Shown here: positions 1 through 64,000 of the stretch, in pieces
Numbering within the stretch: the stretch's first letter is position 1
Layout of the letters: every line of letters begins with the position of its first letter
Assembly (NCBI RefSeq): GCF_002177135.1
Contig: NZ_MWPH01000001.1
Coordinates: 186,001-250,000 of the forward strand
Direction: 5' to 3'
Length of the DNA stretch: 64,000 nt
Origin: Natronolimnobius baerhuensis
Lineage (GTDB): Archaea; Halobacteriota; Halobacteria; Halobacteriales; Natrialbaceae
Notes under the pieces: generated by a model
Databases searched by the model: none
What the model was told of the DNA's origin: nothing
Seen by the model: only the letters and a program-made list of their open reading frames with translations
Position numbers and translations under genes: made by a program

Positions 1-2
1 TC

Positions 3-755
3 GACGCCTTGCTCGAGATGGACGATGCAATCGACCTCCTGATGCCACGGGGCAGTTCGGCGTTCGTCGAGTACATTCAGGACAACACGAGCATCCCGGT
101 GCTCGGCCACACTGAGGGCATCTGTCACGTTTACGTCGACGACGACGCCGACCTCGAGATGGCGGCCGATATCGCGTTCGACGCGAAGGTGCAGTATCCC
201 GCGGTCTGTAACGCCGTCGAGACGCTGTTGGTCCACGAGTCCGTCGCGGACGAGTTCCTGCCAGCAATCGCCGAGCGCTACGAGGACGCCGGCGTCGAAC
301 TCCGCGGCAGCGAGGCGGTCCGTGAGATCATCGACGCAGGGCCAGCAACCGAAGATGACTGGGCGAGCGAGTACGGCGATCTCGTGCTCTCGATCACACT
401 CGTCGACTCGCTCGACGGCGCAATCGATCACATCGCCGAGTACGGATCGAAGCACACGGAATCCATCGTCACCGAAGACGACGACCGCGCCGTCCGGTTC
501 ATGCGCAGTCTCGACTCGGCGAGCGTCTTCCACAACGCCTCGACGCGCTTCAGCGACGGCTACCGCTTTGGCCTCGGTGCCGAGGTCGGCATCAGCACCG
601 GCAAGATCCACGCTCGCGGTCCCGTCGGCCTCGAGGGCCTAACTACCTACAAGTATCACCTCGAGGGAGACGGCCACATCGTCGCGACCTACGCCGGCGA
701 GGATGCGAAACCGTACCTCCACGAGGAGTTCGACGGCGACTGGCTCGACAACTAA
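3..755 (+). CDS. proA: glutamate-5-semialdehyde (gamma-glutamyl phosphate) reductase, C-terminal part
   Basis: The product reduces gamma-glutamyl phosphate with NADPH to glutamate-5-semialdehyde, the second step of proline synthesis in the cytosol. Only the last 250 or so codons are inside the window; the frame is already open at base 3, so the real start lies upstream. Visible family marks are the segment LLMPRGSSAFVEYI, the strand IPVLGHTEGICHVYVD, the catalytic-cysteine region QYPAVCNAVETLLV and the C-terminal LGAEVGISTGKIHARGPVGL. The family is usually about 430 residues, so roughly 60 percent is present. A run of five T follows the stop at 764-768. Whether proB or proC lies upstream cannot be seen. 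The identification is secure. Confidence 0.93.
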   Translation, partial: DALLEMDDAIDLLMPRGSSAFVEYIQDNTSIPVLGHTEGICHVYVDDDADLEMAADIAFDAKVQYPAVCNAVETLLVHESVADEFLPAIAERYEDAGVELRGSEAVREIIDAGPATEDDWASEYGDLVLSITLVDSLDGAIDHIAEYGSKHTESIVTEDDDRAVRFMRSLDSASVFHNASTRFSDGYRFGLGAEVGISTGKIHARGPVGLEGLTTYKYHLEGDGHIVATYAGEDAKPYLHEEFDGDWLDN

Positions 756-763
756 CTGACTCG

Positions 764-768
764 TTTTT
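764..768 (+). terminator. T-rich archaeal terminator after proA
   Basis: Five consecutive T follow 9 bases after the proA stop, with no strong hairpin. U-runs alone are typical of archaeal intrinsic termination. The assignment is weak but fits the position between two genes with separate promoters. Confidence 0.35.
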
Positions 769-816
769 CACGATCTACATCCGAATTCGCGCTCATCGAC
801 CGCCGCTGCGCCAACG

Positions 817-822
817 TTTATT
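817..822 (+). promoter_or_regulatory. TATA box for the 846 gene
   Basis: TTTATT lies 24-29 bases before the ATG at 846, the spacing expected of a haloarchaeal TATA box driving a leaderless transcript. It supports the chosen start. Confidence 0.55.
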
Positions 823-845
823 CACCTCCTTCGAGGTCTAGGCAC

Positions 846-1718
846 ATGGACGACATCGGCATCATCGGCGTCGGGCACATCGGCAACGGATTCCTCGAGA
901 ACTTGCTCGCTGACGGCTACGACGTCACGGTGTACGATATCGACGAGACGACACTCGAGCAGGCCAGCGAGCAGGGTGCCAGTCGCGCCACCTCGCCGGC
1001 GGCGCTGGCAACGGCGGTCGACGCCGTCGTGATGGCGGTTCCGGGCACGCCAGAAGTCGAGGCCGTGATGGGCGGCGACGACGGCGTTCTCGCCGGCGCA
1101 TCTGATCTCTCGCTCGTCATCGACGTGACGACGACGCTCCCCGAGACCAGCCGCGAGTGCCAGACGCTGTGTGCTGACGCCGGCATCCGCTTTCTCGAGG
1201 CCCCGATCACTGGCGGCTCTCCACGCGAGGGCATGCACATGCTCGTCGGCGGCTCCGAAGCCGACTACGACGCCGCGAGCGACCTCCTCGAGACGCTCTG
1301 TACAGAGCACACCCGAATCGGTCCGGTCGGCGATGCGACGATTTTCAAACTCGGATTGCAGGTGCGCTATGCGGGCCACCACGCCATCGACGCTGAGATC
1401 ATCGAGTTCATGCGCGCGAACGATGTCGACCCTGACCCGCTCGTGGACTTCCTCGAGTTCGATATCGAGGAGCGATACTTCAGCGGCGACTTCAGCCAGG
1501 CTATCGAGGGACTGGGCGGCCTCGCAATCTGGCACAAAGACATCGGCTACGCCCGACAGGTGGCTCGAGAAACCGAGACTGCGCTGCCGCTTGCTGGGGT
1601 GTTGGCGGAGGCGTACAAAGCGACCGTTCGACGAACCGACGACGAGGCGGGCCACGCCGCCGCGCTGCGGACGTACTGGCAGGTACTCAATGGAACGGAT
1701 GGCGAGAACGGCGACTGA
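846..1718 (+). CDS. NAD-binding 3-hydroxyisobutyrate/6-phosphogluconate-type dehydrogenase
   Basis: This 290-residue protein belongs to the beta-hydroxyacid dehydrogenase family. Its N terminus IGIIGVGHIGNGFLENLL is a Rossmann dinucleotide-binding motif. The substrate-loop signature APITGGSPREG is at about residues 119-129 and the catalytic lysine is Lys168 in GDATIFKLGLQ. The asparagine that normally follows four residues after that lysine is Gln172 here, which may alter specificity or activity. Neighbours are an acyl-CoA dehydrogenase and a methylmalonyl-CoA mutase, so a role in valine (3-hydroxyisobutyrate) or related acid breakdown is plausible but inferred. The closest alternatives are tartronate semialdehyde reductase or another 2-hydroxy-3-oxo acid reductase. 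The family call is firm; the substrate is not known. Confidence 0.8.
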   Translation: MDDIGIIGVGHIGNGFLENLLADGYDVTVYDIDETTLEQASEQGASRATSPAALATAVDAVVMAVPGTPEVEAVMGGDDGVLAGASDLSLVIDVTTTLPETSRECQTLCADAGIRFLEAPITGGSPREGMHMLVGGSEADYDAASDLLETLCTEHTRIGPVGDATIFKLGLQVRYAGHHAIDAEIIEFMRANDVDPDPLVDFLEFDIEERYFSGDFSQAIEGLGGLAIWHKDIGYARQVARETETALPLAGVLAEAYKATVRRTDDEAGHAAALRTYWQVLNGTDGENGD

Positions 1719-1805
1719 GACGCATATGCCAACGACTCGAGGACCACACCTCCAGACTGTGTGACACGCCAGCACGTTTACCACGACACCGGCCGATGTT
1801 CTCCT

Positions 1806-2936
1806 ATGGCGCTTTCAGCCGAGCAGGAACTCATCAGGGACACGGTGCGGTCGTTCGTCGAGCGCGAGGTCGAACCAGCAGTCGACGAGGCGGATGCGAA
1901 CCAGGAGTTTCCCGAAGCCGTCTGGGATGGCCTCGCCGAACTCGATCTGACTGGGCTGACCGTGCCCGAGGAGTACGGCGGATTCGACGCCGATCCGCTG
2001 ACGGCGAGTCTCGTCTACGAGGAACTGGCTGCCGGCCACCTCTCGCTTGCGACGGCGCTGTCAGTGCACTCGCTCGCAACCTCGTGTATTCGCGAGTTCG
2101 GCACCGAGCATCACCTCGAGACGTGGCTCCCGGAGATGGCCGAGGGCCGGCCGGTCGGGGCGTTTGCGCTCTCGGAAGCCGAGGCGGGGTCGAATCCGGC
2201 CGAAATGAGCACGGAGGCGCGGTTCGACGAGGACGCCGACGAGTACGTGATCAACGGCACGAAACAGTGGATCACCAACGGCGAGCGCGCGGGCGTCGTC
2301 ATCCTGTTCGCGAAAACCGACCGCGAGGATCCCGACACCGTCACCCAGTTTCTCGTCCCGAAAGACACCGACGGCCTCGAGGTCGGCAAAAAAGAGGACA
2401 AACTCGGTCTGCGGGCGAGCGACACGACGACGCTCGTCTTCGACGACGTTCGAATTCCCACAGAAAATCGACTCACCGAGGTCGGTGAGGGACTGAAAGC
2501 CGCGTTTTCGATCCTGACTGGCGGGCGAATCGCCATCGCGAGTCAGGCCGTCGGGCTGGCGCAGGCTGCCCTCGAGGATGCCGTCGCCTACAGCAAAGAG
2601 CGCGAGCAGTTCGGCCGGCCGATCAGCGACCATCAGGTGATTTCGCACAAACTCGCGGACATGCAGACGAACGTCCAGGCCGCTCGCCTGCTGACTCGTG
2701 ACGCCGCACGGAAGAACACAGAGGGCGTCGATCCGATGGCTGCGAGCATGGCGAAGTACTTCGCGAGCGAAACCGCCGTCGACGTCGCCAACGAGGCCGT
2801 CCAGATCCACGGCGGCTACGGTTACACGACCGATTTCGACGTCGAGCGCTACTACCGCGACGCCAAGATCACCACGATCTACGAAGGCACCAGCGAGATT
2901 CAGAAGGAAGTCATCGCCCGTCACGTCCTCGAGTGA
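1806..2936 (+). CDS. acyl-CoA dehydrogenase
   Basis: This 376-residue flavoprotein oxidises a short- or branched-chain acyl-CoA to the 2-enoyl-CoA and passes electrons to an electron-transfer flavoprotein. The three-part fold is visible: a helical N-terminal domain, the FAD/substrate signature FALSEAEAGSNPAE near residues 121-134, and a C-terminal domain ending in ERYYRDAKITTIYEGTSEIQK, whose YEGTSE contains the usual catalytic glutamate. The ATG at 1806 was chosen over an upstream in-frame start at 1761 because MALSAEQELIRDTV is the normal family start and a TATA-like GTTTACC lies 24-30 bases before it. Together with the flanking dehydrogenase and mutase it may serve isobutyryl-CoA or a similar substrate; that is inference. 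Confidence 0.9.
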   Translation: MALSAEQELIRDTVRSFVEREVEPAVDEADANQEFPEAVWDGLAELDLTGLTVPEEYGGFDADPLTASLVYEELAAGHLSLATALSVHSLATSCIREFGTEHHLETWLPEMAEGRPVGAFALSEAEAGSNPAEMSTEARFDEDADEYVINGTKQWITNGERAGVVILFAKTDREDPDTVTQFLVPKDTDGLEVGKKEDKLGLRASDTTTLVFDDVRIPTENRLTEVGEGLKAAFSILTGGRIAIASQAVGLAQAALEDAVAYSKEREQFGRPISDHQVISHKLADMQTNVQAARLLTRDAARKNTEGVDPMAASMAKYFASETAVDVANEAVQIHGGYGYTTDFDVERYYRDAKITTIYEGTSEIQKEVIARHVLE

Positions 2937-3006
2937 GCGGTGCTGTCGGCTACTGACCAGTCGTGTCCACTTCCGTCCACTCTTTCCGTGTGATGTGGTA
3001 CCAACA

Positions 3007-3012
3007 CTTTAG
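3007..3012 (+). promoter_or_regulatory. TATA box for the mutase gene
   Basis: CTTTAG sits 25-30 bases upstream of the ATG at 3037, the right distance for a leaderless start. The mutase therefore probably has its own promoter although it follows the acyl-CoA dehydrogenase by 100 bases. Confidence 0.5.
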
Positions 3013-3036
3013 CTTCCGGACGCCGATAGAGCGTGC

Positions 3037-4737
3037 ATGTTCGACGACGACGACCTCGAGGCGGTCCGCAGCGGGCGCGAGCGCTGGGCGCGTGAGACAC
3101 TCGAGCCAACCCTCGAGCGCCACGGCGAGCGCCAGGAGCGGTTCGCGACGGTGTCGAACCACGAGGTCGAGCGCCTCTACACGCCCGACGATATCGCCGA
3201 CCTCGAGTACGACGAGGATCTCGGATTCCCCGGCGAGCCACCGTACACGCGCGGCCCGTATCCGACGATGTATCGCGGGCGAACGTGGACGATGCGCCAG
3301 TTCGCCGGCTTCGGGACAGCAGAGGAGACGAACGAGCGCTTTCAGTACCTGATCGAGGAGGGCCAGACAGGCTTATCGACAGCGTTCGACATGCCCTCGC
3401 TGATGGGGCTCGATTCGGACCATCCGATGAGCGAGGGCGAAGTCGGGAAAGAGGGCGTCGCAGTCGATACCCTCCGCGATATGGAGATTCTGTTCGACGG
3501 AATCGACATCGGCGACGTCTCGACATCCTTTACGATCAACCCCTCCGCGCCGGTGATCTACGCGATGTACGTCGCGCTGGCAGACCAACAGGGCGTCCCT
3601 CGAGGCGAACTCCGTGGCACCCTTCAGAACGACATGCTCAAAGAGTTCATCGCGCAAAAGGAGTGGGTCATCCCGCCCGAACCCTCACTCGCGGTCGTCA
3701 CGGATACAATCGAGTTCGCGGCCGACGAAACTCCACAGTTCCATCCGATCTCAATTTCGGGCTATCACATCCGCGAAGCCGGCTCGACGGCCGCACAAGA
3801 AGCCGCGTTTACGCTCGCGAACGGCTTTGCGTACGTCGAGGACTGCCTCGAGCGTGGCCTCGATGTGGACGACGTTGGGCCGCTGCTGTCGTTTTTCTTC
3901 AACTCACACAACTCGATCTTCGAGGAGGTCGCGAAGTTCCGCGCCGCTCGCCGCGTGTACGCCCGCGTGATGGAAGATCGGTACGACGCAACCAAACCTG
4001 AATCGACGCGCCTGAAGTTCCACACGCAGACGGCGGGTCAGTCCCTGACCGCCCAACAGCCGCTCAATAATATTGTTCGCGTCACGATTCAGGCGCTTGC
4101 GGGCGTACTGGGCGGCACGCAGTCGCTGCACACCAACAGTTTCGACGAGGCGCTCGCGTTGCCAAGCGAGAAGGCCGTCCGCGTCGCGCTTCGAACACAG
4201 CAGATCATCGCGGAGGAATCCGGCGCGGCAGACATCGTCGATCCGATGGGCGGGAGCTTCGCCATCGAAGCCCTGACGAACGAGATGGACGACGAGATCA
4301 CGGCCTATCTCGAGGAGATCGACGAGTTAGGCGACGGGTCGATTCGCGATGGCGTCCTCACCGGCATCACCGACGGCTACTTCCAGCGTGAGATCGGCGA
4401 CGCGAGCTACGAGTACCAGCAACGCGTCGAACGCGGCGAGGAAACCGTCGTCGGCGTCAACGCGTACACGATAGCGGAGGACACCGCACCGGACATTCTC
4501 CAGGTCGACGAGACGACGCGCGACCGCCAACTCGAGCGCCTCGAGTCCGTCAAAGCCGAGCGCGATGATGATGCCGTTTCGGCCCGTCTCGAGGCGTTGT
4601 CCGAGGCAATCGCCAGCGGTGAGAACGTCATGCCGCCGATCATCGACGCGGTGAAAGCGTACGCGACGATGGGCGAGATTATGCAGGTCTTCGAGGACCA
4701 CCACGGGGCGTATCAGGAGCAAGTCAGCCCTGTATAG
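3037..4737 (+). CDS. methylmalonyl-CoA mutase, catalytic (large) subunit
   Basis: The enzyme interconverts (R)-methylmalonyl-CoA and succinyl-CoA with adenosylcobalamin, linking propionyl-CoA and valine/isoleucine breakdown to the citric acid cycle. The 566 residues cover the substrate-binding TIM-barrel domain only. Family marks are TRGPYPTMYRGRTWTMRQFA near residue 70, STAFDMPSLMGLDSDHP near 110-127, and RLKFHTQTAGQSLTAQQPLNN near 325. There is no DxHxxG cobalamin-binding domain at the C terminus, so the B12-binding subunit must be a separate gene, as in other archaea; it is not in this window. An isobutyryl-CoA mutase large subunit is a possible alternative. The cobalamin operon at 54-60 kb supplies the cofactor pathway. 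Confidence 0.9.
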   Translation: MFDDDDLEAVRSGRERWARETLEPTLERHGERQERFATVSNHEVERLYTPDDIADLEYDEDLGFPGEPPYTRGPYPTMYRGRTWTMRQFAGFGTAEETNERFQYLIEEGQTGLSTAFDMPSLMGLDSDHPMSEGEVGKEGVAVDTLRDMEILFDGIDIGDVSTSFTINPSAPVIYAMYVALADQQGVPRGELRGTLQNDMLKEFIAQKEWVIPPEPSLAVVTDTIEFAADETPQFHPISISGYHIREAGSTAAQEAAFTLANGFAYVEDCLERGLDVDDVGPLLSFFFNSHNSIFEEVAKFRAARRVYARVMEDRYDATKPESTRLKFHTQTAGQSLTAQQPLNNIVRVTIQALAGVLGGTQSLHTNSFDEALALPSEKAVRVALRTQQIIAEESGAADIVDPMGGSFAIEALTNEMDDEITAYLEEIDELGDGSIRDGVLTGITDGYFQREIGDASYEYQQRVERGEETVVGVNAYTIAEDTAPDILQVDETTRDRQLERLESVKAERDDDAVSARLEALSEAIASGENVMPPIIDAVKAYATMGEIMQVFEDHHGAYQEQVSPV

Positions 4738-4845
4738 ACTCTTTCGCAGTGTTGGACACGATTTTGCGGGTATCCGTGCATGCTTCGATAGGGGGTGTTT
4801 TCACTGTCAGTCAGCAGTTACGGATGCTGAATCTCGAACTATAAT

Positions 4846-4853
4846 TTTATATG
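4846..4853 (+). promoter_or_regulatory. TATA box before the 4882 mini-ORF
   Basis: TTTATATG lies about 29-36 bases before the ATG at 4882 and about 90 bases before the ATG at 4941. Transcription should therefore begin close to the mini-ORF, not at the membrane protein gene. Confidence 0.5.
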
Positions 4854-4881
4854 GTTGTCACGAGAACAAACAGGTAATCCT

Positions 4882-4944
4882 ATGCCGTCCGGCCCCTCCC
4901 GAACCGCCAAACGCCCCTCGCTACTCGAGTCCGTAAGCCAATGA
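4882..4944 (+). CDS. 20-codon leader ORF overlapping the next gene
   Basis: Translation gives MPSGPSRTAKRPSLLESVSQ and a TGA that overlaps the downstream ATG in the form ATGA at 4941-4944. A TATA box about 30 bases upstream would place the first translatable ATG of the mRNA here. The peptide resembles nothing I recognise. Its likely role is translational coupling to the 4941 gene, or it may be a chance ORF. No codon-use test is possible on so short a sequence. Confidence 0.35.
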   Translation: MPSGPSRTAKRPSLLESVSQ

Positions 4945-5249
4945 GCGAGCGCCGTCCACAGCCTCGAGCATACGTCGCTGTCGGCCTCAAATGCTCACAT
5001 AGAGTCGTCGACGTACTCGCTTCGGGTGCAATTATCGCCACCAGCGTCACGTCCGTGCTGGCGCTCGTTGTCGGGGTTATCTACGTCGCAGGTGGCCCAG
5101 CATCAGCTGCGGTTCGCGAGATTACGTTCGTGTTTACCGCGTTCGCCGGCGGCTTTCTCCTCTTGACGCTCGGGACCGTCGGGATCTACTTTCTACTATA
5201 TCGAATCCGCGGCGAGCACAGCCACGGCGGGATCATCGCCGGCTGGTAG
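4941..5249 (+). CDS. small two-helix membrane protein
   Basis: The 102-residue product has a short basic N terminus and two clear membrane segments, about residues 28-50 (GAIIATSVTSVLALVVGVIY) and 62-88 (ITFVFTAFAGGFLLLTLGTV). It ends in a short polar tail, RGEHSHGGIIAGW. I do not recognise a named family. The start overlaps the stop of a 20-codon mini-ORF, which suggests coupled translation. It is flanked by metabolic genes with their own promoters, so context gives no function. Confidence 0.7.
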   Translation: MSERRPQPRAYVAVGLKCSHRVVDVLASGAIIATSVTSVLALVVGVIYVAGGPASAAVREITFVFTAFAGGFLLLTLGTVGIYFLLYRIRGEHSHGGIIAGW

Positions 5250-5320
5250 ATCCAAAGACAGTCCATCTGCTTACCGCAACGACAATCTTTTTCGTTCTCT
5301 CGCGGCGGTGTACGAACGAT

Positions 5321-6109
5321 ATGGATCTCCAAATTGACGGCAACGCAGCACTGGTAACGGCGTCCTCGAGTGGACTCGGCAAGGCCTCAGCAACGGCGCT
5401 GGCCCGCGACGGGGTCAACGTCGTGATCAACGGCCGCGACGAGGACCAACTCGCCGAGGCGAAAGCCGAAATCGAAGACGTTGCAACGGGCGAGGTCGTC
5501 GCCCAGCCGGGCGATCTCACCGACGAGGACGATATCGAAACACTCGTCGAGACAACCGTCGACGAGTTCGGCGGCCTCGACCACCTCATCACCAGCGCCG
5601 GTGGCCCGCCATCCGGCCCGTTCCTCGAGACCGACGACGATGACTGGTATCAGGCCTACGACCTGCTCGTGATGAGCGTCGTGCGCCTCGCTCGCGAAGC
5701 CGAACCCCACCTCAAAGCAGGTGACGGCGGGACGATGGTCAACATCACCTCCCGCAGCGTCAAGGAAGCCATCGACAGCCTCGTCCTCTCGAACTCGGTC
5801 CGGATGAGCGTTATCGGCCTCGAGAAGACGCTTTCCCAGGAGTTCGCACCCGACGTTCGGGCGAACGCAGTCCTGCCCGGCCCACACGAGACGGCCCGCA
5901 TCGAGGAACTCGTCGATCAGGCCGTCGAGCGCGGCGAGTACGACTCCTACGAGGAGGGACTTGCGAGCTTTGCGACTAACCCGCTCGAGCGCGTCGGCGA
6001 TCCGATGGAACTCGGCAACACCGTCGCGTTCCTCTCCTCGCCACAGTCCGGCTTCATCAACGGCCAAAGCATCGTCATCGACGGCGGCACGACCGGGTCG
6101 AACCTCTAA
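5321..6109 (+). CDS. atypical short-chain dehydrogenase/reductase (SDR)
   Basis: The 262-residue protein has the SDR cofactor motif ALVTASSSGLGKASA at residues 10-24 and the strand DHLITSAGGPPSGPF in place of the usual NNAG. The C terminus FINGQSIVIDGGTTGS is typical of the family. The catalytic YxxxK pair is not present: after MVNITSRSVKE the expected region reads LVLSNSVRMSVIGLEKTL, so Tyr and Lys are replaced by other residues, including an Arg. A recognised SDR subgroup carries this variant, but its reaction is not known to me. The cupin gene follows after 3 bases and is almost certainly co-transcribed. The fold is certain; the activity is uncertain. Confidence 0.82.
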   Translation: MDLQIDGNAALVTASSSGLGKASATALARDGVNVVINGRDEDQLAEAKAEIEDVATGEVVAQPGDLTDEDDIETLVETTVDEFGGLDHLITSAGGPPSGPFLETDDDDWYQAYDLLVMSVVRLAREAEPHLKAGDGGTMVNITSRSVKEAIDSLVLSNSVRMSVIGLEKTLSQEFAPDVRANAVLPGPHETARIEELVDQAVERGEYDSYEEGLASFATNPLERVGDPMELGNTVAFLSSPQSGFINGQSIVIDGGTTGSNL

Positions 6110-6112
6110 CCG

Positions 6113-6490
6113 ATGGAACCCGTCCCATTCGACGACGCCGAGACGTACGAACCCGACGCAGGGTGGCAACGCGCGGCGCTGGCGGGTAGTGACCGCTTTA
6201 GCTTCGAGTGGTTCGAGAAACCGCCGGGTCACAGTTCGCCGATGCACGACCACGAGAATGAACAGGTCTGTCTCTGCCTCGAGGGTGAACTCACTGTCCG
6301 AACTGAAGACGAGTCAGTGACGCTCGAGCAGTACGATTCCGTCTGGCTCGAGGCTTGGGAATCCCATGCGGTCGAAAACACCGGCGACGAGCGAGCGGTT
6401 GGACTCGACGTGTTCGCACCGGGGCGGTCGTTCGAGTTCTGGACAGACCGTGAGGGCGACGACGATAGCGAGCAAACGGACGGTCTGTAA
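6113..6490 (+). CDS. cupin-domain protein
   Basis: This 125-residue single-domain cupin has the first metal-binding motif as KPPGHSSPMHDHENEQVCLCLEG, with His, His and Glu ligands at about residues 43-51. The second motif is ESHAVENTGDERAVGLDVF, with one His at about residue 83. It is translated 3 bases after the SDR stop, so the two probably act in one process. Small cupins of this kind are sugar isomerases, dioxygenases or binding proteins. The sequence does not decide between them. Confidence 0.78.
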   Translation: MEPVPFDDAETYEPDAGWQRAALAGSDRFSFEWFEKPPGHSSPMHDHENEQVCLCLEGELTVRTEDESVTLEQYDSVWLEAWESHAVENTGDERAVGLDVFAPGRSFEFWTDREGDDDSEQTDGL

Positions 6491-6525
6491 TCGGCTATAC
6501 CGACAGAGAACCGTACGTAACGGCG

Positions 6526-6669
6526 TTATCTGTTGGCTTTCGCGCCCGACAGCCGCGTTACACTCGTCTGGAGCGACCCACCACAGTCGGGGCAGGCGGC
6601 ACGATACGAAACGGGGTGAACTGCTGCTTCGCATTCCTGGCATTCGTAGCTGCTTTCGTATCGTTTCAT
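6526..6669 (-). CDS. 47-residue rubrerythrin-like zinc ribbon protein
   Basis: The product starts MKRYESSYECQECEAA and has two CxxC knuckles, CQEC and CPDC, about 20 residues apart, as in haloarchaeal 'rubrerythrin-like' zinc ribbons (DUF7129-like). A longer in-frame extension to 6801 exists, but it is AT-rich and unrelated to the family, so the ATG at 6669 is preferred. It converges on the cupin gene. The function is unknown; it probably binds zinc or iron. Confidence 0.65.
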   Translation of the reverse strand: MKRYESSYECQECEAAVHPVSYRAACPDCGGSLQTSVTRLSGAKANR

Positions 6670-6889
6670 TCTCTCATCACAGCTATCGGTGATGGTATGG
6701 GTAGATATAAATGTTTTCCCCAAACGAATGTATTGCATCGATAGGAGGGGATTCGATAACTTCTTGCAGAATTTCATCAATACGGTGGTGTCTGTTACCA
6801 ACTGATGCCGAGTTTACAGATATATGACTGCGTTCCGTCACGTTTGAGAATCGAGTTCAATTGCCGAAAGATACTGCGGACGGCTGGGT
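6670..6889. other. AT-rich intergenic stretch
   Basis: About 220 bases lie between two leftward genes. The segment is poorer in GC than its neighbours and holds only short spurious reading frames. It probably carries the promoter of the zinc ribbon gene. No structured repeat was noticed. Confidence 0.4.
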
Positions 6890-7414
6890 TCAGGTTCGCT
6901 GTGGCGCGGATCCAATCGCGAAGATTTCCTTGTACAGTCCGGCAGCGAGTTTATCCAGGTTCTCTTCGGCGTCACTTGCATCCATCGTATCGCCAACACC
7001 CTGCCACTCGACCGAGAGGCGGGAAATCGGCACCAGTGCGAGGCCGCCGATCACGATATCCCCGTCTGGCGTCTCGACGGTCCATTTCGTCTGTAATCCG
7101 TCGGACGAACGCGTTACGTCCGTGATCTGCCCGCCAGCATCGACCCAGCGTTCGACCAGTCCGTCCGTAATCCGGCGGAGTTTTCGCTCGCCGAGGACGT
7201 GAACGGCGACGCCGCCGCCCGCGATCACGACGAACGCGCCGGCCGCCATCGCAAGACCACCAAACGGAATGTTCAACGACGCGGCCAGCGCCGCGATGAC
7301 ACCGACCAACCCAAGCACGCGCACATCGAGCGCACTCGGGACCGTCCCGTGCCACGCGGTCTGTGTCGCCGCTTGCTCCTCCCCTTTCGTCCGTGTCGGC
7401 TCCTCGAGTTGCAT
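6890..7414 (-). CDS. haloarchaeal membrane-anchored protein of unknown function
   Basis: The 174-residue product has a polar N terminus of about 28 residues. Two adjacent hydrophobic helices follow, at about residues 30-47 (RVLGLVGVIAALAASLNI) and 50-72. A soluble C-terminal domain of about 100 residues contains LVERWVDAGGQITDVTRSSD and PDGDIVIGGLALVPISRLSV. It looks like a membrane-tethered cytoplasmic or surface domain with beta strands. I cannot assign a family. A TATA-like TTATAAAG on the minus strand is about 55 bases upstream of the start. Confidence 0.7.
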   Translation of the reverse strand: MQLEEPTRTKGEEQAATQTAWHGTVPSALDVRVLGLVGVIAALAASLNIPFGGLAMAAGAFVVIAGGGVAVHVLGERKLRRITDGLVERWVDAGGQITDVTRSSDGLQTKWTVETPDGDIVIGGLALVPISRLSVEWQGVGDTMDASDAEENLDKLAAGLYKEIFAIGSAPQRT

Positions 7415-7487
7415 ATCGCCACTCTGAACGAGACTCGGATAGTTCCTCTCCTGTCCACGTGTACGCTTTATAAGCGATTATTGTCCC

Positions 7488-8615
7488 TTACTCATCCTCG
7501 AGTAATCGTTCGTCTCCGTGGTCGGATCTGAGCCCCTCGAGAACGGCCTGCTGGCGCTCGAGTCGTTGCGATGGCTCGTCGTACACGTGGTCGAAGATAG
7601 CCTGTGGATCAGCAGCTACGTCTTCGGCGCGGTTGATCAGTTCAGAGAGAGTTGACTCGATTTCGGCGTCAATCGTCTCGATTCGGTCGTCGTCGAGCGT
7701 GTTGCGCTCACGTAGGTACGATTCAAATCGGTCGATTGGGTCACGCTCTCGCCACTGTTCGACCTCGTCTTCGTCGCGATATGCGGATGGGTCATCAGCC
7801 GTCGTATGCGCACCATAGCGGTACTGGACGGCTTCGATAAGTGTCGGCCGAGCGTGTTTATCGGCCGACTCGAGAGCCTTCCTTCGAGCGGCCTTCGTGA
7901 CGACGTAGCAGGCGAGCGGGTCCATGCCATCGACCTGTATCCCCTCGAATCCGTAGGCGTGTGCTTTCTGGGCGATAGTCTGACTTGCCGTCTGTGCCTC
8001 TCGTGGCACCGAAATCGCCCACTGATTGTTGTTACAGAAAAAGATCGTCGGGGCGTCGGCCACGCCGGCGATGTTCAGCGCCTCGTGAAAGTCGCCTTCG
8101 GAGGTCGCTCCATCCCCGAAGTGGACGACGCTGACGCGCTCGTCGTCGTTCAGTGTTGCCGCCCACGACCAGCCCACGGCGTGGGGGAGGTGCGCCCCAA
8201 TCGAGATGTTGAGTGGAAACACCTCGAGCTCGGCAAGCGCGGCGTTGCCGTCTTCGTGGCCGAGCCAGTACAGGAGATACTCCCACGGTAGTCCCCGCGC
8301 GATCACTGCGCCGTGTTCGCGGTACTGGTATGAGAGCAAATCCGTGTCTGTAAGCGCATACGTCGACCCAATCTGAGACCCCTCCTGTCCCGCAAGCGAG
8401 GCGTACGTTCCGAGTCGTCCCTGTCGTTGCAGGCTGATCGCTCGCTCGTCGAATCGCCGTGCGAACCGCATATCACGGTACATCGAACGCAGCGTCTCGT
8501 CCTCGAGCGCTGGCTCGAGGGCTGGATCGACGACATTACCGTCTGCGTTGAGCACCTGCACCCGGTCGGATGGGGCTCGATCAAAGAGCGCCGACTCGAG
8601 CGAATCCTGCGGCAT
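7488..8615 (-). CDS. 2-oxoacid (pyruvate or branched-chain) dehydrogenase E1 component, alpha subunit
   Basis: This 375-residue thiamine-diphosphate protein decarboxylates a 2-oxoacid and passes the acyl group to lipoyl-E2. The TPP motif runs from VVHFGDGATSEGDFHEALN to FFCNNNQWAIS. Other marks are RRFDERAISLQRQGRLGTY near residue 55 and YRYGAHTTADDPSAYR near 270. The normal partners (E1-beta, E2, E3) are not adjacent: the next genes are a membrane protein and a 600-base gap. It is thus an orphan paralogue whose beta subunit is encoded elsewhere. The substrate (pyruvate, branched-chain oxoacids or acetoin) cannot be told from sequence alone. Confidence 0.88.
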   Translation of the reverse strand: MPQDSLESALFDRAPSDRVQVLNADGNVVDPALEPALEDETLRSMYRDMRFARRFDERAISLQRQGRLGTYASLAGQEGSQIGSTYALTDTDLLSYQYREHGAVIARGLPWEYLLYWLGHEDGNAALAELEVFPLNISIGAHLPHAVGWSWAATLNDDERVSVVHFGDGATSEGDFHEALNIAGVADAPTIFFCNNNQWAISVPREAQTASQTIAQKAHAYGFEGIQVDGMDPLACYVVTKAARRKALESADKHARPTLIEAVQYRYGAHTTADDPSAYRDEDEVEQWRERDPIDRFESYLRERNTLDDDRIETIDAEIESTLSELINRAEDVAADPQAIFDHVYDEPSQRLERQQAVLEGLRSDHGDERLLEDE

Positions 8616-8635
8616 AGTACATAGTTTCTGCCGGT

Positions 8636-8644
8636 TTTAATAAA
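8636..8644 (-). promoter_or_regulatory. TATA box of the E1-alpha gene
   Basis: On the minus strand TTTATTAAA lies 21-29 bases upstream of the ATG at 8615. This is the usual haloarchaeal spacing for a leaderless start and supports the assigned start codon. Confidence 0.6.
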
Positions 8645-9197
8645 CACTCGTCCGATGGGCGTTCCTCGATGCTGGATCATACAGTTCATATACATATATA
8701 TCTAAGATAAATTATTATTCTCTATTTCTATGTATGCGTTAGATCGAGTATGAATCAGAGAGATGCCGCTCAAAGAGCTGAAAAGCCTATATAGGTGCAA
8801 ATAGTTGATAGCACAACACTTTGGAATGTTTATCTCCCTATATCAACAATACGTGTTACTACCGCTCGAATAGTGCCTATAAGCGCTGTTTATAATTTAT
8901 CAACTGCATGGGCACAAAACAGATAGTTACCCGATATTTCCTTGGATCTCCCATGGTTACGATACTTCTGAGTCCAGTTCGTCTGTCTTACTGACTCTAC
9001 TATATTACAGTCATGCATCTGTAACCCACCTCGAGAGCGAGAACTCGAACGCCATATTGTCGCATCGATATCTGTTTGAGATGATCAAACACTTCACACT
9101 GGAATTTACGCTTGTACATGTGTAATTGGATGTTCGAGGAATGAAAGAGAAGCGGATGATCGACAGATGGCCGGGTTTTGTGTGTTGATGCTGAACA
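8645..9197. other. AT-rich non-coding region at the left edge of the sugar cluster
   Basis: Some 550 bases separate two divergent genes, far more than the usual spacing here. Long stretches are AT-rich (for example 8685-8730, with ATATACATATATATC, and 8815-8960), in contrast to the GC-rich genes around it. I see no credible ORF, RNA gene or long repeat. It may be a relic of the acquisition of the carbohydrate cluster or a large regulatory region. Confidence 0.5.
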
Positions 9198-9205
9198 TTT
9201 ATTTT
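9198..9205 (+). promoter_or_regulatory. TATA box for the Gfo/Idh gene
   Basis: TTTATTTT is 23-30 bases before the ATG at 9228. It supports that ATG over the in-frame codon at 9204, which would overlap the promoter itself. Confidence 0.6.
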
Positions 9206-9227
9206 GTCTGCGCTACTCGAGAGTGCT

Positions 9228-10307
9228 ATGAACACCCGGCAGCAACTGACGATTGGGATCGTGGGGCTGGGAAGCCACGGAACCCGGCATTCACGAGCGC
9301 TTCAGGAGTTAGGTCACGATGTGATGGGGGCTGATGCAGATCCGACGATTCGGGCTGACTTCGCCGCGGAGTTCGATACGACAACATTCGAACACCCATC
9401 GAATCTGTTTGACGAACCAATCGATGCTGTGATCATCTCTTCGCCGACGAAGTTCCACGAACCCGTGGCAACGAAAGCACTCGAGGCCGGTCTGGATGTC
9501 TTACTCGAGAAGCCACTTGCCCATACGGTCGAGAGTGCCGAACGCATCGCACAGGTTGCAGAGCGAACCGATCAGGTGTGTATGGTCGGCTATCACCATC
9601 GATTTCGCAATCCCTGCACTGTGTTGAAAGACTACATCGACCAGGGCTATCTCGGCGATATTACCCACATTCAGGCGAAGTACATCCGGCGACGCGGCGT
9701 GCCGGGTCGTGGAACGTGGTACACCTCTCGAGAAATCGCTGGGGGCGGCGCGCTCATGGATCTCGGGAGTCACGCACTGGATATGGTGTTGTACTTCTGT
9801 GACTGGCCAGCCATCGAGGACGTGCTTGGACAGGCAACCTCTGAGTTCGGCCCACGAGAGGACTACTCGTATCTCGATATGTGGGGCGAAGATGGCGAAG
9901 CACGGATGTACGACGTCGAAGATTCAGTCCACGCGTTTCTCGAGTTCGAAAACGGCTGTACGGCAAGTATCGAGGTTGCGTGGGCGACGAACGCCGAGTC
10001 GGTCCACTCCTACGACGTTCGCGGGACGGAAGCGGGTGCCTCGCTGGACATCACGAATACCTTAGATGAAATCGATCCGTGGATCGACCACCGAAACGAT
10101 CTCACATTGTATGAAGTCCGTGGCGGTGCCGCCGATCACTTTGTCAATTCCGAGATCGTATGCGAACAGAACGATCCGTTCCGTGACGAACTCGCGACGT
10201 TCCTCGAGACGGTTGTCACCGACACACGGCCGGCACAATGTAACGTTCGTCAGGCGCTTCAGGCCCAACGCGCGGTCGACCGAGTCTACCAGGAGACCGA
10301 TGCATAG
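9228..10307 (+). CDS. Gfo/Idh/MocA-family oxidoreductase
   Basis: This 359-residue NAD(P)-dependent sugar or inositol dehydrogenase-like protein starts with the Rossmann motif IGIVGLGSHGTRHSRALQ. It carries the family signature DVLLEKPLAHTVESAE near residue 90 and GYHHRFRNP near 120. The middle contains GGGALMDLGSHALDMVLYF, the usual GG..D.G.H.[IL]D motif with the active-site histidine. It is the first gene of the carbohydrate cluster, transcribed toward the IclR regulator that begins 50 bases after its stop. It probably oxidises or epimerises a sugar released by the glycosidases; the precise sugar is unknown. Confidence 0.85.
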   Translation: MNTRQQLTIGIVGLGSHGTRHSRALQELGHDVMGADADPTIRADFAAEFDTTTFEHPSNLFDEPIDAVIISSPTKFHEPVATKALEAGLDVLLEKPLAHTVESAERIAQVAERTDQVCMVGYHHRFRNPCTVLKDYIDQGYLGDITHIQAKYIRRRGVPGRGTWYTSREIAGGGALMDLGSHALDMVLYFCDWPAIEDVLGQATSEFGPREDYSYLDMWGEDGEARMYDVEDSVHAFLEFENGCTASIEVAWATNAESVHSYDVRGTEAGASLDITNTLDEIDPWIDHRNDLTLYEVRGGAADHFVNSEIVCEQNDPFRDELATFLETVVTDTRPAQCNVRQALQAQRAVDRVYQETDA

Positions 10308-10325
10308 TCGGTGACTCCACCCATA

Positions 10326-10332
10326 CTTATTT
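10326..10332 (+). promoter_or_regulatory. TATA box for the IclR regulator
   Basis: CTTATTT lies 26-32 bases before the ATG at 10358. This favours MHDQRTGSESG as the start over the upstream in-frame codon at 10331. Confidence 0.55.
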
Positions 10333-10357
10333 GTACTACAGCATGATTGAAAGAAGC

Positions 10358-11155
10358 ATGCACGACCAACGCACGGGGTCGGAATCGGGGAAAACGATCA
10401 AGTCAATCGAGACGATGCTCGAGATCCTCGAGTCGATTCGTCGCCGTGAGGAGGCCGGTGTCACGGAAATCGCGTCGGATATCGGGATGTCGAAGAGTAC
10501 GGTCCATCACTACGTCAAGACCCTCGAGTTGTACAATTGCCTCGAGAAAACCAACGGCCGGTACCGATTTGGACTGCAGTTTCTGACGTACGGGGGACAG
10601 GCTCGGACTGGCCACCGACTGTATCAGCTGGCAAAAGACGATGTCGACAGGCTGGCGGCCGAAACGGGAGAGGAAGTCCGACTCGCTGTCGAGCAACAGG
10701 GGTATGGAATCACGTTGTATCAATCGACCGGCGAGCACATCGACACTGCGCGGTCCTACGTCGGCCGCGTCGAGGAACTTCACTGTACCGCCGCTGGCAA
10801 GGCATTTCTGGCTGCGTTACCAGAGAATCGCGTCGATACGCTTCTCGAGGATCTCGACCTGAAAGCGTTTACACCACAGACGATCACGGATCGCACGGAG
10901 TTAGAAGCGGAACTCGAGCAGATTCGATCCCGTGATGTCGCGTTTGACGATGAGGAACGCCACGAGGGTGTTCGCTGTGTTGCGGTGTCGATTACGAACC
11001 GATCTGGGGAGTTGCTAGGTGCGATCAGCGTCTCGGGACCGACAGCGCGTATCAGTGGAGAGCGATTTACGACGACCATCCCCAACCAGTTACAGAACAT
11101 CGTCGGCGTTGTCGAAGTGAACACGACGTACTCCGAGTGGGCAGAGCCACAGTGA
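10358..11155 (+). CDS. IclR-family transcriptional regulator
   Basis: The 265-residue regulator has an N-terminal winged helix-turn-helix, about residues 10-75, with EEAGVTEIASDIGMSKSTVHHYVKTL as the helix-turn-helix core. A C-terminal GAF-like ligand domain follows, about 85-255, with VEELHCTAAGKAFLAALPE and RCVAVSITNRSGELLGAISVSGP. It lies between a sugar dehydrogenase and the beta-mannosidase gene, all in the same direction, so it most likely controls this cluster in response to a sugar or sugar acid. A candidate operator is the CTGTAC/GTACAG repeat at 11381-11410. Confidence 0.9.
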   Translation: MHDQRTGSESGKTIKSIETMLEILESIRRREEAGVTEIASDIGMSKSTVHHYVKTLELYNCLEKTNGRYRFGLQFLTYGGQARTGHRLYQLAKDDVDRLAAETGEEVRLAVEQQGYGITLYQSTGEHIDTARSYVGRVEELHCTAAGKAFLAALPENRVDTLLEDLDLKAFTPQTITDRTELEAELEQIRSRDVAFDDEERHEGVRCVAVSITNRSGELLGAISVSGPTARISGERFTTTIPNQLQNIVGVVEVNTTYSEWAEPQ

Positions 11156-11380
11156 CCGACTCGGATTCTTTCGTTTCCCATTGTCAAACTCTCTGTTGCT
11201 GGTTCGTGCCTCGTTCTCGTCCACCGAGTCAGCCACCAGCACTGCTCTCAACGATTGTGTGACCGGGACGTCACTGTTCTCGAGGCGAGTTTCTCAATAC
11301 TGCCTCTGTATTTGACTATCTCAAACACTTCTGGTTGTGTCAACCGGTCATCTCATAACATATTTGTATCTGGCCTGTCC

Positions 11381-11410
11381 CTGTACAAAGACGATACAAG
11401 CGGAGTACAG
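11381..11410 (+). promoter_or_regulatory. inverted repeat in the beta-mannosidase leader, candidate operator
   Basis: CTGTAC at 11381-11386 and GTACAG at 11405-11410 form a perfect 6-base inverted repeat with an 18-base spacer. It sits just downstream of an AT-rich TATA-like block (11356-11369) and upstream of the GH2 gene. A binding site for the adjacent IclR protein is a reasonable guess. The arms are short, so chance is possible. Confidence 0.35.
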
Positions 11411-11473
11411 GACGATCAGGGCACCATGAGTGAGATAGTACACGGAGAGTACTGAGCGGCAATTCGACCGAGT

Positions 11474-14050
11474 ATGGCACACACAAATTCCACCCAGACA
11501 GAACAGCGCCAGCAGCTATCGCTTACCGGAACCTGGCGATTTCGGGCGATGGGGACCGAACACGACGAGTGGCGACGCGGGACCGTTCCAGGCGACGTCT
11601 ACACTGACCTCTACGACGCTGGCGTCATTTCGGACCCCTACGACGGCGACAATGAACTCACCCAACAGTGGGTCGGCAAAACTGACTGGATCTACCAGCG
11701 GACGGTCGACGTTCCCGAGTCGCTGCTCGCACACGACCGACTCGAGCTCGAGTGTCTCGGGATCGATACGGTCGCCGAAATTGCGGTCAACGGGACAACC
11801 GTCGGCGAGACGGACAACATGCATCGCCGATACGCATTCAACCTCTCCGAGGCCCTCGAGCCCGGCGAAAACCGAATTGCGGTCCGGTTTCGTTCGCCAG
11901 TCGAGTATGCAGCCACCCAGGCAGCGGAGTATCCCTATGACGTGTCACTGATTCGCTACCCCGTCGACCAACCGGGGCGAAACTTCATTCGGAAAGCGCA
12001 GTGTCACTTCGGCTGGGACTGGGGCCCGTGTCTCCCCGGCGTCGGCATCTGGCGCGACATTCGAATCGTCGGCTACTCGAGCCCGCAGATTTCCTATACG
12101 ACGACCGAACAGACTCATCACGAGGACGGCGATGTCACGCTCTCAGTACGGGTTGGCACGGACGCGCCGACGGGTGGAACCTACCGCCTCGAGGCCGAAC
12201 TCGACGGCGAACGGGCGACGCGAGAGGTAACGCTTGCAACGGGCGAGGACGAGGCGACGATAGCACTCACCGTCTCCGACCCCGACCTGTGGTGGCCGAA
12301 CGGCTATGGCGAGCAGCCGCTGTCGACGCTCGAGGTGACGATTTCGGATGGGAAAGCGGCTCACACCGTGACCGACCGAATCGGCTTTCGCGACCTCGAA
12401 CTCGTCAGAGAGTTGACCGAGGACGGTGGAGAGATGTTCGAATTCCAGGTCAACGGTGAACGGATCTACGCGAAAGGGGCCAACTGGATTCCAACCGAGA
12501 ACCTGCGCGGGCGGATCGACGACGGAGACTACGAATCGCTGCTCTCGAGTGCTGTCGCGGCGAATATGAACATGATTCGGGTCTGGGGCGGCGGCTACTA
12601 CGAACTCGAGCGATTCTACGACCTGTGTGACGAACTTGGGCTGCTCGTCTGGCAGGATTTCATGTTCTCGTGTGCGTTGTACCCCGCCACTGACGAGTTT
12701 CTCGAGTCCGTCGAAGCGGAGGTTCGCTATCAGGTGCGTCGACTTGCGAACCACCCCTCGCTCGCGCTCTGGTGTGGGAACAACGAAAACGAGATGTCGC
12801 TGGTCAACTGGTTCGACGACAACCCACACATCGAGGCGTTCTACACCGATTACGAGCGCCTCAACGATCAGACGATTGCACCCGTCGTCGCCGAAGAAGA
12901 CCCCTCGAGAACGTTCTGGCCGGGGTCGCCCTCGAGCGGCGGGCTCTTCGCAGACGAGGGTGAACTCGACCCACACGATCAGTCTCGTGGCGACATTCAC
13001 TACTGGGACGTCTGGCACGACGGCGAACCGTTCGAGGACTACCTGACTGTGAAACCGCGGTTCGTCTCCGAGTTCGGCTATCAGTCCTTTGCCTCGACGG
13101 ACCTCCTTTCGACAGTGGTACCTGACGACCAGTTGAATCCGACCGCGCCGATTATGGAACACCACCAGCGCAATCCGGGTGGGAACAAGCGCATCCTGCA
13201 GCGGCTGGCGGATCACTTTCGCGTGCCCTTCGACTTCGACGACCTCGTCTATCTGAGTCAGGTACAACACGGGCTGGCGATGCAAACCGCAATCGAGCAC
13301 TGGCGACGGCTGAAACCGTACTGCATGGGGACGCTGTACTGGCAACTCAACGATCTCTGGCCCTGCGCGTCGTGGTCGTCGATTGAATACGGCGGCGAGT
13401 GGAAGGCGCTTCACTACATGGCGAAGCGGTTCTACGAACCCGTGCTCGTCTCGTCGGTCCGACCCGGCCTCGAGCCGGGTGTCGACGACGGTGAGAAAGA
13501 ACTGAACCTGAACACCGACGGCGAGAACGGCGAGCGCGACTGTTCCGTCGAGGTCTGGATCACGAGCGACCGCCCCGAGCCACTCGAGGGGACACTCACT
13601 GTCGAGGGCTACACGTTCGACGGTGAGCGGCTGTTCGCCCGAGAGGAAGGGGTCTCGCTTGAGGCTCAAGAGAGTCGTGCCGTTGCAACGGTGCCCGATT
13701 CAGCGTTCGGCGACGCCGATCCGACGTACGTATTCATCCGCTCGAGACTCGAGACGGACGCGCCGGTCGAGCCAGCCCCGGATTTCACCTTCTTCGAGCC
13801 GTTCAAGCATCTCGACCTCTCGGAGCCGGGACTCAGCGTCGAAGTCAAGGACGGAATTATCACTCTCGAGTCGAATGCAACAGCGCTGTTCGTCGAACTC
13901 GAGGCCCGGTCGCTGCCCGGTCGCTTCGCGGACAACTATTTCCACCTCGTACCCGGCGAGCAGGTTCGCGTCCCCTACGATGGAGATGAGGTGACGGATG
14001 CCACACTCGAGGCGGCGCTGTCGGTGCACAGCCTGTGGTCGACGTACTGA
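11474..14050 (+). CDS. glycoside hydrolase family 2 beta-mannosidase
   Basis: This 858-residue GH2 enzyme should release mannose from the non-reducing end of beta-mannosides. The N-terminal jelly-roll domain begins LTGTWRFRAMGTEHDEWRRG and contains KAQCHFGWDWGPCLPGVGIW, a beta-mannosidase hallmark. The catalytic barrel has GANWIPTENL, MIRVWGGGYYELERFYDLCD, the acid/base Glu438 in WCGNNENE and the nucleophile Glu533 in SEFGYQSF. A C-terminal beta domain follows. There is no signal peptide, so the enzyme acts in the cytoplasm on imported oligosaccharides. The gene lies in the sugar cluster upstream of an oligosaccharide-type ABC transporter. Exo-beta-glucosaminidase activity is a less likely alternative. 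Confidence 0.92.
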   Translation: MAHTNSTQTEQRQQLSLTGTWRFRAMGTEHDEWRRGTVPGDVYTDLYDAGVISDPYDGDNELTQQWVGKTDWIYQRTVDVPESLLAHDRLELECLGIDTVAEIAVNGTTVGETDNMHRRYAFNLSEALEPGENRIAVRFRSPVEYAATQAAEYPYDVSLIRYPVDQPGRNFIRKAQCHFGWDWGPCLPGVGIWRDIRIVGYSSPQISYTTTEQTHHEDGDVTLSVRVGTDAPTGGTYRLEAELDGERATREVTLATGEDEATIALTVSDPDLWWPNGYGEQPLSTLEVTISDGKAAHTVTDRIGFRDLELVRELTEDGGEMFEFQVNGERIYAKGANWIPTENLRGRIDDGDYESLLSSAVAANMNMIRVWGGGYYELERFYDLCDELGLLVWQDFMFSCALYPATDEFLESVEAEVRYQVRRLANHPSLALWCGNNENEMSLVNWFDDNPHIEAFYTDYERLNDQTIAPVVAEEDPSRTFWPGSPSSGGLFADEGELDPHDQSRGDIHYWDVWHDGEPFEDYLTVKPRFVSEFGYQSFASTDLLSTVVPDDQLNPTAPIMEHHQRNPGGNKRILQRLADHFRVPFDFDDLVYLSQVQHGLAMQTAIEHWRRLKPYCMGTLYWQLNDLWPCASWSSIEYGGEWKALHYMAKRFYEPVLVSSVRPGLEPGVDDGEKELNLNTDGENGERDCSVEVWITSDRPEPLEGTLTVEGYTFDGERLFAREEGVSLEAQESRAVATVPDSAFGDADPTYVFIRSRLETDAPVEPAPDFTFFEPFKHLDLSEPGLSVEVKDGIITLESNATALFVELEARSLPGRFADNYFHLVPGEQVRVPYDGDEVTDATLEAALSVHSLWSTY

Positions 14051-14100
14051 CCGGCTGTCAGGACCACTGGCGAACCGGCGGTCCCGGCCGCCGTCATCAC

Positions 14101-14107
14101 CTTTATC
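14101..14107 (+). promoter_or_regulatory. TATA box for the sugar isomerase-like gene
   Basis: CTTTATC is 25-31 bases before the ATG at 14132, consistent with an independent leaderless transcript after the GH2 gene. Confidence 0.5.
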
Positions 14108-14131
14108 GTTCGGGCAGGTCGTTGTCACAGC

Positions 14132-14869
14132 ATGGCACGAACCGCAGTCCAGCTGTACTCGCTCCGGGATATCGACGCATCACTGCCTGACATTCTCGAT
14201 CTTGTCGGCGAGACGCCACTCGAGGGCGTCGAATTCGCCCTTCGAATTCGCGAGGACGACACCGATGTCGAGGCCGTTCTCGACGCACTCGAGCGCAACG
14301 ATCTCGACGTTGCCGCCGCCCACGTCGGTCTCGAGGATCTCGAGGAGAACTACGACGAGATGATCGAGCTGTACGGCCGCCTCGGCTGTAAGACGCTCGT
14401 CGTTCCGTGGCTCGACCCCGAACACTTCGAGTCCGAAGACGCCGTCGCGGACGCGGCTGAACGACTCGAGGCTGTCAAATCGGACCTCGCGGACGACGGC
14501 TTCGACCTGCACTATCACAACCACGATCAGGAGTTTGTCGACCTCGGCGAGGCTGCAGCAATGGACGAACTACTCGCGCGGGCCGATATCGGCTTCGAGA
14601 TCGACCTCGGCTGGGCACAGGCGGGCGGCGTCGACCCCGCCGAGTACGTCGAGAAATACGCCGACCGCATTTCGCTCGCTCACTTCGCCGACGCCGACGG
14701 CGAGACCATGGAGTGTGTCGAACTCGGTGCGGGTGATCTTGACCTCGAGGCCGTCACCGAGGCCGTCGAGCGCGCCGATGTCGAGTGGTACATCTACGAA
14801 CACGACAATCCAGAAAATCCGCGCGAATCGCTCCGGAACGGTGCCGAGACACTCGAGTCACTCCGGTAA
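14132..14869 (+). CDS. sugar phosphate isomerase/epimerase-like TIM-barrel protein
   Basis: The 245-residue protein belongs to the xylose isomerase-like TIM-barrel superfamily. It begins RTAVQLYSLRDIDASLPDIL. Barrel-end metal ligands are apparent in DLHYHNHDQEFVDLGE (near residue 132), EIDLGWAQAGGVDPAEYV (near 152) and RISLAHFADADGETMECVELG (near 177). Such proteins isomerise or epimerise free sugars, keto-sugars or inositol intermediates in the cytoplasm. Placed between beta-mannosidase and the ABC transporter, it probably works with the Gfo/Idh enzyme on the released sugar. The substrate cannot be fixed from sequence. Confidence 0.82.
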   Translation: MARTAVQLYSLRDIDASLPDILDLVGETPLEGVEFALRIREDDTDVEAVLDALERNDLDVAAAHVGLEDLEENYDEMIELYGRLGCKTLVVPWLDPEHFESEDAVADAAERLEAVKSDLADDGFDLHYHNHDQEFVDLGEAAAMDELLARADIGFEIDLGWAQAGGVDPAEYVEKYADRISLAHFADADGETMECVELGAGDLDLEAVTEAVERADVEWYIYEHDNPENPRESLRNGAETLESLR

Positions 14870-15134
14870 GACGTTGGACGGATATTTGGCTTCGTTTTCG
14901 GTCGTTGTTGGATCTGGCGAGAGGGACTCGGTGTCGATATCGAACGCCTCGGTGACTGTCACGCGGTTTTGGCTGCCACTGTGACAGTCTCTGCAGGTTC
15001 CGACCGTGGAGGGGAGCGGCCTCGAGTCTCCTGGCGACAGAATACGATATCGACACAACACTTTAGGGAGGAGGGTGCAACTACAGCGGTATGCATCTGC
15101 GGGGATCGAACCGACAGCGAGGTGTGTGGGTCAG
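14870..15134. other. intergenic region without convincing genes
   Basis: This 265-base stretch separates the isomerase-like gene from a small membrane protein gene. A TTTAGG-like box near 15062-15067 may be the promoter of the latter, giving a leader of some 45 bases. A 67-codon minus-strand frame crosses it but lacks promoter or family support. Confidence 0.35.
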
Positions 15135-15386
15135 ATGAGTATGAGTGGCCGTGAGAAGTTCTGGGATTCTGTCTGTGACTACCGGCCGTACCTGCGCCTG
15201 CTGTTGGTCTTTACGACGACGTTGCTCGTTCTCACGCTGCTGGCGATGGGAATCGGCGACCAACAAACCGACGCCTATGTCATCTCACTGGTAACGATTG
15301 GACTTCTCGGAATCACGATTGTTCCGGCAGCATACTGCGTCTGGCGCTGCGGACAGGTCACGAACGAGTTCGAGAAACCGAAGTAA
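15135..15386 (+). CDS. small two-helix membrane protein
   Basis: The 83-residue product has a short cytoplasmic N terminus and two hydrophobic helices. The first is at about residues 20-38 (LRLLLVFTTTLLVLTLLAMG) and the second at about 47-67 (VISLVTIGLLGITIVPAAYC). A short charged tail, EFEKPK, follows. The start at 15135 is chosen because the upstream in-frame sequence does not look coding; the ATG at 15141 is an alternative. No family is recognised, and its link to the sugar cluster is unknown. Confidence 0.55.
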   Translation: MSMSGREKFWDSVCDYRPYLRLLLVFTTTLLVLTLLAMGIGDQQTDAYVISLVTIGLLGITIVPAAYCVWRCGQVTNEFEKPK

Positions 15387-15440
15387 TGCGCCTAACAACG
15401 CGGATATTTTCATAGAGGATCGAGTACAAGCAATCGGTAA

Positions 15441-15448
15441 TTATATAA
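15441..15448 (+). promoter_or_regulatory. TATA box for the HEAT-repeat gene
   Basis: TTATATAA is 25-32 bases before the ATG at 15473, a strong match in sequence and spacing. Confidence 0.6.
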
Positions 15449-15472
15449 CAATCTATCATCTGGTAGCATACG

Positions 15473-16411
15473 ATGGCGACACAGCAACGGCACGCGACAG
15501 CACTGCGAACCGCGGTGCAGTCCGACCCTGAGGCAATTGACCACGAGGTCGTCGAATCGTGTTTCGATGCCGAACGAGCGAGTGACCGGACAACGGCGTT
15601 ACAGGCCGTGTCGGTGCTTGCCACACACGACCTCGAGCAGGCTCTCGAGTACACTGACCGCGTTTACACTCGACTGACCGACGACGTGCTTGCCGTCCAG
15701 AGCGCAGCAGCGATGGCAGCGCTCTGTCTCGCACGCGAGCGACCGGAATCGATGGTTGAGGCGATCCCATCGCTTGTCGAGTTGCTCGAGCGGGATCCAC
15801 CGTTGCTGCGATTTCGGGCTGCTGGCGCGCTCGCACCGCTGACGGAATCGCACGCATCGGCGTTCGTTCCGCACACTGACCGACTCCTCGAGTTGCTCGT
15901 CGACGGGCCGACGGTCGATGATCCACAGGAAATCGCTAACGATCCAGCGCTCTCCCCAGCCGAAAAGACGGCTCGAGTTTCGATGCTGACCGGCCGCGGA
16001 AGCGAACTCTCGCGAAGCCGGACGCGGTCGGTTGGAACGCGGGAAGTAATCGCGAACATCCTCGTTGAACTCGCGCGCATGGAGCCGGCGATGTGTGCGG
16101 ATCGTCTCCCGGTGATTGTGCCAGCCCTTTCAGACGAGGAAGCCGCAGTTCGCGGTGGGGCCATCGAATTCGTTCGACACGTTGCTGAAGACGAACCCGA
16201 CACAGTCGCACCTGCAATCGACCCGCTGCTGGCTTGCCTCGAGGACGAGGTCACGTTCGTTCGTGCTCGAGCGATTCGCGCACTCGGCTACGCGGAGGTG
16301 ACGGTGGCAATCGATCCACTCCGGGAACTCGCTGACAGCGAAGAGAGTGATGACGTCGCGACACTTGCAACAGAGACGGCCGACTGGCTCGAGAGCGAAC
16401 TCGAGGGGTAA
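15473..16411 (+). CDS. HEAT/ARM-like repeat protein
   Basis: The 312-residue acidic protein is built of alpha-helical hairpin repeats. Recurrent units include VQSAAAMAALCLARERPESMVEAIPSL near residue 75, LLRFRAAGALAPLTESHASAF near 108, AAVRGGAIEFVRHVAEDEPD near 225 and TFVRARAIRALGYAEVTVAIDPL near 260. A polar linker with serine and arginine interrupts the repeats at about 150-185. Such scaffolds bind proteins or other partners, and no enzymatic motif is present. It sits inside the sugar cluster with its own strong promoter, and its role there is unclear. Confidence 0.75.
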   Translation: MATQQRHATALRTAVQSDPEAIDHEVVESCFDAERASDRTTALQAVSVLATHDLEQALEYTDRVYTRLTDDVLAVQSAAAMAALCLARERPESMVEAIPSLVELLERDPPLLRFRAAGALAPLTESHASAFVPHTDRLLELLVDGPTVDDPQEIANDPALSPAEKTARVSMLTGRGSELSRSRTRSVGTREVIANILVELARMEPAMCADRLPVIVPALSDEEAAVRGGAIEFVRHVAEDEPDTVAPAIDPLLACLEDEVTFVRARAIRALGYAEVTVAIDPLRELADSEESDDVATLATETADWLESELEG

Positions 16412-16540
16412 TCAGCCTCGAGTGGACAGTTCGGAAAAGCAGTAAACGGCTGTCTCAGGCGGTGTGTCAGGGTTTTCTGGCGGTGTAGTGAAATCTATAC
16501 ACTGGTCCATGTGTGTTGTTCACGAATAACAAATCCAATC

Positions 16541-16547
16541 ATTTATG
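16541..16547 (+). promoter_or_regulatory. TATA box for the ABC transporter operon
   Basis: ATTTATG lies 27-33 bases before the ATG of the solute-binding protein gene at 16574. It is probably the main promoter of the five transporter genes that follow with overlaps or small gaps. Confidence 0.55.
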
Positions 16548-16573
16548 TAGGTTGACTCTGCATTGGAAATTGC

Positions 16574-18388
16574 ATGGCAGACTATGGTAATATAGTGTCA
16601 CGTCGAGATATGCTTGCTGTCACAGGGACAGCGGGTGCAGCCGCACTCGCAGGCTGTTTCGGCGGCGATGATAACGGGAACGGGAATGGGACCGACGATG
16701 GAAGCGCTGTCAACCCAGATCAGGAAGTTGTCGACCACGCGGACGCATACTTCCGGACGGCTGACGGTGAACATCAGATTACGGACTTTCAGTACAACCC
16801 GCATCCGTGGGCGGGCTACTCACACATTTCGTTTGCACTGTTCGCCGAGTGGACGAAATACCTCGTCGGACAGGACGATTACTATCCACACGCCGTTGAG
16901 GACTGGGACATCGACGATGGTGTGATGACGTTGCACATCAGCGACGAGTTCACCTGGGCCGATGGCGAGGAGGTCACCGCCGAGGACTTCGTGATGCAAC
17001 TCGAGCTTCTGGAAGCGCTCGAGGACGACGTTTACGACTTTACCGACGCCGACGATATCGAAGCCGTCGACGACTACACGGTCGAAATTGGCTTCGATGA
17101 GGGGACAAACCACGACGTCATGCGCCACGTCGTCCTCGACCGCGACCTCGATCACCCGCCGGCTGACTGGGCCGAGGTCCACGAGCAAGTCGTCGATTCC
17201 GACGACCCTGCTGGCGACGAAGACATCGATGTCTTCGGCCACGACGTCGATGAGCCAACCCCGTCCGGCCCCATCGACCTCGAGGAGGTTCAGGAAGGCC
17301 GAGCACTGTTCGGCGTTCGCGATGATCACCACCTCGCGGACAACTTCAACTGGGAGGGCTACGAGATGGGCCACCAGTCCGGTGGGAACGAAGGCTTCCA
17401 TCAAGCGTTTGCGGCACAGGAAATCGACGGCGTCCACAGTCTGTTCGCCGGCCCTGGCGCGCTCGAGCAGTTTCCGGACACGCTCGAGCAGATCCAGATT
17501 CCCGGTGGGTTCGGACTGGGAATGGTGTTCAATTTCGACGATGAACACTTTGGTCACCGCGAGGTTCGACAGGCGTTTGCCTACGCGATCAACACGGAGG
17601 AAGCAATCGCATCCGCCGGTGCGGACACGAAAATGGAGTTCCCGGTTCAGACCGGGCTGACGGTCCCCGCAATCGACGACTGGCTCGAGACGGACGAGTA
17701 CGAGAGCTACGAGCAGGATCTGGACATGGTCGCCGAACTGCTTGAGGAGGCAGGCTACGAGCGAGAGGACGAAGACGACACCTGGGAACGAGACGGCGAG
17801 ACGCTCTCCTTTGAGATTATCGCCCCGGCGGGATGGGGTGACTGGGTGACGCCGACGAGTACGATTGTCGACCAGCTCAATATCGCTGGCTTCGATGCGC
17901 AACTCCAGACGGAAGATCAGGGTGTCTGGAGCGATAATCTGGCGAACGGTAACTTCTCCGTTGCTGCCTACGGCCATACTGAGGGTGGTAACGCCTCGAT
18001 GAACCATCCGTACTTCACCTTCCGATGGAAGTTCGAGAACCCAGACCACGGCCGACCGAACTTCTTCAACTATCCCGAAGACGAGGAGATCACCGTCGAC
18101 GACGGCGATGGCGGCGACCTCACTGTCAATCCACGCGAGGAAATTTCGACGATTGCAAACTCGAACGACGACGACGAGATTCAAGACCGCGTCGAGAACC
18201 TCTCTCGGCTGTTCAATGAGGATCTGCCGATGTACCTCATCGATGAGAAGTACGAACAGTCGTTCCTCTCTCGAGACGGCTGGGAGTTCCCACAGCAGGA
18301 TGATTCGGATCACTTCATGGCGTTCTGGCCGCTGTACTGGCTCGCAAAGCAGGACGAACTCAAGGCGACGGCCGCAGCAGAGAACTAA
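16574..18388 (+). CDS. ABC transporter solute-binding lipoprotein, family 5 (oligopeptide/oligosaccharide type)
   Basis: This 604-residue extracytoplasmic receptor binds the transported solute. The N terminus VSRRDMLAVTGTAGAAALAG followed by Cys is a Tat-type signal with twin arginine and a lipobox LAGC at about residue 28. A Gly/Asn/Asp-rich linker follows, as is usual for haloarchaeal surface lipoproteins. The mature part is an SBP_bac_5 domain, with FTWADGEEVTAEDFVMQLEL near residue 125 and REVRQAFAYAINTEEAIASAG near 332. Family 5 receptors bind peptides but also beta-glucan or manno-oligosaccharides in several thermophiles. The flanking GH2 and GH3 genes favour oligosaccharides here. That substrate is inferred. 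Confidence 0.9.
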   Translation: MADYGNIVSRRDMLAVTGTAGAAALAGCFGGDDNGNGNGTDDGSAVNPDQEVVDHADAYFRTADGEHQITDFQYNPHPWAGYSHISFALFAEWTKYLVGQDDYYPHAVEDWDIDDGVMTLHISDEFTWADGEEVTAEDFVMQLELLEALEDDVYDFTDADDIEAVDDYTVEIGFDEGTNHDVMRHVVLDRDLDHPPADWAEVHEQVVDSDDPAGDEDIDVFGHDVDEPTPSGPIDLEEVQEGRALFGVRDDHHLADNFNWEGYEMGHQSGGNEGFHQAFAAQEIDGVHSLFAGPGALEQFPDTLEQIQIPGGFGLGMVFNFDDEHFGHREVRQAFAYAINTEEAIASAGADTKMEFPVQTGLTVPAIDDWLETDEYESYEQDLDMVAELLEEAGYEREDEDDTWERDGETLSFEIIAPAGWGDWVTPTSTIVDQLNIAGFDAQLQTEDQGVWSDNLANGNFSVAAYGHTEGGNASMNHPYFTFRWKFENPDHGRPNFFNYPEDEEITVDDGDGGDLTVNPREEISTIANSNDDDEIQDRVENLSRLFNEDLPMYLIDEKYEQSFLSRDGWEFPQQDDSDHFMAFWPLYWLAKQDELKATAAAEN

Positions 18389-18421
18389 CGAACGCGCACG
18401 ATATCAGTATACGAACGCTCT

Positions 18422-19435
18422 ATGAAGTGGTTTATCAAGCGGACGGGACAAGCACTCTTTACGCTCTGGGCGGTCGCGACGCTTTCGTTCGGGCTTATCC
18501 GGCTTATGCCAGGCGGTGCGGCAGATATGATGGCGACCCAGATTCAGCAAAACTCTCCCGGGACGAACATCCCACGAGAACAACTGCGAGAACAGATCGC
18601 ATCGCAGCTACAGATCGACCCAGATGCACCGATTCACGAGGCCTACTACCAGTACATGTCGAGTCTGGCTCAGGGAGACTTTGGCTACTCGATTCGCTAC
18701 GACGAGCAAGTCAACACCCTGATCGCCGACGTTCTGCCATGGACGCTGTTTCTGATGGCACTTGCAACGCTGGGAATGTTCGCGTTAGCACTGTCGCTTG
18801 GTGCAATCATGGCCTACAAAGAAGGATCGTACTTCGACCTCGCGAACACTGGGGTTGGCATCTTCCTCAGCTCGGTTCCGTACTACGTGGCAGCCGTTGT
18901 CTTCATCGCGGTGCTTGGCTATCGGACACCGCTGTTTCCGACCGGCGAGCGCTACCCATCGGGTGTCGATCCCGGACTCTCACTCGAGTTCATCTTCGGT
19001 GCGCTCCACCACGCCACGTTGCCCGCACTCTCGTTTATCATCACCGGCTACGGACTGCTCGCGCTGACGATGCGCGGCAACAGTATCCAGACGCTCGGTG
19101 AAGATTACGTCAGAGTCGCACAGTTGCGGGGCCTCTCTGACCGTCGAATCGCACTCCGGTACGTCGGTCGCAACGCCGTGTTGCCGCTGTATACCAGCCT
19201 ACTGATCTCCATCGGATTCATGTTCGGTGGCTCGATCATCCTCGAGATCCTCTTTAACTACCGGGGGATCGGCTTCATCATGGAACAGGGGATCATCTAC
19301 CGTGATATGCCGCTGATGATGGGGACGTTCCTCGTCATCACGTTCGGCGTGGTGATCGCAATCTGGATCGGCGATGCAACGTATGGCAAACTAGATCCGC
19401 GGATCAAATCGGGTGATGAAGGTGAAGCGTACTGA
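18422..19435 (+). CDS. ABC transporter permease, DppB/OppB type
   Basis: The 337-residue inner component has six membrane helices and the binding-protein-dependent permease signature near RVAQLRGLSDRRIALRYVGR (about residues 230-250). That segment is the EAA loop that docks with the ATPases. It starts WFIKRTGQALFTLWAVATLS, typical of DppB. It lies 33 bases after the receptor gene and overlaps the next permease by 20 bases, so they form one operon. It should form a heterodimer with the 19416 product. Confidence 0.9.
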   Translation: MKWFIKRTGQALFTLWAVATLSFGLIRLMPGGAADMMATQIQQNSPGTNIPREQLREQIASQLQIDPDAPIHEAYYQYMSSLAQGDFGYSIRYDEQVNTLIADVLPWTLFLMALATLGMFALALSLGAIMAYKEGSYFDLANTGVGIFLSSVPYYVAAVVFIAVLGYRTPLFPTGERYPSGVDPGLSLEFIFGALHHATLPALSFIITGYGLLALTMRGNSIQTLGEDYVRVAQLRGLSDRRIALRYVGRNAVLPLYTSLLISIGFMFGGSIILEILFNYRGIGFIMEQGIIYRDMPLMMGTFLVITFGVVIAIWIGDATYGKLDPRIKSGDEGEAY

Positions 19436-20492
19436 CGACACACGCGATGACGACGTACGGCCGGATGGGGGAATGTTCTCCCAGTCTGAGATTACACAGG
19501 TTACACGCAAACAACGTGCTGAGGAGTGGATTACCGAATCGATTACCAAGCCGTTCCATATCGCCTGGTCGGACTGGCGAACGAAGATCGGCCTGTTGAT
19601 CATCATCGGCTTCCTCGGCATGGGACTCGTTGCCTGGATCTCGTCATCAACGTGGTGGCTGCTGGATCGACTCACGCTGATTGAGCAACCGATTGCCGGT
19701 CAGGGTGCGCCCCGAACACAGCCGTTCGAGGATATGAGCCATCCGCTTGGGACCGATATGAGCGGCCGTGACATGATCTCTGGCGTCGTCCACGCGACAC
19801 CGACGATGATTCAGATGATCCTCGCCGGTGCCGTCTTTACGATTATCGTCGCGACTATCGTCGGCACCGTCGCCGGCTACAAAGGCGGTCGGACGGAGAC
19901 CATCCTCATGACCGCAAGCGACATCGCGATGACGATCCCCGGCCTCCCGCTGGTGATCGTCCTCGTCGTCCTGATCGAACCCCAGTCGCCGGCGATAATC
20001 GGCATCATCATCACGATCAACGTCTGGGCCGGGATTGCACGGACGATCCACTCCCAGGTCCTCTCGTTGCGAGAGAACTCCTACGTCGAGGCGTCGCGGA
20101 CGATGGGCATCGGGACGGGAACGATCATCCAGAAGGATATCCTCCCGAATCTGATGCCGTACATCCTGGTCAACTTCGTGTTCGCCTCGAGGCGGGTGAT
20201 CTACGACAGTGTTGCACTGTACTTCCTTGGGTTCCTCTCCTTTAGAGGGGTGGAAAACTGGGGTGTGATGATGAACCTCGCGTACGAAAACGCGAGTGCG
20301 TTGCTCAACCCCAACGCGACGTACATGCTGGTCGTCCCGATGTTGCCAATCGTGATCCTCTCGTTCGGCCTGATGCTGTTCGCACAGGGGACCGACCGAC
20401 TGTTCAATCCACGCGTCCGCACGCGACACGAAGGGAAAACTGATCCAGATGACAGCGAGGAACCAGACCCAATGACGACGGTGGCACAATGA
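19416..20492 (+). CDS. ABC transporter permease, DppC/OppC type
   Basis: The 358-residue second permease has a polar N-terminal extension of about 50 residues and then a membrane helix GLLIIIGFLGMGLVAWISS. A large external loop, including HPLGTDMSGRDMISGVVHATP, is characteristic of the DppC branch. Five further helices and an EAA loop (YVEASRTMGIGTGTIIQKDI) follow. The ATG at 19416 is used; a GTG directly before it is also possible. The start overlaps the preceding permease by 20 bases and the stop overlaps the next ATPase by 4 bases, so translation is coupled. Confidence 0.9.
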   Translation: MKVKRTDDTRDDDVRPDGGMFSQSEITQVTRKQRAEEWITESITKPFHIAWSDWRTKIGLLIIIGFLGMGLVAWISSSTWWLLDRLTLIEQPIAGQGAPRTQPFEDMSHPLGTDMSGRDMISGVVHATPTMIQMILAGAVFTIIVATIVGTVAGYKGGRTETILMTASDIAMTIPGLPLVIVLVVLIEPQSPAIIGIIITINVWAGIARTIHSQVLSLRENSYVEASRTMGIGTGTIIQKDILPNLMPYILVNFVFASRRVIYDSVALYFLGFLSFRGVENWGVMMNLAYENASALLNPNATYMLVVPMLPIVILSFGLMLFAQGTDRLFNPRVRTRHEGKTDPDDSEEPDPMTTVAQ

Positions 20493-21643
20493 GCATGCAC
20501 GAACAGGACTCCACAACTGATCGCGAACTGTACCAGACGGCCGATCCAATCGTCGAAATCAGAGACGCCGAAGTCGTCTTCGATATGGAGCGTGGCGTCT
20601 CGCGAGTCCTCGATAACGCCAATCTTGATCTCGAGCGAAACGAGATTCTCGGTGTCGTCGGCGAGAGCGGCAGCGGGAAATCGATGCTCGCCTCTGCGTT
20701 GCTCGATGCCGTCGTCGATCCGGGGATTCTCTCGGGCGAGATTACGTATCATCCCGAGGGCCGCGAGCCGATCAACGTCCTCGAACTCGACGATCAAGAG
20801 CTGAAACAACTGCGCTGGGAGGACATCTCGATGGTGTTCCAGGGCGCGATGAGTTCGTTCAACCCGACGATGTCCGTTGGTGCCCACTTCGAGGAAACGC
20901 TGAGTGCACACCACTACGACATCGACGAGGGGATGGCCCGTGCACACCAACTCCTCTCAGATCTGTACCTCGAGCCAGAGCGCGTCCTCGAGTCGTATCC
21001 CCACGAACTCTCAGGCGGGATGAAACAGCGGGCGTTGATCGCACTCTCGGTGATTCTCGAGCCGGACGTCCTCGTGATGGACGAGCCGACGGCGGCGCTC
21101 GACCTGTTGATGCAACGGTCGATTCTCTCCCTGCTCGAGGGGTTAAAAGAGAAGTACGATCTGACGCTGTTGTTCATCACGCACGATCTGCCGCTGGTTG
21201 CGGAACTCGCCGACCGGATGGCAGTCATGTACGCCTTCGAGATGGTCGAAATCGGTGCGACCGACGAGATTCTTGGGAACGCAGCACATCCCTACACGCG
21301 GGCACTGTTGAACTCGACGCCGAATCTCGACGCACCACTCTCGGAGATGCAGGCCATCGAGGGCTCGGCACCGGACCCTGTCAACGTGCCCGAGGGCTGT
21401 TCGTACCATCCGCGCTGTCCGCTTGCGGATGAGGAGTGTGAGTCGTCCGACCCGGACTATCAGGCGGTTTCCGACCAGCACAACGTCGCCTGCTATCACT
21501 GGGACCAGGCAGCCGCGGAAATCCCGTTCAATATCGAGGGCGATAGCGGGACGAACACGACGATGCACAGCGATACGACCGAGAGCGGCCGTGATGACCA
21601 ACCACACCCCGATACCGCTGAACCAGCAGGTGATGAGCGATGA
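20489..21643 (+). CDS. ABC transporter ATP-binding protein, DppD/OppD type
   Basis: The 384-residue ATPase energises the importer. It shows Walker A GESGSGKS near residue 56, the ABC signature LSGGMKQR near 173, Walker B VLVMDEPTAALD near 193 and the switch histidine in ITHDLP. The C-terminal oligopeptide-transporter region contains CSYHPRCPLADEECESSD and a further VACYHW, four to five cysteines that in relatives can bind an iron-sulfur cluster. It overlaps the upstream permease (ATGA) and the downstream ATPase by 4 bases. Confidence 0.91.
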   Translation: MSMHEQDSTTDRELYQTADPIVEIRDAEVVFDMERGVSRVLDNANLDLERNEILGVVGESGSGKSMLASALLDAVVDPGILSGEITYHPEGREPINVLELDDQELKQLRWEDISMVFQGAMSSFNPTMSVGAHFEETLSAHHYDIDEGMARAHQLLSDLYLEPERVLESYPHELSGGMKQRALIALSVILEPDVLVMDEPTAALDLLMQRSILSLLEGLKEKYDLTLLFITHDLPLVAELADRMAVMYAFEMVEIGATDEILGNAAHPYTRALLNSTPNLDAPLSEMQAIEGSAPDPVNVPEGCSYHPRCPLADEECESSDPDYQAVSDQHNVACYHWDQAAAEIPFNIEGDSGTNTTMHSDTTESGRDDQPHPDTAEPAGDER

Positions 21644-22752
21644 CAAACGAGACACTCGTCTCACTCGAGAACGTCGAAGTGCACTTCGAAGAAGAGAAAG
21701 GACTGTTCGATTTCGGCGATCCAGACGTTGTTCGCGCCGTTGATGGCGTCTCGCTCGATATCGAAGAAAACGATGTGGTCGCATTGGTCGGCGAATCTGG
21801 CTGTGGCAAGACCACGCTCGGCAAGACCTCGATTGGGCTGCAGCGCCCGACTGGCGGCAGCGTCCGCTATCGCGGCCAGGACATCTGGGATGCCAAAGAC
21901 GGCCGCGGCGATGTCGACACCCCCTACGATGAGATTCGTCGCTCGCTGCAGATCATCCATCAGGACCCCGGCAGTTCGCTCAATCCGAACCGCCGCGTGA
22001 TGAAGATCCTCGAGGCGCCACTGAAGCGCTGGCAAGAGGAGATGAGCGCCGGCGACCGTCGCCGCGAGGTCCTCGAGATGTTAGAGCGCGTGGGGATGAC
22101 CCCGCCGAACGATTACGCCGGCCGATACCCACACCAGCTCTCAGGCGGCGAGCAACAGCGGGTTGCACTCATCCGCGCGCTGTTGATGGATCCGGACCTC
22201 ATCCTGGCTGATGAGGCGATTTCGGCACTCGACGTCTCGTTGCGCGTTGAAATGATGGATCTCATGCTCGAGTTACAGGAGCAGTTCGATACGTCGTTCG
22301 TCGCCGTGTCACACGACCTCTCGAACGCACGGTACTTCGCCTCACACGGCGATGGCCGGATCGGTGTGATGTATCTCGGTCGACTCGTCGAAGTCGGGCC
22401 GCCAGAGCAGATCATCAACAACCCGAAACACCCCTACACGAAGGTGCTTCGCTGGGCCACGCCGGACTTGCGGGCGGGTGCCGACGGTGGCGAGCCGCCG
22501 GTTCGAAAAATCGACATTCCGGACCCGAAGAATCCGCCAGCAGGCTGTCGATTCCACACGCGCTGCCCGAAAGCGCGTGAGGCGTGTCGTGGCGATACAC
22601 AGCCACCGGCGTATCAGCTCAGCTCAGATCACAAGGTTGCGTGCTTCAGAGAGGATGACGGCCACGAGTACTGGTCGAGCAGTCCACTTCCGGGAACGGA
22701 CGACGACCCCGACTCGACCGAGTCAGATGCTGCGTCATCCGTTTTGGACTGA
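21640..22752 (+). CDS. ABC transporter ATP-binding protein, DppF/OppF type
   Basis: This 370-residue partner ATPase has Walker A GESGCGKT near residue 53, signature LSGGEQQR near 168, Walker B LILADEAISALDVS near 188 and switch His in VSHDLS. The C-terminal region has CRFHTRCPKAREAC and VACFRE, again a cysteine set as in other oligopeptide-type transporters. With the 20489 product it should form the heterodimeric motor on the cytoplasmic side. It is the last gene of the transporter operon; the GH3 gene follows from its own promoter. Confidence 0.91.
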   Translation: MTNETLVSLENVEVHFEEEKGLFDFGDPDVVRAVDGVSLDIEENDVVALVGESGCGKTTLGKTSIGLQRPTGGSVRYRGQDIWDAKDGRGDVDTPYDEIRRSLQIIHQDPGSSLNPNRRVMKILEAPLKRWQEEMSAGDRRREVLEMLERVGMTPPNDYAGRYPHQLSGGEQQRVALIRALLMDPDLILADEAISALDVSLRVEMMDLMLELQEQFDTSFVAVSHDLSNARYFASHGDGRIGVMYLGRLVEVGPPEQIINNPKHPYTKVLRWATPDLRAGADGGEPPVRKIDIPDPKNPPAGCRFHTRCPKAREACRGDTQPPAYQLSSDHKVACFREDDGHEYWSSSPLPGTDDDPDSTESDAASSVLD

Positions 22753-22815
22753 GCACCAACGCGGCTAACTCGTTTGGCAGTGCCGGTACGAAGACTGGCA
22801 TGTTGGTGCATATAA

Positions 22816-22835
22816 TTTACTATTTTTAGAGTAAA
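22816..22835 (+). promoter_or_regulatory. AT-rich inverted repeat upstream of the GH3 promoter
   Basis: TTTACT (22816-22821) and AGTAAA (22830-22835) form a perfect 6-base inverted repeat with 8 bases between. It lies directly upstream of the TATA box at 22844. It could be an activator or repressor site, or part of a terminator for the transporter operon because it contains a T-run. Confidence 0.35.
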
Positions 22836-22843
22836 AACTAATG

Positions 22844-22850
22844 TTTTATG
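22844..22850 (+). promoter_or_regulatory. TATA box for the GH3 gene
   Basis: TTTTATG lies 25-31 bases before the ATG at 22875, consistent with a leaderless transcript separate from the transporter operon. Confidence 0.55.
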
Positions 22851-22874
22851 TACTGGCTGCTGTAAGAGGGCGGT

Positions 22875-25079
22875 ATGACCGAGCGAATCGAGTGTGATTC
22901 GAACGCGGAGACTGTCGCAGCGTTGCGATCCGAGCTGACGCTTTCGGAGAAAGTCGGGCAACTCGTTGGCACGTTTGTCGGGTCGATGGGTGATCGAGAC
23001 ATCTCTGTTGCTGATGCAAAATCGGAGGTCGTCGAAGACAACGTTGGCACCGTCGCGGCGTTTGGCATCGGTGTTTCTCGATATCACGACGCAGAACGCG
23101 TCGCCGAAATCGCGAACGAACTCCAGCGAACAGCACTCGAGGAGACCAGTCACGGAATCCCGCTCCTGTTGCCCGTTGATGCAGTTCACGGGCACGCGTA
23201 CATTCACGACGCAACGGTGTTCCCTCACGGCCTCGGCGTCGCCGCAACGCGACATCCTGCGTATGCGCGGACGGCTGGCGAGATTACGGCGACTGAGATG
23301 CGAGCGACGGGTGCGAACGTGAACTATGGGCCAACGTCCGACGTGGCTCGAGACCAGCGTTGGGGACGAACGTTCGAAACGTACGGCGAGAGTCCGCTTC
23401 TGTGCGGGCGCTTCAGCGCGGCGGCGATTTCCGGGCTGGAATCGACGACTGACAGCCCGCGAGTCGCGGCGACGGCAAAACACTTCCCGGCCTACGGTGA
23501 CTCGGCTGGTGGCGAAGACGCCGCCGTCGTGGACCGCTCGAGTACCACCATGTACAGTCAACTGCTCGCGCCGTTCGAGGACGCACTCGAGGAAGATCCC
23601 TCCATCGTGATGCCGTGTTACAACTCGATTGATGGCGAACCAGCCCACGGCTCGCGGCGGTATCTCACCGAACTGCTTCGTGAACGACTCGGCTTCGACG
23701 GGGTCGTCGTCTCCGACTGGGGCGGCGTCGATCATCTCCACGAAGACCACCGGGTGACAGCCTCCCAGCGCGGGTCGGCGAAACGGGCCGTCCAGGCCGG
23801 TCTCGATCAGGTCTCGGTTGGCCATGGCGAGTACGCTGCTCACCTCGAGTCGCTCGTTGAGGCGGGCGAACTCTCCGAAGAACGCATTGACGAAGCCGTC
23901 GACCGCATCCTCGCGCTGAAAGTCGATCTCGGATTGTTCGACGATCCGTTCGTCGACCACGAGCGAACGAGCGAGATCATTGGCCGGGACGATCACCGCG
24001 AGGCAGCCTACGAGACGGCCAAAGACTCCCAGACGCTCTTGAAAAACGAGGACGACCTGCTCCCGCTGTCGCCATCGCTCGAGTCAATCCTCGTTGCCGG
24101 ACCGAACGCCGACTCGCTGCGCCACCAGTACGGCGGCTGGAGTGTCAAGCATCCAGAGGCGGACTCTGGAACGACCGTTCTCGAGGGCGTTCGAGACCGC
24201 GTCAGCGAGTCGACGACGGTTCGGTACGAACAGGGCGCGACGATGACCGAATCAGTCGATCCCGATGCGGTCAAATCCGCGGCGGCTGACTCGGACGTCG
24301 CTGTCGTCGTCTGTGGCGAGAACTGGTACTTCCATGAGTTCGGCCCGAACCAACTGGTCGGCGAGACTGGCGAGTTCCCGACGCGCTCGCAACTCGAGTT
24401 GCCACCCGCACAGCGGGAATTGCTCGAGACAGTTCACGCGACGGGGACGCCGACTGTTCTAGTGACCATCACGGGCCGTCCGCTCGCGATTTCGTGGGCC
24501 GACGAGCACATTCCAGCGATTCTCCAGTCGTACTACCCAGGCAGCGAGGGTGGCCGCGCTGTCGCGGACGTCCTGTTCGGCAAGCACAACCCCGCAGGCC
24601 GGCTTCCGATCAGCGTTCCACGGTCGGCCGAGCAGTTGCCCTCGAGATTTAATTACTACGCACACCCGACCCCAATCGGCGACGACGAGCATCCCGACAC
24701 GTACGATCCACTGTACGAGTTCGGTCACGGTGAGAGCTACACCACCTTCGAGTGCTCGACCCTCGAGGTCGACGCCGACGAAATCGGGCCTGCCGAGTCC
24801 GTTCGGGCGACGATCACCGTCGAGAACACTGGCGACCGCGCCGGCGCTCGCGCGCTCGATTTCTTCCTGCGCGACGAGGTGAGTTCCATCGTCCGCCCAG
24901 TTCGTGAACACGTCGCCTTTACGCGTGTCTCGCTCGAGCCAGGCGAGTCGACGACCGTGTCGGTGACGATTCCGAACGCTGCACTCGCCGTGACCGACTC
25001 TCGAGGCCGCCGAACTGTCGAATCCGGGGCGTTCGAACTGACCTGCGAGGACTGTTCGACGACGTTCGAGGTTCGGTAG
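22875..25079 (+). CDS. glycoside hydrolase family 3 beta-glucosidase
   Basis: This 734-residue GH3 enzyme hydrolyses terminal beta-glucosides or related beta-glycosides. The barrel domain has GIPLLLPVDAVHGHAYIHDA near residue 93, AKHFPAYGDSAGGEDAA near 205 and the nucleophile Asp281 in FDGVVVSDWGGVDHL. The alpha/beta sandwich domain ends in LQSYYPGSEGGRAVADVLFG, and a fibronectin-III-like domain closes the protein (RATITVENTGDRAGARALDF onward). No signal peptide is present, so it acts in the cytoplasm on imported oligosaccharides, in step with the GH2 enzyme. GH3 also includes beta-xylosidases, which cannot be excluded. Confidence 0.92.
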   Translation: MTERIECDSNAETVAALRSELTLSEKVGQLVGTFVGSMGDRDISVADAKSEVVEDNVGTVAAFGIGVSRYHDAERVAEIANELQRTALEETSHGIPLLLPVDAVHGHAYIHDATVFPHGLGVAATRHPAYARTAGEITATEMRATGANVNYGPTSDVARDQRWGRTFETYGESPLLCGRFSAAAISGLESTTDSPRVAATAKHFPAYGDSAGGEDAAVVDRSSTTMYSQLLAPFEDALEEDPSIVMPCYNSIDGEPAHGSRRYLTELLRERLGFDGVVVSDWGGVDHLHEDHRVTASQRGSAKRAVQAGLDQVSVGHGEYAAHLESLVEAGELSEERIDEAVDRILALKVDLGLFDDPFVDHERTSEIIGRDDHREAAYETAKDSQTLLKNEDDLLPLSPSLESILVAGPNADSLRHQYGGWSVKHPEADSGTTVLEGVRDRVSESTTVRYEQGATMTESVDPDAVKSAAADSDVAVVVCGENWYFHEFGPNQLVGETGEFPTRSQLELPPAQRELLETVHATGTPTVLVTITGRPLAISWADEHIPAILQSYYPGSEGGRAVADVLFGKHNPAGRLPISVPRSAEQLPSRFNYYAHPTPIGDDEHPDTYDPLYEFGHGESYTTFECSTLEVDADEIGPAESVRATITVENTGDRAGARALDFFLRDEVSSIVRPVREHVAFTRVSLEPGESTTVSVTIPNAALAVTDSRGRRTVESGAFELTCEDCSTTFEVR

Positions 25080-25553
25080 GGTCAGGCGCTGGTTCCAGAG
25101 ACTGTCGCGCCGTATTTAAGGTTCGAAATCTGGGTTTCTCGTTTGTTGATGACCGGCAGCCAGTACAGAGTGACTGCGCTCGATTCGATTACACATGTGT
25201 ATAGTATAATACTATGAATTTTGTTATATATTCCCCACTCGAGTCTGCCTTTGAGAGACAATAACGCGGGAAATCCGATTTAGACGGCCAGATGGGTGCA
25301 TATACTGTTTCAGCGTAGATACCAACGGATTCTCTTTCAGGACGCGATATTTGGCTTTTTATTGTCTCTTATTCAGATTTCCACGCTCTCACTCGATGAG
25401 CGCATATTATATATGTTTCCTGTCTATTTCTATCTCCAATATGTATTTTGGTATGTTTATTTCACTCTCGAGCAGTCACGGCCACTGATAACTACTGAAC
25501 GTGTGAAGCCGGGCGACTATAGCGGGGGAGTCGGCTAGTCGAGCGTACGACGA
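25080..25553. other. AT-rich non-coding region at the right edge of the sugar cluster
   Basis: About 470 bases with clearly lower GC than the flanking genes (25195-25250 and 25295-25460 in particular). A GTG-initiated 80-codon frame at 25296-25538 encodes a hydrophobic, Phe/Tyr-rich peptide, but its codon use is unlike every neighbour. I see no RNA gene. A TATA-like CTATAG at 25518-25523 may serve the zinc ribbon gene at 25554. Confidence 0.45.
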
Positions 25554-25769
25554 ATGGGACGAAAGTACGTCCGCGACCTGCGGTGGGGGTGGCAGTGTCC
25601 GCGCTGTGAAACCGATGTGCCGGTCTCGAGAGATCCGTCGACGGAGACGTTCCGGTGGGAGTGTCCAACCGAGTCGTGTTTGTCGGTCGGATTTGGCTTT
25701 TCATCGCGGCGAAAGGCCCGGATTGCACTCCGTGAATATCACGAGCGGTATCAAGAAATATATCGATGA
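25554..25769 (+). CDS. 71-residue zinc ribbon-like protein
   Basis: The product contains a CPRC knuckle at about residues 15-18 and a second cysteine pair in WECPTESC at about 36-42. A basic, arginine-rich C-terminal helix, SSRRKARIALREYHERY, follows. The spacing suggests a single zinc-binding ribbon. Such small proteins are abundant in haloarchaea and mostly uncharacterised. It converges on the spermidine synthase-like gene, ending 8 bases from it. Confidence 0.6.
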   Translation: MGRKYVRDLRWGWQCPRCETDVPVSRDPSTETFRWECPTESCLSVGFGFSSRRKARIALREYHERYQEIYR

Positions 25770-25777
25770 ATGTCGAT

Positions 25778-27418
25778 TTATCCCCCGTAGAGCGGTGCTG
25801 TAGCCGCTGACGTGTCTGTCGGCGCTGTCATCGCAGCCGGTGCGGATTCGCTCGACTCGGTGGTTGTCTCGTTCGACCCTGTGTCGGTCTCCTCGATCAC
25901 GTATCGCTGGCCGAACATCGGATCGAGGAGGCTATCGACTTCGCCGCGGTCGTCTCGCAAGACAGGCGCGTCGTCGGTGTCAGGAGCCGCCATCCGATTG
26001 TCGATTGCAGCCGAGAGGTCCACGCTGAGGTCGCGCTCGTCGTTTCGCTCGACGAGGTCTGCAACCGAGAGGTCTCGTGGCTCGTTCGAGGCGACGATTT
26101 GAATATTCTGGATGGCACTCGAGTCCGAGGTCCGGAAGCTCTCGAGGTCGTCGAACGACGCCTCCATCGTTCGATACTGGGCGTGATAGAACTCGGCGGC
26201 AGCGCCACTCGGTGCGGCGATGACGTTCGCATGGAGCATGCCGTTGTCGGCCAGCCGATCCGACGCGAGGTCCATGAACTCCTCGGTCGTGAGGTGGAAC
26301 GGAACCTGATCCTGTTTGTAGGCGTCGAGGACGATCAGGTCGTAAGTCTCATCAGTTCGCTCGAGGAACTGGCGGCCGTCTTCGGTGTAGACGGTCACGT
26401 CGTCGCGCTCGAGGCCGAAGTACTCCTCAGCAGCATCGGTGACGTCGGGATCGAGTTCGACGACGTCGATGTCAGCGTCGTACTGTTCTGCGAAGTCCTG
26501 CGGGCCGGTGTAGCCACCGCCGCCGATGAACAACACGCGGTCGACGTCATCCACGCCGTCGGCCATGAGCATCGGCAGGTGGAAGTACTTCGTGTAGGTG
26601 AAGACGTGGCGATCAGGGTCCTCGAGGTCAATCGCGCTGTGGCGAGCGCCGTCTAAGTACATTGTTCGTTCGCTTCCGCTGTCGACGATCTCGAGTTGCT
26701 GGTGGGCAGTGCCGGTTTCGTAGACGATGTCGCCGCGGTGGTCGAAATCGACGGGTGCGCCGCCGGCCGCGCCGACGAGCAACAGGACGACAATCACGCT
26801 CGCAACGGTTGGCTTTCGTGGCGGTGTCGGGCCGGTGAGTGCGAGTGCCGTTCCGACGAGGATGAGGCCGAACAGCAGTCCGATCTGGCTGACGGTAAGG
26901 ACGGGAATCAGGAAGAACGTCGTCGCACCCGAGCCGATGATGCTGCCAATCGTTCCGAGTGCGTAGACGTGGCCGGAGGCCTCGCCGGTTCCCTCTTTTG
27001 TCGAGAGTTCGGCCGCGTAGGGGCTGATAAAGCCAAGCAGGTACGTCGGTGGGCCAAACAGGACGATGACCGCCGGGAGCGAGGCGTATCGCGGCGGCAG
27101 CGCCAGCACTGACGTATGTGTCAGCAACAGATCGCTCGCGTAGATGACGACGCCGATGTAGACCGCGGTTCCGAGCATCAGCCAGGACATTTCTCGGTTC
27201 GTGGCGAACGCCGCTCGTTTCCCACCTTGCCAGTAGCCAAGACTCAACGCCGCAAGACAGACCGTCAAAATGCCGCCGACGGTGTAAATATGGCTGCCGA
27301 ACTGCGGCGCGACGATCCGGACCGCAAGGATCTCGAGGCCCATACTGGTGATTCCCGAGACGAATACCGCGAGTTCCGGCTTCGTCGGCCGGTACGCAAC
27401 GGCACTCCGTATATCCAT
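25778..27418 (-). CDS. membrane-fused spermidine synthase-like protein
   Basis: The 546-residue protein has an N-terminal membrane half of about 200 residues with seven or so helices, including LAVFVSGITSMGLEILAVRI and ILTVCLAALSLGYWQGGKRA. It is followed by a soluble spermidine synthase-like Rossmann domain with RVLFIGGGGYTGPQDF and IDVVELDPDVTDAAEEYFGL near residues 310-345 and YDLIVLDAYKQDQVPFHL near 375. The ATG at 27418 (MDIRSAVAYRP) is used; upstream codons look non-coding. Bona fide polyamine synthesis is doubtful in haloarchaea and the substrate is unknown. The C-terminal 40 residues are Thr/Ser/Ala-rich and low in complexity. Confidence 0.82.
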   Translation of the reverse strand: MDIRSAVAYRPTKPELAVFVSGITSMGLEILAVRIVAPQFGSHIYTVGGILTVCLAALSLGYWQGGKRAAFATNREMSWLMLGTAVYIGVVIYASDLLLTHTSVLALPPRYASLPAVIVLFGPPTYLLGFISPYAAELSTKEGTGEASGHVYALGTIGSIIGSGATTFFLIPVLTVSQIGLLFGLILVGTALALTGPTPPRKPTVASVIVVLLLVGAAGGAPVDFDHRGDIVYETGTAHQQLEIVDSGSERTMYLDGARHSAIDLEDPDRHVFTYTKYFHLPMLMADGVDDVDRVLFIGGGGYTGPQDFAEQYDADIDVVELDPDVTDAAEEYFGLERDDVTVYTEDGRQFLERTDETYDLIVLDAYKQDQVPFHLTTEEFMDLASDRLADNGMLHANVIAAPSGAAAEFYHAQYRTMEASFDDLESFRTSDSSAIQNIQIVASNEPRDLSVADLVERNDERDLSVDLSAAIDNRMAAPDTDDAPVLRDDRGEVDSLLDPMFGQRYVIEETDTGSNETTTESSESAPAAMTAPTDTSAATAPLYGG

Positions 27419-27520
27419 CACCTGTGTGAAACCGGTCCGGCGCTGAGTACTTGTCGCCTCGAGACGCACTGACCGGTCCTCTCTGTCCGCTGGACGCCGC
27501 GACCGCCTCACCTGGGGTCG

Positions 27521-28720
27521 TTAGTTCGTTGTAATAATTTCGATGACGTCACGGGATTCGACTTCGTAGTCCTTGCCGAGTTGGCGGTTCGACCGACAGT
27601 CAATGGCGTGGAGGAAGCCGTCGCCGATATCGGAGTGGAGGCTGTACGCGAAGTCCTCTGCGGTCGAGTTCGGCGGGATCAGATAACAATCCGGCAGGAC
27701 TTCACCGCGTTCGTTCCCCAGTCCGTTTGCGCCGCCGGGGAACACCGGCGTCACGCCGAGGACGTCGAACAGCGCGGTCTCGAGGGCTGCCTGAACGCCC
27801 GTTGCGCCGTATTCCGAGAGGAAGTCCCGAATCTGCTCGAGGCCTTGTTCTTGCTCGCCTGAAACGTCACCCGAGATATCGAAGTCCGAATCGCCGGGTC
27901 GGTAGTCGAGGACGCCGGCTTTGTCGGCCGACTTCAGGGCTTTCTCGGCGTGGGCGCTACAGGGGACAATCGTCAGGTGCTCGTACGCCGGATCGGTCGT
28001 GATCTCCTCGTAGTTTTCCTGCGCTTCGGGCGTGTCCATCTTGTTCGCCGCGATGACCATCGGCTTGGTCTCCTTGCGGATCTCGCGGGCCAACTCGAGT
28101 CGGTCGTCGTCGTCCCATTCTTCGGGATCGAAGCCGATGTCAACGCGGCGGATCAGGAGTTTGATCTCGTCTTCGTTCGTTTTGAACGCGCTCATCTGCT
28201 CGGCGAGTTCCTCCTCAATGGCGTCGTCCTCGGTGGTGTAGCCCGACTCGTAGCGGTTGATCCCCTTTTTGAGGACATCGAGATACCACTGATCGAGTTC
28301 TTCCTCTAAGAAGGCGATATCGTCGCGTGGGTCGTGGCCCTCCGTGGCTTCGCCCTCGAGGTCGGTTTTCCCGGAGAAGTCGACGACGTGGACGAGGACG
28401 TCGGTTTCGTTCAGGTCGGAGAGGAACTGGTTGCCAAGGCCAGCGCCCTCGTGTGCGCCGGGGATGAGTCCGGCGACGTCGACGAGTTTCGTCGGGACGA
28501 ATCTGGTGCCGTGGTCGCAGTAGCCGACGTTCGGGGTGCACTCCTCGTCGAACTCGGGGGCGGCACAGTCGACGCGGACGTACGCCTCGCCGACGCTTGG
28601 GTCAATGGTCGTGAACGGGTAGGCCCCTTCGGGGACGTCGTTCATCGTCGCGGCGTTGAAAAAGGATGACTTGCCGACAGAGGGTTTGCCGACGAGTCCG
28701 ATCCGGTAACTCTGACTCAT
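27521..28720 (-). CDS. Obg/YchF-type GTPase or ATPase with TGS domain
   Basis: This 399-residue P-loop protein has G1 GLVGKPSVGKSSFFNAAT at residues 7-24, G2/G3 region YPFTTIDPSVGEAYVRVD and VDVAGLIPGAHEGAGLGNQF. The NKxD motif is ANKMD near 223. A TGS domain closes the protein at the C terminus (about 315-399). It belongs to the YchF/OLA1 group, which binds nucleotides and ribosomes. The start MSQSYRIGL at 28720 is preferred to an upstream frame. The gene is monocistronic or paired with nothing obvious. Confidence 0.9.
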   Translation of the reverse strand: MSQSYRIGLVGKPSVGKSSFFNAATMNDVPEGAYPFTTIDPSVGEAYVRVDCAAPEFDEECTPNVGYCDHGTRFVPTKLVDVAGLIPGAHEGAGLGNQFLSDLNETDVLVHVVDFSGKTDLEGEATEGHDPRDDIAFLEEELDQWYLDVLKKGINRYESGYTTEDDAIEEELAEQMSAFKTNEDEIKLLIRRVDIGFDPEEWDDDDRLELAREIRKETKPMVIAANKMDTPEAQENYEEITTDPAYEHLTIVPCSAHAEKALKSADKAGVLDYRPGDSDFDISGDVSGEQEQGLEQIRDFLSEYGATGVQAALETALFDVLGVTPVFPGGANGLGNERGEVLPDCYLIPPNSTAEDFAYSLHSDIGDGFLHAIDCRSNRQLGKDYEVESRDVIEIITTN

Positions 28721-28875
28721 TATCCCGTCTGCGCGAGCGGCACCTAAACGGGTTTCTCTCCGCTTCCACAATGGTATGAATTCACACAACAGGGGAGTCA
28801 GGAGGGCACTCGAGTACTGAATCGAAGAACCGGGCCGAAAAGGACGCGACAGCAGAGGCGTCGCCGACCGCGACG

Positions 28876-29163
28876 CTACTCGGTGCTACTGGAGATCGCT
28901 CGCCAGCTCCAGCCGGCAAGCCCGAGCCAGACGAGCACGAGCACGCCGAACATGCCCCACTGCTGGGTCTGAGTCTCCGCAACGGGGGCGAAAATACTCA
29001 CCAGCCCAGTCGCTTGCATCAACGCGATTGCGACGAGCAGGAGCCCAAAAATCGAGACGGCGGCGATCCCGAGCCAGTTTCTGGCCATCCACTGTCCCTC
29101 GCGCTCGGCCTCCTGCGTATCAGTAGTCGGCGTCTCCGTCGGCTCTTGGTCGGGACTGGACAT
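28876..29163 (-). CDS. small two-helix membrane protein
   Basis: This 95-residue protein has an acidic, Thr-rich N terminus of about 30 residues. One membrane helix is at about residues 33-55 (NWLGIAAVSIFGLLLVAIAL) and another at about 68-88 (WGMFGVLVLVWLGLAGWSW). The ATG at 29163 was chosen because the extra seven codons upstream are not hydrophobic or conserved-looking. It is 69 bases downstream of the aminotransferase gene in the same direction. No family is recognised. Confidence 0.65.
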   Translation of the reverse strand: MSSPDQEPTETPTTDTQEAEREGQWMARNWLGIAAVSIFGLLLVAIALMQATGLVSIFAPVAETQTQQWGMFGVLVLVWLGLAGWSWRAISSSTE

Positions 29164-29232
29164 GCTATGTCCTACAACAGACATCCGGGAAACGATTGCA
29201 CCTGCAACTTCCGGCCACGGTATTCGTCCGTC

Positions 29233-30369
29233 TCACTCCTCGAGGACGGCCCCCAGCGCGTCCATCGTCTCGTCGACCCGCTCGAGGCGAGCGTTGTGTC
29301 CCATGTGACCAACTCGAAGGATGTCCTCGGCTTGGTCGCCGAGGCCGGTCGCGAGGACGATATCGTGCTCGTCGCGCATCACTTCCTGTAGCTCCACAGC
29401 GCGACCGTCGACCTCGAGTGCGGTGACGGTCGGCGAGGCGGCTGACTCGGTCGCATACGTCTCGAGGCCGATTTCCGCGGCGCGGTCGCGACACCGCGTT
29501 GCAGCCGCTTCGTGGCGCTCGAAGATGGTCTCGAGGCCCTCCTCGAGCAGCAGGTCGGTCGCGGTCTCGAGGCCGGTGACGTTCGCCGAGAGATGCGTGT
29601 AGGGGAACCACTCGTCGTCGGCCGCGGTCCGCCAGGGCTCGAGATTCGTATAGAGCGAGTTGGTCTCGGTGGCCTCGATACGGTCCCACGCGCGCTCGCT
29701 GATCGCACAGGTCGTCAGCCCCGGCGGCGCGCTGACACACTTCTGGCTCGCACCGAGACAGATGTCGATCCGATCCGTCGGGACCGGTGTGCCACCGAGC
29801 GAGGAGACAGCATCCACAATCGAGAGCACATCGTGGTCCTCGAGCACGTCCAGAATCGGCTCGAGGTCGTTTAACGTCCCGGTCGGCGTCTCGCAGTGGA
29901 CCATCGTCGCCACGTCGATGGGGTCGCCGGTATCCGCCGCACGCTCGAGTTCGGCTGCGACGGCGTCGGGGTCGAGCGTCTCTCGCCACGACGACTCACA
30001 CATGAGTGCCTCGCCGCCGTAGTCCTCGACGAATTCGCCGAACCCATCGCCGTAGAGTCCGTTCGAGAGACACAGAACGCGGTCGCCCGGCGAGAGCACC
30101 GACGCGATTGCAGCCTCGAGACCGAGAATGCCCTCACCGCCGAGGACGACGATATCCCGGTCGGTGTCGGGGTCGGAACTCGAGCCCTGCGGCTGGTCGG
30201 TGCTCGCTCCCGCGGCGTAGATTTGCTCGAGGTTGTCGGTCAGCGAGCGATAGATGTCGAAGAACTCGGGTTCGACGTCAGGGTTCGGCGTCGGCTCGGC
30301 CATTCGCTCTCGGACGGCGGCCGGGACGGCAGTCGGACCGGGAGTCATTCGGAGTCGGTCGTCGGTCAT
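29233..30369 (-). CDS. class V aminotransferase (alanine-glyoxylate / serine-pyruvate type)
   Basis: The 378-residue PLP enzyme begins RLRMTPGPTAVPAAVRERMA, the usual family start. It contains the PLP-lysine motif GASQKCVSAPPGL near residue 205, with Lys forming the Schiff base. The N-terminal glycine-rich loop is VVLGGEGILGLEAAIAS. Members transfer an amino group from alanine or serine to glyoxylate, or act in (S)-3-amino-acid exchange; the exact pair is not visible. An insertion rich in Ser and Gly lies near residue 65 (AGASTDQPQGSSSDPDTD). Start at 30369 is supported by family length. Confidence 0.88.
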   Translation of the reverse strand: MTDDRLRMTPGPTAVPAAVRERMAEPTPNPDVEPEFFDIYRSLTDNLEQIYAAGASTDQPQGSSSDPDTDRDIVVLGGEGILGLEAAIASVLSPGDRVLCLSNGLYGDGFGEFVEDYGGEALMCESSWRETLDPDAVAAELERAADTGDPIDVATMVHCETPTGTLNDLEPILDVLEDHDVLSIVDAVSSLGGTPVPTDRIDICLGASQKCVSAPPGLTTCAISERAWDRIEATETNSLYTNLEPWRTAADDEWFPYTHLSANVTGLETATDLLLEEGLETIFERHEAAATRCRDRAAEIGLETYATESAASPTVTALEVDGRAVELQEVMRDEHDIVLATGLGDQAEDILRVGHMGHNARLERVDETMDALGAVLEE

Positions 30370-30394
30370 GGGCGCTACTCGGGGAGCCGTGGCG

Positions 30395-31084
30395 TTAAAT
30401 CCCGACCTTCTCGCGTTTTGTGCGGAGGGTTCCACGAACGAACGGCGTCGCGGGAAACACGCCGAACGCGAGGCGTTCGATCTCGTCGACTGCGAATGCC
30501 TCGTGGCCGGCGAACAGCGAGACGGTGTCGCGATTCAGCTGACAGCCCCCAGCAGCGCGCTTCCAGACCGGGTTCAACACGTTCTGACCAGTCCCACGCC
30601 AGCCATCAGCCCGGACGTGCTCGAGGAATCGAAACTCACCGCCGGGGCGAAGCACGCGGGTGACTTCCGAGAGCGCGGCTTCGGGGTCTTGAACGGTACA
30701 GAAGACCATCCCGGAGATCACCACGTCGAAGGAATCGTCAGGGTAGGGAAGCGACTCGGCGCGGGCATCTCGCAGGTCCACCGCGAGTTCGGCGTCTCGA
30801 GCCGCTGTCACTGCCCGCTTGCGCATATGTGGGTCCGGCTCGATTGCGTGATACTCGAGTGTGTCAGTCGCTGCTCCCTCGGCGACGAAGGGAAACATCG
30901 CGCCGTTTCCGGCCCCGATCTCGAGGACGCGACCGGCTAGCCCGTTGGCGAGATACTCGCGGTGAGGGCCGAGCAACAGTCGCTGGGGAAGCCAGTCGTA
31001 GAGTGTGGCGAATCGGGGATGGGCGATGTCGTGGTCGGAATCGCCGTCGTGATCGGACCGGCTCGATCTGGTGGGTGCCGTCAT
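30395..31084 (-). CDS. class I SAM-dependent methyltransferase (UbiE-like)
   Basis: The 229-residue enzyme has SAM motif I RVLEIGAGNGAMFPFV at about residues 46-61, the acidic motif II in YHAIEPDPHMRKRA, and FDVVISGMVFCTVQDPEAAL plus VLRPGGEFRFLEHVRADGW. The C-terminal CQLNRDTVSLFAGHEAFAVD resembles the Methyltransf_11 group that methylates small molecules or lipids. The substrate is unknown. It lies 25 bases upstream of the aminotransferase gene, in the same direction, and the two may be co-transcribed. Confidence 0.85.
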   Translation of the reverse strand: MTAPTRSSRSDHDGDSDHDIAHPRFATLYDWLPQRLLLGPHREYLANGLAGRVLEIGAGNGAMFPFVAEGAATDTLEYHAIEPDPHMRKRAVTAARDAELAVDLRDARAESLPYPDDSFDVVISGMVFCTVQDPEAALSEVTRVLRPGGEFRFLEHVRADGWRGTGQNVLNPVWKRAAGGCQLNRDTVSLFAGHEAFAVDEIERLAFGVFPATPFVRGTLRTKREKVGI

Positions 31085-31127
31085 AGTGCAAGTAACGGGA
31101 GAGAGGCAGGTAATCGTTTGCTCGGAC

Positions 31128-31904
31128 TCAGCGAATCGTCTTCGGAATCCGCTCGAGGACGTCCGTCGCGACGACACCGGGACCGTAGTCGGCCGTCGCC
31201 AGTTCGCCGCTCTTACCGAGAATCCAGGCGGCCAGCTCCGCGGCCTCTTGACGGTCCAGTCCCTGCCCGAGCAGCGACGCCGTGATCCCGGCGAGCGTAT
31301 CGCCCGTTCCGGCGACGGACAGCGCCGACGTTCCCGTCTCGTTCTCGAGGCGCTCGCCGTCGGCGACGATTTCGTCGACCGCGCCGGTCAGTGTGATGAC
31401 CGCCCCTGTCTCCTCGGTGAACGTCTCGAGCGAGCCGTAGGCGTCGTAGATCGGGCCGTCTTCGGAGCCACTGGGCGTCAGAACGGCATTCGAGAGGTCG
31501 GCCTCGAGTGCGGGTTCGATTGCGAGTGCATCGACAACGACGGGACCCTCGAGCGTGTCAATCGCCTCGCAGATGGCGTCAGTGTCGGCGTCGACCAGTC
31601 CGGGGCCGATGACGAGCGCGTCGGCCCACTTGTCGAGGTCAGTGATGCGCTCGGTTGTCTCCGCGGTAAACGTCGTGCCCGCATAAGAACTCACGAGCAG
31701 GTTCGGTGAGTGACTCGCGACGATCTCGTAGATGTGCTCTGTCACCAGCGTCCGGACGTGGTCCGAGCCGGTTCGAAGCGCTGCCAGGCCGACGATGGCT
31801 GGCTGATTCGGGTAGTCGACACTGCCGCCGACGACGGCGACCCGGCCGTTGTCCGTCCCGGTCGCCTCGGAGACGTTCGAGAGTGTCCGCTGGAGTCGTC
31901 CCAT
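31128..31904 (-). CDS. nnrD: ADP-dependent NAD(P)H-hydrate dehydratase
   Basis: The 258-residue ribokinase-like protein repairs damaged nicotinamide cofactors by dehydrating NAD(P)HX with ADP. Marks are GRVAVVGGSVDYPNQPAIVG near residue 20, ALVIGPGLVDADTD near 95, AVLTPSGSED near 138 and the phosphate-binding SVAGTGDTLAGITASLLGQG near 200. It lacks the N-terminal epimerase (YjeF-N) domain that is fused in many archaea, so the epimerase must be encoded separately. The domain is compact but complete. Confidence 0.87.
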   Translation of the reverse strand: MGRLQRTLSNVSEATGTDNGRVAVVGGSVDYPNQPAIVGLAALRTGSDHVRTLVTEHIYEIVASHSPNLLVSSYAGTTFTAETTERITDLDKWADALVIGPGLVDADTDAICEAIDTLEGPVVVDALAIEPALEADLSNAVLTPSGSEDGPIYDAYGSLETFTEETGAVITLTGAVDEIVADGERLENETGTSALSVAGTGDTLAGITASLLGQGLDRQEAAELAAWILGKSGELATADYGPGVVATDVLERIPKTIR

Positions 31905-32032
31905 ACTCCCGGTGGCGGCGCGAGCCTGGTAGTTATTTGGCAGGCGTGGTCGTGCCGGTTGTCCACTGGTTCGCTGGTTCAGCCGTCATGTGCTACGTCA
32001 CCATGTTACAGCTGGAGTTCGTCTAGGCAGCT

Positions 32033-32653
32033 ATGTTCGACGATAGAACTGATGCCGGAACCCAACTCGGTGCGGATCTCAAGCGCCGCGGTGTCGAAGC
32101 CGATCTCGTCCTCGCGATCCCTCGCGGGGCGCTCCCCGTGGCACGACCGGTTGCGGACGCACTCGAGGCAGACCTCGACGTCGTCGTCGCACGGAAACTC
32201 GGCGCACCGGGCAATCCCGAACTGGCACTGGGCGCGGTCGCAAGCGACGGCAGTGTCTGGTACAACGACGACCTCATCGACCGACTCGGTGTCGACGACG
32301 AGACACTCGAGGCGATCCGAACGCGAGAAGCAGCGGCTGCTGCAGACAAACTCGAGACTTATCGTGACGAGTCCGGTGGTCCCACACTCGAGGGACAGCG
32401 CGTGCTCGTCGTCGATGACGGGGTTGCAACGGGAGCCACTGCAAGAGCGTGTCTGGAACAGGCTCGAAATGCAGATGCTGCGGCCGTTTCCCTGGCCGTG
32501 CCTGTCGGGCCACCGCAAGCGATAGCGGACCTCGAGGCGCTGGCTGATGCGGTGTACGCGCTTCGGGAGCCAGCCGACTTTCGGGCTGTCGGACAGTGGT
32601 ACCGGGAGTTCGGCCAGGTCTCTGATGAGACTGCGATGGAGTACCTATCGTGA
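32033..32653 (+). CDS. phosphoribosyltransferase-family protein
   Basis: This 206-residue type I PRTase has the PRPP-binding loop RVLVVDDGVATGATARACLE near residue 123 and the N-terminal LVLAIPRGALPVARPVADAL with the PPi loop. An insertion of about 40 residues contains VASDGSVWYNDDLIDRLG. Close relatives are 'phosphoribosyltransferases' of unknown substrate, often 200-220 residues, distinct from the purine and orotate enzymes. It is transcribed away from nnrD. The base used is unknown. Confidence 0.85.
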   Translation: MFDDRTDAGTQLGADLKRRGVEADLVLAIPRGALPVARPVADALEADLDVVVARKLGAPGNPELALGAVASDGSVWYNDDLIDRLGVDDETLEAIRTREAAAAADKLETYRDESGGPTLEGQRVLVVDDGVATGATARACLEQARNADAAAVSLAVPVGPPQAIADLEALADAVYALREPADFRAVGQWYREFGQVSDETAMEYLS

Positions 32654-32664
32654 CCGCCTCGAGT

Positions 32665-34527
32665 TCAGACGCCGTAGGTCTGGCCAATATCTGAATCGAC
32701 GACCACGACCTCGTCGAACTCGAACCGTGCGCCTCCTGCCGCGCTGGCTGTTGCGCTAACGGTCCAGCCGTGGGCCTCGGCGATATCATGAACGATTGCC
32801 AGCCCGAAGCCCGTCCCGGTGCTCGCTGTCGTATAGCCGCGTTCGAACAGCATCTCCGTCTCGGCAGTCTCGGGAAAGCCAACACCGTCATCGACGACTG
32901 CAAAGCCGTTTCCAGTCCACTCGAGGCGGACGGTCAGCGGTGGGTCTGTGGCTGGCGCTGTCTCACCGGCGTCGTCGGAACGCTCGCCGTCGGTACCAGC
33001 ACGCGCGGTCGACTGCGACTCCGGAATCCCGTGATCGACAGCGTTTCGGAACAGATTCTCGAGCAGGCGCTGGAGACGCTCGGGATCGGCATAGACTCGC
33101 CGTGTTGTCCCGACCTCGAGAGCGGCGTCGGCCGTCTCGACGGTGTCCCAGGCCTGTCTGGCGACGGCGCGCAAGTCGACTGGCTCCGGTGACTCGACGG
33201 ACCGGCCCTGTAAGACGAACTCTCGAATTTCGTCGATTAGCCGGCTAATTCGCTCGAGCGAGCGCTCACAGGCTTCGATGGCCTCGCGGTCGTACTCCGT
33301 CTGCAAGACGTCAAGATAGCCCTGTGCGACGTTGACGGGGTTGCGAAGGTCGTGTGTCAACACCTCGGCGAACTCCGTGAGGCGCTCGTTGTGGCGCTCG
33401 AGTTCCTTGCGAGAGGTCACCCGGTCAGTGATATCGAGCGTGACGCCGACGACGCCGGCAACGCGGCCGTCCGTATCGTACCACGGTGCTTTCGTCGTCG
33501 CCGTATACAGTTCCTCGCCGGTGCCCGTTCTGGCAGCCTCGAGTCGGTCCGTAATCGTCGCTTCGCCGTCGATCACTCGGCGGTCGTCTGCGAGTGCCTC
33601 CTCGGCAAACGCCGTCGCGTAGAGGTCGAAATCCGTCTTGCCAACGATGTCCTCGGCGTGTGGATGAACCTTCCCCTCGCTGTTCTTGATGAACGCCTCG
33701 GGGTTGTTTCGCGTCATGTAGTCACTGACTCGGACGTGTCGACTCGCCCGATCCTTGAAGTAAATCGACAGCGGCAGGTTCTCGAGCAACGACTCGAGCA
33801 TCGCCGCCTCGCGTTCCAGAGACTCGATCTGCCGTGCCCGTTCGGTATCCTCGATGACGGTTCCGACGAGTTCGTCGCCCGCGGGTCGCCACTGGATGTG
33901 AAACGTTCGGCGCTCGCCATCCCGACCTGCAATCGAAAACCGCATCTCCCGTGGCTGATCGAGCGTTGCCAATTCGTCTGCGACCTGCTCACGATGGGAT
34001 GGCGTGACCAACTCGGTGAACGACCGCCCCTCGAGTGCGCTGGCGTCAGTTCCGAACAGTCGCGCGAGCGATGGCGTCGCGTAGGTGATGACGCCATCAC
34101 GGACGAGACAGTGCCCGGCCCCACCAGCCGACGCCACGCGCTGTGCGCCTCGAGTGCGGTGATACTGATCGACGGCTGTGCGACACTCGTCGACGACCGT
34201 CTCGGGCGATTCAGTTCGGCGAACATAGGCCGTCGCGTCCACCTCGAACAGCGCCGCACCGACCGCGTCCTGTGGCTGCTCGCCAACGACGATCACGGGA
34301 CACGCGTGCTCACGCGCCCGAACAGCCGCACAGACCTCGAGTCCGGTTTCATCCGGCAGATCGTATGCCGTGACGACGCCATCGAATCGCCCGTCTTCGA
34401 ACCGGGCGATTGCCGCTGCGGCGTCGGGTACCGCCTCGAGTGTGAACTCAGTGGCAAGGTGCCGCTGGTGCTGTGATCGCTGTGGCAGTGGCTCACCGAC
34501 GATCAAGAGTCGGTCACTTGTTGGCAC
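32665..34527 (-). CDS. PAS-domain sensor histidine kinase with degenerate receiver domain
   Basis: The 620-residue cytoplasmic kinase has a receiver-like domain (1-120), two PAS domains (about 130-230 and 240-370), a HisKA domain with phospho-acceptor His392 in EVLTHDLRNPVNVAQGYL, and a HATPase domain (about 450-605). The HATPase shows N-box Asn495 in LLENLFRNAVDHG, G1 VVDDGVGFP and G2 GTGFGLAIVHD. The receiver lacks the acidic pocket (LLIVGEP in place of the DD pair) and has Ala at the usual phospho-Asp position (VVTAYDLP), so it should not be phosphorylated. No membrane segment is present and no cognate regulator is adjacent. The output is unknown. Confidence 0.9.
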   Translation of the reverse strand: MPTSDRLLIVGEPLPQRSQHQRHLATEFTLEAVPDAAAAIARFEDGRFDGVVTAYDLPDETGLEVCAAVRAREHACPVIVVGEQPQDAVGAALFEVDATAYVRRTESPETVVDECRTAVDQYHRTRGAQRVASAGGAGHCLVRDGVITYATPSLARLFGTDASALEGRSFTELVTPSHREQVADELATLDQPREMRFSIAGRDGERRTFHIQWRPAGDELVGTVIEDTERARQIESLEREAAMLESLLENLPLSIYFKDRASRHVRVSDYMTRNNPEAFIKNSEGKVHPHAEDIVGKTDFDLYATAFAEEALADDRRVIDGEATITDRLEAARTGTGEELYTATTKAPWYDTDGRVAGVVGVTLDITDRVTSRKELERHNERLTEFAEVLTHDLRNPVNVAQGYLDVLQTEYDREAIEACERSLERISRLIDEIREFVLQGRSVESPEPVDLRAVARQAWDTVETADAALEVGTTRRVYADPERLQRLLENLFRNAVDHGIPESQSTARAGTDGERSDDAGETAPATDPPLTVRLEWTGNGFAVVDDGVGFPETAETEMLFERGYTTASTGTGFGLAIVHDIAEAHGWTVSATASAAGGARFEFDEVVVVDSDIGQTYGV

Positions 34528-34550
34528 ACTTCACGTGGCGCTGTATAACA

Positions 34551-34559
34551 CTAAATAAG
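34551..34559 (-). promoter_or_regulatory. TATA box of the histidine kinase gene
   Basis: On the minus strand CTTATTTAG is 24-32 bases upstream of the ATG at 34527, which fits a leaderless mRNA. Confidence 0.55.
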
Positions 34560-34671
34560 TATGGATAAATTCTATATTAATTATCTATCCAGAACAAATT
34601 ATCGGGGTGAGAAACAGCCATTCGGTTGTCTCTTGCGCTCGCGTTCGCGGCGGAAACGGCTTGTGGCGCGC

Positions 34672-35976
34672 TCAGGGCCACAGTCCACGTGCGTCGTGAG
34701 CAGCCGCGATTCGAGAGAGTGCAACGACGTACGCTGCGTCTCGCCACCGTACACCGCGGTCGTCGACCTCCGAACGCACGGCGTTCCAGGCCCGAACCAT
34801 CTCCGTCTCGAGTTCGTCGTTGACGCGCTCGAGGCTCCACGAGCGGCGGTTGATATCCTGGAGCCACTCGAAGTAACTCACTGTCACACCGCCTGCGTTT
34901 GCGAGGATATCAGGGATGACAGTAACGCCCTGTTCAGCGAGGATCGAATCGGCGGCGAACGTCGTCGGGCCGTTCGCCCCTTCGACGACGAGATCAGCCT
35001 GAATCTTATCGGCGTTGTCAGCCGTGATCGCGTTGCCGACTGCGGCGGGGATCAATACGTCGACGTCGAGTTCGAGCAGCGCGTCGTTGTCGAGAACGTC
35101 GTCTGCGTTGCGCGTGACTGCCTCGGGTTCTTCGTCGTGTGACGGGATCGAGGCGACGTTGAGGCCGTCCGGATCGTACACTGCGCCATTGACATCCGAG
35201 ACGGCGACAATCGTTGCACCCCACTCCTCGAGCAGGCGTGCAGCGCTCGCACCGACGCTTCCGAATCCCTGGACGGCGACGGTGGTCTCTGAGAGTGGCC
35301 GCTCTAGGTACTCGCAGGTCTCTCGAGTGACGATTGCAACGCTGCGGCCGGGTGCTTCCTCGCGCCCGTAGGAGCCGCCGACTGCGGGTGGTTTTCCGGT
35401 GACGACGCCCGGGATGGTTTCGCCTTCTTGCATACTGTAGGCGTCCATAATCCAGGCCATCGTCGCGGGATCGGTCCCCATATCGGGTGCTGGAATGTCC
35501 CTGTTCGGCCCAATCGCGTCGCGAATCTCCTGTGTGAACCGGCGGGTGAGTCGTTCCTTTTCGGCACTCGAGAGTGATTTCGGGTTGACGACGATGCCAC
35601 CCTTTGCGCCGCCAAACGGGAGGTCCATGACGGCACACTTCCAGGTCATCCACATCGAAAGCCCGACACACTCGTCGCGGCTGACCTCGGGGTGAAAGCG
35701 CAGCCCGCCCTTGTAGGGGCCGCGCACGCTATCGTGCTGGGCGCGATAGCCGGTAAACACCTCGACGCTTCCGTCGTCGCGCTCGAGCGGAATCGTCACC
35801 TCGTGGACTTTTGCGGGGTGTGCCAGCCGTTCTCGAATCGCGTCGTCGATCTCGAGTTGCGAGCCAGCGCGAGCCAACTGTCGGCGCGCCGTCTCGAGGG
35901 CGCTTTCGGGTTCCGTCTCTGTCTCCGTTGTCGATACATCGCTCGTCGTCGACGCCGACTGCTCGTCTGAAGCCAT
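34672..35976 (-). CDS. gdhB: glutamate dehydrogenase
   Basis: The 434-residue enzyme interconverts glutamate and 2-oxoglutarate plus ammonia. It has the substrate motifs [20 protein letters not shown] and [20 protein letters not shown] near residues 85-125, the latter with the catalytic lysine. The dinucleotide fold is [20 protein letters not shown] near 235. The N-terminal 30 residues are Ser/Thr/Glu-rich and unlike the core. A 46-residue zinc ribbon gene ends 7 bases upstream of the start, so the two are probably one operon. Coenzyme preference cannot be read with confidence. The symbol follows haloarchaeal usage. Confidence 0.92.
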
Positions 35977-35983
35977 TGCTGTA

Positions 35984-36124
35984 TTACTCGATTGGTGTTT
36001 GTCGATTCCGCATCGCTGCACCGCAGTTCGGGCAGTCTTTTGGGGCCGCGGTGGTCACGACGGTGCCACAGTCGAAACATTCGTAGGACGATTCTTCACG
36101 TGGGTCGAAATAGACGTCTTTCAT
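35984..36124 (-). CDS. 46-residue rubrerythrin-like zinc ribbon protein
   Basis: Reading the minus strand gives a protein that begins [20 protein letters not shown] and ends MRNRQTPIE. Two CxxC knuckles, CFDC (16-19) and CPNC (31-34), make one zinc ribbon of the DUF7129 'rubrerythrin-like' kind. It ends 7 bases before the gdhB start and has a TATA-like CCTAAATC 23-30 bases upstream (36147-36154), so it probably heads a gdhB operon. The spacing and sequence are typical and the ORF is real despite its size. Its job is unknown. Confidence 0.78.
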
Positions 36125-36220
36125 GGCTGGAGTGGGGTGCGCTTTCGATTTAGGAATAATAGGGATATTAGGATATGCGTGATTGTTGAGTATCTAGGGC
36201 CTGTTTTCGTATCGGGTTCA

Positions 36221-39193
36221 CTATTCAACCCCTTCTGCAATACTTGCTGGAAGTCCCAACTCGTCGAACACCAGTGTGAACAGTTTCCGCTGTACGGTCC
36301 GGTTGTGCTGATAAAACGCGGCCGGCGAGATGCCGAGTGTCTCTGCGATTTCTTCGCCGGAGCGTTCCCGTGGCGCTTCGAAGTAACCACCGTAGTACGC
36401 AAACTGGACGACCTCGAGTTGCCGGTCGGTCAATCGCTCGAGGAGCGCTGATCGCACGTCGTGGCCGTGTACCCGTTCGGCGGTCTGTTTCGAGCGGAGT
36501 TCGACGTCAGTCAGCGCACTTGTGACGACGTCGGCGCTCTTTCGCTCGTCGACGCCGTATGGAACCTCGACGAGCAGACGCGTTCGGTCCGGCGTGGCCT
36601 CGACGTGGCGCAACACCGCGCCGTGGTCGGCGAGCTGTGAGGCAAGGAACGGACCCGCAAGCTTGAGAACGACGGTGCCGCCCTCCCCAGTTGCTGCCCC
36701 GTCTCCGCTGGTTTCACTTTCATCGTCACCAGTGCTACTCCCGTCACGTCCCTCGCCAGTCGTCGCATCCGCGCCCAGCACTCGAGCATGGTCGACGGCG
36801 ACGAGGTCCTCCGCGGCACGCACAACAGCCCCAGCCGATGCCCCCTCAACCGTTGCAAAAATCGTCACACCGTCTTCGCGCTGGCGAACACCCCCGTCAA
36901 ACGAGAGCGTACACTCGCTGCGACGAGCAAGCCGCGAGAGCACGAACCCCTCATCGTACGCGTCGAACTCGAGGCGCGTACTCGAGTCAGAAAGCAGCGC
37001 ACTCTTGCGTTCGACACCCGCGATAGCCGAGGCGACGGTCTCGCCGAGTTCCGCGAGGACGGCCCGCGTCATATCGTCGACGGCGCCCGGCCGGTCGGCG
37101 TAGACGGTCAACACGCCGTAGGTGAATTCGTCGTAGGCGATAGGGACGCTGATGACCGAGTGATACTCGCGAGCGAGCGCTTCAGAACGCCACGGCGCAT
37201 CGCGCAGATCGGTTGCGACGTTATCGACAATCGTCACGTCTCGAGTCCAAGCGGTTCTGACCGCCGGTTCGCCGGTAGCGGCCTCCGAATCAGCGTCGAG
37301 GCCGTCCTCGAGCGTCAACGACACGCCGTCAAGGTACTCGCCGCCGCGTCCCGTTTCGGCGCGCGTCCGGGGTCTGAGTTCGTCGTTTCCGGCGGCGACG
37401 GCACCGATCCAGGCAAAGGAGAATCGGTCGGCCGTCGTCAGTCGGTCACAGACTGCGCGTTCGATTTCCTCGCGGGTCTCGGCGCGAACGAGTGCAGCGT
37501 CTATCTCGCGGATAATCTCGTTTACGCGATTGAGGCGAGCAAGTTGTCGATTTTGCTGCTTGAGCGTCCGATCCCGTTCGCGAAGTCCGTGCTCGCGTTC
37601 GACGCGATCAAGTGCCGCCTCCGCCGTCGTCGCCAGCAAGTCGGTCAACTCACACAGCACGTCGTCGAAAACGTCCGGTTCGTCGGTGCCGACGAGAAAC
37701 ACACCGTGGTCGCCCAGTGGCACGATGCCCGCGCTCTTGATCTCCGTCGTCGGATTCGAAAATAGCGGCGACTCTCGAATATCTGGATAAAACTGGCCGT
37801 CGCCCTCGACGAAAACCTCGCCCGTAATACTGTCTCGAGTCGCCGTTCGAGGCGACAGCGGCCCGTGCAGCGCGGTCATCCCTCGCGAGTGTGCAACCGG
37901 TCGCAACACGTTTTCGTCCGTCTCGAACAGGTACGCGGCGCTGGCCTCGAGGTCGAGGACGTCTGCTGAGGCCTCGACGATGGCGGTTGCGATTTCGTGG
38001 TCCGTCTCGGCGTAGAGCAGGTCCTGTGAAGTCCGATGCAGCGCCGTCAAGGCCTCCTCACGGTGTTTTCGTTTCGTGATGTCGCGACAGCTATACAACA
38101 GTGTTCCATCCTGAATCGACACTTCGCGGACGTTGACCAACAGTGTGTGTTCGCGTCCGGCCTTGTCCGTCGCCGTACACTCGATATTCGTGAGCACGCC
38201 CTCGGCGGCGAGTTCCTCCCGGTCGAACAGCTCCGGTTCAAGCAAGTCGTCAATCGTCCCCATCTCGTGGATTTCGTCGTCCGAGTAGCCGAAGATGAAG
38301 TGGACGTTCGGGCAGACGTACGTAAACGCGCCCGTCTCGTCCGTAATGAGAATCGTATCGGTCATGTTGTTCAGCGTCACTCGGTGGAGTTCCTCGGACT
38401 CTCGAAGTTCGGCCTCGAGACGTGCGCGTTCGGTGACGTTGCTCGCTCGTGCGAGGACAGCGGTGACCGTCTCGCCGTCGAACACCGGCCGAATAGTGAG
38501 TTCGAGAGTCTGTGGGTCCGCCGTGGTCTCGTGTGTGTCCGTTTGGCTCAGTTCCCGACTGACGGCCCGTCCCTTCTCGAGTGAACGCTCGAGTACCCGC
38601 GACACCGTCGTCTCCCCGTCGTCGACGGCATCGAACCAGGCCAGTTCCGGGAACGCCTCTCCGTGGACATCGCCGCTCTCCATCACCGCGAGTGCAGCCT
38701 CGTTCACCCGTCGAATGTGACCATCAGGCTCGAGCACCCACGCCGCTGTCTCGGGGTCGTCGAAAATCGCATCGAACTGGCGGGCCCGAGCCCGCGTTTC
38801 GGCACAGTCGCGGCCCGTCTCGAGGGCACGCTCGAGCGCCCCAGCGAGCGCGCCACCGGCAGTGCCGTCGCCTCGCGGGACGTACTCCGTCACCCCCGCC
38901 GCGACCGCATCGCTCGCAAGTCTCTCGTCGCCGTCCCACGGCGCGAGGACGACCGGCACCTCACTGCGCTCGCGAACGCGCTCAAGCAACTCGAGGCCGG
39001 AGCTATCGGCGAGGTGTTGTGGCGTGACGAGACAGTCCACTGCAGCAGCCGCGAGCGTCTCGAGGGCCTCAGCCGCCGTTGGCACTGTCGAGACGCTGGC
39101 CACAGACTCGCGGTCGACTGTAACCGGTTCGACGTTCTCGGCCGGTTCGACGACGACGACTCGAGGTTCGTCGTCGGCGTATGCAAAACCCAT
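36221..39193 (-). CDS. large multi-sensor Bat-like HTH transcriptional regulator
   Basis: The 990-residue protein has a receiver-like N terminus (1-120) and two PAS domains (about 140-255 and 265-385). Two GAF domains follow (about 395-545 and 600-745), then the bacterioopsin-activator domain (about 760-905) and a C-terminal HTH_10 helix-turn-helix, LTDRQLEVVQFAYYGGYFEA to SGEEIAETLGISPAAFYQHN. The receiver lacks canonical acidic and phospho-Asp residues (DCLVTPQHLADSSGLE), so it is probably inactive as an acceptor. Gly/Ser/Glu-rich linkers break the BAT region. Such proteins respond to redox, oxygen or light. Targets are unknown. The start at 39193 is chosen because earlier codons overlap the next gene's control region. 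Confidence 0.87.
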   Translation of the reverse strand: MGFAYADDEPRVVVVEPAENVEPVTVDRESVASVSTVPTAAEALETLAAAAVDCLVTPQHLADSSGLELLERVRERSEVPVVLAPWDGDERLASDAVAAGVTEYVPRGDGTAGGALAGALERALETGRDCAETRARARQFDAIFDDPETAAWVLEPDGHIRRVNEAALAVMESGDVHGEAFPELAWFDAVDDGETTVSRVLERSLEKGRAVSRELSQTDTHETTADPQTLELTIRPVFDGETVTAVLARASNVTERARLEAELRESEELHRVTLNNMTDTILITDETGAFTYVCPNVHFIFGYSDDEIHEMGTIDDLLEPELFDREELAAEGVLTNIECTATDKAGREHTLLVNVREVSIQDGTLLYSCRDITKRKHREEALTALHRTSQDLLYAETDHEIATAIVEASADVLDLEASAAYLFETDENVLRPVAHSRGMTALHGPLSPRTATRDSITGEVFVEGDGQFYPDIRESPLFSNPTTEIKSAGIVPLGDHGVFLVGTDEPDVFDDVLCELTDLLATTAEAALDRVEREHGLRERDRTLKQQNRQLARLNRVNEIIREIDAALVRAETREEIERAVCDRLTTADRFSFAWIGAVAAGNDELRPRTRAETGRGGEYLDGVSLTLEDGLDADSEAATGEPAVRTAWTRDVTIVDNVATDLRDAPWRSEALAREYHSVISVPIAYDEFTYGVLTVYADRPGAVDDMTRAVLAELGETVASAIAGVERKSALLSDSSTRLEFDAYDEGFVLSRLARRSECTLSFDGGVRQREDGVTIFATVEGASAGAVVRAAEDLVAVDHARVLGADATTGEGRDGSSTGDDESETSGDGAATGEGGTVVLKLAGPFLASQLADHGAVLRHVEATPDRTRLLVEVPYGVDERKSADVVTSALTDVELRSKQTAERVHGHDVRSALLERLTDRQLEVVQFAYYGGYFEAPRERSGEEIAETLGISPAAFYQHNRTVQRKLFTLVFDELGLPASIAEGVE

Positions 39194-39251
39194 TCGATGG
39201 CTATACGAGGTCCTGTGGATAGAATCCATCGGTCGCGCGACTGTGGGAGTC

Positions 39252-39734
39252 CTACGAGTGCGGTCGCTCACTACGGATACCCGCAATGAACGCCTTCATG
39301 CCGCGATAGAGCACGTACGCCCCAGCGAGGCCGATCAACAGGCCGGGCTCGAGCGAGTCGCCACGAACGGCCCCGAGCGCAGCCGAGAGTCCAATACCGG
39401 TGACCCCGAGCAAAAACAGTGCGGTTGCGCCGGCGACCAGCCCAACGGCGACGTATCGCGCGGCCGTCGCCGCCGATGAGCCTCGGCGCAGGGCGTCGGT
39501 GCCGTCCTCGGAAATGGCAGCGACTTCGACGGCGACCTGCAGTCCGACCAAGAGCGCACACGCAGCCAGTCCGACGAGGCCGAGCGTCGAGGGGAGGAGT
39601 GCTGTTCGTCCCGTGATCTCGAGGCTCAGGACGAGTACGAGAAAGACCGCCATCGCTGTCGGAAGACCGATGGAGACGGCGATTTTCGCCTGCGCCAGCG
39701 CAGTTGCACACGCCGACCGCAGTGGACTCGACAT
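39252..39734 (-). CDS. four-helix membrane protein of unknown function
   Basis: The 160-residue protein has four predicted membrane helices, at about residues 18-40, 48-72, 92-115 and 125-152. They include VSIGLPTAMAVFLVLVLSLE, LGLVGLAACALLVGLQVAVE and YVAVGLVAGATALFLLGVTG. A short acidic loop, EDGTDALRRGSSA, joins the halves and the C terminus is basic. I do not recognise the family. It lies next to YihY in the same direction, 42 bases downstream. Confidence 0.7.
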   Translation of the reverse strand: MSSPLRSACATALAQAKIAVSIGLPTAMAVFLVLVLSLEITGRTALLPSTLGLVGLAACALLVGLQVAVEVAAISEDGTDALRRGSSAATAARYVAVGLVAGATALFLLGVTGIGLSAALGAVRGDSLEPGLLIGLAGAYVLYRGMKAFIAGIRSERPHS

Positions 39735-39776
39735 AGGCGAACTGTTGCTCTTTTGAATAATAGTGATTTCGGTGGG

Positions 39777-40658
39777 TCACCTGAACAGGCCGGCGTACTT
39801 CGACCACACGCCCCACAGGGGGACCCACCCGTCGTCGGGCGAGACACGATCTGCGAGCACGGCGTTGAGGACGGCTCCGAGCAACAGACAGAGGCTTCCG
39901 AAGTAGACCCACGTCAGGATGAGCAAGATTGCGCCAGCGATCCCGAACAGAGCGACGCTATCGGAGGTTGCGACGTAGAAGCGAAAGCTCGCGGCGAGGA
40001 CGGCCCACGACAGCGCCGCGAAGATCGTCCCTGGAAACACCTCCCGGACCGAGACATCGACCTGCGGAAAGAGGTAGTACATCGGGATGAAGACGACCAC
40101 CAGCAGACCGGTCAAGACGACAGAGCCGGCCGCCGTCGCGGCGAGCCCGCCCCCGCGAATCGAGAGGCTCATGCCGACGATACTGACGAGCGCGACACCG
40201 GCGACCAGCGTGAGCGTCATCAGGGCGACGTTGAACCCCGTGACGAGCGTCACCGTCGCCGCCGTCGTCATGTACGACTCCTTCTTGCGCGAGCCGTAGA
40301 CATCGGTAAAGGCGCTGTTGACCGCCTGAAACAACCGGACGGCGCTCCAGAGCAAAATCACGAGCGCCAGAATCGCCGCGTACGTCCGCGCCTCGTTCCC
40401 CTCAGCAGTCGCCGCCTCGAGTCCTTCCTCCGAGACCATGCCCTCGAGTCCGGTGGCTTCCTCGAGCGCGGTGAGCAAGGGCTCGAGTGCGTCGACGAGC
40501 GTGACGCCGACGAGCAAGAGGATAACCAGCGGGACGAGCGTGTTGAACCCGTGATAGGCGAGGCCAGCGGATTTGACGCTGATCTGGCGCTCGCGGGCGA
40601 CGGCGGCAACGTCTCGAGCGAGGGTCAGGAGACTCGATCTCGAGTCCGAATCGGCCAT
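39777..40658 (-). CDS. YihY/BrkB (UPF0761) family membrane protein
   Basis: This 293-residue integral membrane protein starts with a cytoplasmic helix, ARDVAAVARERQISVKSAGLAYHGF. Six helices then follow, with LVPLVILLLVGVTLVDALEP, AAILALVILLWSAVRLFQAV near residue 95-115, and ILLILTWVYFGSLCLLLGAV near 255. The NAFTDVYG-like motif (NSAFTDVYG here) is a family hallmark. The group was once called ribonuclease BN in error; its true function, perhaps transport, is not established. Confidence 0.88.
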   Translation of the reverse strand: MADSDSRSSLLTLARDVAAVARERQISVKSAGLAYHGFNTLVPLVILLLVGVTLVDALEPLLTALEEATGLEGMVSEEGLEAATAEGNEARTYAAILALVILLWSAVRLFQAVNSAFTDVYGSRKKESYMTTAATVTLVTGFNVALMTLTLVAGVALVSIVGMSLSIRGGGLAATAAGSVVLTGLLVVVFIPMYYLFPQVDVSVREVFPGTIFAALSWAVLAASFRFYVATSDSVALFGIAGAILLILTWVYFGSLCLLLGAVLNAVLADRVSPDDGWVPLWGVWSKYAGLFR

Positions 40659-40748
40659 ACGGTGGTCTCAACGGGGGGATACAAGTCCGTTTGGCCGGCG
40701 CCGCAGTGGTGGCAGTGAGTGCGGGCGCTCGAGCACTCGAGTTCGGTC

Positions 40749-40955
40749 CTATTTGTCGTGGACGACCGACTGGACGTGGCCGACTGCGCCGTTTTTCAGT
40801 TCGACTTTGGGGCCTGCCGGGTCGTCCTCGTAGACCGTTCCAATCTCACCGATAATCGGCTCACGGTCTTCGGACTGGACGTCCTGATCGCCCTGGACGA
40901 GTTCGACGGTGATACCGTGGCGGAGTTCGTCAGCGGTGGGGCGTTCGTTCGACAT
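40749..40955 (-). CDS. DUF2196 (YwbE-like) small protein
   Basis: The 68-residue protein begins SNERPTADELRHGITVELVQ and ends PAGPKVELKNGAVGHVQSVV. The pattern I.PG..V.IV.K.DQ ... HP.GIKV.L.DG.VGRVQ of DUF2196/YwbE is recognisable, with a haloarchaeal variation in the middle. It is a small beta-rich domain of unknown role that occurs as a single gene in bacteria and archaea. Confidence 0.75.
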   Translation of the reverse strand: MSNERPTADELRHGITVELVQGDQDVQSEDREPIIGEIGTVYEDDPAGPKVELKNGAVGHVQSVVHDK

Positions 40956-41027
40956 ACAGGTGCGTGTGAGCCAGTGGCGTCAAAAAAGCTCGTGCCTGCA
41001 CTCGCGTTGACCGGTCTTGTGACGCCG

Positions 41028-41438
41028 TTACTCGTCGTCTTCGAACTCGAGGGCGACGCTATTGATACAGTAGCGTTTGCCGGTCGGCTCGGGGCCGTCC
41101 TCGAAGACGTGCCCGAGGTGGCCGCCACACTCGGCACACAGCACTTCGGTGCGGCGCATGCCGTGGCTGGTGTCGGTCCGCGTTTCGACGCGTTCGTCGT
41201 CGGTGTCGTAGAAACTCGGCCAGCCACACCCGGAGTCGAACTTGGTTTCGGAGTCGAACAGTTCGGCCCCGCAGCCGGCACAGGCGTAGCTACCGTCGTC
41301 TTTGTGGTCGACGTACTCGCCGCTGAACGGGGCCTCCGTGCCGGCTTCGCGAAGGATGCGATACTCCTCGTCGCTGAGTTGTTCGCGCCACTCCGCGTCG
41401 TCCGTTGGACGGTCGTCGGCGTCGCCTCGGTGTTCCAT
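41028..41438 (-). CDS. msrB: peptide-methionine (R)-S-oxide reductase
   Basis: The 136-residue enzyme repairs the R epimer of methionine sulfoxide in proteins. Zinc is held by Cys53, Cys56 (CAGC), Cys101 and Cys104 (CAEC). The catalytic cysteine is Cys124 in [11 protein letters not shown], and Cys71 in SGCGWPSFY is the likely resolving residue. [20 protein letters not shown] is the classic motif. The length is standard. No msrA lies in the window. Confidence 0.95.
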
Positions 41439-41486
41439 ACTACCAGTATGGCCGTGACGGCAAAGAATCTGTCCGCGCCGACTGGC

Positions 41487-41648
41487 TTATCTGTGTGTCA
41501 TTACGTCCGTACTCTCACACTTCGGACACTGGGTCATCCGGCCGAGCTTTGGCACCTCGAGGCGAATCCACTGGTCGTCTCCGCCGGGTGCTTCGAACCC
41601 GCAGTTGCGACACCGTGAATAATTCGTGGTGGCTGTGTTGCTGGCCAT
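41487..41648 (-). CDS. 53-residue zinc ribbon protein
   Basis: Starting at MASNTATTNYSRC, the product has CRNC at about residues 13-16 and CPKC near 42-45, a two-knuckle zinc ribbon with an intervening acidic beta-hairpin. The upstream in-frame ATG at 41675 is less likely because a TATA-like CCTATATG lies about 27 bases before 41648. The function is unknown. Confidence 0.65.
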   Translation of the reverse strand: MASNTATTNYSRCRNCGFEAPGGDDQWIRLEVPKLGRMTQCPKCESTDVMTHR

Positions 41649-41793
41649 GCGTGACTGTATGCTATTGAGTCGCATATAGGTTCGTTCAGTGCAACGTTGA
41701 CTGTTCTCTCTATGTACGTATCAACAAACTCGATACTTTGCGTGCTGGTACCCAACGCACACATTCACGGCTCTCGGACGCTAACGACCACCA

Positions 41794-42141
41794 ATGACAG
41801 TTGCGCGTACCGTCGAACTCGAGGGTCACATCATCGACTCGGGGACGATGGGCCACTGCTTCGGCGCCGTGATGGACATGGGCGGAGAATTCGAGGTCGA
41901 GGCGTTCGAGGTTGGCCGCCACACGCACGAAGAGACCTACTGTCGGATGCGGGTGCTGGCCGAGACTGAGTCGGACCTGCGGGCAATTTTGCACGAACTC
42001 AACCAGCAGGGCGCGACCGTGGCTGATCCCCGGGATGCCACGCTCGAGGCTGCGCCCGAAAACGGGGTCGTGCCGGTCGAGTTCTACAGGTGGTTTAAGG
42101 CGAGTGCCTCGGGGTCGTACGGAAATCGGAGATTTCCGTGA
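41794..42141 (+). pseudogene. archaeal ornithine cyclodeaminase (TIGR00300/LOR-SDH family), N-terminal fragment cut by IS
   Basis: The first 98 codons encode the conserved N-terminal domain of the TIGR00300 family, whose methanogen member converts ornithine to proline and ammonia. Marks are ARTVELEGHIIDSGTMG, FEVEAFEVGRHTHEETYCRM and AILHELNQQGATVADPRDAT. Homology stops after PVEFY at base 42087. The next 17 codons (RWFKASASGSYG...) are transposon sequence, ending in a stop at 42139-42141. The matching C-terminal part resumes at 43617. The middle of the protein, roughly 150 codons by my recollection of a family length near 400, is missing, so this is not a simple insertion. The fragment cannot be an active enzyme. 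Confidence 0.8.
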
Positions 42142-42181
42142 TGACGAGACGCTTTGCGTCTCGAACCACTTGACCCCGAGG
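42106..42181 (+). repeat. left branched double-hairpin module of the IS element
   Basis: CCTCGGGGTC (42107-42116) pairs with GACCCCGAGG (42172-42181), closing a junction that holds two hairpins. Hairpin 1 is ACGGAAATC/GATTTCCGT (42119-42127 with 42131-42139, loop GGA). Hairpin 2 is CGAGACGC/GCGTCTCG (42145-42152 with 42156-42163, loop TTT). The module is a direct repeat of 43530-43608 with differences concentrated in stems and loops. Confidence 0.85.
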
Positions 42182-42221
42182 GTGAAGCCGACAACGCCTA
42201 ACCTATCAACGCTAATCCATA

Positions 42222-42228
42222 CCTTTAC
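42222..42228 (+). promoter_or_regulatory. TATA box for tnpB
   Basis: CCTTTAC is 26-32 bases upstream of the tnpB ATG at 42254, inside the left end of the element. A short CTAATC/GATTAG inverted repeat (42212-42217 and 42245-42250) straddles the start region. Confidence 0.45.
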
Positions 42229-42253
42229 AACACCCAAGTCCGTCGATTAGGAT

Positions 42254-43519
42254 ATGGAAAAGTCGCTCACGAAGACACTCGTCTTCCAACTGCAATCCGA
42301 TAACGAGCGACTTCTTTCCGAGGCGTACCACGAAGCCCGATGGGTGTACAACCGGACCATCCGATTAGCGAAAGACGGGATGGACTGGGACGACATCTCA
42401 CCGCGTCTCGAAGACGACGCCGACCTCGTGAAGAACACTACGCAACGCATCGTCGCCAAGGCACTTGATGCACTTCAGCAGTCCTACGACCGCGACGAGT
42501 ACAACACCCCCAGTCACGAGAAAGCGGGGGCGTACCCGTTGCGAATGAACTTCACCGAAGGCTACAACCTCTCCCTCGAAGACGGCGAGATACACTACCG
42601 GGTTAGTGCCAAGCCGTACAATCCGGTGAAAGGCACACTTCGTGGCGCACCAGACAACCTCGAACTTCTCGAACAAGCCCTCAAAAGTGACGAATGGAAA
42701 GTAGGAACCGCCGAAGCGATGAAGCGCAACGGCAACTACGAACTCCACGTCAACGTTACTCACCTCGAAGCCACTGTTCAGGACAAAACGGACGCTCAGA
42801 CCGTCGTTGGTGTGGACATCAACGAGGACTGTGTAGCACTCGCTGCACTCCGCGAAGACGACATTGATGATTCGGTGGTCATCGACTACCCTGAAATCAA
42901 GCAAGAGCGTCATCGGTACTTCACGATGCGAAAGCGAATGCAAAACGCTGGTCAGACAGCGTTCGACCGCGTGTTCGAGGACAAGGAAGAACGGTACGTT
43001 CACGATCAACTCCACCAAGTCTCCCGGCGAATTGTGGAGTGGGTTCAGCAATTCGAGTCGCCGCTCGTTGTGTTTGAAGACCTCAAGCACATGCGAGATT
43101 CGATTGATTACGGCACTCGGATGAATCGTCGATTGCACTCGTTGCCGTTTCACAAACTCCGTTCGTTCGTCGCGTACAAAGCGGCGTTCGAAGGGATTCC
43201 GAACGATAACATCGACCCGGCTTACACCAGCCAGACGTGTTCCTTCTCAAAGTGTGAGCATATGGCTCGGTCGAATCGCCGGAAGAAGCGGTTTAAGTGC
43301 AAAGCGTGTGGTCGGCAAGACCACGCTGACCGGAACGCGGCAGTGAATATTGCGAAGAAAGGATTGGAGAAGTTGAATCGAAATGTGCCTGCTCTCAACA
43401 CGTTGCCAACTGTTCGGAAACTGCGACGGCAGGCATCGGGCTGTGTGAACCAGCCGACCGTGACCCACGCAACCGTTCGAGGCCACCAAGCCGATGGTCG
43501 CGTGGGAGTGTCCGATTAA
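42254..43519 (+). CDS. tnpB: TnpB RNA-guided nuclease of an IS1341-type element
   Basis: The 421-residue protein is a complete TnpB. The N-terminal wedge/REC part starts [20 protein letters not shown]. The RuvC-like catalytic triad is present as Asp188 in [10 protein letters not shown], Glu275 in [12 protein letters not shown] and Asp359 in DHADRNAA. A zinc ribbon with Cys329, Cys334, Cys349 and Cys352 lies between the last two motifs ([11 protein letters not shown] and CKACG). Relatives are omega-RNA-guided DNA nucleases that help the element persist. All key residues are intact, so activity is likely. No tnpA transposase is adjacent, so movement would need one in trans. Confidence 0.93.
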
Positions 43520-43616
43520 ACCACGGGAAGCCTCGGGGTCGTTCGGAAGATCTTCGATCTTCCGTGATGACGAGACGCCTCGGCGTCTCGAACCACTTGA
43601 CCCTGAGGCGGTTCAC
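43450..43616 (+). ncRNA. candidate omega-RNA (reRNA) of TnpB
   Basis: In characterised TnpB systems the guide RNA scaffold overlaps the 3' end of tnpB, runs to the right end of the element and uses the flanking DNA as guide. The stem GCCTCGGGGTC/GACCCTGAGGC with two internal hairpins at 43530-43609 occupies that place. The scaffold would end at GGTTCAC (43616) and the guide would begin GGCACGTCGCTGGGCGTC in the broken cyclodeaminase gene. The 5' end is a guess. The call is by analogy. Confidence 0.5.
43530..43609 (+). repeat. right branched double-hairpin module of the IS element
   Basis: GCCTCGGGGTC (43530-43540) pairs with GACCCTGAGGC (43599-43609), with one G-T wobble. Inside are CGGAAGATC/GATCTTCCG (43544-43552 with 43556-43564, loop TTC) and CGAGACGCC/GGCGTCTCG (43571-43579 with 43582-43590). 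Compared with the left copy the stems differ by compensated changes and added pairs, while the linkers GTGATGA and AACCACTT are identical. Confidence 0.85.
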
Positions 43617-44090
43617 GGCACGTCGCTGGGCGTCGACACCGAGAGCTTAGAGCACCCACGTACGGGCCACAAACACCACATCTACACGATCAGCGAGATC
43701 GTTCGTCTCGGCGGAATCGCAGAAGCCGTCGCCGAGGACGTTGTCGACGAAGGCGTGATGTACGAGTGTGTCACAAATGACGTGCCGTTCGTCCTGGCTG
43801 GTTCGATCCGCGACGACGGGCCGTTGCCCGATACGATCACCGACGCACTCGAGGCGCAAGACGCCATCCGCGAGCAGGCCCAGGAAGCCGACCTCGTTCT
43901 GATGCTTTCGACGCTGTTGCACTCCGTGGCCGTCGGAAACTGCCTTCCCTCGACCACGAAAACCGTTTGCGTCGACATCAACCCCGCGACCGTTACCCAG
44001 CTACTCGACCGCGGCAGCGCACAGGCCATCGGACTGGTCACCGACATCGGAACGTTCCTGCCGATGCTCCGAGACGAGTTACTCGAGTGA
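43617..44090 (+). pseudogene. archaeal ornithine cyclodeaminase (TIGR00300 family), C-terminal fragment
   Basis: The last 157 codons of the broken gene encode [20 protein letters not shown], then [40 protein letters not shown] and [16 protein letters not shown], all strongly conserved NAD-binding-domain blocks of the family. The fragment is in a different frame from the N-terminal part. An open frame continues upstream through the IS right end to 43494, so a hybrid 198-residue polypeptide could in principle be made, but no promoter or start of the original gene precedes it. There are no internal stops or frameshifts, which suggests the break is recent. Confidence 0.8.
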
Positions 44091-44174
44091 TTGGTTATCT
44101 CGAGAGAATATCTCGAGTGAGAGGAATTCGGCGAGAGCCGGTTTGTTATTACGGTTGAACGCCAAGGCCCGACA

Positions 44175-45809
44175 ATGCCACCCCGGGATGCACTCGCTGC
44201 GGCCGCACTCGAGACACTCCCGATCACCGTCGCCGTTCTCGATGATGACGGGGAGATTCTCCTTACCAACGAGTCCTGGCGGGCGTTCGAGGGGGACGAA
44301 CTGTCGACTGATCACGTCGGCGTCAACTACGTCGCAACCGCAGCGATGGACCGTGACGACGACGATCACGCCGCTCGAGCAGTCGAGGGAATCGAAGCCA
44401 TCCTTGCCGGCGACCGCGAGACGTTCTCGATGGAATACCCCTGTCATTCGCCCCAGCAAAAGCGATGGTTCTTGATGCGTGCGAGTCGGTTCAGCGCTGA
44501 TGGGGAGATGCGCGTCTCGGTCATCCACCTTGATATCACCGACCGAAAACTCGCCGAAATCGCTGCCGAAGCCTCAGCCGAACAGGTCCGCGAAGAACAC
44601 CGCGCACTCGAGCACGTCTTACACCGTGTCGACGGCCTCGTTCGCGACGTCACGGACGCTGCCGTCGGTGCGGGCACTCGTGATGAGATCGAACGGCAGG
44701 TCTGTCAGCGACTCGTCGACACCGAGCCGTACGTTCTCGCCTGGATCGGCCGCGTCGACGTCGCGACACAGCGAATTACACCGCAGACGTGGGCCGGCCA
44801 CGACGACATCCCACTCGAGGATGACGAACTCGTCCTCGAGTCCGAGGATGATCGCTCGCATCCAGCCGTCCAGGCGCTCGAGGCGGGCGACTCTCACGTG
44901 ATTCAGGACCTCGAGTCGTTCGAGGCTGCTGATCGCTGGTGGCCCACCTGCGCTGGCGAGCACGTCCAGTCGGTCGCGGCGATTCCACTCGAGTACGGTG
45001 ACGTCACCTATGGCGTCCTCGTGCTCTTTGCTGCTGAATCGGGCGTCTTCGACGGTCGGGAACTGCCAGTCCTCGAATCGCTTGCCGGCACGGTGTCGAC
45101 TGCACTCAACGCTATCGAGACACAACAGATGCTGACAACCGAAACCGTCGTCGAACTCGAGGTGGCAATCGAGGACCCATCGTTGTTCGTGACGTCTCTC
45201 GCAGACACGCTCGAGGCGATGATCACCTATCGGGGGCTAACCTACGACGAGAGCGGGACACCGCTGGCCTTCTTCCACGTCGACGAAATCGACGGCGCTG
45301 TCGATGTTGCGACCAATATCGAGGGCGTCGAACAGGTAACCGTCGTCACCGAGTACGACGATGGGTTGTTACTCGAGTTAGCACTGGTAGATGGGCTGGT
45401 CCCAGCACTTGCCACCCACGGCGCGGTTATCCAGCGATTCGACGTCGATGGCCGCGTCGCGGACCTCACACTCGAGTTGCCAAACGGACAGTCCGCCCGG
45501 GCAACGTATAACATGATCACGGAGCGCTACGACCGAGTGGAACTACTCAGCTATCAGGAGAGCAATCGGCCGGCCAAGACGCCACGAGACGTGAGTGCAC
45601 AACTCGATGAGCGACTGACTGACCGCCAGCAAATGGCCCTTCAGAAGGCCTATTACGCCGATTACTTCGAGTGGCCCCGCGACGTGTCGGGCGAGGAACT
45701 TGCGGCGTCGATGGGCGTCTCCAGATCGACGTTCCACCAGCACCTCCGCGCTGCACAGCGAAAACTGCTTGAGGAACTGTTTGCCGCTGACCCCACTAGT
45801 GAGGGCTAG
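44175..45809 (+). CDS. Bat-like HTH_10 transcriptional regulator
   Basis: The 544-residue protein has a PAS domain (about 10-130, ending SVIHLDITDRKLAE), a GAF domain (about 150-320), the bacterioopsin-activator domain (about 325-470) and HTH_10 at the C terminus. The helix-turn-helix is LTDRQQMALQKAYYADYFEW plus SGEELAASMGVSRSTFHQHL. This order matches Bat, which activates bacterioopsin and carotenoid genes in Halobacterium under low oxygen and light. The phytoene synthase gene begins 61 bases downstream in the same direction, and the bacterioruberin operon lies beyond it. Control of carotenoid synthesis is therefore a plausible inference. Confidence 0.87.
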   Translation: MPPRDALAAAALETLPITVAVLDDDGEILLTNESWRAFEGDELSTDHVGVNYVATAAMDRDDDDHAARAVEGIEAILAGDRETFSMEYPCHSPQQKRWFLMRASRFSADGEMRVSVIHLDITDRKLAEIAAEASAEQVREEHRALEHVLHRVDGLVRDVTDAAVGAGTRDEIERQVCQRLVDTEPYVLAWIGRVDVATQRITPQTWAGHDDIPLEDDELVLESEDDRSHPAVQALEAGDSHVIQDLESFEAADRWWPTCAGEHVQSVAAIPLEYGDVTYGVLVLFAAESGVFDGRELPVLESLAGTVSTALNAIETQQMLTTETVVELEVAIEDPSLFVTSLADTLEAMITYRGLTYDESGTPLAFFHVDEIDGAVDVATNIEGVEQVTVVTEYDDGLLLELALVDGLVPALATHGAVIQRFDVDGRVADLTLELPNGQSARATYNMITERYDRVELLSYQESNRPAKTPRDVSAQLDERLTDRQQMALQKAYYADYFEWPRDVSGEELAASMGVSRSTFHQHLRAAQRKLLEELFAADPTSEG

Positions 45810-45870
45810 CTATTTTATAGACACCTGTTGTACGAGAGACACCAGCCGGCGCGACCGGATTACTTCACCA

Positions 45871-46827
45871 ATGCAACAGGATCAGATTGATGCCGGAAAG
45901 GCGATCCAGCGCCGCACCGGAAAGACGTTTTATCTCGCCACCAAATTCCTTCCAGAGCGTGTCCGACACGCAACACACGTGCTGTATGCGTTTTTCCGAA
46001 TCGCGGACGAGGTTGTCGACGACCCCGGCGACATTTCGCCCGAACAGCAACGTGCTGAACTCGAGGCGCTGCGAGCGCAGGCACTCGGCGAAACCGAGCC
46101 TGACGATCCAGTTCTCGAGGCGTTCGTCGAACTGCGCGAGCAGTACGGCATCGCCGACGAGGAAGTCAACGAGTTCATCGACGCCATGGCGACCGATATC
46201 GAAACGAGTCGGTACGAAACCTACGCCGACCTCGAGGCCTATATGCGTGGCTCAGCGGCCGCCGTCGGTGTGATGATGACGGCGATCATGGAACCTGAGA
46301 TGGAAGATGCAGCGCTTCCACACGCAATCAAACTCGGCGAAGCGTTCCAGTTAACGAACTTCCTGCGAGACGTTCGCGAGGACATCCTCGACCGCGACCG
46401 GATCTATCTCCCCGAAGAGACGCTCGAGAGATACGACGTCAGCGAGGAAGAAATTGAACGCCTCGAGTACTCTGAGGAGTTTGGAGCGGCGATGGCACAC
46501 GAACTCCAGCGCGCTGAGGACCTGTACCGAGAGGGCGTTGCCGGTATCCGCTATCTGCCCGAGGACTGCCAGTTGCCAGTGTTGCTGTCGGCCGTGCTCT
46601 ACGCTGAACATCACGCACTGATCCGTAATCAGGAGTACGACGTACTCTCCGCTGGCCCATCGTTGTCGACGACGCGAAAACTGTGGTGTCTGGCGAAGAC
46701 GCGCTGGCACTGGCACTGGAATCGTGACCCTGAAGCGGTGTTTCACCGTGTGTCTGCGATTCCAACCGTCGACCCCGACCCTCACGGCCGCAGCCCCGGC
46801 CACGGTGACAGCATCCCGACGCAGTAA
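45871..46827 (+). CDS. crtB: phytoene synthase
   Basis: This 318-residue enzyme condenses two geranylgeranyl diphosphates to phytoene, the first committed carotenoid step. Both aspartate-rich motifs are visible: DEVVDD at about residues 46-51 and DVREDILDRDR near 170-180. FRDVRED-type FLRDVREDILDRDRIYLPEE is the family signature. The ATG at 45871 (MQQDQIDAGKAIQRRTGKTF) gives the normal length; upstream in-frame codons overlap the preceding gene. A TATA-like TTTTATAG at 45813-45820 lies about 50 bases upstream. C50 carotenoid genes face it downstream. Confidence 0.93.
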   Translation: MQQDQIDAGKAIQRRTGKTFYLATKFLPERVRHATHVLYAFFRIADEVVDDPGDISPEQQRAELEALRAQALGETEPDDPVLEAFVELREQYGIADEEVNEFIDAMATDIETSRYETYADLEAYMRGSAAAVGVMMTAIMEPEMEDAALPHAIKLGEAFQLTNFLRDVREDILDRDRIYLPEETLERYDVSEEEIERLEYSEEFGAAMAHELQRAEDLYREGVAGIRYLPEDCQLPVLLSAVLYAEHHALIRNQEYDVLSAGPSLSTTRKLWCLAKTRWHWHWNRDPEAVFHRVSAIPTVDPDPHGRSPGHGDSIPTQ

Positions 46828-46893
46828 CTCGCTTATGAAGGCCCCAGATATCGTGGCCATCCGTTCGTATCCGATTCGTTCGAACACAGTGGT

Positions 46894-47133
46894 ATGAGCA
46901 GTCAGACACAGACACGTTCTTCACAGGCACGTACCCAGCATCGTTCGACTACCGTCTCGGAGACACAGTCGTCACCAGCGGATTCGGCGAGCGACCTGCT
47001 CGAGGTTGAAGCGAGCGATCAGGAATTAGCGCGAACAGCAGCGATCACCCTCGGCATCTGGCTGATGTTGACGCTTGCTGCCGTGGGGATACTCATGCTG
47101 ACCGGCGATGCGATTTCAGCGGTGGTCGTCTAA
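46894..47133 (+). CDS. 79-residue single-helix membrane protein
   Basis: The Ser/Thr/Gln-rich N terminus of about 45 residues is followed by one membrane helix, ITLGIWLMLTLAAVGILMLT, and a very short tail. It lies 66 bases after crtB in the same direction and may be co-transcribed. No family is recognised. An outward N terminus with possible glycosylation sites is conceivable but unproven. Confidence 0.55.
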   Translation: MSSQTQTRSSQARTQHRSTTVSETQSSPADSASDLLEVEASDQELARTAAITLGIWLMLTLAAVGILMLTGDAISAVVV

Positions 47134-47168
47134 GCGACCGGCAATTTTGTTTCGCAGTTGTTACTATA

Positions 47169-47492
47169 TTAGCGATACCAGCTGTGTTTGTGTTCGTAGT
47201 CCCCGTCGTGTTTCTCGTTCGCTCGCTCTTCGCGGGACCGGGGACGTTCGACTGACCGCGTTCGATAGAGGTACAGGCTACCGACGATCAGCGGTCCAGC
47301 CAGACCAAGGTAGAACTCGAGTCCGAACGCCACGACCGCGAGGCAGGTACTGAGCCCCATCGCCACGGCCCAGTGGAGCGCCGTGGAGAGGCGCTTGCGG
47401 CGGGCGTTGTAGTACACCGCTGTCGTCGGCGGCAGGACGATGATCGCGCCGATCAATCCAAGCGCCAAGATCGTGGTTCCAATTTCGGACAT
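47169..47492 (-). CDS. small membrane protein with three helices
   Basis: This 107-residue protein has hydrophobic segments at about 6-26 (TTILALGLIGAIIVLPPTTA), 38-58 and 60-78, then a highly charged tail rich in Arg, Glu and His (RPRSREERANEKHDGDYEHK). It lies 71 bases downstream of cruF on the same strand, so it may belong to the carotenoid transcript. The function is unknown. Confidence 0.6.
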   Translation of the reverse strand: MSEIGTTILALGLIGAIIVLPPTTAVYYNARRKRLSTALHWAVAMGLSTCLAVVAFGLEFYLGLAGPLIVGSLYLYRTRSVERPRSREERANEKHDGDYEHKHSWYR

Positions 47493-47563
47493 AATCGAGA
47501 TAATACTGTCCTTGCATAAAAATCTTGTTCGAATTTAGCCAAAATGCATCTTCAGAGGAAATT

Positions 47564-48460
47564 CTAACGCATATTTGTTGATGGAATCGCGGTTCGAACC
47601 ATCTCCCAGTCGTACCGATCCGTACTAAACAGGCCGAGACAGAACAGCCCGGCGACGCCCGCTGCGATCCAGTTGCCATAGAGGAGGTTGATCGCTCCCC
47701 ACAGTAACACAAAACTCACCAAATCGTCGAGGATGAACACGCAGTCGTCGACGCGCTCGAGCAACGCCTCGCGGTCGAAAGCCAGGTCGACGAGGAGGAT
47801 GGCGACGGTGCCGGAGATGATCCAGCCGAAATAGTTCGAGAGCGGCACGCCGTAGAACCCGCCCGACTCGAACGCCCAAAAGCCGATGGCGACGGCAGCA
47901 GGGTCGAGGACGACATCGACGGCGACGACGGCGGCGATGGCGACCGGCACCCGGACAAACAACCGCTCACGCCAGTCGCCAAGTACCAGCAGCGTCAGCA
48001 GGTAGGCGTTCAACACGAGCGGGATGAAAAACAGCGGGAGCGCTATCGGCACCTCACCGAAGAGCATCGGCCCCAACTGGATCGTGTACTCGAACGCGCC
48101 GTAGGGCCAGTCCGTCCGAACGCCGATCATCTCGATTGCGTACGTATAGATCGTCAACACACCGAGACAGCCAAGCGCCCACCAGCCGATTCGCGGGAGG
48201 AGGCCGACCAGCAGTGGCGAGCGCATGACTGCTGTTCCAAAGAGGATGAACAACGGATTGTACGCCAGTGGCCCCGTGAGCCAGCCCTCCGCGCTCGCGA
48301 CGAGCGTCACCGCGCCGATAAACGGAAAGACAACCGCAATCGTGAACCGATTCTCTTGGATGATCTGCTCGAGGCGGTGTTGAACGCTTTCTCGCGTACC
48401 GGCTTGGTCGTCGTGGTCGTACTCGTCGCGTTCGCTTCCTCGAGTGTTCGTGTTATCCAT
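47564..48460 (-). CDS. cruF: bisanhydrobacterioruberin hydratase
   Basis: The 298-residue membrane enzyme adds water to the C50 carotenoid end groups in the last step of bacterioruberin synthesis. It has about seven helices and the carotenoid-hydratase signature VRTDWPYGAFEYTIQLGPML near residue 112, FFIPLVLNAYLLTLLVLGDW, and DVVLDPAAVAIGFWAFESGG near 185-205. The start overlaps the stop of lyeJ by 8 bases, so translation is coupled in the known haloarchaeal order crtD-lyeJ-cruF. The family match and the context agree. Confidence 0.92.
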   Translation of the reverse strand: MDNTNTRGSERDEYDHDDQAGTRESVQHRLEQIIQENRFTIAVVFPFIGAVTLVASAEGWLTGPLAYNPLFILFGTAVMRSPLLVGLLPRIGWWALGCLGVLTIYTYAIEMIGVRTDWPYGAFEYTIQLGPMLFGEVPIALPLFFIPLVLNAYLLTLLVLGDWRERLFVRVPVAIAAVVAVDVVLDPAAVAIGFWAFESGGFYGVPLSNYFGWIISGTVAILLVDLAFDREALLERVDDCVFILDDLVSFVLLWGAINLLYGNWIAAGVAGLFCLGLFSTDRYDWEMVRTAIPSTNMR

Positions 48461-49367
48461 AGAGCAGCCTCCAGAGTCCGCCCATCGTTAGCACTGCGCC
48501 GACGACGGTGTTGATCGCCGGGAACCACCAGTACGCGTGGTCGACGTTGACGCTCGCGGTGGCAATTGCCCCCACGAGGACGGGGTAGACGAGCATGACT
48601 GCGCCCAGTCGCACGTCGAGTGCACCAAAGGCGAGTGCGCTCGCGAGCCAGCAGGCCCCGCAGTAGGCGTAGGTCCGTTGCGCTCCCAACACGGTCGCCG
48701 TGGTCCGAATACCCGTTTCACGGTCAGGTTCGATGTCGGGAATCGCCGAAAACGTGTGCATTCCCATCGCCCAGAGCCAGCCGCCGACAACGGCGAGGAC
48801 GGGCGGCTGGACGCCGGCGACGGCAGCGTACGCCGCCGCACCGGGGACGATGTACAGGCCGTTCGAGACCGAATCGAGCACAGGCGTCGTCTTGAACCGT
48901 ACCGGCGGCGCGCTGTAGGCGGCCCCGAGGACGACAAATGCGGCGAGCCAGGGCCAGGCGGCTGTCGGCACCAGTGGTGCGAACAGCAACGGGAGCGCCC
49001 CGCAGATTCCGACGAGAATCGGGACAACTCGTTGCCCGCGATAGCGACTCTCTTTTTCGTCTTTCTTCGGATTTGCGGCGTCGATCTCGCGGTCGTAGAT
49101 GTCGTTGATCCCGTACAGAAACACGTTCGCCGGCAGCAGGAAGTACGCGAACAGCACGACCGCTGCGGGCGCGATCAGTTCGGCCTGTGACTCCGCCCCG
49201 TAGGCGACCCCGACCAGCACCGGCCCCGCGAGGTAGAGCCAAAAGCGCGGCCTCGAGAGCGCCACGAGATACGACAGTTGCGCACCGATCCCGTCCTCTG
49301 TCATCGCTGGTCCCGTTTTCGAGTCATTCGATCCGTTCGATGACTTTGTGTCCGTCTCCCGCGTCAT
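48453..49367 (-). CDS. lyeJ: lycopene elongase / UbiA-family prenyltransferase
   Basis: The 304-residue membrane prenyltransferase adds C5 units to lycopene on the way to C50 bacterioruberin. A polar N terminus of 25-30 residues precedes LVALSRPRFWLYLAGPVLVG. The first Asp motif is NDIYDREIDAANPKKDEKES near residue 88 and the second is DIEPDRETGIRTTATVLGAQ near 212. About seven helices are predicted. An internal ATG (MTEDGIGAQLSYL) could also serve as start. It is between crtD, 105 bases upstream, and cruF, overlapping by 8 bases. Confidence 0.92.
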   Translation of the reverse strand: MTRETDTKSSNGSNDSKTGPAMTEDGIGAQLSYLVALSRPRFWLYLAGPVLVGVAYGAESQAELIAPAAVVLFAYFLLPANVFLYGINDIYDREIDAANPKKDEKESRYRGQRVVPILVGICGALPLLFAPLVPTAAWPWLAAFVVLGAAYSAPPVRFKTTPVLDSVSNGLYIVPGAAAYAAVAGVQPPVLAVVGGWLWAMGMHTFSAIPDIEPDRETGIRTTATVLGAQRTYAYCGACWLASALAFGALDVRLGAVMLVYPVLVGAIATASVNVDHAYWWFPAINTVVGAVLTMGGLWRLLYG

Positions 49368-49472
49368 CTCTTCCCCTCTCGAGTCCAGTACTGTTGCGAT
49401 GCTCGAGACTCGAGTCTGTCCCTGCCCGCGATGACGCTCGTCCCCGTCCGGTATCGATGAACCACTGGCGGC

Positions 49473-50987
49473 TCACTTCCGTTCTGACTGTGGCTGTGCT
49501 GTCTGGTGGCCATAGTCTTCACAGACCGATTCAGCGGTCAGTTCGCCGCTGATGAGACACATCGGGACGCCGATGCCGGGCGTCGTATCCCCGCCGACGA
49601 AGTAGAGTCCGTCGACCTCTTTCGAGCGATGGGGCGGCCGAAACAGCGCCGTCTGTCGGAGGGTGTGAGCAAGTCCGAGTGCCGTCCCGTCGTAGCTGTT
49701 GTACCGTGAGGCGAAATCGTCGACCGAGAATTGCTCCTCGAGGACGATCCGGTCGCGAATATCCGTTCCAGTGTTGGCCGCGATATCGTCGAGGACTTCG
49801 TCGCGGTAGTTCTGGCGAATCTCGGGTGTATCGTCGAGTCCGGGTGCAACCGGCACGAGAACGAACAGGGCACTGTGGCCCTCGGGTGCGACGGTGTCGT
49901 CGGTTTCCGAGGGCACGCAGCAGTAGTACGCGGGATCATCAGGCCAGGCCGGGTCGTCGAAAATCTGCTCGAAGTGCTCGTCCCACTCCGTTGGCAACAC
50001 GAGGGTGTGGTGGGCCAACTCCTCGAGGTCGCCTTCGACGCCGAGATAGAGCAAGAACGCGGAGGGGGCGTAGGTTCGTGCGTCCCAGTAGTCGGCGTCG
50101 TAGCCTCGTTGCTCCGCGGGGAGCAGGTCCTGTTCGGTGTGGGCGTAGTCGGTGTTGCTGACCACGAGATCAGGTCGGAGCGGGCCATCCGGAGTTTCGA
50201 CGAGGAACGCTCCTTCGCGGCCTTTGATCGCGGTTGCCGGTCGGTCTGTATCGTAGGTGACGCCGAGTTCGGTGCCCAGTTCGACGATGGCGTCGATGAC
50301 AGCGCCGATCCCACCCTCGGGATACCAGACACCGAGGTTGAAATCGACGTGGCTCATCAGATTGTACAGCGCGGGCGTGTTCGACGGCGACCCGCCGAGA
50401 AAGACCAGCGTGTACTGCATGATCTGCTGGAGCTTTGGATGGTCGAAGTAGTTCTCGACGTGGCCCTGCATCGATCCGAGCAACGAGAGCCCGCGTGCCT
50501 GTCGTGCCACATCGAGGTCGACGAAATCCCGCAGCCGTGTGCGATCCTCGTAAACGAAATGCTCCATCCCCACCTCATAGTTCTCGCGTGACTTCTCGAG
50601 GTAGCGCTCTAATTGCTCGCCTGCGCCCTCTTCGTACTCCTCGAACAGTTCCTTCGTCCGCTCGAGGTCGGGCGTGATGTCGACTTGATCGTCATCTTTG
50701 AAGAAAATACGATAGTGCGGATCGAGATGCGTCAGTTCGTAGTACTCCGACGGTGTCCGGTCAAAGGCACCGAAAAATCGCTCGAAGACATCAGGCATCA
50801 GGTACCACGATGGCCCCATATCGAACCGAAAGCCATCGCGCTCGAGTCGACTCGCCCGGCCACCGAGTTGCTCGTTTTTCTCGATGACGTGGACGTCAGC
50901 GCCGGTATCAGCGAGATAACACGCACTCGAGAGGCCCCCGACACCACCTCCAATAACGACAACGGACTCATCGGTCAGCGCTTGCAT
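49473..50987 (-). CDS. crtD: carotenoid 3,4-desaturase (CrtI/CrtD family)
   Basis: This 504-residue flavoprotein introduces double bases in the carotenoid chain during bacterioruberin synthesis. The FAD-binding motif VVVIGGGVGGLSSACYLADT is at residues 9-28, followed by NEQLGGRASRLERDGFRFDM. The C-terminal signature GLYFVGGDTTPGIGVPMCLI is near 465. It is first in the operon with lyeJ and cruF; the 105-base gap to lyeJ could hold a second promoter. The same fold includes phytoene desaturase CrtI; context favours CrtD. Confidence 0.9.
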   Translation of the reverse strand: MQALTDESVVVIGGGVGGLSSACYLADTGADVHVIEKNEQLGGRASRLERDGFRFDMGPSWYLMPDVFERFFGAFDRTPSEYYELTHLDPHYRIFFKDDDQVDITPDLERTKELFEEYEEGAGEQLERYLEKSRENYEVGMEHFVYEDRTRLRDFVDLDVARQARGLSLLGSMQGHVENYFDHPKLQQIMQYTLVFLGGSPSNTPALYNLMSHVDFNLGVWYPEGGIGAVIDAIVELGTELGVTYDTDRPATAIKGREGAFLVETPDGPLRPDLVVSNTDYAHTEQDLLPAEQRGYDADYWDARTYAPSAFLLYLGVEGDLEELAHHTLVLPTEWDEHFEQIFDDPAWPDDPAYYCCVPSETDDTVAPEGHSALFVLVPVAPGLDDTPEIRQNYRDEVLDDIAANTGTDIRDRIVLEEQFSVDDFASRYNSYDGTALGLAHTLRQTALFRPPHRSKEVDGLYFVGGDTTPGIGVPMCLISGELTAESVCEDYGHQTAQPQSERK

Positions 50988-51160
50988 AGGTATTCGTGAC
51001 TGTCGCCGCAGTGAAAAGCCTATACCATACTATGTTGGATTTCCGTTGAGACAGCGCCAGTACTCGAGAATTGGGTAGCCGTTCTGCCTGCATCTGGCCG
51101 TCACCGCTCCGATTCGGTGACTGTCATCAGTATAATTAACTCGGTTCCGTATCTGCGTAC

Positions 51161-51169
51161 TTTTATACC
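51161..51169 (+). promoter_or_regulatory. TATA box of the 51193 small gene
   Basis: TTTTATACC lies 24-32 bases before the ATG at 51193, a strong match that supports expression of this very short ORF. Confidence 0.6.
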
Positions 51170-51192
51170 TGATCCTGGTATACACCCACATG

Positions 51193-51309
51193 ATGCCGGA
51201 CGTTACCGTCTCCGACAACCTGTACGCAAAACTCGAGGAACAGACCGATGAGTCCATTGAGGAGACGCTGTGGGAACTGATGTACCAGACCCAGCGTGGC
51301 TATCAGTAG
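51193..51309 (+). CDS. 38-residue antitoxin-like small protein
   Basis: The peptide begins MPDVTVSDNLYAKLEEQTDE and continues SIEETLWELMYQTQRGY. The VTVSDxLYxxLEExT...SIEETLWxL pattern is that of short ribbon-helix-helix or VapB-like antitoxins (DUF7557-like) in haloarchaea. An ATG immediately before (51190) is an alternative start. No toxin gene adjoins it: the next gene is aIF1A on the other strand. It may be a solitary regulator. Confidence 0.6.
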   Translation: MPDVTVSDNLYAKLEEQTDESIEETLWELMYQTQRGYQ

Positions 51310-51430
51310 CGAGAATAGGTCGTCCTGATGCGATGTCGTTTCGCTGTAGGTCGCTGGTGAGATATCTCTCGAGCACTATCGCTCGGCCCCAACTGGGGAC
51401 TAAGCGCACAGCGGTATCCGCGAGTAGAAA

Positions 51431-51715
51431 TCAGTCGATATGGCCTTCGCGACGGAGCTGGTCTGCGTCCTGACTGGTGTATCGCCATTCAATCGTCGCT
51501 TTCTCGTCCTGCCAGTCCCAGGGCTCGGCGACGACGATGTCGTCTTGCTCGATCCAGGTCCGATATTTCATTCGTCCCGGAATGCGTCCGAGACGCTCTT
51601 CGCCGTCTGCACAGCGAAGTTGGACGTGGTTTCCACCGAGATGCTCGGTGACGACGGCGAACACTTCATCGTTGTTGGGCATACGGAGATTCCGACGCCC
51701 GGATTCTTCTGTCAC
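51431..51715 (-). CDS. eif1A: translation initiation factor 1A
   Basis: The 94-residue OB-fold factor helps recruit initiator tRNA and select the start codon. Marks are [20 protein letters not shown] and [20 protein letters not shown]. It uses a GTG start at 51715, with a TATA box CTTTTAAAC 23-31 bases upstream (51738-51746), which fits a leaderless mRNA. Length and sequence are typical of haloarchaeal aIF1A, and no other reading is likely. Confidence 0.95.
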
Positions 51716-51784
51716 ACTTGCCCTACGAACGGAAGACGTTTAAAAGATTGGAGAGCCGTGGTAACATGACTCTTGGATTATCAC

Positions 51785-52297
51785 TCACAGCTCCCGATCC
51801 GAATCCGGATTCTCGAGGTCCCAGAGAATCTCCGGTAAGAATGCCTCGAGATTGTCGATCACGCTGCGTTCGCTGACGTTTAACCCCTCACAGTGCTCGT
51901 GGGCTGAGTCGCGAATATCGACGTGGAGGTCGCCATCCTCGAGCCAGACACCGAGGGGAAACACCGAACAGCGTGTGGGTTTCCAGTCTTCCTCGAGGTG
52001 GAGCGTACAGAGGCCGTCCTCTCGGAGAAAGGCACAGGCACAGCCGTCCTCGGCGACGTGCTCTTCGCGCCCTTTCTCCTCGCGCGTGACGAACTTCTCG
52101 CCGCGAAACTCGGTCGTCGTCTCCGCGAGGTTCGCCCGCTGGGCTAACTCGAGGAGATCCCGGTCGTAGAGCAAGACGCCGTGGTGACAACACCACGTAC
52201 AGTCTTCGACGCACTCGAACGTCAGATCGGGATCGAACTCGACGATAACCTCGCGGTCGGGGTAGACTTCGACGCGACGCGGGGTCTCGGTGCTCAC
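51785..52297 (-). CDS. YkgJ-family cysteine-cluster protein
   Basis: The 170-residue protein has the YkgJ/CxxCxxCC pattern as FECVEDCTWCCHHGVLLYDR near residue 30, then CACAFLREDGLCTLHLEEDW and KPTRCSVFPLGVWL with further cysteines. These presumably bind a zinc or iron-sulfur cluster. It begins with GTG at 52297. The group's function is not established. The gene follows FAH on the same strand with about 80 bases between. Confidence 0.82.
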   Translation of the reverse strand: MSTETPRRVEVYPDREVIVEFDPDLTFECVEDCTWCCHHGVLLYDRDLLELAQRANLAETTTEFRGEKFVTREEKGREEHVAEDGCACAFLREDGLCTLHLEEDWKPTRCSVFPLGVWLEDGDLHVDIRDSAHEHCEGLNVSERSVIDNLEAFLPEILWDLENPDSDREL

Positions 52298-52378
52298 GAG
52301 CGAGGGGAGGGAGCGCGTGCGGAAGTGCCTTTCTTCCTGGCCTGTTGGTCGAACCAGCGAGCAGACAGGACTCGTTGC

Positions 52379-53098
52379 TCACTCACTCGAGGCGACTGTA
52401 TTTCGCAGCGTCCCGACGCCGTCGTACGTAATCTCGACGGTATCGTCCGGTTCGACCAGCCCGGGATTCGCGGGGCTGCCGAAGGCGACCACGTCACCCG
52501 GTTGGAACGTAAACCGCCGGGAGAGATACGAGACGATCTCGTACGGATCGAACAGCATCAACTCCGTATTTGCCTCTTGGCGGCGCTCGCCCGCGACATC
52601 CGTGTGCATATCGATGCCCCGCGGATCAAGGTCCGTCTCGAGCCACGGCCCCAGTGGCCCCGAGCCGTCGAAGGCCTTCCGTGCGGTGCGGCCCTGCTGG
52701 TCGAGTGCGTCGACATCGTTCAAAATCGTGTAGCCGCGAACGACGTCGGGAACCTCCTCCTCGGCTACGTCGTGGCACTCTTCGTCGATGACCGCGGCGA
52801 GTTCACCTGCGTATGTGAGTTCGGTCGTAAATTCCGGATACGGAATCGACTCTTCGTGGGCCAGCACTGAAACAGGTGGCTTGATGAAGAAGTCGGGTTC
52901 CTTGGGCCGCTCATATTCCATTTGCTCGAGGGTCTCGGCGAAGTTGCGCCCGACGCAGTACAGCGCTGATGGCTCACAGGGAGCTAGAAGGTCGCCGTCT
53001 TCGCCGACGACGTACGTCTCGTCGTTGCTGTGGACGACGCCGTCTTCGTATCGTCCAGTCACCGGTCCGTCGGCCGTCGCGATTCTCGCGACTCGCAT
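52379..53098 (-). CDS. fumarylacetoacetate hydrolase-family protein
   Basis: This 239-residue enzyme belongs to the FAH/HpaG fold that cleaves or decarboxylates beta-diketo acids. It has SALYCVGRNFAETLEQMEYE near residue 45, EPDFFIKPPVSVLAHEE near 70 and metal ligands in ELTYAGELAAVIDEE. VRGYTILNDVDALDQQGR and FQPGDVVAFGSPANPGLV complete the set. The typical GTPxG end reads GSPANPG here, a small variation. Substrates of haloarchaeal members are mostly unknown, with acylpyruvates, oxaloacetate or homoprotocatechuate products possible. Confidence 0.87.
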   Translation of the reverse strand: MRVARIATADGPVTGRYEDGVVHSNDETYVVGEDGDLLAPCEPSALYCVGRNFAETLEQMEYERPKEPDFFIKPPVSVLAHEESIPYPEFTTELTYAGELAAVIDEECHDVAEEEVPDVVRGYTILNDVDALDQQGRTARKAFDGSGPLGPWLETDLDPRGIDMHTDVAGERRQEANTELMLFDPYEIVSYLSRRFTFQPGDVVAFGSPANPGLVEPDDTVEITYDGVGTLRNTVASSE

Positions 53099-53207
53099 AC
53101 CTGCGGTGGGGCGGCCGGGGGATTAGTGGTGTCGGTCCCGGCGAGAGACCGACGACCGGTGCATATGCAACCGTGTCGTGTTTTTTCCTGCCGACTGTAC
53201 ACCGACC

Positions 53208-53408
53208 ATGGCAACTACGACTGATCGAGCAACCCTGCTCAAGAATGCGGGCGTCGTCACGACACTCATCGACGCCGGAATGGAACTGCTGAAGGGACGA
53301 CGAAAGAGCGGCGCGCTCTTGCTCGGTGCAGCCGTCGTTTCCTCGAGAGTCCCTGGCTTCGGGACGGCAGTCTCGCTCGCGTTGCGTGCGTACCGACGGC
53401 TTCGGTGA
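53208..53408 (+). CDS. 66-residue basic small protein, perhaps membrane associated
   Basis: It begins MATTTDRATLLKNAGVVTTL and ends in a basic LRAYRRLR. A hydrophobic stretch, SGALLLGAAVVSSRVPGFGT, may sit in or on the membrane. The ATG at 53208 is taken because upstream codons look non-coding. Unusually for this genome the protein is basic. No family is known to me. Confidence 0.45.
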   Translation: MATTTDRATLLKNAGVVTTLIDAGMELLKGRRKSGALLLGAAVVSSRVPGFGTAVSLALRAYRRLR

Positions 53409-53427
53409 GTTGCGCGTTGACCCGTGT

Positions 53428-53655
53428 TTACTCCTCGAGGACGAGATACGTCTGTGCACCACAGCTCTCGAGTGAGACGCGTCGCGTGTCGACGTTTTCC
53501 TCGACGAATCCCGCGATGTCGTCGGCCGGCATGTCAGTCACGTCGATTCGGCGTCGCTCCTGGGCGCTCGCGTCTGGTGCGTCCGAACCGGTGTCGTCCT
53601 CGCTCGAGGCGGCCGTCATCGTGGGGTCGGTCGTTGCGTCGACGATCAGTGTCAT
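53428..53655 (-). CDS. 75-residue acidic protein of unknown function
   Basis: The acidic N-terminal half, TDPTMTAASSEDDTGSDAPD, is low in complexity. The C-terminal half, RRIDVTDMPADDIAGFVEEN and VDTRRVSLESCGAQTYLVLE, looks folded, perhaps as a small alpha/beta unit. Convergent with the 53208 gene, 19 bases apart. Unrecognised. Confidence 0.5.
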   Translation of the reverse strand: MTLIVDATTDPTMTAASSEDDTGSDAPDASAQERRRIDVTDMPADDIAGFVEENVDTRRVSLESCGAQTYLVLEE

Positions 53656-53765
53656 ACTGGGTCATTAGACTGTTTGCATGTCAAACCGATCCGTCCGCAG
53701 TGAAAGTGAAAGTAGACGGTAAATCGCGTGCTGCCGGAGAATTTCCGATGCGAGGACAACAAGCC

Positions 53766-54242
53766 TTAGCCGAGGCGTTTGATTGAGACCTGCTGTGGAC
53801 CGGCCGGTGTCTCGAGCGTGATGGTCTCGACAATCGCTGTCATTGCGCTTTCGCGCCACTGCTCGTGTGAGTCGGCGTGGCGCTCTCTGAGGCGTTCGGT
53901 GTCTGTCTCATCCACCGAGGTCTCGACAGTGTCCTCGAGTCGTGGGTATGCGTCGACGACGTCGTCTGCGATGAGTTCGGCGGGCCGGATGTGGAGTGCG
54001 CCGGTCATGTGGGTGTCGTCGACGCGGTAGACGTGGAGGCGCGCTCGCATTCGGCCGTGAAACGGGGGTGTGACCCGAAGGACGGCCTCACCGGGGTTTT
54101 CTTGCGTATAGATGTAGGCGTTGACGACGTCATCGGGTGAGACGGCAAGCGAGCGGATCGCCGACGGATCTGGCTGTGTCTCGGGTTCAGACCTGGACTT
54201 GCTATCGAACTCGTCCTCGGGCGCTGTCTCGTGATCCCCCAT
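53766..54242 (-). CDS. conserved haloarchaeal protein of unknown function
   Basis: The 158-residue acidic protein has a disordered N terminus of about 30 residues. A domain follows with VSPDDVVNAYIYTQENPGEA, VLRVTPPFHGRMRARLHVYR and ALHIRPAELIADDVVDAYPR. A helical segment rich in Glu and Arg, RLRERHADSHEQWRESAMTA, and the strand VETITLETPAGPQQVSIKRL end the protein. The repeated look of conserved blocks suggests a real, conserved family, but I cannot name it. It lies 56 bases downstream of cbiZ in the same direction. Confidence 0.65.
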   Translation of the reverse strand: MGDHETAPEDEFDSKSRSEPETQPDPSAIRSLAVSPDDVVNAYIYTQENPGEAVLRVTPPFHGRMRARLHVYRVDDTHMTGALHIRPAELIADDVVDAYPRLEDTVETSVDETDTERLRERHADSHEQWRESAMTAIVETITLETPAGPQQVSIKRLG

Positions 54243-54298
54243 TGGTCTCTGTTACGCTCGAGGACGTTTAGATGGTCTGTTCTCGTCGTTCGCTGTTA

Positions 54299-55093
54299 TC
54301 ACACGTCGCCGGCGTTCGTGGTGGCGTCTCTCGGCCGAAACACAGTCGCCTGCTCGCTCGTCGAGACGCCGTGTGTTGCCTCACCGACTGAGGCGGGTAC
54401 CTGTTCCGTCCGGTCGGCGTAGTGTGCCTGCAGTGAGGCTCGAACGGCCTCGCGGACACAGGCACGCGTTGTGGCACCAACCTCGGTGCCGGTCCCCGAG
54501 AAGGGCACCGACTCGCCGCTGGGATCGTGGCCGACGACGATAGCATCCGTCGTGGTCCCCGGAAAGCCCGTCTCGGCGAGTAATGTCGCCGCTTTCGCCT
54601 CCGCTGCCACGGCAATCAGGTTCGCTAGCGCACCCGGCGCAAGCGCACGCGTCGTCCCAACGATGAGGTTGACAGTGCCGGTTCCGGGCCGAGTCAGCGC
54701 GTCGTCGCTCGAGTCCGAGCCAGACTGTCCCTCGTCAGGATCCATCGGCAGCGCTGCCGGGTTCGAAATTCCGGCGGTTGCGTAGACCGTGACGGAGCCA
54801 TACTGTGCGCCTCGAGCGTCCGCGATGTCGACACCGGTTAGCAGAACCGGACGCTCACGATCAGCGTCGTTAAACCCAGCCTGCTCGAGGCGCTCGGTCG
54901 TGTAGGTCTCGAGGTCGGTCCGGGACCAGTGTTCCGGGACGGAAATGTTGTACGCGCACTCAGCCTGGCGGCGGCCACCGTTCCAGCCGGTCGAGAGCCA
55001 CTCGGTGTCGGGTCGCCGGACACAGAGCACGCCGTCCCGGTGGACTGCGGGATACGCGGGCGCTTCCATCGAATCGGTGTCGCAGTCGTCCAT
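54299..55093 (-). CDS. cbiZ: adenosylcobinamide amidohydrolase
   Basis: The 264-residue enzyme removes the aminopropanol arm of adenosylcobinamide so that adenosylcobyric acid can re-enter synthesis; it is the archaeal salvage route for incomplete corrinoids. Marks are VLCVRRPDTEWLSTGWNGGR, VLLTGVDIADARGAQYGSVT and the C-terminal GFPGTTTDAIVVGHDPSG, with FSGTGTEVGATTRACVREAV near residue 200. It starts on the stop of the cobD-like gene (ATGA, 4-base overlap), so it is the last gene of the operon. An insertion of Asp/Ser residues sits near residue 120. Confidence 0.92.
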   Translation of the reverse strand: MDDCDTDSMEAPAYPAVHRDGVLCVRRPDTEWLSTGWNGGRRQAECAYNISVPEHWSRTDLETYTTERLEQAGFNDADRERPVLLTGVDIADARGAQYGSVTVYATAGISNPAALPMDPDEGQSGSDSSDDALTRPGTGTVNLIVGTTRALAPGALANLIAVAAEAKAATLLAETGFPGTTTDAIVVGHDPSGESVPFSGTGTEVGATTRACVREAVRASLQAHYADRTEQVPASVGEATHGVSTSEQATVFRPRDATTNAGDV

Positions 55094-56175
55094 CAGTCCG
55101 CCCCTCCGCTCGAGTTACTTGTCCCACCCGAGACGTCCATCGCAGTCTCGAGAGCAGCGAGTAGTTGGTCGTTCGCCTCGCGGTCTTTGATCGCAACCCG
55201 GATGTGCGACTCGAGGCCGCGGAAGGTCGTTGCATCTCGGACGACGACGCCTGTATCGCGCGCAGACGCGAGGATCTCTGTCACCGAGCGCTCGCCGACG
55301 TCACAGAGGAGATACGGAGCCTCAGACGGGTGTACGTCGAACCCGCACTCGGTCTCGAGAGCCTCGCGTACTCGAGCGCGCTCGCTGGTGACGCGCTCGC
55401 GCGTCTCACGAACGAACGCGTTCTGGCGCAAGCAGTACGCGCCGAGCCGTGCGGCCGGCGTTCCCAGCGACCAGGCTCGACGCGCAATCTCGAGGTCGTC
55501 GCGTCGGTCCCCCCGTGCGACGGCGAAGCCGGCTCGCAGTCCCGGCAGACCGAACAGTTTGGTCAGCGAGCGGGCGACGATGACGTGGTCGTGCTCGAGT
55601 TGGGCCGCCGACGGCAGGTCAGTATAGCCGAGAAACGCCTCGTCGACCAGCAGCGTCGTCTCGGCGTCGCCACAACGAGCAGCGAACGCAGCCAGCGCGT
55701 CCGGCTCGGCGGCCGCTCCCGTGGGATTGTTCGGCGTGCAGACGACCGCGAGTGCACAGGACTCGAGGAGACTCGTCTCTACCTCGAGCAGGCTATCCGC
55801 GTCGATATACTGCGGCGTCGCGCCCTGCAGGTGGACCTCGCGAGCATACTCGCCGAAACTGGGCGCTGGAACCAGCGCGTCGTCGCCGGGTTCGAGTGCG
55901 AGTTCCATCGCCAGCCTGATCGCAGCCAGCCCGCCCGGCGTCGGGATAATCTGGGCAGGCTCACAGCCGACGAACGCGGCCGCTGCGTCTCGAAAGTCCG
56001 CGTAGCTGTCGTCAGGGTAGCGCCGCGAAGCCTCGAGCGCCTCGGCGTACACCGACTCGACCCCGTCGGGCGTTCGCGGGTTCGTGTTCGCAGAGAAATC
56101 GAGCAGTGATTGATCGGGGTCGCCGCCGTGGGGGACGCGCTCGCCCGTTCGAATCGACTCAGGGTCCATGGTCAT
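55093..56175 (-). CDS. cobD: L-threonine-O-3-phosphate decarboxylase-like PLP enzyme
   Basis: The 360-residue class I/II aminotransferase-fold enzyme makes (R)-1-aminopropan-2-ol phosphate, the arm of the lower ligand. It starts MTMDPESIRTGERVPHGGDP. Marks are SLLDFSANTNPRTPDGVESV, AIIPTPGGLAAIRLAMELAL-like PGGLAAIRLA near residue 82, VCTPNNPTGAAAEPDALAAF, LLVDEAFLGYTDLPSAAQLE and the PLP lysine in SLTKLFGLPGLRAGF. An ATG at 56169 is an alternative start. It overlaps cobT by about 17 bases and cbiZ by 4. Histidinol-phosphate aminotransferase is the main look-alike; the context supports CobD. Confidence 0.9.
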   Translation of the reverse strand: MTMDPESIRTGERVPHGGDPDQSLLDFSANTNPRTPDGVESVYAEALEASRRYPDDSYADFRDAAAAFVGCEPAQIIPTPGGLAAIRLAMELALEPGDDALVPAPSFGEYAREVHLQGATPQYIDADSLLEVETSLLESCALAVVCTPNNPTGAAAEPDALAAFAARCGDAETTLLVDEAFLGYTDLPSAAQLEHDHVIVARSLTKLFGLPGLRAGFAVARGDRRDDLEIARRAWSLGTPAARLGAYCLRQNAFVRETRERVTSERARVREALETECGFDVHPSEAPYLLCDVGERSVTEILASARDTGVVVRDATTFRGLESHIRVAIKDREANDQLLAALETAMDVSGGTSNSSGGAD

Positions 56176-57196
56176 CCTCCGGCGTGACTGCCTCTTCGCT
56201 CCCGTCGGGACCGTCGACACCGAGTCGGTCACAGACGAGTTCGATCCGGTCGAGAACCGCCTCGAGTCGTCCGTCTGGAACGAGCGAGAGCGCCCCACCC
56301 ATCGCGACGCCCTCTTTCGCTTCGCCGGCGCAGTAGCGCTCCATCGAGACGTGATCGCGGGCGTCGAAGCCGGGGTCAGTCACCGTCAGGTCACACTCGA
56401 GGCGGGTGCACACGTCCTCGAGTGTGTCCCCCTGCTCGGTGGCGACGAACGACGTCGTGGCGACCGAGACGGGCGCGTCGACCCCTAACCGGCGCAGCAG
56501 GGCCACAACAGCGATCATCTGTGTCCCGCCAGCGAGCGTGACGTCGATTCCCGACTCGAGCGCGCCGGCCGAGATACCCGCAACGGTTGCCTGTACTGGG
56601 TCGCCAACGGCGCGGATTGCCGCGAGTGGCTCGTCCGCACAGTCGCCGGACTCGAGGCCGCTTCGCTCGAGGCCGGTTTCGACGACTCGGTGCTTTTGCT
56701 CGAGGGGATTGTCGGGGAGCGACGAGGAGACGCCACCGGGCGACCCGAGTGCGGTGAGAACGCCGAGTGCGGTCGTCGTCCCGCCGGGAATCGTCTCGCC
56801 GATTAGGAGTTCGTCGTCAGGGAGGCTCGCGCCGTACTCGTACGCGCGGTCGAAAATCGTTGCTGCATCAGGAACGGCCTCTTCGGCGCGAACGTCTGCT
56901 CCGGGCTCCGTCCCGAACGCGACTGTCGGTGCCATCGTTGGCCGGGCGAGGCCGGCGTCGACGACCGTCAGATCGAAGCCAACGACCTCCCGCACCGCGC
57001 GGCTGATCGCTGCGGGCGTCGGACAGCCGGTCGGACTCACCGGCGTCACGGGTGCGCCCGTTGGCTCGCCGTAGGCGAGGATCTCCGCATCTGCGGCGGG
57101 CGTGTGGTTCATCAGCTCCGGCGTCGCGCCAGCAGCGCTAATGCCGTCGATCAGTGCCGTTTCGGTCGTTCCAGCGGCGAGGAGTACGCGCGTCAT
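56159..57196 (-). CDS. cobT: archaeal nicotinate-nucleotide--dimethylbenzimidazole phosphoribosyltransferase-like protein
   Basis: This 345-residue protein matches the archaeal CobT family (TIGR00303), which activates the lower-ligand base as alpha-ribazole phosphate. Marks are RVLLAAGTTETALIDGISAA at the start, LLIGETIPGGTTTALGVLTA near residue 133, and GVDAPVSVATTSFVATEQGD near 240. The start directly abuts the stop of cobY. The base used by haloarchaea (dimethylbenzimidazole or another) is not visible in sequence. Confidence 0.9.
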   Translation of the reverse strand: MTRVLLAAGTTETALIDGISAAGATPELMNHTPAADAEILAYGEPTGAPVTPVSPTGCPTPAAISRAVREVVGFDLTVVDAGLARPTMAPTVAFGTEPGADVRAEEAVPDAATIFDRAYEYGASLPDDELLIGETIPGGTTTALGVLTALGSPGGVSSSLPDNPLEQKHRVVETGLERSGLESGDCADEPLAAIRAVGDPVQATVAGISAGALESGIDVTLAGGTQMIAVVALLRRLGVDAPVSVATTSFVATEQGDTLEDVCTRLECDLTVTDPGFDARDHVSMERYCAGEAKEGVAMGGALSLVPDGRLEAVLDRIELVCDRLGVDGPDGSEEAVTPEDDHGP

Positions 57197-57799
57197 TTAG
57201 GTGTCTTTCAGGAGGTCGGTCGCACGGTGGCTGTCTTCGCGTCGGTTCACGTTTATGGCTACTCGCGGGTCGTAACTGCGCAGAATGTCGGTCCGCTCGC
57301 CAGCGCCCACGACGTTGAGTCCCGTCGGCGCGAGGTGGGGTGCCTCTTCGAGTCGCGTCTCAACACTCACGCCGAGTCGGTGCTTGAGCGCAACGGGCAC
57401 GCAGACGGTCAGCGAGCGCTCGCGCGACTTGCACGCATGCGACTCGAGAACGCGGTCGATACTCGCCCCCTCGAGCAAGGGCAGGTCCGCGGCGACGGTC
57501 AGTACTGGCGGTTCGATCTCGTCGCGCTCGAGCAGCGCCAGAAGGTCGGATACGTAGCCGTCACCGGGCGTCTCGAGTGAGTGGATGCTCACATCGCTGC
57601 CGTCCGCGATGGACTCGAGGTGGGTCCGGGTTTCCGGTGCGTTCGGCGAGACGGCAGCGTAGCTCGTCTCGATGTGGCTCGCCTCGAGCGCCGCGAGTAC
57701 GCGTTCGATCATGGGTGTCCCGTCAATGGGGTGTAGCGGCTTTTCGTGGGCACTCTCGAGGCGGGTGCCGTCGCCGCCACACATCACAAGAGCATCCAT
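57197..57799 (-). CDS. cobY: adenosylcobinamide-phosphate guanylyltransferase (archaeal type)
   Basis: The 200-residue nucleotidyltransferase transfers GMP to adenosylcobinamide phosphate, the archaeal non-orthologous replacement of CobU. It starts MDALVMCGGDGTRLESAHEK, the NTP-transferase P-loop-like motif, and has PVLTVAADLPLLEGASIDRV near residue 98. The ATG at 57799 is chosen by family length; a longer frame continues upstream inside cobS. It overlaps the end of cobS by 16 bases. Confidence 0.92.
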   Translation of the reverse strand: MDALVMCGGDGTRLESAHEKPLHPIDGTPMIERVLAALEASHIETSYAAVSPNAPETRTHLESIADGSDVSIHSLETPGDGYVSDLLALLERDEIEPPVLTVAADLPLLEGASIDRVLESHACKSRERSLTVCVPVALKHRLGVSVETRLEEAPHLAPTGLNVVGAGERTDILRSYDPRVAINVNRREDSHRATDLLKDT

Positions 57800-58632
57800 G
57801 CGATCACCCCCGCGTGCGCGCCGACGACGCGGCCGAGTTCGTTGGCCGCGCCGAAGACATCGCCGTTGATCCCCTCGAGGGTGCGGTTCGCCCAGTACCA
57901 GGGGGGCCATAGTCCGGCGAGCGCTCCGCAGACGGCGACCGCGGCCGGATGTGGCCAGATGATCGCGCAAGCGCCGAGGATCAGTCCCGCCGGGAGAATG
58001 AACTGCCCGGGAGACGCCGCGTCGGTGACCTGCTTGGCCATGCCGTCGTGGCTCGCCTCGCCGAAGCAGGCCATCGCGGCCATCCCGAGTTTTGCGCCGA
58101 CTTCGGCACCGATTGCAATGGTCACCGCGACGATGGCGGGGAGGCCAGCCAGGCCGAGCCCTGCGAGGGCGAGTCCGACGACGACGATGGCAACCGCCAG
58201 TATCGCGCCGACGCCCGTCGTCGTATCTTTGAGCACCTCGCGGCGTCGCTCCTGGTCGCCGTGGACCACCAGCGCGTCGCCCAGATCCGCAACGCCGTCG
58301 AGGTGGTGAATGCCCGTGACGGCGTACACCGCGAGCACGTAGCCGAAGGCGACGGTCGGCCCAGGAAGGACCTCGCTCGCAAGCAACGGAATCGCTGCGA
58401 GAGCGCCGACGATCAGTCCGGCGAGCGGAAACACCGCAGGCCGCGACCGGAACGCTGCCCAATCGCCCTCGCGATTGTGAACCGGGAGTCGCGTCAGAAA
58501 GCCAACGCCGCTGCGGATCGCGCCGGTCCAGCCGGTTTCCGGCTCGCTCGAGGCTGTCTCGTCCGTCTCACCGTTCCCGGTTGTGTCCCTCTCGACGCCT
58601 TCGTTCGGCTCCGTTTCCGTTCGCTCTGTCAT
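57784..58632 (-). CDS. cobS: adenosylcobinamide-GDP ribazoletransferase
   Basis: The 282-residue membrane enzyme joins alpha-ribazole (phosphate) to adenosylcobinamide-GDP. A Glu/Thr-rich N-terminal tail of about 33 residues precedes AIRSGVGFLTRLPVHNREGD. The signature GIHHLDGVADLGDALVVHGD is near residue 108. Several helices follow, and GGWxGRT-like ends are replaced by NRTLEGINGDVFGAANELGR. The start overlaps the cbiB stop by 4 bases (ATGA). Confidence 0.92.
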   Translation of the reverse strand: MTERTETEPNEGVERDTTGNGETDETASSEPETGWTGAIRSGVGFLTRLPVHNREGDWAAFRSRPAVFPLAGLIVGALAAIPLLASEVLPGPTVAFGYVLAVYAVTGIHHLDGVADLGDALVVHGDQERRREVLKDTTTGVGAILAVAIVVVGLALAGLGLAGLPAIVAVTIAIGAEVGAKLGMAAMACFGEASHDGMAKQVTDAASPGQFILPAGLILGACAIIWPHPAAVAVCGALAGLWPPWYWANRTLEGINGDVFGAANELGRVVGAHAGVIAWMLL

Positions 58633-59603
58633 CGCCCTCTCACCACCGTTCCGGCCGTTGACTCTACGAGCATCGAACTGAGCAGTGTGGTCCCGAATGC
58701 GGCCCCGAGGGCCACGATCACCGCGACGACGGCTGCGAGGCCAACGACGGTGATCGCGCGCTCGCCGTCTGCGAGCGTCGGCAGGTCGGCGTCGGGGTTC
58801 AGATCGTAGACGCCGGGCTTGTGCAGACGCACCGAGAGCACGCAGGCGAGTGTCGCCATCGGCCACCCTGAGTTCGGAGAGGGTGGCTCGCGCGCCCATG
58901 CTCGAGCGCGCCGAAGTGCAAATAGGTCCCTTCCACCAATCGCGAGCGTCACGGCTGTCACTCGGGCGGGAACCCACATGACGTAATCGTCGAGTCTTGC
59001 GCTCGCGGTGCCGATGGGTTTCGAGTGGTAGCCGAGCATCGAATCGAGCGTGTTGACGCCTTTGACCCACGCTGCAGCGGCGGCGGCGAGGGGCAACGAG
59101 AGCGGTGCGAACAGCGCAAACGGCAGCAGCGTCGCGACGAACCCGTCCGCGAGGTTTTCGCTCGCACTTTCGACTGCCGCACTGCGGATTTCCGCTGGCG
59201 ACAGCGCTGTCGCGTCGCGCCCGACCAGTCCCCGAACGTCCTCGCGAGCCGTCTCGAGGTCGCCCTCGGTAGCCGCGACCACGGTTTCGGTCAACTCGAG
59301 GAGGGCGCGCACACTGGTCGTCAGAAAGAGGACGAAGCCGGCGGCGACTGCGCCGACGAACGGATGGACGGCGGTTCCCGCGAGGACGACGCCCGCGGCG
59401 ACGCTTGCGGGCACGAGCGGCGCGAACAGTGCGATTGCGACGCCTGCCAGTCGTTGGCCGGCCTCTGTGTCGCCCCACTCACGCTCGAGGTGATCGACCA
59501 GTCGCCCAAACCACGCCACCGGATGGGCGCTGTTCGGTGGCTCGCTGATCAGCAGGTCGAGGCTGCAAGCGAGTGCGATCACCCCGAGCGTCGTCAGTAT
59601 CAC
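58629..59603 (-). CDS. cbiB: adenosylcobinamide-phosphate synthase
   Basis: The 324-residue membrane enzyme attaches aminopropanol (phosphate) to adenosylcobyric acid. Typical features are SLDLLISEPPNSAHPVAWFG at residues 14-33, SASENLADGFVATLLPFALF near 145 and KGVNTLDSMLGYHSKPIGTA near 180. Several membrane helices surround these. It starts with GTG at 59603 overlapping the HAD stop by 4 bases and ends overlapping cobS by 4. It is the substrate partner of cobD. Confidence 0.92.
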   Translation of the reverse strand: MILTTLGVIALACSLDLLISEPPNSAHPVAWFGRLVDHLEREWGDTEAGQRLAGVAIALFAPLVPASVAAGVVLAGTAVHPFVGAVAAGFVLFLTTSVRALLELTETVVAATEGDLETAREDVRGLVGRDATALSPAEIRSAAVESASENLADGFVATLLPFALFAPLSLPLAAAAAAWVKGVNTLDSMLGYHSKPIGTASARLDDYVMWVPARVTAVTLAIGGRDLFALRRARAWAREPPSPNSGWPMATLACVLSVRLHKPGVYDLNPDADLPTLADGERAITVVGLAAVVAVIVALGAAFGTTLLSSMLVESTAGTVVRGR

Positions 59604-60250
59604 GGGTCTCCTGTCGCCCCCGGGTCTTTGTCGGCCGCTCGCAACTGTTCGACGACGGCTGTCAGTGGTTGGTCCTCGAGCAACAGCGCCGTTCCGCCAA
59701 CGGCTTCGATCCCGCCATCAGTTTGGGGGTCGTCTCCGACGTGGACCAGTTCGTCGACGGAGACGCCGAGTTCCTCGGCCGTCAACTCGAAGATTTCGGG
59801 CGCGGGCTTGCGCCAGCCACAGCCGACGCTCGTGACGACGGCATCGAACGCATCGCGGTCTATATCTGTCCTGATGAGCGTACGAGCGACGAGTTCGGGG
59901 ACGCTGCAGTTCGAGCAGATGGCGATTGGCCCCTGCTCGCGGGCGGCGGCGACCGCCTCGAGCGCGCCGGCTCTGGTCTCGACGTCAGGATCGAACGCGG
60001 CGACGACGGCGCGTCTCACGGCGTTGTGCTCGAAGCCGACGCCGCGACTCGCGAGTGCGTGTCCGACGTGTGCGGGTAGCGGGACCTCGGCGTGCTCGGG
60101 GGCGTCGACGTGGAGTTCGGTGTAGGCGTCGGCCCAGTCGTCGGGGACGTCGACATCCCGCGCTGTCAGTTCCGACGCAACGACTGTGGCCGGATCGTCC
60201 GGCGTCTCGACACGAACCAGTGTTCCAAAGAGATCAAACGAGACTGCCAC
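59600..60250 (-). CDS. HAD-superfamily phosphatase at the head of the cobalamin operon
   Basis: This 216-residue hydrolase has HAD motif I as VSFDLFGTLVRVE (the usual nucleophile Asp5 region), motif II in IAICSNCSVPELVART near residue 110, motif III Lys in GCGWRKPAPEIFEL and motif IV VHVGDDPQTDGGIEA. It begins with GTG at 60250 and overlaps cbiB by 4 bases, so it is the first gene of the operon. No alpha-ribazole-phosphate phosphatase (CobC or CobZ) is present among the other genes. This enzyme is a candidate for that missing step; that is inference. Confidence 0.85.
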   Translation of the reverse strand: MAVSFDLFGTLVRVETPDDPATVVASELTARDVDVPDDWADAYTELHVDAPEHAEVPLPAHVGHALASRGVGFEHNAVRRAVVAAFDPDVETRAGALEAVAAAREQGPIAICSNCSVPELVARTLIRTDIDRDAFDAVVTSVGCGWRKPAPEIFELTAEELGVSVDELVHVGDDPQTDGGIEAVGGTALLLEDQPLTAVVEQLRAADKDPGATGDP

Positions 60251-60366
60251 AGCAGTGTGACTAGCACAAGTGGACTTTACTGTCGCGGTTCACTCGTGGA
60301 CGATGATGTCGACTCGAGCGCCGAAATGAAAATCAGTTCGCCGTCGATGCTGCGTGGTCGGCCTGA

Positions 60367-60978
60367 TCAGGCCTGCCGAGCGAACGCGAGGTTGCCTGAG
60401 ATGTTCTTGATGTAAATCTCGACGACATCGCCTTCGGATGCGCCGGGGACGAAGATCGTGTACTCGCCTTTCTCGGCGACACCGTCGCCTTTGCGGCCCG
60501 TGCCCGTAATTTCGACCGTGTACGTCTTGCCCTCTTCGACGGCGTCGGCCTGTTGTTGCTGCTGGCTTGCTGCCGAGCGTTTCGTGACCGGGCGGAACGC
60601 ACCACAGGCGTCACAGCGAAGCATCGGCGTGCGGTCCTCGCGCACGAGACGCGTATCCGGCAGGCCACACTCCGAACAGAGTACGTATTCATCGACGTAG
60701 GCATCGACGGCCATGCTGAAGTCCTGATCCGAGAACGTTCCGTTGTAGCGGGCACGCCCATCCTCGAGTTTGCCGCTGGTCCCCATCTCGCGCTGGATAA
60801 AGCGGTGCAGGTGCTCGTCCTCACGCGAAAGCACGTCGGCGATCTCGCCAAGGTTCCGGAACCGAGTGAACGCCCCGTCTTTCTGGGCTTTGGCATCCGG
60901 GATCTGCAATCGCTGTTCGTCGCCCCCAATGTCGGGAACGTCCTCCATCGCACGGTCGAGACTCGATTCGTAATCCAT
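60367..60978 (-). CDS. translation initiation factor 2 subunit beta fused to a TRAM domain
   Basis: The first 135 or so of 203 residues are aIF2-beta: core LHRFIQREMGTSGKLEDGRA and a C4 zinc ribbon, CSECGLPDTRLVRED to CDACGAFRPV. A Gln/Ala linker, SAASQQQQQADAV, leads to a C-terminal TRAM domain, YTVEITGTGRKGDGVAEKGE to AFARQA, a small RNA-binding unit. The fusion is a known haloarchaeal arrangement. The ATG at 60978 is set by the family start MDYESSLDRAMEDVPD. aIF2-beta works with the alpha and gamma subunits to deliver initiator tRNA. Confidence 0.92.
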   Translation of the reverse strand: MDYESSLDRAMEDVPDIGGDEQRLQIPDAKAQKDGAFTRFRNLGEIADVLSREDEHLHRFIQREMGTSGKLEDGRARYNGTFSDQDFSMAVDAYVDEYVLCSECGLPDTRLVREDRTPMLRCDACGAFRPVTKRSAASQQQQQADAVEEGKTYTVEITGTGRKGDGVAEKGEYTIFVPGASEGDVVEIYIKNISGNLAFARQA

Positions 60979-61101
60979 ACGCGAGACCAAACGACGCTGA
61001 CGTAAATCGGTTCTGCTATCGTGGTCCCGCGACCGGTCCACACTCGAGAGCGCCGCTATTGCGGCGGTTTTGTGTGTGCTTGCACTACACTCCGTCACGG
61101 C

Positions 61102-61488
61102 TCACAGCGAGTCGCCACCGCGTTCGCTCGGTGATCCCTGTTTCTCCTCGTCTCCCGCCGAGAGGTCGCGTTCCGGATTCGCCTCGTTCGAGGTGCCGGC
61201 CTGTCCTGTAATCTCTCCGTACACTGCCTCGCGGACCTCCTCAGGGCTATCGTACTGTTCCCCCGCTAACCGGTCGAAGACGCTCCCCAGCGACTCCGTC
61301 TCGTTTGGCATATCGAGTGGCTCGCTGCCGTACTCCGCCGCAATTTCCTCGCTCGTGGTCGGATACTCGAGGTCGCCCAGATGTCGTTCGACATCCTCGA
61401 GGATCGATTCGGTAGTGTCTGCCCGCTGGGATTTGCGCTCCGTCGCACGGTCCTGTGCGCGGTCTCGAGAGGGGCCATCGTCGCTCAT
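61102..61488 (-). CDS. acidic haloarchaeal protein, possibly DUF5789-like
   Basis: The 128-residue product is very acidic and charged at both ends. The middle, ILEDVERHLGDLEYPTTSEE to LAGEQYDSPEEVREAVYGEI, has the look of haloarchaeal DUF5789 proteins (EYP...EE..E.YG...L..PNGTE). The tails (RDRAQDRATERKSQRADTTE and GDEEKQGSPSERGGDSL) are disordered. The family assignment is tentative and the function is unknown. Confidence 0.6.
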   Translation of the reverse strand: MSDDGPSRDRAQDRATERKSQRADTTESILEDVERHLGDLEYPTTSEEIAAEYGSEPLDMPNETESLGSVFDRLAGEQYDSPEEVREAVYGEITGQAGTSNEANPERDLSAGDEEKQGSPSERGGDSL

Positions 61489-61859
61489 GGCTGGTGCTTT
61501 CAGGAGCCAATCACAAAGGCGTTGGCTGGCGTTTGCGTGGTGGGCCTCTCAGCGTAAATATCGGACTCCAATCACTTACTCAGACGAATCCTATACCGGC
61601 ATTTCGGACGGGATGACAGTGTCCAGACAGGATATGGCAGTGGGCATATGGGGGGCTTGCACACTCGTCAACGATGATTTATGTGCGCTCAGTTCCAACT
61701 GGTAACTGCCCCTGGAGAACGGTGGCGCGTTGCCCAACGGCTACCTTCTTTCCAGGGACGTTTTCGACTCGAGAGCGGTGCGAAGAATCCTATCAGAACC
61801 GATTTAAATCCAGTAACACGCTTCGATTTCCGTGCACAAAACAGGGTTGGACGAGTCGG
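61489..61859. other. 370-base intergenic region
   Basis: It lies between two leftward genes and should contain the promoter of the 61102 gene. A plus-strand frame from 61674 does not look coding. I saw no RNA gene or notable repeat. Confidence 0.4.
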
Positions 61860-62888
61860 CTACAGTTCGGCGTCGCCGTCCTCAAAGCGCGGGAAGACCT
61901 CCTCCTCGAGCACCTGACAGAACGCTTCCTGGTCGGGGCTGTGGCTCTGATAGACGATGTGATTGAAGCCGGCATCGACGTATTTCTGGGTCACGTCGAC
62001 GATATCCTGTGGGTCGGTCGTGATCGTCATCTCCTCGCGAAGGACGTTCGGGTCGACCTTGTCGCCGTGGCGCTGGACCGTCCGTGGATCGGCGATGTCT
62101 GCCTCGAAGAAAATGTCAAGCATCGTCCCTCGCCACGGGAGACACGGCTCGAGGGCTGCCTCCTCGCTGTCGGGGTCGTAGGAGACGTGCAGGTGAATCG
62201 AGCGGTCGAGGTCGTTGATCGACTCATTACGGTCGGATTTCTCGACGCCGGCTTCGACGGCCGGGAACAACTCGTTCTGGACGCGGTCTGGGTGCTCGAA
62301 GACCGTCACGTAGCCGTCGCCGAGGTCGCCGGCCATCCGCGCAAGCGTCGAGCCGTTACTGGCGATGTAGATCGGCGGTGCCTCGTCAGGACCCGTATAG
62401 AGGTTGGCCTCGTCGAGCGACCAGAAGTTGCCGTCGTAGCTGACGAAGTCGTTCTCGAACAGCGCACGAATCATCCGAATCGCTTCGGCGGTTCGCTTTG
62501 CGGACTCACCAAAGCCAGGCATCGGCAGCCCCAGCGGACTTTCGTTTAGCGCTTCTCCTGAGCCAACGCCAAGGAAGACCCGATCAGGGTACATCTCCTC
62601 GAGCGTCGCCAGTTGGTGGGCGACGTTGCCAGGGTGGTACCGGTGGATAATCCCCGTGACTCCCGTCCCGATAGCGAGGTTGTCGGTGCGGTCGAGCGCG
62701 GCCGGTAGCCACGCCCAACAGTTGCCACCGTTGGCCGACGAGCCATCCTGTTTGTGGTCGAACCAGGGGTGGAAGTGATCATTAACCCATGCCGTGTCGA
62801 ACCCGTATTCGTCTGCGAGTTCGACCTGTTGCAAGCATTCATCTGGCGTGAACTCTTCAAGAGAGGCAAACCAGCCGAATCGAACCAT
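61860..62888 (-). CDS. F420-dependent LLM-class oxidoreductase (TIGR03557/Fgd-like)
   Basis: The 342-residue TIM-barrel enzyme resembles coenzyme F420-dependent glucose-6-phosphate dehydrogenase-like proteins. Marks are RFGWFASLEEFTPDECLQQV at the N terminus, WVNDHFHPWFDHKQ near residue 35, IGTGVTGIIHRYHPGNVAHQ near 73 and VFLGVGSGEALNESPLGLPM near 105-122. The conserved YIASNGSTLARMAGDLGDGY segment is near 175. It would transfer hydride to or from F420; the substrate is unknown. It is monocistronic. Confidence 0.88.
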   Translation of the reverse strand: MVRFGWFASLEEFTPDECLQQVELADEYGFDTAWVNDHFHPWFDHKQDGSSANGGNCWAWLPAALDRTDNLAIGTGVTGIIHRYHPGNVAHQLATLEEMYPDRVFLGVGSGEALNESPLGLPMPGFGESAKRTAEAIRMIRALFENDFVSYDGNFWSLDEANLYTGPDEAPPIYIASNGSTLARMAGDLGDGYVTVFEHPDRVQNELFPAVEAGVEKSDRNESINDLDRSIHLHVSYDPDSEEAALEPCLPWRGTMLDIFFEADIADPRTVQRHGDKVDPNVLREEMTITTDPQDIVDVTQKYVDAGFNHIVYQSHSPDQEAFCQVLEEEVFPRFEDGDAEL

Positions 62889-62981
62889 GCTCGTAGCTAC
62901 GTTGAGGCCCCACTAAGTCCATTCGTCTCGGCGAATCTAACCGCCATCCGTGACGGCGCTCGAAAAATCTACTCAGGTGGC

Positions 62982-63341
62982 CTACCGCTGGCGGTGCGTA
63001 GGTCCCTGTAAGTCAGTCGGCGGCCAGGTATCTAACTCCGCCGCCGTCTCGAGCAGTTGCTGGAGACTGTCACCCTCACAAAGTGTCACTGTCTCTGACG
63101 ACCAGTCGATATCGATAGTAGCGGAATCGGCGAGTTCCGGCAGGTGTTTGTGAACCAGTCGGCTCTGTGCCTGCTCGACCCTCGTCTCCGTTACGTTTGC
63201 TGGCGGCAGTTTGTGCCGACGGCTTGCGACAATTCTCGAGAGCGCCTCGATTGGAATCGGATCCTCACGGACAAGCAACTCATCGAGGATAATCTGGCGG
63301 TCCGCACTGGCGAGGATGTGCACTGTCTCCGTCCGATTCAT
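62982..63341 (-). CDS. haloarchaeal DUF7344-like winged-helix protein
   Basis: The 119-residue protein has the order typical of this small regulator family. A first helix region is VHILASADRQIILDELLVRE and a recognition region is TETRVEQAQSRLVHKHLPEL. The wing-like end is ATIDIDWSSETVTLCEGDSL. It probably binds DNA as a transcription factor. Partners and targets are unknown. Confidence 0.7.
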   Translation of the reverse strand: MNRTETVHILASADRQIILDELLVREDPIPIEALSRIVASRRHKLPPANVTETRVEQAQSRLVHKHLPELADSATIDIDWSSETVTLCEGDSLQQLLETAAELDTWPPTDLQGPTHRQR

Positions 63342-63510
63342 ACGCCACCAGCTAGCCTATCGCGAGCCCACCCAAAAACTACACCGGCTACTCACGTTGG
63401 TTGTTCCCACCTCGAGTCGACCCAACGACCCGTTCGTTTCAGTTCTCGTGCAGTTGCACGCGGTCGCTGCGTGCTGCACTGGCCTGTTGTTCTTGCTATA
63501 ACAACAATAC

Positions 63511-63518
63511 GGTTATAG
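63511..63518 (+). promoter_or_regulatory. TATA box of the 63543 gene
   Basis: GGTTATAG is 25-32 bases before the ATG at 63543 and supports that start over the internal ATG at 63573. Confidence 0.5.
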
Positions 63519-63542
63519 TTTCGACCGACAATCGATTAATCA

Positions 63543-63743
63543 ATGGCACGGGGAGACACAAACGGTCGAACCATGGTACAGTGTACCGCTTGTGGCTCTG
63601 CCTACGCTGCACGACAACTCGACGATGGGTCCTTCGTCCCAATCGGCTCTCGGAACGGCTGTTCATGTGGCAGTACGTCTTTCGACGAACTGACCGATTC
63701 GACCCTCCTCGAGTTCGATGAGGGCCTTGAGGACGATAAGTAG
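63543..63743 (+). CDS. 66-residue zinc ribbon protein
   Basis: The product has CTAC at about residues 14-17 and CSC at about 40-42 (RNGCSCGSTSFDEL), giving a small cysteine knuckle pair, and a very acidic C terminus, LLEFDEGLEDDK. The TATA box at 63511 fits the ATG at 63543. It belongs to the group of tiny zinc proteins common in haloarchaea. Its function is unknown. Confidence 0.6.
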   Translation: MARGDTNGRTMVQCTACGSAYAARQLDDGSFVPIGSRNGCSCGSTSFDELTDSTLLEFDEGLEDDK

Positions 63744-63843
63744 CGCTCTTCCAGATGAGACTTTCCTCGGTGACCGCGAGGCAGTCACCCATCTGTGTTA
63801 TCTTTTCGGAACGTTCAATTGAGTGGGGTTTGTCACCAACCGT

Positions 63844-64000
63844 ATGTCTGTCACACAGCCGACGCGAATGCAGCCACAGGCTGCTGGTATTATCGTTGCG
63901 TTCTTTCTTCTGCTCGGCTGTCTCTCGAGTGTTCTTATGGGCGGTGTGTTCCCTCTCATCGCACTGGGTTTTCTCGGAGCCATACTCGCTATCGCGTATA
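63844..64000 (+). CDS. membrane protein, N-terminal part, cut by the window end
   Basis: From the ATG at 63844 the frame reads MSVTQPTRMQPQAAGIIVAF, then FLLLGCLSSVLMGGVFPLIA and LGFLGAILAIAY up to the end of the window without a stop. At least two hydrophobic helices are present. The total length and family cannot be judged. Confidence 0.55.
   Translation, partial: MSVTQPTRMQPQAAGIIVAFFLLLGCLSSVLMGGVFPLIALGFLGAILAIAY

What the first reader, a model, noticed from the sequence alone, without database searches (positions are those of the whole stretch)
42106..43609. Twin branched double-hairpin modules with compensatory changes flank tnpB
The modules at 42106-42181 and 43530-43608 are direct repeats whose linkers are identical. 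Each has a closing stem (10-11 pairs) and two inner hairpins. Where the copies differ, pairing is kept or extended: stem 1 is CGGAAATC/GATTTCCG on the left and CGGAAGATC/GATCTTCCG on the right, and stem 2 gains a pair with a different loop. This pattern of covariation implies selection on structure, as DNA ends for transposition, as RNA, or both. In known TnpB systems a simple terminal hairpin of the omega-RNA sits at the right end; here that stem carries a 57-base branched insert, and the same object is repeated at the left end. I do not know a description of this duplicated branched design.
Basis: partly seen in the sequence, partly recalled or inferred. Interest (0 to 1): 0.85.

Follow-up and report, generated by a model that had tools for sequence, protein, structure and literature searches.

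The report
Mobile double-hairpin repeats in transposon ends
The two odd branched structures flanking this gene are the ordinary end-hairpins of a haloarchaeal IS605-type transposon, each with a ~55-base, two-hairpin mobile repeat inserted into its loop; the repeat is scattered across nearly all salt-loving archaea and also sits inside other genes and intergenic regions.

Summary
In detail: modules at 42106-42181 and 43530-43608 are closely similar, strongly folding, and differ by compensated changes. The reading as a dedicated 'twin branched' end design is not supported. The element (42088-43616) is an IS605-type TnpB transposon. Its closest relatives (TnpB 89-92% identical) mostly have simple end hairpins, GCCTCGGGG-CTTG-ACCCCGAGGC. 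In the window each loop has gained a 54- or 57-nt insert, TCGTNCG-hairpin-CGTGATGACG-hairpin-CGAACCA, exactly at G|C with no target duplication. Relatives carry it at neither end, left only, or right only; among elements read at both ends, only two (both in this genome) carry it at both. The same unit occurs in 57 of 61 genomes of the order and 0 of 164 sampled genomes of the phylum outside it. It also sits in frame in tnpA, in the omega-RNA-coding end of tnpB, and 3' of aIF1A, where a congener has the empty site. Elements with unit-bearing ends still occur as multiple copies. Stems pair 98.6% Watson-Crick with almost no G-U and reciprocal loops, pointing to DNA-level upkeep rather than RNA selection. 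Closest known: SMR-A repeats of Haloquadratum, which insert in the same place, and REP dimers. How the unit moves is unknown.

The parts
41794..42087 (+). 5' part of a disrupted host ornithine cyclodeaminase gene (TIGR00300), ending in the target sequence TTCTAC (42082-42087)
   Evidence: TIGR00300 profile 3-98; 87% DNA identity to the intact gene of a congener ends exactly at 42087
42088..43616 (+). IS605-type (IS1341-like, tnpA-less) element, from the base after TTCTAC to ...GGTTCAC
   Evidence: host homology stops at 42087 and resumes at 43617; end motifs shared with relatives
42106..42181 (+). left-end module: terminal hairpin arms GCCTCGGGG (42106-42114) and CTTGACCCCGAGG (42169-42181) with an insert in the loop
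   Evidence: insert-free form GCCTCGGGGCTTGACCCCGAG in relatives
42115..42168 (+). 54-nt double-hairpin mobile repeat unit in the left end
   Evidence: covariance model R1, 80.2 bits; sequence match to dispersed copies
42254..43519 (+). tnpB (421 aa), RNA-guided endonuclease TnpB family
   Evidence: NF040570 143 bits, PF07282; motifs [20 protein letters not shown] and cysteine pairs of the zinc-binding region read directly in the translation
43383..43505 (+). probable omega-RNA scaffold inside the 3' end of tnpB
   Evidence: Rfam RF02657 sot2652, E 1.3e-7, 43.7 bits, below the gathering score of 61
43530..43609 (+). right-end module: terminal hairpin arms GCCTCGGGG (43530-43538) and CTTGACCCTGAGGC (43596-43609) with an insert in the loop
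   Evidence: insert-free form in relatives
43539..43595 (+). 57-nt double-hairpin mobile repeat unit in the right end
   Evidence: covariance model R1, 71.7 bits
43612..43616 (+). right-end cleavage-type motif TTCAC, last bases of the element
   Evidence: shared with relatives; host sequence resumes at 43617
43617..44090 (+). 3' part of the disrupted host gene; 462 bp (154 codons) of the gene are missing between the two parts
   Evidence: TIGR00300 profile 247-404; comparison with the intact gene L201

Best explanation
Shown: 42088-43616 is an IS605-type TnpB element of haloarchaea. Its ancestral ends are simple hairpins with a 4-nt loop. In this copy a dispersed mobile repeat of 54-60 nt has inserted into the loop of each end hairpin, at GGGG|CTTG. 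The repeat is two hairpins in inverted arrangement, TCGTNCG-h1-CGTGATGACG-h2-CGAACCA, with a near-palindromic variant TGATCA / CGAACGA. It inserts precisely at G|C (consensus YGNNG|C), leaves no target duplication, and has the same orientation in all end hairpins. Inferred: insertion in the loop keeps the foot of the hairpin, the flanking guide-like bases and the cleavage motif, so the transposon stays mobile and the repeat rides along; on the RNA side the right-end copy would only lengthen the apical part of the omega-RNA's last stem-loop. Inferred with less support: the repeat itself moves as a single-stranded, Y1-transposase-like substrate (no target duplication, short 5' target, a hairpin next to each end), with the enzyme supplied in trans. 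Its stems are kept perfect by DNA palindrome correction or hairpin exchange rather than by selection on an RNA.
For: Simple ends in 89-92% identical relatives (Natronorubrum bangense, Halosimplex and G006 at both ends; Natrinema hispanicum at the right end, and a simple left-end hairpin in the raw listing), right-end-only unit in Haloferax gibbonsii, left-end-only in L072. Exact empty/filled pairs: end hairpins; tnpA TGTCG|CTCC with or without 54 nt; aIF1A 3' site TTTTGCGCTG|CGGGC empty in congener G001 and filled with 60 nt in G000. Target at 40 distinct non-end sites: -1 G 38/40, +1 C 39/40, -5 C or T 39/40, -4 G 28/40. 57 of 61 order genomes positive; 31 of 33 in-order and 0 of 164 out-of-order in a phylum sample. 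Unit-bearing ends still spread: G045 ~447-bp PATE with a unit in its left end and a simple right end, copies 88-94% identical with unrelated flanks; three Haloquadratum MAG copies with a unit in the right end and different flanks. Stems: 1324 of 1343 cells Watson-Crick, 5 G-U, 14 mismatches; loops TTC/GAA 40/29, TCC/GGA 13/12; otherwise identical Haloquadratum units differ only by loop TCA against TGA.
Against: No enzyme is tied to the repeat. Units occur in genomes with no detected Y1 transposase (for example 26 matches in G041, 23 in G022), and the correlation of unit count with Y1 count is only moderate (Spearman 0.38). Movement of single units is inferred from empty/filled sites between species, not seen between strains. 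That both units in the window came by separate insertions, rather than by gene conversion from the other copy in this genome, is not proven.
Confidence: 0.88

Rival explanations
1. The twin branched modules are a purpose-built end architecture: both copies are needed, as structured DNA ends or as omega-RNA parts, and are kept by selection on structure.
For: Strong folding, compensated changes, both related elements in this genome have both modules.
Against: Closest relatives lack one or both; the same unit sits in tnpA, tnpB and non-transposon sites; covariation is the same everywhere and lacks G-U.
Confidence: 0.04
2. The unit is a transcribed RNA element (for example a processing signal, terminator or omega-RNA extension) spread by selection for an RNA function.
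For: Right-end copies lie where the omega-RNA's last hairpin is transcribed; some solitary copies lie just 3' of genes such as aIF1A; a conserved GTGATGA linker.
Against: G-U pairs 5 of 1343 cells, far below what RNA-level selection usually leaves (general knowledge); the unit is found in reverse orientation in coding sequence; no Rfam family matches solitary copies; most aIF1A loci examined lack it.
Confidence: 0.1
3. The repeat is a defence-like or parasitic element that inactivates IS605 transposons by landing in their ends, as proposed for SMR-A in Haloquadratum.
For: Strong bias to IS605/PATE end hairpins (31 of 79 distinct sites) and to tnpA/tnpB; some tnpA copies carry a stop from the unit.
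Against: Elements with a unit in an end have multiplied; some inserts in tnpA are in frame and stop-free (G000:C2:91733-92116, no stops).
Confidence: 0.25
4. The left and right units are not separate insertions: one end was copied onto the other, or from the other element of the genome, by recombination between similar ends.
For: All units are similar; arms appear mixed between units (window left h1 equals L072 left h1, but h2 differs); L074 looks like recombination between two units in tnpA.
Against: The two window units differ in both hairpins and in length (54 against 57 nt) and each sits exactly at GGGG|CTTG.
Confidence: 0.3

Closest known systems
SMR-A small mobile repeats of Haloquadratum walsbyi (HqIRS42, 43, 55; Dyall-Smith et al. 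2011, PMC3119063)
   Same: Short, transposase-free, complementary ends, no target duplication, preferential insertion inside the near-terminal palindromes of IS605-type transposons and PATEs, mode of mobilisation unknown.
   Different: SMR-As are about 110 bp; this unit is 53-62 nt with two hairpins, is spread over nearly the whole order, and is also found in tnpA, tnpB and intergenic sites. SMR-A sequences could not be compared because the supplements were not available.
REP / REPIN dimers, especially CGTC-tagged REPs (Di Nocera et al. 2013, PMC3733652)
   Same: Two small hairpins in inverted orientation, hairpins of differing sequence in one dimer, a short tag at the foot (TCGT here), a CCA-like tail, insertions inside genes, no dedicated transposase known for CGTC types.
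   Different: The tag is TCGT[TAC]; stems start with C-G and G-C rather than with the AT pairs reported for CGTC families; the spacer is a short fixed TGATGA/TGATCA; archaeal; strong preference for IS605 end hairpins. Not one of the four published CGTC families.
IS200/IS605 end hairpins, PATEs and terminal-only PATEs of haloarchaea
   Same: The outer stem, flanking target TTCTAC and end motif TTCAC are ordinary IS605-type ends; similar palindromes at both ends are known.
   Different: The inner branched part is not part of the ancestral end.
Rickettsia palindromic elements (RPE)
   Same: Small palindromic repeats that land in frame inside protein genes.
   Different: No sequence relation was tested here; the hosts are unrelated. 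Comparison partly from general knowledge.

Membership tests
IS605-type (TnpB) transposon | tnpB of the guided endonuclease family with intact motifs | tested here: met
IS605-type (TnpB) transposon | subterminal palindromes at both ends, short 5' target, no target duplication | tested here: met
   TTCTAC| at the left...TTCAC| at the right, host homology exact at both junctions. The host gene also lost 462 bp at the right junction
IS605-type (TnpB) transposon | Y1 tnpA in the element (only in autonomous members) | tested here: not met
   absent in the window copy, so it is an IS1341-like member; present in the related copy L021 and others
SMR-A | inserts within near-terminal palindromes of IS605/PATE elements | tested here: met
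   31 of 79 distinct unit sites
SMR-A | no target duplication, complementary termini | tested here: met
   empty/filled pairs; TCGTTCG...CGAACGA
SMR-A | length about 110 bp | tested here: not met
   units are 53-62 nt
SMR-A | sequence homology to HqIRS42/43/55 | not testable with these tools
   sequences are only in supplements that are not held; a Haloquadratum MAG does carry this unit
CGTC REP | unpaired CGTC tag and stems starting with AT pairs | tested here: not met
   tag TCGT[TAC], stem starts C-G, G-C in 78 of 78
CGTC REP / REPIN | inverted dimers of small hairpins | tested here: met
   h1 and h2 in mirror arrangement with shared arm sequences
Structured RNA | match to a curated RNA family | tested here: not met
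   no Rfam match for the unit in the window or in solitary copies; only sot2652 in tnpB

The most novel reading that the evidence does not exclude
A previously unnamed, order-wide family of minimal (54-60 nt) mobile elements made of two interchangeable hairpins moves as single-stranded DNA into YGNNG|C sites, favours the loops of other elements' hairpins, remodels TnpB omega-RNAs and transposase genes in frame, and keeps its stems perfect by DNA-level hairpin exchange.
Probability: 0.4. Interest if true: 0.75.

Novelty: new variant of a known kind. Interest (0 to 1): 0.5.

Why it matters
It turns an apparent new transposon-end design into a case of nested mobile elements, and gives a clear caution: compensated changes between two hairpins are not proof of selection on RNA structure when the hairpins are copies of a mobile palindrome. 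The repeat itself is a good test system for how the smallest palindromic repeats (SMR, REP, RPE) move, because it has exact empty/filled sites, a defined target and many copies. The natural inserts in end hairpins, in the TnpA protein and in the omega-RNA also show which places in an IS605 element may tolerate 54-60 extra bases.

Tried and rejected
Rfam: only a sub-threshold sot2652 match; a mir-598 match in L112 is dismissed as chance. A conserved RNA 3' of aIF1A was considered because several solitary copies lie there; rejected because most of the 30 aIF1A loci examined, including that of the congener, lack the unit. Hairpin-loop targeting as a general rule was rejected: outside end hairpins only 5 of 48 sites sit at a palindrome apex with 6 or more net pairs, although that is above the 1.3% of shuffles; the sequence YGNNG|C is the better common factor. 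A dedicated Y1 enzyme judged from genome counts: inconclusive. Phage records: no match.

Full report
OBSERVATION. They share exact stretches of 19 bases and a 26-base stretch with one mismatch, and fold with an outer stem and two inner hairpins, with z-scores of -4 to -6.4 as DNA and about -5 as RNA and no shuffle as stable. The compensated differences between the two are real.

THE ELEMENT. The gene between them is a 421-aa TnpB. A second related copy lies in the same genome (L021): left module, divergent Y1 tnpA, tnpB, right module. So the modules are the left and right ends of an IS605-type element; the window copy lacks tnpA. The element sits in an ornithine cyclodeaminase gene. DNA alignment to the intact gene of a congener ends exactly at TTCTAC (42087) and resumes exactly at 43617, which fixes the borders at 42088-43616. 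462 bp of the host gene are missing. In intact relatives the bases before the right junction are CTGTAC, CTCTAT or CTGTAT, themselves close to the target. Two insertions in one orientation followed by recombination, or a right-end self-targeted deletion, would explain this (inference).

SIMPLE ENDS IN RELATIVES. Relatives with TnpB 89-92% identical have simple hairpins GCCTCGGGG-CTTG-ACCCCGAGGC: N. bangense, Halosimplex aquaticum and G006 at both ends; N. hispanicum and Haloarchaeobius at the right end (the raw listing also shows a simple left-end hairpin in N. hispanicum). Haloferax gibbonsii has a simple left end and a unit in the right. Among elements with both ends read, units are at both ends only in the window and L021; at the left only in L072; at the right only in L069, L074, L078 and L177; the rest have none. 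The branched part is therefore an insert of 54 nt (42115-42168) and 57 nt (43539-43595) in the loop, exactly at GGGG|CTTG.

THE UNIT. TCGTNCG-h1-CGTGATGACG-h2-CGAACCA, or a near-perfect palindromic form with TGATCA and CGAACGA. A covariance model built from 27 copies finds it in 57 of 61 genomes of the order at E <= 0.001, and in a phylum sample in 31 of 33 genomes of the order and none of 164 outside it at E <= 1e-8. The window's genome has about 8 clear sites, 5 of them in the two IS605 elements.

WHERE IT INSERTS. Of 79 distinct sites, 31 are IS605/PATE end hairpins. Others: in tnpA at one site (TGTCG|CTCC; empty in L072, filled in L021, L073, L075, L088), exactly 54 nt = 18 codons, stop-free in the window's genome and stopped in some others; in tnpB near its 3' end (GGTG|CGACGGCAGGC; L074, L075, L078, L180), which is the omega-RNA-coding part; 3' of aIF1A, empty in congener G001; and in another hairpin repeat (L074, L165). 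The 40 distinct non-end sites give YGNNG|C. No empty/filled pair shows a target duplication.

STILL MOBILE. In G045 a ~447-bp PATE with a unit in its left end and a simple right end is present in several copies (four compared full length, 88-94% identical, unrelated flanks). In a Haloquadratum MAG three right ends with a unit have different flanks, and otherwise identical units differ only by the loop TCA/TGA.

WHY THE STEMS COVARY. In 78 units 1324 of 1343 stem cells are Watson-Crick, 5 G-U, 14 mismatched; 25 h1 and 22 h2 arm sequences come from a largely shared vocabulary; loops occur as reverse-complement partners in similar numbers. Selection on an RNA usually leaves more G-U (general knowledge). 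Template-switch correction of palindromes or exchange of whole hairpins gives this pattern without selection on function. This is inference; DNA-level selection is not excluded.

MECHANISM. Shown: precise insertion at G|C, no duplication, fixed orientation in end hairpins, continued spread of unit-bearing elements. Inferred: the loop insert leaves the hairpin foot and cleavage motifs intact, so the transposon tolerates it. Least certain: which enzyme moves the unit. A Y1-type single-strand route fits the anatomy, but units exist in genomes without detected Y1 genes.

KNOWN OR NEW. Dyall-Smith et al. (PMC3119063) described SMR-A repeats of ~110 bp that insert in near-terminal palindromes of IS605 elements and PATEs, without target duplication and with an enigmatic mode of movement. 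Di Nocera et al. (PMC3733652) described tagged REP dimers, including CGTC types with CCA tails and no dedicated transposase. The unit here works like both but fails the length of the first and the tag/stem definition of the second. I did not find a description of this 54-60 nt order-wide family in the papers searched; the library is partial.

Noticed in passing
41794-42087 and 43617-44090: The host ornithine cyclodeaminase gene is disrupted and lacks 462 bp beside the right end; the intact relatives' sequence before that junction (CTGTAC / CTCTAT) resembles the transposon's own target, suggesting recombination between two insertions or a right-end self-targeted deletion.
   Followed up: partly
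L021 1219-1617: A tnpA carrying the double-hairpin unit as an in-frame, stop-free 18-codon insert just before the HUH motif.
   Followed up: yes
L074, L075, L078, L180 (tnpB 3' part): The unit sits in reverse orientation inside the omega-RNA-coding end of tnpB at one shared site, truncating the TnpB reading frame with its TGA in L074, L075 and L078.
   Followed up: partly
L022 1640-1720; tnpA regions of L074 and L088: A second double-hairpin repeat family (AAGCGGGATC-loop-GATCCCGCGAGGT...GCTTTGCTTGA) also inserted in tnpA and between genes, and itself hit by the first unit.
   Followed up: no
L209, L210, L221, L228, L237: A larger palindromic repeat CTTTTGCGCTGC-hairpin-CTCGGCAAAAG lies 3' of aIF1A and elsewhere in several genera; it is a recurrent landing site of the unit.
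   Followed up: partly
L101, L036, L159, L160: A ~447-bp non-coding PATE with a unit in its left end has multiplied in one genome.
   Followed up: yes
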